20,471 nt of DNA from IMG/VR virus record IMGVR_UViG_3300048580_000715, positions 1 to 20,471 of that record. One strand, given 5' to 3'. Source of the DNA: a virus. The position numbers were made by a program, and so were the translations under genes. The notes below the pieces were generated by a model. That model was not told the origin of the DNA. It saw nothing but the letters and a program-made list of their open reading frames with translations, and did no database searches. Below, piece after piece: positions 1 through 20,471 of the stretch (position 1 is the stretch's first letter; every line of letters starts with the position of its first letter).

Positions 1-882
1 TACTTTGAATCCGCGTAAAATAAAATAAAGAAAATCTTGGATAGATTTAATCGTGGGAATATTTCTTATGTTATTTTTTATTTTTCCGTCAATAAATTTA
101 ATATGAGATAATCCATAACGAATGGTGTCATTTTCTATTTTAAATTCTAGATTTTTAGAGTTAATATTTGGTGGGAGTATTTTTATACCAAACCTTTTTG
201 CGTCCTGTGCCATTTTATTAAGTTCATAGAATGGCTTTATCTTTTCTTTACTGTAGGAAAGATAGGTGGCGAAAAAGTATTTTGGATAATGGGTTTTTAA
301 ATATGCTGTATGATAAGAAACAAATGCGTAACTAATTGAGTGTGAAAGATTAAAAGCGTAGCGACCGGCATTTTTAAGTACATCAAAAAGAGTTTTTGAT
401 AGTTCTTCGCTTACGCCGTTTTGAATACATCCATCGGTGAATTCTTTTCCTATAGAAAGAATTTTTGCACTATCTTTTTTACCTACCGCTTTTCTTAGAT
501 CATCTGATTTAGATAGTCTTTCAAGTTCTGGTAAATGTTGCCACGCTACTCTTTGAGCTAAAAGAATTAATTGTTCTTGGAAAAAGATATTAAAATTAGT
601 ACTCTTCAAAATAGAATCTACAATTGGATGATTTGTTTTTTCTATTTTTGATGGATCGTTTTTATATTTCAAATAGCGATCCATAGCACCAGATTGTAAA
701 CTGGCGGGTCGAACACCGGCAATAACTACCGATAATTCCCATATATTTCTAGGTTTAATCTTAGATAACCAATTTTGTACTAGTGGACTTTCGCATTGAA
801 AAACTCCGTTCGTTTTTCCGCTAGCAATTAAATCCCAAGTTTTTTGGTCGTCTAAAGGAAGTTTATCTATTTCTATTAACAT
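1..882 (-). CDS. dnaE: DNA polymerase III alpha, C-terminal half (fingers onward), partial at window edge
   Basis: This is the fingers and downstream part of a bacterial replicative polymerase (family C). The reading frame is open from an ATG at 880-882 to the left edge, giving 294 residues without a stop. Seen motifs match DnaE in order: PLDDQKTW near residue 9, GVFQCES, RPASLQSGAMD, FFQEQL, LRKAVGKKD, AFNLSHSISYAFVSYHTAYL and KILPPNIN. These correspond to E. coli DnaE from about residue 585 onward. The PHP domain and palm are absent here and lie in a separate gene at 2843-4510. The ATG is chosen because an in-frame TAA sits just upstream at 901-903 and the protein begins exactly where the homologous segment begins. 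It overlaps the preceding nuclease gene by 20 bp. No intein motifs are visible at its start. Inference: it assembles with the N-terminal half into a working polymerase. Confidence 0.93.
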   Translation of the reverse strand, partial: MLIEIDKLPLDDQKTWDLIASGKTNGVFQCESPLVQNWLSKIKPRNIWELSVVIAGVRPASLQSGAMDRYLKYKNDPSKIEKTNHPIVDSILKSTNFNIFFQEQLILLAQRVAWQHLPELERLSKSDDLRKAVGKKDSAKILSIGKEFTDGCIQNGVSEELSKTLFDVLKNAGRYAFNLSHSISYAFVSYHTAYLKTHYPKYFFATYLSYSKEKIKPFYELNKMAQDAKRFGIKILPPNINSKNLEFKIENDTIRYGLSHIKFIDGKIKNNIRNIPTIKSIQDFLYFILRGFKV

Positions 883-1384
883 AGAACCAATTAAAATCTT
901 TTATAGGTAGTCTTTTTTGTTTTTTGCCCCAAAAAAAGACATCTGGATATCCATCTAATACCGCCTGCATATCAAGGGGCGTTAATATTGTGTAACGGAT
1001 ATTTTCCGTATCAATTCCCATAAACATTACTACACAACAATCTTGTTTTATATAGCTTTTAAGCTGAGATGTTTTTAAGTGAAAGATTTTAAAGTCTTTT
1101 CGACAAAATTTGATTTCTATTGCTCTATCTTTTCCTTTAGCTTTTTTTAATAGAAAATCGGCCTTAGTTGTTACTTCTCTATCTTTTTCAATTAATTTAC
1201 CACTATTATCAATACCGTTGTCTATAAATGTATAGACCAGTCCACCTTTTCTTTTATTAAGGTCGTCTACATACAAACACATCAATTCACGCTCTATCTT
1301 AGTACACTCTATTATATCGTTGGCGAATTGATTTTTAGTGCGATTGTCTTTTCTATAATTCAAAGCCCGAAATAAATCTTTCAA
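863..1384 (-). CDS. PD-(D/E)XK-type nuclease, small
   Basis: A 173-residue protein with a restriction-endonuclease-like core: D76 in KADFLL, then E90-I-K92 in AIEIKF, followed by a Q-rich helix (QLKSY at about 107-111). This D...ExK pattern is the catalytic signature of the PD-(D/E)XK superfamily, so a metal-dependent DNA nuclease or resolvase role is likely; the substrate is unknown. The start is a TTG at 1382-1384, since the first in-frame ATG would remove 34 residues; only a weak GAAG lies upstream. It follows the DnaQ-like gene after 25 bp, the largest gap in the minus-strand chain, and overlaps the C-terminal polymerase half by 20 bp. A replication-repair role, or a remnant of an invading nuclease gene that helped split the polymerase, are both possible; neither is shown. 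Confidence 0.7.
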   Translation of the reverse strand: MKDLFRALNYRKDNRTKNQFANDIIECTKIERELMCLYVDDLNKRKGGLVYTFIDNGIDNSGKLIEKDREVTTKADFLLKKAKGKDRAIEIKFCRKDFKIFHLKTSQLKSYIKQDCCVVMFMGIDTENIRYTILTPLDMQAVLDGYPDVFFWGKKQKRLPIKDFNWFYVNRNR

Positions 1385-1409
1385 TTAACTTCGAGTTATG
1401 CACGATTGA

Positions 1410-2048
1410 TTAATTGTTTACTTTAATCTTTTTCTTAAATTGTCGATATAGTTTCATAAATCTGATAAATGCTTTAGCTCCGATCTTTACATCTTCTAGA
1501 GCATCGTGAGTCGCTGCCGTTCTTGACATACCTAATACGCTTGCCAAAGAATCTAGTGTATACTTTGAAACTTCCGGATCGGATTCGTAAAGACTAAAAA
1601 AGAAAGCCCAAGTATCTAAAGGTCTAGAACAAAAGGGTAAATCGTCTCTTTTTTTGTATAATTTATGTTTATCAAATAAGGCATCATGAATCATCATTAA
1701 ATCGTATGTAATATTGTGACCAACAACAAATGGCTGTCCATAAAACTTTTTACCCGGAGTGGTGTTATAACTATTAATCCAATCCATGAATTTCTGAAGT
1801 CCCACTTTAGGTTCTATACCCTCTTTTTTACATTTTTCAAAAACGTCTTGTCCAATAACTTCTATGGCTTTAGGACTAGCTAATTCTGGAGTAAGAGGTT
1901 TCAGAAAAATTTGAAATTCGCCATCTTCATAAAATTCTAGGGTAGTAGGATTAATAGCTACCGCCGCAATTTGTATGATTTCTGCACCCTCTTTAGGATC
2001 AAGACCAGTTGTTTCGGTATCTAAAAAAATAAAAGGCTGTTTATTCAA
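1410..2048 (-). CDS. dnaQ: DnaQ-type 3'-5' proofreading exonuclease (DEDDh)
   Basis: A 212-residue DEDDh exonuclease. Exo I is FLDTETTGLD (D10, E12), Exo II is VVGHNITYD (D116), and Exo III is THDALEDV (H181, D186), so all four acidic residues and the histidine are present. Members of this family remove mismatched 3' ends, as the epsilon subunit does for polymerase III. Length is close to the catalytic domain of epsilon (about 180-240 residues); no clear clamp-binding motif was recognised. It lies between the two halves of polymerase III alpha, so it is the probable proofreading partner of that enzyme. Its ATG overlaps the upstream SLOG gene stop by 4 bp (ATGA), indicating translational coupling. 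The basic C-terminus (YRQFKKKIKV) could contact DNA or the polymerase. Confidence 0.93.
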   Translation of the reverse strand: MNKQPFIFLDTETTGLDPKEGAEIIQIAAVAINPTTLEFYEDGEFQIFLKPLTPELASPKAIEVIGQDVFEKCKKEGIEPKVGLQKFMDWINSYNTTPGKKFYGQPFVVGHNITYDLMMIHDALFDKHKLYKKRDDLPFCSRPLDTWAFFFSLYESDPEVSKYTLDSLASVLGMSRTAATHDALEDVKIGAKAFIRFMKLYRQFKKKIKVNN

Positions 2049-2545
2049 AACAAAATCTCCTCATTTTCTTCGTTAGAGGCGGTATCTTTAGTTGCTGTAT
2101 TTAGTTCAATTTTTATATATTTTTTATTATTGTCTTTTTTAAAGTATAACTTATCTAATAGATAATATACTATATCGCTTTGTTCTATAAGAATAGAATC
2201 TTTCTTTTTAAGTTTATCTAAAGACCATTCGCCGTTTTCTACTTGATTTACTGATTTGGCTGATAAAAGTAGGTTTTGATATTCTTCTTGCGATGATTTG
2301 GGCCAAATTTTTTCTTGATCATTAAACGTTAAAAACACATGATATGGTATATTGTGTCGATTACATAATTTACCAACAATGAATTCGATACCGTATGATA
2401 AAGATGTAAATACCTGTATATTCTTGTTTTCCAATAAGATTTTTTCAAGATGATGCTCCACTTTGGTTAAAGCGTCATCCCCATATTCTTGGATCAAATC
2501 TTTTGGTCGTTTTCCTAAAAACGTTATGCCTGTTAATTTTTTCAT
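2045..2545 (-). CDS. SLOG-fold (DUF1273/YpsA-like) nucleotide-binding protein 1
   Basis: A 166-residue Rossmann-like protein of the SLOG superfamily, best compared with YpsA/DUF1273. Seen: an N-terminal strand and loop ITFLGKRP, then VFTSLSYGIEFIVGKL at about 45-60 (the counterpart of the ISGxxxGVE segment that contacts a nucleotide ligand), then YHVFLTFNDQEKIWP and a QSDIVYYLL strand before the C-terminus. SLOG domains bind or act on nucleotide derivatives and include signal sensors. The ligand here is unknown. Its gene overlaps both neighbours by 4 bp (ATGA), and it sits between the polymerase N-half and DnaQ. The last 20 residues are acidic and low in complexity. A second, divergent SLOG protein is encoded at 6263-6766. 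Confidence 0.65.
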   Translation of the reverse strand: MKKLTGITFLGKRPKDLIQEYGDDALTKVEHHLEKILLENKNIQVFTSLSYGIEFIVGKLCNRHNIPYHVFLTFNDQEKIWPKSSQEEYQNLLLSAKSVNQVENGEWSLDKLKKKDSILIEQSDIVYYLLDKLYFKKDNNKKYIKIELNTATKDTASNEENEEILF

Positions 2546-2853
2546 ACTATTAATTTACCCGATCTGTTAGATAAGTCCGAAGGAACATTTTGAGCCACAA
2601 CTAATTGATTTCTCATCTGTTCCGCTTTTTTCTCCATAATTTCCATATATTCCTGTCTTACTGAGTCTATTTTTTCAAATGCCTCTTTTAGAGAGGAAAC
2701 CTTCATAACACAAGATGCTTCCATAATCCCCATTTCAGGGTGTAGTACTGGAACAGGTGTGGTATACTTGATAGTATTAGGATTATCAACATCAACTAAT
2801 ACTTTGACTTCTTTTCCATCATCCGATAAATATGATTCGCATTTATATATCAT
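2542..2853 (-). CDS. Hypothetical protein, 103 aa
   Basis: Not recognised. The N-terminal 55 residues look like a small beta-rich domain (MIYKCESYLSDDGKEVKVLV), followed by a charged helix around residues 53-85 rich in Glu, Lys and Met. There are no cysteine pairs, signal peptide or membrane segment. A good Shine-Dalgarno GAGGAA (minus strand, 2858-2863) sits 4 bases before the ATG at 2851-2853, which supports the start. The gene overlaps the end of the polymerase N-half by 11 bp and the SLOG gene by 4 bp, so it is likely co-translated with replication proteins. Confidence 0.75.
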   Translation of the reverse strand: MIYKCESYLSDDGKEVKVLVDVDNPNTIKYTTPVPVLHPEMGIMEASCVMKVSSLKEAFEKIDSVRQEYMEIMEKKAEQMRNQLVVAQNVPSDLSNRSGKLIV

Positions 2854-4510
2854 TTGATTCCTCTGTTTCGTATTCTATAATCTCAGGCTCACTTAAATTC
2901 ATTTCCACCATTTTACAAATTTCATCTATTTTAGAATATGCTGCAACAGACAGCAAATCGTATTTTACGGCACCGCAGTATTCTACGTCCTGCATTTTTA
3001 GTGCAACTATCTCTGAATCTTTTTCGGGATCGTAGTAAATTGGCAAAAAATCTTTCAAAGGGATGTCGGCCAAGACCAATCCAGCCGCGTGTTGACTAAA
3101 ATTTCTAATTGTATTATTAAGGCGGATTGCTTTATCGAATTCGTTTTTATTTTCTTGATAATATTTATTAATGTTTTCTATATAGTCAACATTGTAATTA
3201 ATAATGTTATATTTTGGATCAACTTGTTTTAAATCTTCTAGTTCGTCTTGAACCTTTGCTTCGTCAATCATATTTTGAGTAATTTCGTTGGCTAGATCAA
3301 AAGATTTATCATAAATACGGAAAACCTCTTTGATAGCCATTTTTGCTTTAATTTTACCAAAGGCTGCAATATGGGCGGTATTTTCTTTCCCGTATTTTTT
3401 GTAAATATATTCTTTTAGTTTGTTTCTAAAAGCAATAGGAATATCTATATCTACGTCTGGTAAAGCGTTTTTACCTTCCGCCAAACGTCCTTTGTTAATA
3501 AAACGCGAAAAGAGTAAAGATTTGTCTGGATCGTATGGTATTGTAGGATCGGGCCATACTGGATCAATATTTGTAACGCCGATTAAATAGAATACCAAAC
3601 TGCCAACCGCCGATCCTCTTAATCCAACTCTAGCATTATTTTCTTTGGCATAATTTGTAAAATCTCTTACTAGTAAAACATAGTTAGAAATATTGTATTT
3701 GTTTAAGGTTTCTAGTTCTTCTTTAATTCGTTCTACATAAACTGATTTTAGTTCTGGATTGTCTTTTAATCTTACATTTAGATTTCTTTCTGTCCACCCT
3801 TTTCTACAAAGAGATGTAAGATAGTCATTTGGATTTACGGCTTTATTTTGATCATCTTTAAATATAGGTAATCTCGAAGGCATAGCGATGTCATAGAATT
3901 CAAATTGTTCTATGAATTTAGTGTCGTTATTATTGATGGATTTTACGTTGTTTTCAAAATAATTGTTTGTACCGTCAAAAAATTTCTTGTATTCGGGGTA
4001 ATTTTTGATGATTTCTTGTTGGTTATCTATATTCGTTTTTAATTTACTACAGATAATAATTTGCTGGAAAACTCGATCTTTTTCGTCAAGATAATAGATT
4101 TCTTTAAATTTATTATTATCCGACAATTCGACCAATAAATCTTTTTCTTGTTTAATTTTTTCTAAGTCCTCATCAAAGATATCAGAACTTTTATATTTTT
4201 CATAGTGTTCTTTAGAGTTTAATGATGAAATAGTTTGTACTAGCTTAAACCATCCATCTTTATTTTTAGCTAAAATATGTATCTTGTTTTTGTTGTAAAA
4301 AGACGTAAAACCTAAAATTGGTAGAACTTTATGTTCTGATTTTTTATTTCTTTTTAAAATCAACTGTATTATTTCAGGGCATCCAGATACAGAATTGATA
4401 TCAGCAATGATAAAAGCTGGAATTTTATATTCATACAATTTGTCAATCATTTCATCAATATGACAAAATGCCTGTTGTATAGAATAATGAGTGTAAAAAA
4501 GATTAATCAT
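2843..4510 (-). CDS. dnaE: DNA polymerase III alpha, N-terminal half (PHP domain and palm with all three catalytic aspartates)
   Basis: A 555-residue N-terminal half of family C polymerase. Residues 1-100 are a PHP-like domain whose metal-binding histidines and aspartates are mostly lost (THYSIQQAF, FIIADINSVSG), so PHP exonuclease activity is unlikely. The palm holds GLRGSAVGSLVFYLIG (297-311), PDVDIDI (351-357, catalytic D354 and D356), HIAAFGKIKAKMAIKEV, SQHAAGLVLAD (482-492), and VKYDLL with D518, the third catalytic aspartate. The protein then ends after a short acidic tail (YETEESNDI). Fingers and later domains are encoded separately at 1-882, with no homologous segment missing between the halves. 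Start ATG at 4508-4510 overlaps the upstream 59-aa gene by 4 bp. The catalytic residues are complete, which argues against decay. Confidence 0.94.
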   Translation of the reverse strand: MINLFYTHYSIQQAFCHIDEMIDKLYEYKIPAFIIADINSVSGCPEIIQLILKRNKKSEHKVLPILGFTSFYNKNKIHILAKNKDGWFKLVQTISSLNSKEHYEKYKSSDIFDEDLEKIKQEKDLLVELSDNNKFKEIYYLDEKDRVFQQIIICSKLKTNIDNQQEIIKNYPEYKKFFDGTNNYFENNVKSINNNDTKFIEQFEFYDIAMPSRLPIFKDDQNKAVNPNDYLTSLCRKGWTERNLNVRLKDNPELKSVYVERIKEELETLNKYNISNYVLLVRDFTNYAKENNARVGLRGSAVGSLVFYLIGVTNIDPVWPDPTIPYDPDKSLLFSRFINKGRLAEGKNALPDVDIDIPIAFRNKLKEYIYKKYGKENTAHIAAFGKIKAKMAIKEVFRIYDKSFDLANEITQNMIDEAKVQDELEDLKQVDPKYNIINYNVDYIENINKYYQENKNEFDKAIRLNNTIRNFSQHAAGLVLADIPLKDFLPIYYDPEKDSEIVALKMQDVEYCGAVKYDLLSVAAYSKIDEICKMVEMNLSEPEIIEYETEESNDI

Positions 4511-4686
4511 GATTTTAAGTTTTCGTTATCGGCAGGCGACCAATCGACCTTAACTGTCTTTTGCTTCTTATCATCTTTCATGATACTATTCTTATAACTT
4601 GTTAGAGTGTCGCGTTTTTTATTTAATATCTCTATAGTTTTATCTAGTAATGATAGTTCAGAATCTAAATATTCTATTATACTCAT
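4507..4686 (-). CDS. Small protein, 59 aa
   Basis: A short open frame from ATG 4684-4686 to TGA 4507-4509 fills the otherwise empty space between the Fe-S nuclease and the polymerase N-half. It overlaps both by exactly 4 bp (ATGA at each end), the same coupling used elsewhere in this chain, which is the main evidence that it is real. The first 30 residues form a leucine-rich amphipathic helix (EYLDSELSLLDKTIEILNKK), likely a coiled coil, followed by a Lys/Asp-rich tail with VDWSPADN. Function not recognised; an adaptor or accessory peptide for a neighbouring replication protein is a guess. Confidence 0.7.
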   Translation of the reverse strand: MSIIEYLDSELSLLDKTIEILNKKRDTLTSYKNSIMKDDKKQKTVKVDWSPADNENLKS

Positions 4687-5669
4687 TGAATTACTCCTTT
4701 AAACATTTTCTTAAAGGTTCTGTTGGTTTTTTTACCATTTACAGTAAGTTCTTGTATTTTTAAAGCCGCCCCATTAAGACCGTGTTCTTTGTACATTTTA
4801 TAGTATTTATCGCATAAAGAAACACCATTTTCTTCTGTTCTTCCAAAATAACACACTTTTCTACATTTAAAATGTTGATGTTTTCTTTCATCATTATCTT
4901 TTAATCTTTTAGGATCATTATCTAAAACTATCGCTCTAAATATTTTTCTTATCTTATCTAAGATATCGGCCTCGCTAGTTTCATCTAGTGATACTGTAAA
5001 TGGACCACCTTCTTTGAGATAGTAAAGAGTCAATAACCTTTTTTTGTTTGGAAAGGCATAATGAGCAGCTAGATTATATATTTGTATTTGTAAATCTTGA
5101 TCAATATTTTCGTGAGTTTTATCTTTGCCTGTTATCCAGTCTTTTCGTTGGCCGGTCTTGTAATCAACGATTTCAATGATATTATCATTGACTTTTGTAA
5201 TTAAGTCTATAAAACCATTGATAGTAAAAAACCCGGTCTTTTCTTCGTTGGTTTTAAAATCGGTATATTTATACGAAAATCCTTTTTTTTGTATTTGAAT
5301 TTCAAAGCCCATTTCGACAGCAATTGTTTCCATTTTAAGCGGATTATACATTGTTTTCATTATACTCTCGCATAATTTTAGAATGGTTTTATAATCACCG
5401 TCAGTAAAATGAAGATGTGGATTTGTTCTACTTTCTCTTGCTAGACAAATTTTAGATAAATATATTATATCAACGTATTTATCATTTAATAAATGGTGTC
5501 CGGTTTTTTTTGCCTTAGAAAGAATTTCCATAACCTTGTGGACTACCGTACCTATTACCGCCGCTTTTCCGGACGGTTCACGAATTTTGCAATAATAATT
5601 TAGATAGTACTTCCAAGCACAATCTTGATAAGTTTCTAAAGCACTTTTAGACGCTCGTTCTATTTGCAT
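4683..5669 (-). CDS. Cas4/AddB-like PD-(D/E)XK exonuclease with predicted 4Fe-4S cluster
   Basis: A 328-residue RecB-family nuclease. Seen in order: KSALETYQDCAWKYYL (C17), the GTVVHKVME motif with H44, GFIDLI with D155, EIVDYKTG with D169 and K171, and the QIQIYNLA motif (Q194, Y198). Near the C-terminus are C269, C273 and C286. One N-terminal cysteine plus a C-terminal three-cysteine cluster is the arrangement that holds a 4Fe-4S cluster in Cas4 and AddB proteins. Such enzymes are single-strand or end-processing DNA exonucleases. No cas1, cas2 or CRISPR repeats are nearby, so a role in phage recombination or DNA end processing with RecA is more likely than adaptation. It overlaps the upstream small gene by 10 bp. 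Confidence 0.88.
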   Translation of the reverse strand: MQIERASKSALETYQDCAWKYYLNYYCKIREPSGKAAVIGTVVHKVMEILSKAKKTGHHLLNDKYVDIIYLSKICLARESRTNPHLHFTDGDYKTILKLCESIMKTMYNPLKMETIAVEMGFEIQIQKKGFSYKYTDFKTNEEKTGFFTINGFIDLITKVNDNIIEIVDYKTGQRKDWITGKDKTHENIDQDLQIQIYNLAAHYAFPNKKRLLTLYYLKEGGPFTVSLDETSEADILDKIRKIFRAIVLDNDPKRLKDNDERKHQHFKCRKVCYFGRTEENGVSLCDKYYKMYKEHGLNGAALKIQELTVNGKKTNRTFKKMFKGVIQ

Positions 5670-5869
5670 AATTTATACAAAGTCCCTTTTATATCTTGTG
5701 TGATAATTTCTATCTTATATCCTTTTCTAGAAAGATATTTTATTTGATCTTCCGGAAGAAATCCCATAGGGGTTTTGACTTCAATAGGAAGTTCTTTGTT
5801 AATAATTTGATCTAAAACATAATTTGCCACAAATTCAATTGTTGGTTTTTCTTTTTTATTTTTTGCCAT
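5660..5869 (-). CDS. Hypothetical protein, 69 aa
   Basis: Not recognised. A lysine-rich N-terminus (MAKNKKEKP) precedes a compact region with helix-strand character (VANYVLDQIINKELPIEV, EDQIKYLSRKGYKIEII). The middle (PEDQIKYLSRKGYKI) could be a small DNA-binding helix pair, but this is a weak guess. It lies one base after the RNase H gene start-to-stop chain and overlaps the Fe-S nuclease start by 10 bp; a weak GAGAT precedes its ATG at 5867-5869. Confidence 0.7.
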   Translation of the reverse strand: MAKNKKEKPTIEFVANYVLDQIINKELPIEVKTPMGFLPEDQIKYLSRKGYKIEIITQDIKGTLYKLCK

Positions 5870-5870
5870 T

Positions 5871-6266
5871 TTATCTCATCAATCTATCGCAAGCGTTATT
5901 ATTTTCTCTTGAAATCCAACTAAAAGAGATATCTTCAATATCTAGTTGATCTATTTTTTCTAGACATCTGATGTAAACCTCTTTTAAATGAGGAGGTTTT
6001 ACCTTAGATTCTTTATTCATTTGATCTATCAAATTTTTGCAGTCACCGTATATTTCTATAGAAGATAGACCCTCAAATTCTAATAAATCTGTCAAAAGTT
6101 CTTCTAATGCTAAAAACTCTGCTAAATTAGAAGTGCATATATTTCCCTTTTTAATTCCTTGCTTTTGCTTTATAATCTCTTCTTTTTCATTTTTAATTAT
6201 GAAAGCCCAAGACATTTCTTTTTTAGCACACTTAAATCCGCCGTCAAAATAACAAATTAATTTCAT
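5871..6266 (-). CDS. rnhA: Ribonuclease HI-like protein
   Basis: A 131-residue RNase H-fold protein that would cleave the RNA strand of RNA-DNA hybrids, for example Okazaki primers. The four acidic positions are visible: D8 in YFDGG, E50 in NLAEFLALEEL, D75 in EIYGDCKNLID, and D127 in NNACDRL. Length is slightly below the bacterial norm (about 150 residues), and the protein ends right after the last acidic motif, lacking the usual C-terminal extension. The basic protrusion of E. coli RNase HI is not evident. It overlaps the second SLOG gene by 4 bp. Presence beside primase, helicase and polymerase fits primer removal. Confidence 0.88.
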   Translation of the reverse strand: MKLICYFDGGFKCAKKEMSWAFIIKNEKEEIIKQKQGIKKGNICTSNLAEFLALEELLTDLLEFEGLSSIEIYGDCKNLIDQMNKESKVKPPHLKEVYIRCLEKIDQLDIEDISFSWISRENNNACDRLMR

Positions 6267-6766
6267 AAAGAGATGTAGTAAATTTTTTTATTGTTTTTCA
6301 AACTTTTAGTAAGTAAAGAACATTTGGTTTTGTATATGTTTTTAACATAGATAATTACATCAGAATTTTCTATAATAAAATTGTTTCTGTTGATATTTTT
6401 TTTAGGAGAATATTCGCCCTTATACAATAATTCAATATTATTAGCGTATTTAATTATATTGTTAAGTTTATCAAAATTAGAAATCCATAAATCTTCTTCG
6501 TACTCATTAGCTAAATATATATTGTATTTTATAGAATTTTTAAAACAAGAAACGGCAAATTCATAATCTATACCATTATTTAATCCGCAGTAACCGATTA
6601 TTGAATTCTTTTTGTTTTTTTCTGATTTAAAAATATAAGAAATGTAATCTTGAAGAATTTTTCTTGACGGATAATCAAAATCATATCCGCCTAATTGATA
6701 TCCTTTTGGACCTATAATTCCAACATTGATAATGTTATTAGTTTTTGCCATGAGGTTTCGATTCAT
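6263..6766 (-). CDS. SLOG-fold nucleotide-binding protein 2
   Basis: A 167-residue protein with a SLOG/DUF1273-like layout: strand and loop VGIIGPKGYQLGGYD (about 15-29), then SIIGYCGLNNGIDYEFAVSC (about 55-74, the GxxxGxD/E ligand loop), then YNIYLANEYEEDLW, and IIENSDVIIYV near residue 135 with a final YYISL strand. It is clearly diverged from the SLOG protein at 2045-2545. It follows GMP reductase and precedes RNase H. SLOG relatives include nucleotide nucleosidases (LOG type) and sensors of nucleotide signals, so the purine gene next door is suggestive only. The ATG at 6764-6766 has a GGAT just upstream; a second in-frame ATG at 6749-6751 is an alternative start. It overlaps the GMP reductase end by 29 bp. 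Confidence 0.6.
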   Translation of the reverse strand: MNRNLMAKTNNIINVGIIGPKGYQLGGYDFDYPSRKILQDYISYIFKSEKNKKNSIIGYCGLNNGIDYEFAVSCFKNSIKYNIYLANEYEEDLWISNFDKLNNIIKYANNIELLYKGEYSPKKNINRNNFIIENSDVIIYVKNIYKTKCSLLTKSLKNNKKIYYISL

Positions 6767-7799
6767 TTAATCCAGCCTGACTAATTTTTACAAATTTAGA
6801 TTGTTCATATAATTCTGTTATATTATTGACTCCGAGATAAGACATGCCCGACTTAATACCACCCACTAAAAGGTCTAGTGTAGATTTTACAGGACCGCTA
6901 GAATCTATTAAGAAACTTTCGCCTTCTGGCGTGATATCACATCTATAAATATTATTATCTTTTTGAAATTCGTAAGACGACTGGCCTCTGTATTCTTTAT
7001 AGTTATGACCATTTGAATGAATAATCGAAGAAGGCGATTCATCACAGGATGCTAGTATTTTTCCTATCATAACACTATTTGCACCAACAGCTAAGGCTTT
7101 GACTATATCTCCTGAATTTTTAATACCACCATCGGCTATAATATGATATTTATTTTGATTGCATAAATCTCTAGTACATAGAGCCTTTTTAATATTTGCA
7201 ATTGCCGATATTTGAGGTACTCCGCATCCGGTCATAATTCTTGTTGTACAAGCTGCACCCGGACCTATTCCACATTTAAAATTAATAACACCAAGATCAA
7301 ATAATCTTAACGCGGCATCTCCGGTGCATATATTTCCAACAATTAAATTGATATTTTTATTATTCTTTAGTAATTCTTTAATGTATTCATGCACATGAAA
7401 ATTGTCGGCATTAGCAATATCTAAACATAAATTTAATTTATCGGAATTTAGTAGATTTGATATTTCGTCTATTTCGGTTTGTTGGGTTTTTATACCAATA
7501 CTTAAGAATGGTAATTCTTTAGTAATTATTTGGTATTCTTTTATTTGAGCTTGATATTTATCTTTACTTTTATAAAATCTATGAAATATTCCAAGACCCC
7601 TACATTCTCTCATAGATTTTGCCATATTAATTTCAGTAACAGAATCCATATTTGCTGATATAATAGGAATATCAAGTTTGATATTTCCAATATTAGTAGA
7701 TAAATTTAATGACGAATCTCGTCTTGATTTTATATTAGAGAAATTAGGTACAAGTAAAACATCATCAAAAGAATAAGTTTCTTCAAGCCATGAAAGCAT
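6738..7799 (-). CDS. guaC: GMP reductase / IMP dehydrogenase family enzyme, CBS-less, GMP reductase more likely
   Basis: A 353-residue TIM-barrel enzyme of the IMPDH/GMPR family. Seen: [10 protein letters not shown] at the N-terminus, [10 protein letters not shown], the catalytic loop [11 protein letters not shown] (C184, T186), [17 protein letters not shown], a flap with YRGQSS and PEGES (E292), and [12 protein letters not shown]. The regulatory CBS domains of typical IMPDH are absent and the length equals GMP reductase (about 347). CLDIAN at 125-130 resembles the GMPR version (CLDVAN) rather than the IMPDH version, which favours NADPH-dependent conversion of GMP to IMP. IMP dehydrogenase without CBS domains remains possible. 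It overlaps the nucleotide kinase by 17 bp. In an AT-rich phage, turning guanine nucleotides back to IMP could feed adenine supply; this is inference. Confidence 0.88.
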
Positions 7800-8496
7800 A
7801 AATATTGTTTTCCTTTATTTTTTGTAGTAAGATTTGATTTTTTTCGTCTATTGAAAGACTTTGATTGTCTATAATAATTGAGTTAATCGCGTTAAAATCA
7901 AAATTATCTAAAGCCGTTTCTGTAATATCAGAATCATGAAAAGTGTTTCTTTGTAATCTAATAACGATACAGTTTTCTTTAAATTCATTGTATAATAAAC
8001 TGATTTCGTTTGGAAAACGAGCATCGTCTATTATGACGTAATCCTGCTTATTTTTTTTGATATTATTAATTGTGGACAAAACCCAACAATCAGGATATAT
8101 TTTACGACAAATGTATGTTCCGAATATCTTTAGAAATTCTCGTCCAGTTAAATAAGATCGTTGATGGTTTTTATAAACACCATTTACGGTCCATAATTCC
8201 TGTTTTAAATCATGAAGGCTATAACCCACAAATGGAAGATCGCTCCATTTAATATGAGTTTCTTCTTCTTTCTCTTCGTTTGTTCCAAATACCCATTTTT
8301 CTTTTAGTCCAAATAAATTGACCGCGATTCTTTTTAATTCATCTGCAAAAGAATAATGTACGACTGTTGGATTATACCATTCCGTATAAGTCCCGTCTAC
8401 TCCGTAACCTTTTGATAATTCAGATGTTAAAAATCCTCTAGCGGAACTTTTACCTGATTGTTTTTTACCACTAATAATTATTATTTTACTTGTCAT
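7783..8496 (-). CDS. Deoxynucleoside monophosphate kinase, T4 gp1-like
   Basis: A 237-residue P-loop kinase. Walker A is SGKKQSGKSS (G10-S17). Further family marks are the HYSFADELKRIA segment after the P-loop, LTGREFLKIFGTYICRKIYPD in the middle, and VIIDDARFPNEI (153-165), where the RFPNE motif is typical of phage dNMP kinases. These enzymes phosphorylate dNMPs to dNDPs using ATP, recycling host DNA breakdown products into precursors. Length matches T4 gp1 (241 residues). It sits between primase and GMP reductase, overlapping both (10-11 bp and 17 bp), so precursor supply is made together with the replisome. Substrate preference cannot be read from sequence. Confidence 0.85.
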   Translation of the reverse strand: MTSKIIIISGKKQSGKSSARGFLTSELSKGYGVDGTYTEWYNPTVVHYSFADELKRIAVNLFGLKEKWVFGTNEEKEEETHIKWSDLPFVGYSLHDLKQELWTVNGVYKNHQRSYLTGREFLKIFGTYICRKIYPDCWVLSTINNIKKNKQDYVIIDDARFPNEISLLYNEFKENCIVIRLQRNTFHDSDITETALDNFDFNAINSIIIDNQSLSIDEKNQILLQKIKENNIYAFMA

Positions 8497-9427
8497 AAAT
8501 AATTTTTCTTAATTCGGGCTTAATCGTAGAATTGATATATTCTATATTTGTTTCACCAATATCATTTTCTAGTAAATGACGTAAACTATAAACTGAAAAA
8601 TGACTTATTAATTTATCAAATAGTCCGTTTTTTTTAAGCATACTTTTTAATCCGGCACGATCTGGATCAACCATAAGTATAGTTTTTTTTGTAGAATACT
8701 TTTTAAGTAAATTAATTTGTTCATTACTAATAGTAGTTCCTAATAGAGCGACTGAATTATATATTCCTGCCTCATGTAATTTCCATACATCTAACGGTCC
8801 TTCTGTTAAAATAACCGTTCCTAATCTAGAAATATAGTATTTAGCATTATTAAGATTATAAAGAACACCGCTTTTATAAAATGATTTTGGTTGATGTAGC
8901 CATTTTATGTAACTATTTTCAATTGATCTTCCTGTAAAAGCAACCAGTCTACTCTCGTCGTCAAAAATAGGAACAACTGCTCTATTATAAAGATTTTTCT
9001 TTTGATTAAGACAATCAAAACATTGAAAATGTTCTATTGTTTCTTTTTTAAATCCTCTATTTTGGAAATAGGAAGAATTACCTTTTGTTGGGATTAATGA
9101 TTGGTCAAATACTTTATTTTCTTTTCTTTCGTAAGATTTAAAAGTACCCTTACTTAATTCTAAGTTAGCATTGTCTATGTATTTTTGAAGAATTTCCTTA
9201 GCTTCTTCGTGTTCGCACTTCTGCGTAGCCATTATTAGGCCGATTAAACCCTTTGGATAATCTTCGTGGCAGCGATTGGTCCAACACTGCCATCCGAATT
9301 CAAAATTAAAACTGAAGGCCGTAGAATTGTCGCCGCCGTGAATAGGACACTGGCATCTTAATTGATCCCGAAATTCGGGAAATCCTAAATCTTTGAATAA
9401 GCTATAAACAGATTGCTTATAATCCAT
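8486..9427 (-). CDS. dnaG: DnaG-type DNA primase, short form
   Basis: A 313-residue primase. Zinc-binding domain: CQCPIHGG (C25, C27, H30) and WQCWTNRCHE (C48, C53). RNA polymerase core: SYFQNRGFKKETIEHF (119-134), NRAVVPIFDDE and AFTGRSIE. Toprim metal site: TEGPLDV (E209) and MVDPDRAG (D254, D256). All key catalytic residues are present. It is much shorter than E. coli DnaG (581) because the C-terminal helicase-binding domain is absent, so contact with the DnaB-like helicase encoded directly upstream must differ. The ATG at 9425-9427 overlaps the helicase gene by 11 bp and no strong Shine-Dalgarno is seen, which suggests coupling to helicase translation. Confidence 0.93.
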   Translation of the reverse strand: MDYKQSVYSLFKDLGFPEFRDQLRCQCPIHGGDNSTAFSFNFEFGWQCWTNRCHEDYPKGLIGLIMATQKCEHEEAKEILQKYIDNANLELSKGTFKSYERKENKVFDQSLIPTKGNSSYFQNRGFKKETIEHFQCFDCLNQKKNLYNRAVVPIFDDESRLVAFTGRSIENSYIKWLHQPKSFYKSGVLYNLNNAKYYISRLGTVILTEGPLDVWKLHEAGIYNSVALLGTTISNEQINLLKKYSTKKTILMVDPDRAGLKSMLKKNGLFDKLISHFSVYSLRHLLENDIGETNIEYINSTIKPELRKIIYDK

Positions 9428-10865
9428 AAGAATCGTCGTTATAATCGTTATCTTTTTTCTTCTTAGACGAACTTCCGTTATTGACCATATTTTCTAAATT
9501 CGATTTACCTTCTCTGACTATGCCCTTTTCTGGTTCCGCGAATAAATTAATATACTCTTTATCTCTTAATCCAGAACCATATCGAGCTGCAATTACAATT
9601 AATTTTCTATCGCCGTTGATATCCGGATCGTTTATTCTATCTTCATCTGTTTTCTTTTTTATGATAGATAGCGATGTACATAGCCATAAAATACGATCCG
9701 AACCAGATACAACGCCAGAATCTTCTCTATCTATACCATCTCTATTTAATTGAACAAATGTTAATACTGGAACATCGTATTGTGCAGCAAAATTATGTAG
9801 ATCGGTAGCTATCTGACCTAAGTATTGATATTCTTGATCATTACCTTTTTCTTTTAGGTCCATAGTCTTTAGATAATCAAGAATGATTAAACAATCTTTG
9901 AATTTTCCGTTTTCATCTAATCCTACATCTTTAAGTAACCATTTTTTAGCCACAGAGATAATCTTATGATGACTAAATCCCGCCACTTGACAATAAGTAA
10001 AGTTTAAAGCATCTATCTTTCTTTCCGCCTCACTTATAGATTTCATACCCTGCTCTGTTTTAGCAAAATTACCACTTTCAATATCTTTTATTTGCATATT
10101 AGAATTGATGGCTAATAGCTTAGACATACAAGTTTCTTTATTCATTTCGGTATCAAGAAATAATACCGGAATTCCTAAAGACGCTGCGTTATTAGCCATG
10201 TTAAATCCGGTGGTTGATTTTAATGATTTAGCACGACCGCCAATAACATGAAATCCTCCGCGTCTTAAACCTCCACCAATAGCCTTATCAAATAATGGAA
10301 ATCCGGTGGGGATTCCTCGGCTAGATTGAGGATTTGCAGCTAAGTACTCAATAAAATCATGAATATCTTTTTGTACTTTAATCGTAGAATTTTGTTGATT
10401 AATAATATTTGAAGTGAATTGAAATAATACTTTTTCTACAACAGACGTAATATCAAAGAGAGTACAATTTGGATCGACGTTTTTAAGATTCTCTCTTGCC
10501 GCCACAATCCCCTGATCAAGTCCTCTTAATAAAGCTATTCTTAGTAGACCCTTTGCTGTATTTGTTATATTCTCCGGCAATACGCTGTACTTTATAGAAT
10601 CATTAAGAACCTCATTAATTTCGTATTTTTCAATAGCGTTTTTATCAACAGATTTAATTTCTTGAATTAAAGTGGTATTATCAAATTTATGTATACCTTT
10701 TTTGATTAAGGAATTCAAAGCATTAAATATAATCTGTGTTTCAGGATAATAAAAACAATTATTGTCAAGTAAATCAGCAACTTCATAAAAAGAATCGGAA
10801 CCATTCTTTATTATGGTTCCAACCATTGATTTTTCTAAATCTAGACTAGCTATAGCGTTTTTCAT
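9417..10865 (-). CDS. dnaB: DnaB-type replicative helicase with atypical Walker A
   Basis: A 482-residue hexameric helicase of the DnaB family. The N-terminal domain is recognisable (LEKSMVGTII at 10-19; CFYYPETQIIFNALNSL at 37-53). The RecA-like motor has GIPTGFPLFDKAIGGGLRRG, Walker A GRAKSLKST (210-218), FLDTEMNKE (H1a, catalytic Glu), Walker B CLIILDYLKTM (D330), sensor VQLNRDG and IVIAARYGSG for the nucleotide-contacting arginine. The second glycine of the P-loop (GxxxxGK) is replaced by Leu215, while Lys216 and Ser217 are kept. The last 25 residues are Lys/Asp-rich and probably disordered. Two bases separate it from the zinc-ribbon gene upstream; no strong Shine-Dalgarno. It should unwind duplex at the fork with the adjacent primase. 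Confidence 0.93.
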   Translation of the reverse strand: MKNAIASLDLEKSMVGTIIKNGSDSFYEVADLLDNNCFYYPETQIIFNALNSLIKKGIHKFDNTTLIQEIKSVDKNAIEKYEINEVLNDSIKYSVLPENITNTAKGLLRIALLRGLDQGIVAARENLKNVDPNCTLFDITSVVEKVLFQFTSNIINQQNSTIKVQKDIHDFIEYLAANPQSSRGIPTGFPLFDKAIGGGLRRGGFHVIGGRAKSLKSTTGFNMANNAASLGIPVLFLDTEMNKETCMSKLLAINSNMQIKDIESGNFAKTEQGMKSISEAERKIDALNFTYCQVAGFSHHKIISVAKKWLLKDVGLDENGKFKDCLIILDYLKTMDLKEKGNDQEYQYLGQIATDLHNFAAQYDVPVLTFVQLNRDGIDREDSGVVSGSDRILWLCTSLSIIKKKTDEDRINDPDINGDRKLIVIAARYGSGLRDKEYINLFAEPEKGIVREGKSNLENMVNNGSSSKKKKDNDYNDDSYGL

Positions 10866-10867
10866 AA

Positions 10868-11299
10868 TTATCTATTTTTGATACATTTATTACAAATTTG
10901 TTGATAATTTTCTACTTTTTCACCAATAATAACCGAATTAGTTTCTTTATTTTTATCGTAAGACTTTCCACATTTAAAACAACTAACTAATTCTGGTTTA
11001 TATTCTTCTCTATACGAGCGGTTTTTAGGTTTTTTATTTAAAGCTTTAGTGGCTTTTACTAGTATGCTATTATCTTCGCCCTCGTAATCTTCCCCTCCGT
11101 AAAACTTCATTTCATCGTCTGATGGTAAAATTAATTTACTTTTAGCTGGACGACCGGGTTTTTTATTAGGCTTGGTTTTTACAGGAGATTTCTTAGATTC
11201 TTTTTTTTGTAAGTCCTCGCCCGTCATATATTCATAAAAAGATATGACCAAATCCCAATCTTGCGTCTCAATAGCTTTTTTTAATTGTTTAATATTCAT
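10868..11299 (-). CDS. Zinc-ribbon protein with AT-hook-like motif
   Basis: A 143-residue protein not assigned to a family. Three parts are visible: an N-terminal helix pair (LKKAIETQDWDLVISFYEYM), a basic linker with KKPGRPAKSK (46-55, GRP core as in AT-hooks that bind the minor groove of AT-rich DNA), and a C-terminal zinc ribbon with C107, C110, C136 and C139 (CFKC and CNKC). A DNA-binding or replication-accessory role is inferred from these motifs and from its place directly upstream of the helicase. It overlaps the next upstream gene by 4 bp. It could also be a transcription or loader factor. Confidence 0.75.
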   Translation of the reverse strand: MNIKQLKKAIETQDWDLVISFYEYMTGEDLQKKESKKSPVKTKPNKKPGRPAKSKLILPSDDEMKFYGGEDYEGEDNSILVKATKALNKKPKNRSYREEYKPELVSCFKCGKSYDKNKETNSVIIGEKVENYQQICNKCIKNR

Positions 11300-11778
11300 T
11301 GATGAGTTCTCTTATTGAAATTGTTTCTTTCTCTAATAATCATATTTAATTGATCGGCGAGTGCCTGAATCTTAAATGGTAGATTTTTCATTACTTCGTA
11401 TTTAGCGGATTCCACAAGTTTTTGTTCTTCTAGTTTATCAGCTAATTCATGATTTGATCGTATATCTGTATTTTTTTCTTCAAAAGTGAAACCTCTTGAA
11501 TTTGCTAGTTCTTTACCTACAATATGTTTTATATTTGATTCTAACCAATCTATCTTAGCTTTAATTCTATTTGTTTCATGTACTAGATATAGGCTATAAG
11601 ATATTAATTTTGTAGAATAAACAAGCAAATCTTCTACTGATATATTTAGTAAATTGTCATTATTAATAGAATGAATAATATCGTTAATATCTTTTGGTGA
11701 TGAAATATTGGGAAAATTAAATTCAGTTTTCATCAATTCTATTTCGCTTACTATTTCTTTTGAATCATATCTGTTCAA
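11296..11778 (-). CDS. Helical protein, possible UvsY-like recombination mediator
   Basis: A 160-residue, mostly helical protein. Residues 45-95 (LLVYSTKLISYSLYLVHETN, then KAKIDWLE) and 105-155 (ELADKLEEQKLVESAKYEVM, then FKIQALADQLNMIIRERN) have the spacing of aromatic, Lys/Glu and Leu positions seen in T4 UvsY-type mediators, which load the phage RecA on SSB-coated DNA. This resemblance is by eye and weak. It lies three genes downstream of RecA. The start is a TTG at 11776-11778, chosen because a strong Shine-Dalgarno GGAG lies 7 bases before it and the frame continues from there; the next candidate ATG is at residue 16. It overlaps the Vsr-like nuclease end by 14 bp. Confidence 0.7.
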   Translation of the reverse strand: MNRYDSKEIVSEIELMKTEFNFPNISSPKDINDIIHSINNDNLLNISVEDLLVYSTKLISYSLYLVHETNRIKAKIDWLESNIKHIVGKELANSRGFTFEEKNTDIRSNHELADKLEEQKLVESAKYEVMKNLPFKIQALADQLNMIIRERNNFNKRTHQ

Positions 11779-12160
11779 GAATTTTCTCCAACTCTTCTAA
11801 AGTGGAAACACAGTATAGAGTAATATCGTTTATACGACAAAACTCTTCTTTTTTTAAATCTCGCCCTATCGCTTTATGAAAATCTGTTTTTGATTTATGA
11901 AAGAATTTTACATATTCGTCATGCTGTCTACCTTGAATCTCAAATACTAATTTTCTTCTAGGAAGCCAGAAATCAAAGTAAAAAGATGCACCGTCTACCG
12001 GTACATCCTCTAGAATAGCATCGGATGGAAACTTATCTTTTATTTTTTGACCCGCCGCGTATTGTATTTTAGATTTACAAGAAGCCTCTGTTTTAATTGG
12101 AAAATCAGATTCTTTTGTAGAAATCTTTACAATTTTATTGTGTGAGTTTTTTAATTTCAT
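11765..12160 (-). CDS. Vsr-fold PD-(D/E)XK nuclease (DUF559/DUF2726-like)
   Basis: A 131-residue protein whose second half matches the Vsr-like branch of PD-(D/E)XK nucleases: FYFDFWLPRRKLVFEIQGRQH (21 positions, key residues D63, E74, Q79, H80), then AIGRDLKKEEFC (R100, D101) and ITLYCVS. The pattern DF.L...-VFEIxGxQH-RDxxKxEF is shared by DUF559/DUF2726 and Vsr/EDxHD nucleases. The N-terminal 40 residues contain SCKSKIQYAAGQKI, a possible DNA-recognition helix. Such proteins nick or cut DNA in repair or as homing enzymes. Here it is embedded in the operon between the UvsY-like and coiled-coil genes, overlapping both (14 and 26 bp), so a repair or recombination role is more likely than a free mobile endonuclease. 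Confidence 0.7.
   Translation of the reverse strand: MKLKNSHNKIVKISTKESDFPIKTEASCKSKIQYAAGQKIKDKFPSDAILEDVPVDGASFYFDFWLPRRKLVFEIQGRQHDEYVKFFHKSKTDFHKAIGRDLKKEEFCRINDITLYCVSTLEELEKILEQI
11786..11789 (-). promoter_or_regulatory. Shine-Dalgarno GGAG supporting a TTG start
   Basis: On the minus strand TTGGAGAAAATTC immediately precedes the TTG at 11776-11778, giving GGAG with a 7-base spacer. It decides the start of the helical 160-aa protein. Comparable sites are AAAGGA before recA (13543-13548), GAGGAA before the 113-aa gene (14316-14321) and GAGGAA before the 103-aa gene (2858-2863). Confidence 0.65.
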
Positions 12161-12533
12161 CTTTTATACAATTAAGATCATTTTCCATATCTATTAAATT
12201 TTGCTTAGAAAAATCTCTTCTTTTAAATAAAACAATATCTTCAAGATATGCTTTATATTTTATAATTAATGATAGCATTAATTCATTATCTTCGGTAAGA
12301 TCGTTAATTTCATCTTGAAGATCGTCTATTTCTTCTTCTTTTTGGCTATCAAATGAATCATTTTCGCATTCTACTTTTTCTATAATATCGGCGACACCAT
12401 CTCTATGGTTATTAACCAGATTTAAAATTTTACTCTTTTCATTTGCTTCGATTTTTGTATAATCAGATAATAGGTCAATAGTGTGATCGTATAGATCATC
12501 GCACAATACATCTAAATCTTGTTTTGCTGACAT
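12135..12533 (-). CDS. Acidic coiled-coil protein, 132 aa
   Basis: Not recognised. An acidic, helical protein: residues 1-50 are helical and residues 60-85 are almost all Glu/Asp/Leu/Ile in a heptad-like pattern (EEEIDDLQDEINDLTEDNEL), a clear coiled coil, followed by another helix ending DEIKKLTQ. No catalytic motif, signal peptide or membrane segment is visible. The ATG at 12531-12533 is preceded by GGAAA (AT-rich spacer), just after the recA stop (2-bp gap). The position immediately after recA suggests an oligomeric accessory protein of recombination, which is inference. Confidence 0.75.
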   Translation of the reverse strand: MSAKQDLDVLCDDLYDHTIDLLSDYTKIEANEKSKILNLVNNHRDGVADIIEKVECENDSFDSQKEEEIDDLQDEINDLTEDNELMLSLIIKYKAYLEDIVLFKRRDFSKQNLIDMENDLNCIKDEIKKLTQ

Positions 12534-12535
12534 TA

Positions 12536-13537
12536 TTATTTTCCAAAAACCATAGAACGAATTTCTTGTTCTATTCTATCGCTTTTATCGGGATTTTTTA
12601 CTAGAAATTCTTTTAAAGCGTCTTGTCCTTGGAATTTTAATTCTTCGAGTTCTTTGATATTGTTAAAGTTATACCATGCACCTTTTCTTTCTATAAAACC
12701 AAATTCGGTGCCAAGGGCAATAATATCTTCGTATTTATCTAAACCTTTTCCATATCGAACATAGATTGTAGGGGTTCCGTCCGGTGGACCAGACGCGGCC
12801 TTTTTAATTTGGAATGTTGTATTTTTACCATACGATTTTTTAGTTTTATCATCTACTAGGTTTTCGGTCTTATTAGCAATGAGCCAATTCGAGGCAAAGT
12901 AGGCATTAGCATTACCGCCTACTTCTACAGTAGCTGCACCATAACCGGAAGTATTAGCCTGTTGATGGGTAATAGCAATAAACGATGATCTGTTTGGACC
13001 TATAATCTGAGCTATCTTACGATAAAAAGAATACATTAATTTTGGAACGATTGATCTTGTATTTCCTTTAACTTCTTCGCCGTGTTCATTTTCAGAACAA
13101 AGTGCCGCAATAGAATCCAATATTACTAAACAGCCCGGATCATCCTTAAGAATTGTTTCAATAATATTCATATAGGATTCGGCAGTTAAAAATTTATCCG
13201 CCGTAGAACGGATAACAATTAATTTTTCTTTATCTAGTTCAGGAAAACATTCTAATAGTTCGTTTTGTAAACGCCCTTCTACATCTACAAAATAGACATT
13301 CTTATCCATTTTTTGAGCGTTTACAGCAACAGTCAAACAAAAAGAGGTTTTCCCTGCGGCAGGCTTGGCCGAAATAGTTGTAATAGTTCCTTCTCTAATT
13401 CCGCCATTTAGGGCAATATCCATACTTAAGGTAGTTGGAATATATTCACCAACATGATCTTTTAAATAGGTAGCGGAGACTGGACTACATTCATATTTTT
13501 TTTCTAGGTCTTTAAGTAAAGCGTCTAATTTTTTCAT
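12536..13537 (-). CDS. recA: RecA-type recombinase
   Basis: A 333-residue strand-exchange ATPase. Walker A is SAKPAAGKTS (56-65). The catalytic Glu lies in YFVDVEGRL (E91), Walker B is CLVILDSIAAL, sensor/L1 is ITHQQANTSG, and L2-region is TVEVGGNANAYFAS, matching the TGGNALKFYAS of bacterial RecA. IKKAASGPP and the C-terminal GFIERKGAWYNF (I..K.GAWY) are also RecA-specific. The C-terminal acidic tail is short. The protein would form filaments on single-stranded DNA and drive recombination-dependent replication or repair. AAAGGA at 13543-13548 is a good Shine-Dalgarno for the ATG at 13535-13537. It shares one base with the upstream gene. T4-like UvsX is the functional analogue, but the motifs are closer to RecA. 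Confidence 0.95.
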   Translation of the reverse strand: MKKLDALLKDLEKKYECSPVSATYLKDHVGEYIPTTLSMDIALNGGIREGTITTISAKPAAGKTSFCLTVAVNAQKMDKNVYFVDVEGRLQNELLECFPELDKEKLIVIRSTADKFLTAESYMNIIETILKDDPGCLVILDSIAALCSENEHGEEVKGNTRSIVPKLMYSFYRKIAQIIGPNRSSFIAITHQQANTSGYGAATVEVGGNANAYFASNWLIANKTENLVDDKTKKSYGKNTTFQIKKAASGPPDGTPTIYVRYGKGLDKYEDIIALGTEFGFIERKGAWYNFNNIKELEELKFQGQDALKEFLVKNPDKSDRIEQEIRSMVFGK

Positions 13538-14025
13538 TATAATCCTTTAGCAAACAAGTTATCTGTCTTTTGAGTCTTTCTGGCTATATACTCTATCTTA
13601 TCTTGCTCGTTTTCTATCTCGGTTTTTGAAATTTCCTCTAAAGTATTGAGAAAAGATAGTTGGTCTTTAAAAAGCCCAAAAAGCATGTCTTTAAAATCTT
13701 CTTTTTTAATATATCTTAATGAGGATATTTCATTATTTTTTAAATACGAGAGAACTACACCCGGACTAAATACTTTAAGTATTTTTTTTACTTGCGTAAG
13801 TTCATAAACATAATCAGTGACAAGTTCTTTGTAATTATCTTTATGTTCTTTTGTCCAAAACGCTAAAGGTGGAACTTTATTTCCTTTATATTTCCAGTTT
13901 CTAGAAATAAGTATTTCCGTTAGATAATTACTTATATCAACGTCTAGTTCTGGAACAAACTTTGATTTATATGTTTTTGTGTAAGAAAAATCCTGCGGAA
14001 TCTTTTGTTCTGATTTCTTTTTCAT
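13537..14025 (-). CDS. Hypothetical protein, 162 aa
   Basis: Not recognised. Basic N-terminus (MKKKSEQKIPQDF), then a predominantly helical body with VPPLAFWTKEHKDNY and VFSPGVVLSYLKN, and a KEDFKDMLFGLFKDQLSFL helix. No metal-binding or NTP-binding motif is seen. It lies directly upstream of recA. Its ATG at 14023-14025 is inside the preceding gene, giving a 59-bp out-of-frame overlap that is long for this chain; no other Met occurs early, so the overlap appears genuine unless a later non-ATG start is used. No strong Shine-Dalgarno is present. Confidence 0.7.
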   Translation of the reverse strand: MKKKSEQKIPQDFSYTKTYKSKFVPELDVDISNYLTEILISRNWKYKGNKVPPLAFWTKEHKDNYKELVTDYVYELTQVKKILKVFSPGVVLSYLKNNEISSLRYIKKEDFKDMLFGLFKDQLSFLNTLEEISKTEIENEQDKIEYIARKTQKTDNLFAKGL

Positions 14026-14308
14026 AGAAAGAACCGTCTTTTACAAAGAACCAACAAACTTCCATGTTTCCGTCGTCCTTTTCGGCCCCAATACCTATTA
14101 GTTCATGGGGTTCCATAAAAGAAATAGAAATTTGTTTTAATCCTAGAAAAAAATATTGATAGTTATGAACGCCACATAATAAAGAGTCGTCCCATAATAA
14201 TTCCATCTGCTCTATTTGAGCTAGATTTCTATTTTTTTGCCACCAACTATAATCTTTACTTAGATTTACGACTTCTTGATTTTTTAGTTTTATTCTCAGG
14301 TTTAACAT
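13967..14308 (-). CDS. Hypothetical protein, 113 aa
   Basis: Not recognised. A beta-rich looking protein with many aromatic residues (DYSWWQKNRN, NYQYFFLGLKQISISF, EVCWFFVKDGSFYEKEI). A strong Shine-Dalgarno GAGGAA at 14316-14321 with a 7-base spacer supports the ATG at 14306-14308, even though this puts 53 bp of the gene inside the end of the upstream gene. The other end overlaps the next gene by 59 bp. No signal peptide, no cysteine cluster. Confidence 0.72.
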   Translation of the reverse strand: MLNLRIKLKNQEVVNLSKDYSWWQKNRNLAQIEQMELLWDDSLLCGVHNYQYFFLGLKQISISFMEPHELIGIGAEKDDGNMEVCWFFVKDGSFYEKEIRTKDSAGFFLHKNI

Positions 14309-14780
14309 CAGTAGATTCCTCTTCTATCTTATTATACATTTTGAATTGAGGAAAATTCTGATCATCTGGAGTATTTTGTATAAATTCTTTATTAATGAAT
14401 CCTTGTTGGGAAAGTTCTCTTTGGGAATGTCTATAATGAGTTAAATCTTTTGTTTGTAGAAAAGCTACATAGTGTTCAAAACATTTCTGATTAACTTTCA
14501 CCATTGATAATGGATTATCGTTTATTGATTTAGAAAAAACGTAGTTAACTTTATTGTCATCATGAGGATTTAGAATTTGTAAGTTTTTATCGGCCTTTAG
14601 ATAATAAGTTATCTCGCCGCTTTTTACTATCAACTTTGCAAATATATCCCCTTCTTTTGACAACTTATTGTTTAAAGAACCAGATATGTCATATAGTTTT
14701 GTATTATCTTTCTCTTTTGTTAGAGTTGATGTTGCAGTTATTTCTTGTATACAGTTTTTATATTTTGTGTTGTGAACCAT
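14256..14780 (-). CDS. Hypothetical protein with basic C-terminal tail, 174 aa
   Basis: Not recognised. Residues 1-70 look beta-stranded (DISGSLNNKL, AKLIVKSGEITYYLKAD), residues 80-125 carry YVFSKSINDNPLSMVKVNQK and EHYVAFLQTKDLTHYRHSQR, and the end is a strongly basic tail (NKTKKSRSRKSK) that could bind nucleic acid. The tail is encoded by DNA that also encodes the first residues of the following gene. The ATG at 14778-14780 overlaps the zinc-ribbon gene stop by one base (TAATG). A single-strand binding role was considered but no OB-fold signature could be defended. Confidence 0.7.
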   Translation of the reverse strand: MVHNTKYKNCIQEITATSTLTKEKDNTKLYDISGSLNNKLSKEGDIFAKLIVKSGEITYYLKADKNLQILNPHDDNKVNYVFSKSINDNPLSMVKVNQKCFEHYVAFLQTKDLTHYRHSQRELSQQGFINKEFIQNTPDDQNFPQFKMYNKIEEESTDVKPENKTKKSRSRKSK

Positions 14781-15052
14781 TATAACGCCTTTATCTTGAA
14801 TAAGTAAATATTACCATCTAACGAAACATCTTCTATATTCGTTTGTCTTGAAGATTCGTCCTCGCCTATCGGTCCTGTGTAACAAATACCAGTAATAGTC
14901 TCTATTTGCGATAATCCTTGGCAAAAATAGCAAATTGCTTGGAATTTTTGTTCGGTCGGGCCGGATTTGACCGGTAAAAGATTCATTAGTTTTCTACCGC
15001 AGTCAGTACACTTTAATTTGATAACTTTTGATTCGTCAAAATCCTTACTCAT
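14780..15052 (-). CDS. Small zinc-ribbon protein, 90 aa
   Basis: A 90-residue protein with two CxxC knuckles, C15-C18 (KCTDCGRKL) and C41-C44 (ICYFCQG), spaced as a zinc ribbon. The second half (IETITGICYTGPIGEDESSR) has no recognised motif. Zinc ribbons of this size often bind nucleic acid or polymerase subunits; the specific partner is unknown. It overlaps the FmdB-like gene upstream by 4 bp (ATGA) and the next gene by 1 bp. Confidence 0.75.
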   Translation of the reverse strand: MSKDFDESKVIKLKCTDCGRKLMNLLPVKSGPTEQKFQAICYFCQGLSQIETITGICYTGPIGEDESSRQTNIEDVSLDGNIYLFKIKAL

Positions 15053-15381
15053 ATTTTCTTTTCCCCCGTCATGATATAGTTTTCCTTTTGTTTTGTAGAC
15101 ATTTTAGCCAAATCCATATCAACCTTTTTCTTACCTTTTCTCCACCAAGGAGTAGGAACTTCTTTTTCTTTATTAACTTTGCCCTTTTTCTCGTCACTTC
15201 TTTTTTGTTGATCTATCAATCCGCCAACAGTTTTTGGCTTATCAGGGTCCATTATTACATACGGAAGAGAAATAATCCTTTCGTATTTAACGCCGTTGAC
15301 CTTAATTGACTTGGGGCATTTACCTACTCTATATTGTTTTTCAACAATATCCCCGTTTTTATTTTTAAATTCGTAGATCAT
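15049..15381 (-). CDS. FmdB-like phage protein lacking zinc cysteines, 110 aa
   Basis: The first 40 residues (MIYEFKNKNGDIVEKQYRVG, then KYERIIS) follow the FmdB/zinc-ribbon regulator layout in which MPTYEYxCxxCG... is followed by a second CxxC and a final RxIS. Here only one cysteine (C22) remains, so zinc binding is unlikely. The rest resembles the tail of phage FmdB-like proteins: KTVGGLIDQQKRSDEKKGK, PTPWWRKGKKK and KQKENYIMTGEKK. This assignment is by pattern memory and is tentative. The gene overlaps its neighbours by 4 bp on each side. Highly basic, with possible nucleic acid binding. Confidence 0.6.
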   Translation of the reverse strand: MIYEFKNKNGDIVEKQYRVGKCPKSIKVNGVKYERIISLPYVIMDPDKPKTVGGLIDQQKRSDEKKGKVNKEKEVPTPWWRKGKKKVDMDLAKMSTKQKENYIMTGEKKI

Positions 15382-16061
15382 CTTTTAGAGAATAGTTTAT
15401 TTCTTGTATTCTTAACCAGATTTTTAGTCGATGAGCTTTGAATTAATGCTACATCGCCTGATTTTTCATTAAATAGTTGTTCTTTCTTATCGTCTGGTAA
15501 TTCTTTCTTAATTCTTTCTATAACTTTAGTATTTTCAATAAATCCTTTTTTATTTACTTTATTATCCCATAAAACATATAGCAACCAAATTACTACTATA
15601 ATTCCTATTATCCCAAAGTATACAGCATATTCTGCAATTATAGCAGCACCTAAAGCCATAGCTAAACCACCAATAAATAGACCAGCACCCCACTTATATT
15701 GTCCAGCTATTGCGGCAGCTAATACTCCTAAAACACATAAAGCCGCACCAGCCCATACTAATGGATGTAACATACCTATTTTAGCTACCGCCGCCTGAAT
15801 ATTACTAATATCTTGTGATTGCCCTGTCGAAGTTGAAACATCTACAGTTCCATCTGGTTTATCTTTAAATGAAATTACTGCACCATCTTTTGGTGCCTCT
15901 GGTTGCTGTACAGCCACACTAATTGATGTTTTCTTAGTTCCACCATCCGCTAAACTTTCTTCAGTTATTTTAGAAAAAACCGTATTTCCACCATCAGTGA
16001 AAGAAGAATTACAACCGATTAAAATTAAAGAACTTAAAAACAAAAGAATAAAAAATCTCAT
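15378..16061 (-). CDS. Predicted lipoprotein with three transmembrane segments
   Basis: A 227-residue membrane protein, first gene of the minus-strand chain. It begins with MRFFILLFLSSLILIGC: a signal peptide and lipobox LIGC with the lipidated cysteine at 17. A Ser/Thr/Gly-rich stretch (18-95) follows. Three hydrophobic segments lie at about 101-120, 124-144 and 147-165, then a charged, probably cytoplasmic, tail (INR-type basic residues up to NKLFSKR). Lipidation plus internal membrane spans is unusual. Lysis proteins such as unimolecular spanins combine a lipobox with a membrane span, but those have a single C-terminal span, so this is only a suggestion; superinfection exclusion is another. 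The ATG at 16059-16061 has no Shine-Dalgarno and a TATAAT lies 5 bases upstream. Confidence 0.75.
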   Translation of the reverse strand: MRFFILLFLSSLILIGCNSSFTDGGNTVFSKITEESLADGGTKKTSISVAVQQPEAPKDGAVISFKDKPDGTVDVSTSTGQSQDISNIQAAVAKIGMLHPLVWAGAALCVLGVLAAAIAGQYKWGAGLFIGGLAMALGAAIIAEYAVYFGIIGIIVVIWLLYVLWDNKVNKKGFIENTKVIERIKKELPDDKKEQLFNEKSGDVALIQSSSTKNLVKNTRNKLFSKR

Positions 16062-16107
16062 ATAAAATTATACACTCTTTAAAAAGTCCCCAAGTGTATA
16101 GATTATT
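16062..16107. promoter_or_regulatory. 46-bp divergent intergenic region, candidate back-to-back promoters
   Basis: This gap separates the minus-strand replication operon from the plus-strand tail genes. On the minus strand TATAAT (16072 to 16067) ends 5 bases before the ATG at 16061. On the plus strand TATAGA (16097-16102) ends 5 bases before the GTG at 16108. Neither start has a Shine-Dalgarno. If these are -10 boxes, both transcripts would begin at or next to the start codon (leaderless). No convincing -35 was found, so a phage-modified or extended -10 recognition would be required. Confidence 0.5.
16069..16100. repeat. Perfect 8-bp inverted repeat, TATACACT/AGTGTATA, 16-bp spacer
   Basis: Arms are TATACACT at 16069-16076 and AGTGTATA at 16093-16100, exact reverse complements. 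Each arm's outer end lies exactly 7 bases from the neighbouring start codon (16061 on the minus strand, 16108 on the plus strand). Center-to-center distance is 24 bp, a little over two helical turns, compatible with binding by a dimer. No further copy of the arm was noticed at another gene start. Confidence 0.7.
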
Positions 16108-19100
16108 GTGAATCCTAAGTATCCTAATATATATCATTCTTTTGTTTTTGGTCTTAATAATGACGATCATTTACAATATTTGCATTTATCTAATCCAAGA
16201 TTAATAACTGCAAACCATACTTTTTCTGGACTAATTCCTTTTTCTATCGCAGGTGATGGATACGGTATTTTAATTTCTGGATTAAATAGTAATTATTTAA
16301 ATGGATTAACAAGTAATGATTTTGCTTTATTAAATCATACTCATACGACCGGTCAAATAGTTAATTTTACTACCGGAGTATACGATGCTGTAAATCCTTG
16401 GCTTACTGGTAAATTTATATCCGGAAATGGTATAAATTTTAATGTTTTAAATAATTCATTGCAATTTTCTATTTCTGGTCTTAACAACCTTTTGCCTACA
16501 GGGTATTCAGCATCTTTAATTGGAAACGGAACGGTCAATGATACTGAATTTAGCTATCTAGATGGTGTTACATCTTCTATACAAAATCAATTAAATAACA
16601 AATTATCTCAAAATCAATTAATAACTGTTACTGGTGACATAATAGGAACTGGTATAACAAATATTAATGTCTCTTTGATTAATACCGGAGTTTCTTCAGG
16701 TGTTTATTCTTATCCAACTCTATCTATAGATAATAAAGGAAGAATTTTATCAGCAACTAATAATATACCGACTACCGGCACCGTAACAAATATTAATTTT
16801 GTTAATACTAGCGGAATTGTTGTAAATGTGACAAATCCAACCTCGACTCCTGTAGTTGAAATTGGTTTACAACGAATAGTTCCTATTTCTATAGTTGCCA
16901 GTCAACATATTTCTGGAATAAATTTAACAGGAAATAATACAGGCGACCAACTAATAAATCTTTCTGGAGACATTTCAGGAACGGGTAATACTTCTATAAC
17001 TACAACTTTAGCAAATGTAAACAGTAATATTGGCTCTTTTACAAACGCTAATATAACCGTTAACTCTAAAGGTTTAATTACCGCCGCATCTAATGGTGCA
17101 TCATCAATAGTATATGCACCTACCGGAGCTTCATATATCACCATAGGAAACGATTCTTCTTTAGGTGCCGAAAGAGCTATTACTGGCGGATCAGGAATTA
17201 ATTTTATTGACGGTGGAGCAAATAGTACATTTACTATTCAAGTTCAGCCTACAGGTATTAATCACAACTTATTGTTGAATTTAACCGCTGGTGATCCTCA
17301 CACACAATACCATAATGATGCCAGAGGCTTAACATGGCTTGGGACAAGAAGTACTTCAGATTTACCTGAAGGTACAAATCTCTATTATCAAGCATCTAGA
17401 GTAAGAAACGAAATAACTGGTACTTTAAGAGCGGGCAACGGTATTCAGTTGTCTGGTGTTAATACAAATTGGTACATTAATATATCTGGACTTGCCGATT
17501 ATTTAATTCCAACCGGTATTAATACTACAAAAATTGGATTAGGTACTGTAGATAATACTAAATTTGATTTCTTATCAACATTAACTTCTAATGTACAAAC
17601 TCAATTAAATTCTAAGAGTAGCGGAACTTTAACTAATTTTGTATTTAATAATCAAAGCGGTATTTTTGGAGATGTTTTTAATTCATCAAGTATTCCTGTA
17701 TTAAGACTTGGTTTAGGAAATATTACGCCTCAATCAATTAATTCTTTAGGTTTTATCTCTGGAATAAATCTTTCCGGTAATAATACCGGCGATCAATTAA
17801 TCAATTTAACCGGCGATATTACAGGAACCGGTACTACTTCTATCGGTACTACGTTAGCTATAGTAAATTCTACAACAGGAGTATATTCTTATCCAACACT
17901 AACCGTAAATAATAAAGGATTAATCACTTCTATAACTTCTAATACATTACCCGCATACGCTCCAACTGGTGCTTCGTATGTACTTATAAGTAGCGATTCT
18001 AATTTAACTAATGAGCGTATTCTAACCGCTGGTTCTGGTATTAATTTTGTAGATAACGGTGCTAATAATAATTTTGTTATTCATGTTCAATCGACAGGAA
18101 TAAATCACTCTTTACTTTTAAATTTAAGTAGCGATTCTCACACTCAATATCTTCATAAGACACCATCAACGACTGGTAGAAATTTTATAAAACCAGATTT
18201 TGATATTGAAACAGCTTTAATAATACAAGGATGTCATCAAGACAGTCCCGTATTTGGTTCGGGCACTTTTATTTCTTTTGATAAAGCTAATGGTGATCCT
18301 GTCTTTAGAATCACTACTTTAGATGAAACACCGGATAAGATTAGAATTTATTCACCTTTTGAAATATTTAGTAATAATGAAATAAGATTTTTTAATTCTG
18401 CAGGATCAAATTATGTTTCTTTATCGTCTCCAACAAGTATACCTCTAAGTTATAATCTCAAATTACCTACAACTACCGGACTAGTAGGACAAGTGCTTCA
18501 ATTCGGTGCTGGTGGTCAATTAAGTTGGGTTTCTGTTGCTGCTGGTACATTTGCACCAACCGGATCAACTTACTTAACTTTATCAACCGATTCGTCTCTA
18601 GCTAATGAAAGAGTCCTAACTGCTGGTACAGGTATTAATTTTACAGATAGCGGTGCAAACGGTATATTAAGAATCAATGTTCAACCAACAGGCATAAACC
18701 ATAATTCTTTGCAAAATTTAACTGTTGGCGACCCTCATACTCAATATATTTCAACATCACCGGGAAGCGATAGTAGAAATATAATAACTCCGGGTCTTTC
18801 GGTCCATGTTAACGGTTTAGTAGTTCAACAGTCGGACCCTAGTACTTTTCCCGGCTATGGAACCGATCAGCCTTACTTCGGTGTGTGGAAGCACGGCGGC
18901 ACTAACCCCGCATGGATGCTTTTAAATAATGACGGTATTTTTCAACAAGTCCGACAAACAGTACCATTGCGGATGTATAATTCCGCATACACAAACTTTG
19001 TTTCTGTTCAAGTAGGATCATTATCATCTGATGTAACTTTCCAGCTTCCAACCAGCAATGGTTCTAATGGTCAAGTTCTTAGTACAGATGGCTTCGGTAT

Positions 19101-19752
19101 TACTTCTTGGACTACCGTATCATCAAGTGGCGGCGGATCATATACAGATGAACAAGCACAAGATGCTATTGGTTCTATACTAAATAATAGTAACAATTTA
19201 CAATTATATTATAATGATGCTTCAAATGCCATTTCTGGACTGGTAATTGAATCTAATTTAAACATCAACAATACTACCGGGATTTTATCAATATCTAGAG
19301 GCGGTACAAATGCTTCAACAGCCGGTCAAGCTTTAAATAATTTATTACCTACTCAAACATCTGGAAGATTCTTATTCACCGATGGTATTAATCCATATTT
19401 TAGAAAAAATGAATATAATTTTGGTATTAATATAGAGGGCTATCCAATAGCAACTGGATCAAAAGGTTTCTCCAGAATAGCCTCAGCATCTATTATAAAT
19501 AAATGCGATATCTTTTCCTCTGCGACGGGCACTATCCAAGTTGATTTACAAAAATCTAATTCGGTTTCTTATCCTACTTTTAGTAGCATATTAAATAATT
19601 CTTTAATAACTTTGTCAAATCAAAACTATAATAATCAATCTATCTCTAACTGGACTACGGGATTGGCGGCTGGAGATTTATTAAGATTCAATGTGGTTAA
19701 TGTGAGCGGTATTAATAATTTGAATATACATTTGACACTGGAAAATAATTAA
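16108..19752 (+). CDS. Modular phage tail fibre protein, 1214 aa
   Basis: A long, Asn/Thr/Ser/Gly-rich, nearly Met-free fibre protein. Recognised phage-fibre modules: DDHLQYLHLS near 19-28, NHTHTTGQI (HxH) at 76-84, TEFSYLDGVTSSIQNQLNNK at 146-165, two copies of a roughly 180-residue module (224-401 and 506-681) plus a partial third (816-880), each ending in a HTQY motif, two LPxxxGxxGQVLxxxGxGxxSW motifs (about 787-807 and 980-1001), TDEQAQDAIGSIL at 1013-1025, and SRGGTNASTAGQALNNLL at 1063-1080. Residues about 1103-1214 resemble a beta-sandwich tip domain common in tail proteins (GFSRIASAS...GTIQVDLQKS...WTTGLAAGDLLRFNVV). Start GTG at 16108 is fixed by an in-frame TAG at 16099-16101. It would form a trimeric host-binding fibre; no S74 chaperone domain was seen. 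Confidence 0.9.
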   Translation: MNPKYPNIYHSFVFGLNNDDHLQYLHLSNPRLITANHTFSGLIPFSIAGDGYGILISGLNSNYLNGLTSNDFALLNHTHTTGQIVNFTTGVYDAVNPWLTGKFISGNGINFNVLNNSLQFSISGLNNLLPTGYSASLIGNGTVNDTEFSYLDGVTSSIQNQLNNKLSQNQLITVTGDIIGTGITNINVSLINTGVSSGVYSYPTLSIDNKGRILSATNNIPTTGTVTNINFVNTSGIVVNVTNPTSTPVVEIGLQRIVPISIVASQHISGINLTGNNTGDQLINLSGDISGTGNTSITTTLANVNSNIGSFTNANITVNSKGLITAASNGASSIVYAPTGASYITIGNDSSLGAERAITGGSGINFIDGGANSTFTIQVQPTGINHNLLLNLTAGDPHTQYHNDARGLTWLGTRSTSDLPEGTNLYYQASRVRNEITGTLRAGNGIQLSGVNTNWYINISGLADYLIPTGINTTKIGLGTVDNTKFDFLSTLTSNVQTQLNSKSSGTLTNFVFNNQSGIFGDVFNSSSIPVLRLGLGNITPQSINSLGFISGINLSGNNTGDQLINLTGDITGTGTTSIGTTLAIVNSTTGVYSYPTLTVNNKGLITSITSNTLPAYAPTGASYVLISSDSNLTNERILTAGSGINFVDNGANNNFVIHVQSTGINHSLLLNLSSDSHTQYLHKTPSTTGRNFIKPDFDIETALIIQGCHQDSPVFGSGTFISFDKANGDPVFRITTLDETPDKIRIYSPFEIFSNNEIRFFNSAGSNYVSLSSPTSIPLSYNLKLPTTTGLVGQVLQFGAGGQLSWVSVAAGTFAPTGSTYLTLSTDSSLANERVLTAGTGINFTDSGANGILRINVQPTGINHNSLQNLTVGDPHTQYISTSPGSDSRNIITPGLSVHVNGLVVQQSDPSTFPGYGTDQPYFGVWKHGGTNPAWMLLNNDGIFQQVRQTVPLRMYNSAYTNFVSVQVGSLSSDVTFQLPTSNGSNGQVLSTDGFGITSWTTVSSSGGGSYTDEQAQDAIGSILNNSNNLQLYYNDASNAISGLVIESNLNINNTTGILSISRGGTNASTAGQALNNLLPTQTSGRFLFTDGINPYFRKNEYNFGINIEGYPIATGSKGFSRIASASIINKCDIFSSATGTIQVDLQKSNSVSYPTFSSILNNSLITLSNQNYNNQSISNWTTGLAAGDLLRFNVVNVSGINNLNIHLTLENN
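16777..17310 (+). repeat. Tail-fibre module copy 1 (residues 224-401)
   Basis: Begins GTVTNINF and contains SGINLTGNNTGDQLINLSGD, then YAPTGASY, GSGINFIDGGAN and GINHNLLLNL, ending DPHTQY. The same order recurs in copy 2; the DNA has diverged at many synonymous sites, so the duplication is old. Confidence 0.88.
17623..18150 (+). repeat. Tail-fibre module copy 2 (residues 506-681)
   Basis: Begins GTLTNFVF and contains SGINLSGNNTGDQLINLTGD, YAPTGASY, GSGINFVDNGAN and GINHSLLLNL, ending DSHTQY. It starts 282 residues after copy 1. Confidence 0.88.
18376..18531 (+). repeat. Beta-motif copy 1 in tail fibre (residues 757-808)
   Basis: Pattern IRFFNSAGSNYVSL, then NLKLPTTTGLVGQVL and GGQLSWV. This is a recurrent phage fibre motif (F-x-x-N-Y-V ... 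LPxxxGxxGQVLxxxGxGxLSW). Confidence 0.8.
18553..18747 (+). repeat. Tail-fibre module copy 3, partial (residues 816-880)
   Basis: Carries only the second part of the module: APTGSTYLTL, GTGINFTDSGAN, GINHNSLQNL and DPHTQY. The first part with the NNTGDQ segment is absent, replaced by a different beta module. Confidence 0.8.
18967..19119 (+). repeat. Beta-motif copy 2 in tail fibre (residues 954-1004)
   Basis: Pattern LRMYNSAYTNFVSV, then FQLPTSNGSNGQVLSTDG and ITSWTTV, paralogous to the copy at 18376-18531. Confidence 0.8.
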
Positions 19753-20471
19753 TGGGAACATATAATTTATTCAATATAGATTGGGAAAGTGCTGGTGCTT
19801 TATCAACTAACGCTGTTACTGGTGCAAATAACGTCGGTTTGATGTGGCGTGAACAAATAGGTAGAACCGTAACTCACGTTGGTTTAAACGTTTCGGCGGT
19901 TGTAGGTACACCATTTTTACGGGCTACTTTGTGTAATATAAATCCAACTAATTATACTCCTAATAGCGGTTCTATATTATCTACCGGTGCTATTACTAAT
20001 ACGTTTGCTGCTGTAACCGGTTGGCAATGGATACCTCTACAACAACCACAAACCTTGTTACCAAATAGCGGATGTTCCTTATATATTACAAGAGCAAGCG
20101 GCGGGGCACAGGCAACATTAAATACAATTATTGGCGTTTATAATTTAACTAGATTACCATATGCATTATCATCGGCAGGTTCTACATGGTCAAAACTAAA
20201 CGGTGCCCCGGTAGTTTCAGTAAAATTTAATGACGGATCAATTTTAGAAAATACATTTGCTCTATCTCGTTCGACAACAGCAAATACAAGCTCTACATCA
20301 AATCCAAATGAATATGGAATGGAGTGGTTACAAGAATTTAATTGTTCGTGTATTGGACTTAAAGCGTCTTTACGTCTTCTTAATAACAACAGCGATGTTG
20401 GATTATGTTTATATGAAAAAATAAGTTCTACGGGTCAAAATTTGATTGCATCAGGATTAATTAATGGAGGC
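19752..20471 (+). CDS. Structural protein with internal duplication, partial at window edge
   Basis: Open from ATG 19752-19754 to the right edge, 240 residues with no stop. The ATG overlaps the tail-fibre stop by one base (TAATG), so the two are probably co-translated. Two related beta-rich units are visible: residues 26-82 (VGLMWREQIGRTVTHVGLNV, then ATLCNI and ILSTGAI) and 186-240 (YGMEWLQEFNCSCIGLKASL, then GLCLYEKI and LIASGLI). The composition is rich in Thr, Ser, Asn and Gly, like the fibre before it. No known enzyme motif is present. A second fibre, fibre-tip or baseplate-associated receptor-binding protein is the best inference from position and repeat layout. Confidence 0.8.
   Translation, partial: MGTYNLFNIDWESAGALSTNAVTGANNVGLMWREQIGRTVTHVGLNVSAVVGTPFLRATLCNINPTNYTPNSGSILSTGAITNTFAAVTGWQWIPLQQPQTLLPNSGCSLYITRASGGAQATLNTIIGVYNLTRLPYALSSAGSTWSKLNGAPVVSVKFNDGSILENTFALSRSTTANTSSTSNPNEYGMEWLQEFNCSCIGLKASLRLLNNNSDVGLCLYEKISSTGQNLIASGLINGG

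Follow-up and report, generated by a model that had tools for sequence, protein, structure and literature searches.

A phage DNA polymerase III alpha divided at the border between its catalytic and nucleotide-gripping parts is unusual and appears functional

Cyanobacterial DnaE is encoded by two genes cut at the FNK/SHS site, and the two products are joined by a split intein. With regard to proofreading, PolC holds an exonuclease within its chain, and E. coli alpha is one chain whose epsilon partner is encoded elsewhere; in both, Pol III alpha acts with a DEDDh exonuclease, a pairing that the locus described here shares at the level of its genes. The cyanobacterial split-intein DnaE is mentioned in the available part of PMC3919608, and inactive PHP domains in Pol III alpha are, in the accessible text of PMC12926913, often seen and compensated by DnaQ. 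A split phage Pol III has precedent, divided elsewhere, in the group 2.2 jumbo phages, whose minimal Pol III alpha has been suggested to assemble back into a single enzyme (Iyer et al. 2021, PMC7824862, in the portion available). This was the only similar arrangement found in the literature searched on split polymerases, reviews and PHP/DnaQ. As in our locus, the catalytic module consists of two proteins, but the group 2.2 version, as presented in that portion, is minimal, comes from distant genes that separate NTP-binding from Mg/template-binding parts, and stands alongside a family B polymerase. The palm match of Atu_ph07 is confined to positions 18-98 of 260; the finger match, itself sub-threshold, is 182 kb away. 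Our locus, in contrast, has all palm motifs in one chain, a PHP fold and an OB fold, closely spaced genes and dnaQ between them.

Two further phages resemble the locus in part. Jumbo phage MIJ3 likewise encodes its replicative polymerase in two genes separated by a third, but this is a family B polymerase with a putative split intein, and the gap holds an HNH endonuclease (PMC6892783, available excerpt). The DNA polymerase III of Bacillus phage G (gp329, gp331, gp339) also distributes DnaE over several genes, and self-splicing introns are mentioned for it in the available text of PMC7824862; unlike our locus, it is interrupted by an intein and by intervening sequences that include a homing endonuclease, and its last break lies ahead of the third catalytic Asp. 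Phage G was for this reason rejected as a further case of the same cut, as was Alicyclobacillus phage MMB025, whose pieces, broken within the fingers, are separated by an endonuclease.

The window is the whole 20,471-nucleotide stretch of IMGVR_UViG_3300048580_000715, a 20-kb genome fragment. The original prediction placed Pol III alpha in two genes, separated at the palm/fingers border by four others; its reading frames, strand and coordinates match those checked on the sequence, and the coordinates, Pfam and phrog_405 agree on the division. The relevant features are listed below.

1..882, minus strand: DnaE C-half, 294 of 514 aa in the window, fingers and start of HhH
863..1384, minus strand: 173-aa protein, putative nuclease, 20-base overlap with the C-half start
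1410..2048, minus strand: DnaQ-like DEDDh 3'-5' exonuclease (RNase_T, 9.8e-18), between the halves
2045..2545, minus strand: YpsA-type SLOG protein (YpsA/SLOG, 1.7e-09), between the halves, outside the constant core
2542..2853, minus strand: 103-aa protein, no family above cut-off, 11-base overlap with the N-half end
2843..4510, minus strand: DnaE N-half, 555 aa, PHP-like domain, thumb and palm
4683..5669, minus strand: PD-(D/E)XK nuclease gene, upstream of the N-half
6001-7545 of L003, a longer near-identical contig: complete C-half with OB fold, 514 aa

Together, the N-half and the C-half add up to a full phage DnaE (Pol III alpha). The N-half matches PHP (E 2.6e-08) and DNA_pol3_alpha (3e-59, residues 230-520), and its palm contains the GS motif, the DxD aspartates D354 and D356 and, as had been proposed, the third catalytic Asp at D518, with a short tail after the last palm helix (523-540). 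The C-half matches DNA_pol3_finger (4.1e-30, residues 3-156) and HHH_6 (5.5e-07), and fingers, HhH and OB follow the palm motifs in native order. The window edge interrupts the C-half after 294 visible aa; IMGVR_UViG_3300045999_009387, which differs from the window by 1 mismatch in 20,471 bases, extends it to 514 aa, although this contig possibly comes from a related sample and is weak as independent support. Both halves have their own start and stop, and the 1.96-kb gap with its four genes leaves two separate ORFs rather than one polypeptide.

On phrog_405, a phage family of 1190 positions, the N-half extends up to 620 and the C-half begins at 623; therefore, no segment of Pol III alpha is absent. 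The AlphaFold models lead to the same view: residues 1-545 of the N-half (pLDDT 88.8) superimpose on E. coli alpha 6-582 (Z 33.1, 490-491 residues) and residues 1-514 of the C-half (pLDDT 93.4) on 582-1073 (Z 21.3), so that the predicted halves tile E. coli alpha gap-free, in line with the earlier claim that nothing was lost at the split. The C-half model also matches Taq alpha 641-1121; L219, whose DNA holds N, is absent from the structure alignment. Sequence and models place the cut in the loop following the last palm helix. The FNK/SHS site is uninterrupted in the C-half (residues 175-182; alignment of 44 of 63 sequences), and the cut lies ~178 residues before it, which bears out the proposed distinction from the cyanobacterial split.

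The search for the same split in related phage genomes, which had been recommended, yielded a census of 170 virus loci, of which 113 are split at the same border, 55 are intact and 2 are unclassified, although these loci were picked by similarity and 113/170 is not a frequency. Halves lie 0.6-2.8 kb apart in 112 of the 113 split loci and 0.2 kb apart, measured between stop-to-stop ORFs, in L107; dnaQ is found between them in 112 of the 113, in some as the sole gap gene, and the DEDDh set is retained in all 112. The arrangement is, judging from these sequences, widespread among uncultured phages, with dnaQ in the gap as its constant feature. Catalytic columns read GSDDKD in 106 of 113 palm ORFs and NSDDKD in the other 7, and the catalytic and binding residues of palm and fingers are conserved together over 90 distinct finger sequences. 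The invariant palm columns are also seen in the window N-half in an alignment of 46 sequences, in which the window replaces L003, L004 is full-length, L008 is added and some of 52 are omitted. A diverged relative, L004, has an identical gene order, with 69% identity in the N-half and 83% in the first 83 aa of the C-half. Window-to-L004 dN/dS values of 0.115 (N-half) and 0.065 (C-half, 83 codons), which are rough as dS is 1.6-1.9 and near saturation, together show that both halves are probably under purifying selection.

The census excludes L044-L048, which lie on contigs already counted, and the loci from one further search; longer search results entered as their best 80 matches each, and L051 and L057 were dropped for want of a finger start. 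An N-half alignment search, whose patterns came from outside the conserved core, retrieved 14 loci, of which 6 were on contigs known from the other searches. Sixteen cultured phages (17 records), among records with both matches listed (1,255-1,307 matching records per search), have N- and C-matches separated by 6-75 bases, in every case divisible by three, and therefore one frame is implied. The dnaQ of L078 has only 9 phage matches, all weak. A Saccharibacteria contig (L256) was marked split as well.

As regards an intact dnaE elsewhere in the genome, named beforehand as a refutation, the split gene is the sole palm gene in all 15 large contigs of relatives, and the near-identical contig, which brings the part of the window's own genome that is covered to 40 kb, likewise holds one palm. 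PF00476 (family A) polymerases were found in 0 of the 15 large contigs, as were PF00136 (family B) polymerases, in contrast to group 2.2; a search with DNA_pol_B_2 (PF03175) gave 0 of 15 but no match in its controls either, which makes it uninformative. By palm, PF00476 and PF00136, no second polymerase was found in the large contigs that carry the split enzyme. The evidence from conservation, selection and predicted structure, and the failure to find another palm or a PF00476 or PF00136 polymerase in these 15 relatives, point to a functional two-piece enzyme, as originally suggested; that the chains associate is what we infer.

We favour, with a probability of roughly 0.82, a phage Pol III alpha consisting of two chains that assemble non-covalently, with proofreading by DnaQ and a history of gene cutting. 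Both chains would be translated from one operon, the N-half and C-half would associate without covalent joining, and the incoming nucleotide would be held between the palm of one chain and the fingers of the other. The DnaQ encoded between the halves is probably the proofreading subunit, given the gene order and its intact DEDDh set, and it would provide 3'-5' proofreading in place of the decayed PHP domain of the N-half. A more elaborate version, which we regard as rather unlikely, is a three-chain core of alpha-N, epsilon and alpha-C in a wide clade of uncultured phages, in which DnaQ would bridge the halves and the polymerase site would be complete only with the proofreader bound, assembly order thereby enforcing fidelity.

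The PHP domain of the window keeps 0 of 9 metal ligands of HHDHEH[C/H]DH; its fold is recognised by Pfam, but it is decayed and shrunken. PHP ligands were scored in 75 rows, namely those among 94 representatives plus three where the palm start was found. The motif is complete in the intact L058, L069, L086 and L112 and in the split L107; it is also lost in the intact L095, and of 46 intact rows 21 score <=5/9, partly through truncation or misalignment, so loss of the PHP motif is not confined to dnaQ lineages. In an unrooted palm+finger tree, the window, on a long branch, and 24 split, dnaQ-bearing representatives form one clade (99/98), with L107 separate; a single clade of all 26 split rows is rejected (p-AU 0.009). 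The fingers-only tree pairs the window with the intact L058, and 3 changes are needed. On these trees, L107 appears to have been cut at the same border independently of the split, dnaQ-bearing clade. In a phage family whose dnaE was one piece at this locus, the gene would have been cut at the palm/fingers border and dnaQ would have come into the gap; several branches of the dnaQ-bearing clade would have seen their PHP active sites decay. L107, which lacks dnaQ and has its PHP motif intact, would represent a second lineage with a cut at this border.

This order of events could be reversed, with a split Pol III alpha as the ancestral state and one-piece enzymes as fusions, a view that the available text of Iyer et al. 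(2021, PMC7824862) takes of the minimal enzyme in jumbo phages. Counts of changes on the unrooted tree do not distinguish a cut from a fusion; however, apart from that of phage G, the DnaE of bacteria and other viruses in the trees are one-piece, and the split rows fall within one 31-row family, beside intact phages whose dnaE shares neighbours, which makes ancestral splitting quite improbable. Alternatively, the halves might not form a replicase at all, the phage using the host polymerase and the pieces serving other roles (for instance, the N-half as a DnaQ partner). The decayed, smaller PHP domain of the window would fit this, and polymerase activity of the halves is a prediction; yet the co-conservation of palm and finger residues over the 90 finger sequences, together with the 15 large contigs in which no other palm or PF00476 or PF00136 polymerase was found, renders it unlikely.

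Post-expression covalent joining, whether through hidden paired inteins or through RNA splicing, deserves attention given that inteins occur in relatives: L005/G002 carries a split-intein pair further along the same polymerase, at the FNK/SHS site, in addition to a naked cut, four L005-type rows have an intein directly ahead of the Ser in the catalytic columns, and the phage G dnaE is interrupted by both an intein and intervening sequences. Across the 113 loci, however, N-half tails are 0-22 aa and C-half leads <=68 aa (median 12), which is too short to accommodate paired intein halves; the window C-half is homologous from residue 3-5 onwards, and, as in the earlier reading, no intein was found at the cut. 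For introns, an Rfam search at E<=1 found none in window 1-5700, a weak exclusion, as the same search was blind to those reported in phage G and found none in that locus either, but the gap genes overlap by a few bases or stand 25 bases apart, leaving scant room for an intron core. Joining of either kind seems very improbable. A decaying gene or assembly artefact would recall the fragmented bacterial polymerase genes, most of which result from frameshifts, some being errors (PMC3919608, available part). Here, the halves have separate starts and stops and a tail, unlike a frameshift product, and the same junction recurs in many other contigs, which excludes the assembly rearrangement named beforehand as a possible refutation. 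Continuous dnaE genes do exist in relatives (L058, L069, L086, L095, L112), yet the window contains no frame-disrupting error; with the conserved gene order in L004, low dN/dS and retained catalytic residues, the gene is not a pseudogene, as predicted, and decay or artefact has a negligible probability.

If the non-covalent two-chain enzyme is real, the active site of a replicative polymerase is common to two chains, with palm and fingers as independent subunits, and the locus would serve as a natural point of departure for switchable polymerases in two parts. Because the relatives form a graded series (uncut, live PHP; cut, live PHP, dnaQ absent; cut, live PHP, dnaQ present; cut, dead PHP, dnaQ present), the swap from PHP to DnaQ proofreading is directly testable.

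As for the other genes in the gap, the small protein, SLOG protein and DnaQ were identified as foreseen, but the label 'nuclease' for the 173-aa protein is unproven, its Pfam matches all being sub-threshold (NleE, E 0.014; NOV_C, 0.022). By Pfam, no known homing family is found among the four gap genes of the window, the 173-aa protein being without a family. Labels given by eye to an HNH gene in the gap of L008 and an SSB downstream of the L069 dnaE were not confirmed by family searches; a family of 187-237 aa in the gap of L008, L061, L071 and L075 has an HTH match only, sub-threshold. An Endonuclease_7-type gene family lies inside the gap in 9 of 31 relatives' loci, one copy being confirmed (E 1.7e-14). 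Finally, a PDDEXK_1 gene also precedes dnaE in the intact L058 and L069 and the split L107 and L005, and serves as a synteny marker.

The two halves of the DnaE polymerase lie on the minus strand of the window, a linear phage fragment that forms a complete IMG/VR record (20,471 bases), in the following order.

Minus strand, first in order: PD-(D/E)XK nuclease gene
Minus strand, between the PD-(D/E)XK nuclease and the N-half: gene for a 59-aa protein
4510 to 2843, minus strand: DnaE N-half
Minus strand, directly after the N-half: gene for a 103-aa protein
Minus strand, between the 103-aa protein and DnaQ: YpsA/SLOG protein gene
Minus strand, between YpsA/SLOG and the 173-aa protein: DnaQ gene
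Minus strand, between DnaQ and the C-half: gene for a 173-aa protein
882 to the window edge, minus strand: DnaE C-half

The original prediction gave the right coordinates for both halves, and its claim that no segment is missing holds, as the match to phrog_405 runs as far as position 620 in the N-half and starts at 623 in the C-half. Its label of nuclease for the 173-aa protein is unproven. The full C-half (514 aa) was completed from a second contig with 1 difference in 20,471 bases. Outside the polymerase gap, we noticed a phage IMP dehydrogenase/GMP reductase domain protein (6738-7799, Pfam 1.6e-89) and a second, weaker YpsA/SLOG-like protein (6263-6766, E 0.0017, below cut-off).

AlphaFold models of both halves, made from alignments of the loci collected here, reached mean pLDDT values of 88.8 (N-half) and 93.4 (C-half). 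Residues 1-545 of the N-half model superpose on residues 6-582 of E. coli alpha, with Z 33.1 and rmsd 3.7 against both 4jom (491 residues) and 2hqa (490 residues). The C-half model (1-514) matches residues 582-1073 of E. coli alpha (5fku: 458 residues, Z 21.3, rmsd 7.2) and residues 641-1121 of Taq alpha (3e0d: 425 residues, Z 21.7, rmsd 3.4); domain movement may lie behind the high rmsd of some alignments. With E. coli alpha covered up to 582 by one chain and from 582 by the other, the two modelled chains tile the one-chain enzyme. Since the C-half stops near residue 1073 of 1160, no counterpart of the far C-terminus of E. coli alpha was seen in it. In the model, the cut falls in a loop following palm helix 523-540, and pLDDT is <50 over the final ten N-half residues.

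The arrangement is conserved beyond the window. A diverged relative (L004) carries the same six genes in identical order, its N-half being 69% identical and the first 83 residues of its C-half, where that contig stops, 83% identical. Nei-Gojobori dN/dS values between the two were 0.115 (N-half), 0.065 (C-half, 83 codons), and 0.103 (dnaQ), values that are approximate, as dS is 1.6-1.9. In L005-L008, which form a more distant lineage, the enzyme is divided at the identical point, and the gap contains dnaQ plus an Endonuclease_NS gene. Searching IMG/VR with C-half alignments (best 80 per search) and classifying with palm and finger profiles gave 170 loci, of which 113 were split and 55 intact, while 2 lacked a finger start; as these loci were selected by similarity to split enzymes, the proportion is no frequency. 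The split loci hold 90 distinct finger sequences, because some contigs occur twice, and 112 of 113 have dnaQ between the halves. In the simplest arrangement (e.g., L078), dnaQ stands alone in the gap with small overlaps. We show that the split is broad and tied to dnaQ.

An Endonuclease_7-type gene family occurs between dnaQ and the C-half at L075 (7563-7988) and 8 further loci (9/31 split loci). Two short contigs from a Flavobacteriales MAG (L219) and a Lokiarchaeota MAG (L220) also carry a split polymerase with dnaQ between; both are probably phage contigs, and their binning into bacterial and archaeal MAGs is a hint of the host, no proof. On a Saccharibacteria contig (L256), a dnaE classified as split may reflect a frameshift or a real break.

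Could the two chains be spliced into one? Intron families gave no match at E<=1 in window 1-5700, only two chance-level sRNA matches, and four further loci gave nothing at gathering scores; as these include the phage G locus, whose reported introns were also missed, this negative result is weak by itself. Among split loci, N-half tails past the palm profile do not exceed 22 aa; the C-half leads, counted from stop to stop, which gives an upper bound, do not exceed 68 aa (median 12). The genes within the window gap overlap or almost touch. Taken with the lack of an intron match, this leads us to conclude that splicing of the two chains most probably does not occur. Separately, the polymerase of one relative (contig G002: L005 1116-4412 and 5992-7587, and L032 1661-2776) lies in extra pieces. 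Besides the bare gap between palm and fingers, it has one intein within the palm, another in the fingers, following RPG and with an HNH-like stretch, and, at YSFNK/SHA, what looks like a split-intein pair. Two NCBIfam models scored above cut-off for this pair: intein_Nterm on the second piece (residues 445-510) and intein_Cterm on a third piece (residues 17-37), which lies at the opposite contig end.

The split polymerase is likely the phage replicase. All 15 large split-bearing contigs (89-167 kb; record completeness not stated) hold a single palm gene, which in G002 consists of two ORFs flanking an intein, and none of these 15, again of unstated completeness, matched the family A (PF00476) or family B (PF00136) profile; PF03175 was also without a match in the 15, but equally so in controls, and is uninformative. 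Of 113 palm ORFs, 106 read GSDDKD in the catalytic columns and the remaining 7 NSDDKD; L005-type rows account for four of the 7, and in these an intein ends directly before that Ser; the others (L077, with its palm in two ORFs, L178, and L179) are taken to be alike. The DEDDh set of dnaQ is retained in 112/112. The evidence supports the original reading as a functional two-piece enzyme.

The observation of a split polymerase is confirmed, and it has a precedent: Iyer et al. 2021 describe, in the available part of their paper, a minimal Pol III alpha in two distant genes of group 2.2 jumbo phages, standing beside a family B polymerase (PMC7824862). Compared with that account, the window-type split differs in cut site, completeness, and gene order, and none of its 15 large contigs gave a PF00136 match. 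In the jumbo phage Atu_ph07, a palm match at 241 kb spans positions 18-98 of the 260 in the model, and a finger match at 58 kb is sub-threshold. No other description of this split was recognised in a literature search with thin coverage of subscription literature. The arrangement would surprise a replication specialist and is easy to test; the published precedent lessens the novelty, and that the two chains bind one another is something we infer.

Proofreading may have changed hands in this group. According to the accessible text of two papers, PHP has nine ligand residues (PMC5636811), with HHDHEH[C/H]DH as the active motif (PMC12926913). All nine are retained in four intact enzymes (L058, L086, L112, and L069, the last read from the alignment) and in L107, a split locus where no dnaQ was found. 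Among 29 split rows, the full nine occur in one (L107), HHDHEHHDH accompanied by dnaQ in 5, and 0-2 ligands in 21; of the remainder, L195 is truncated and L219 has unread bases. The window has 0/9, in a shortened PHP region. A profile of 112 dnaQ, which other DnaQ kinds could escape, found none at E<=10 within ~8 kb either side of L107 or intact L058, L069, L086, L095, and L112. Because L095 has lost the PHP motif with no dnaQ of the profiled kind nearby, and 21/46 intact rows of the wider set score <=5 ligands (some through truncation or misalignment), replacement of PHP proofreading by DnaQ is plausible, not proven.

A fingers-only tree (94 representatives) placed 26/26 split rows in one 31-row family (SH-aLRT 98) that includes 5 intact phages and requires 3 state changes. 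In a palm+finger tree (49 rows), the window and 24 other split rows group together (99/98), L107 falls separately among intact L058, L069, L086, L095, and L112, and supported branches force 2 state changes. A single clade of all 26 split rows was rejected (p-AU 0.009), for a group picked after the first tree and with a long window branch. Judging by this placement, the L107 cut would be separate from that of the dnaQ-bearing split phages. In L107 (5859-9518), too, the break lies at the palm/fingers border, and its gap holds, not dnaQ, but a 129-aa zinc-ribbon-like protein (Zn_ribbon_8 E 3.1e-05, below its cut-off). The window, L058, and L069 share the order Toprim primase, PDDEXK_1, dnaE, and glycosyltransferase, with some other genes interspersed (the window's glycosyltransferase gene was located on a longer near-identical contig), and this common order suggests that the cut arose in place. 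Several relatives carry nuclease genes in the gap, and a nuclease-driven insertion would fit as its origin.
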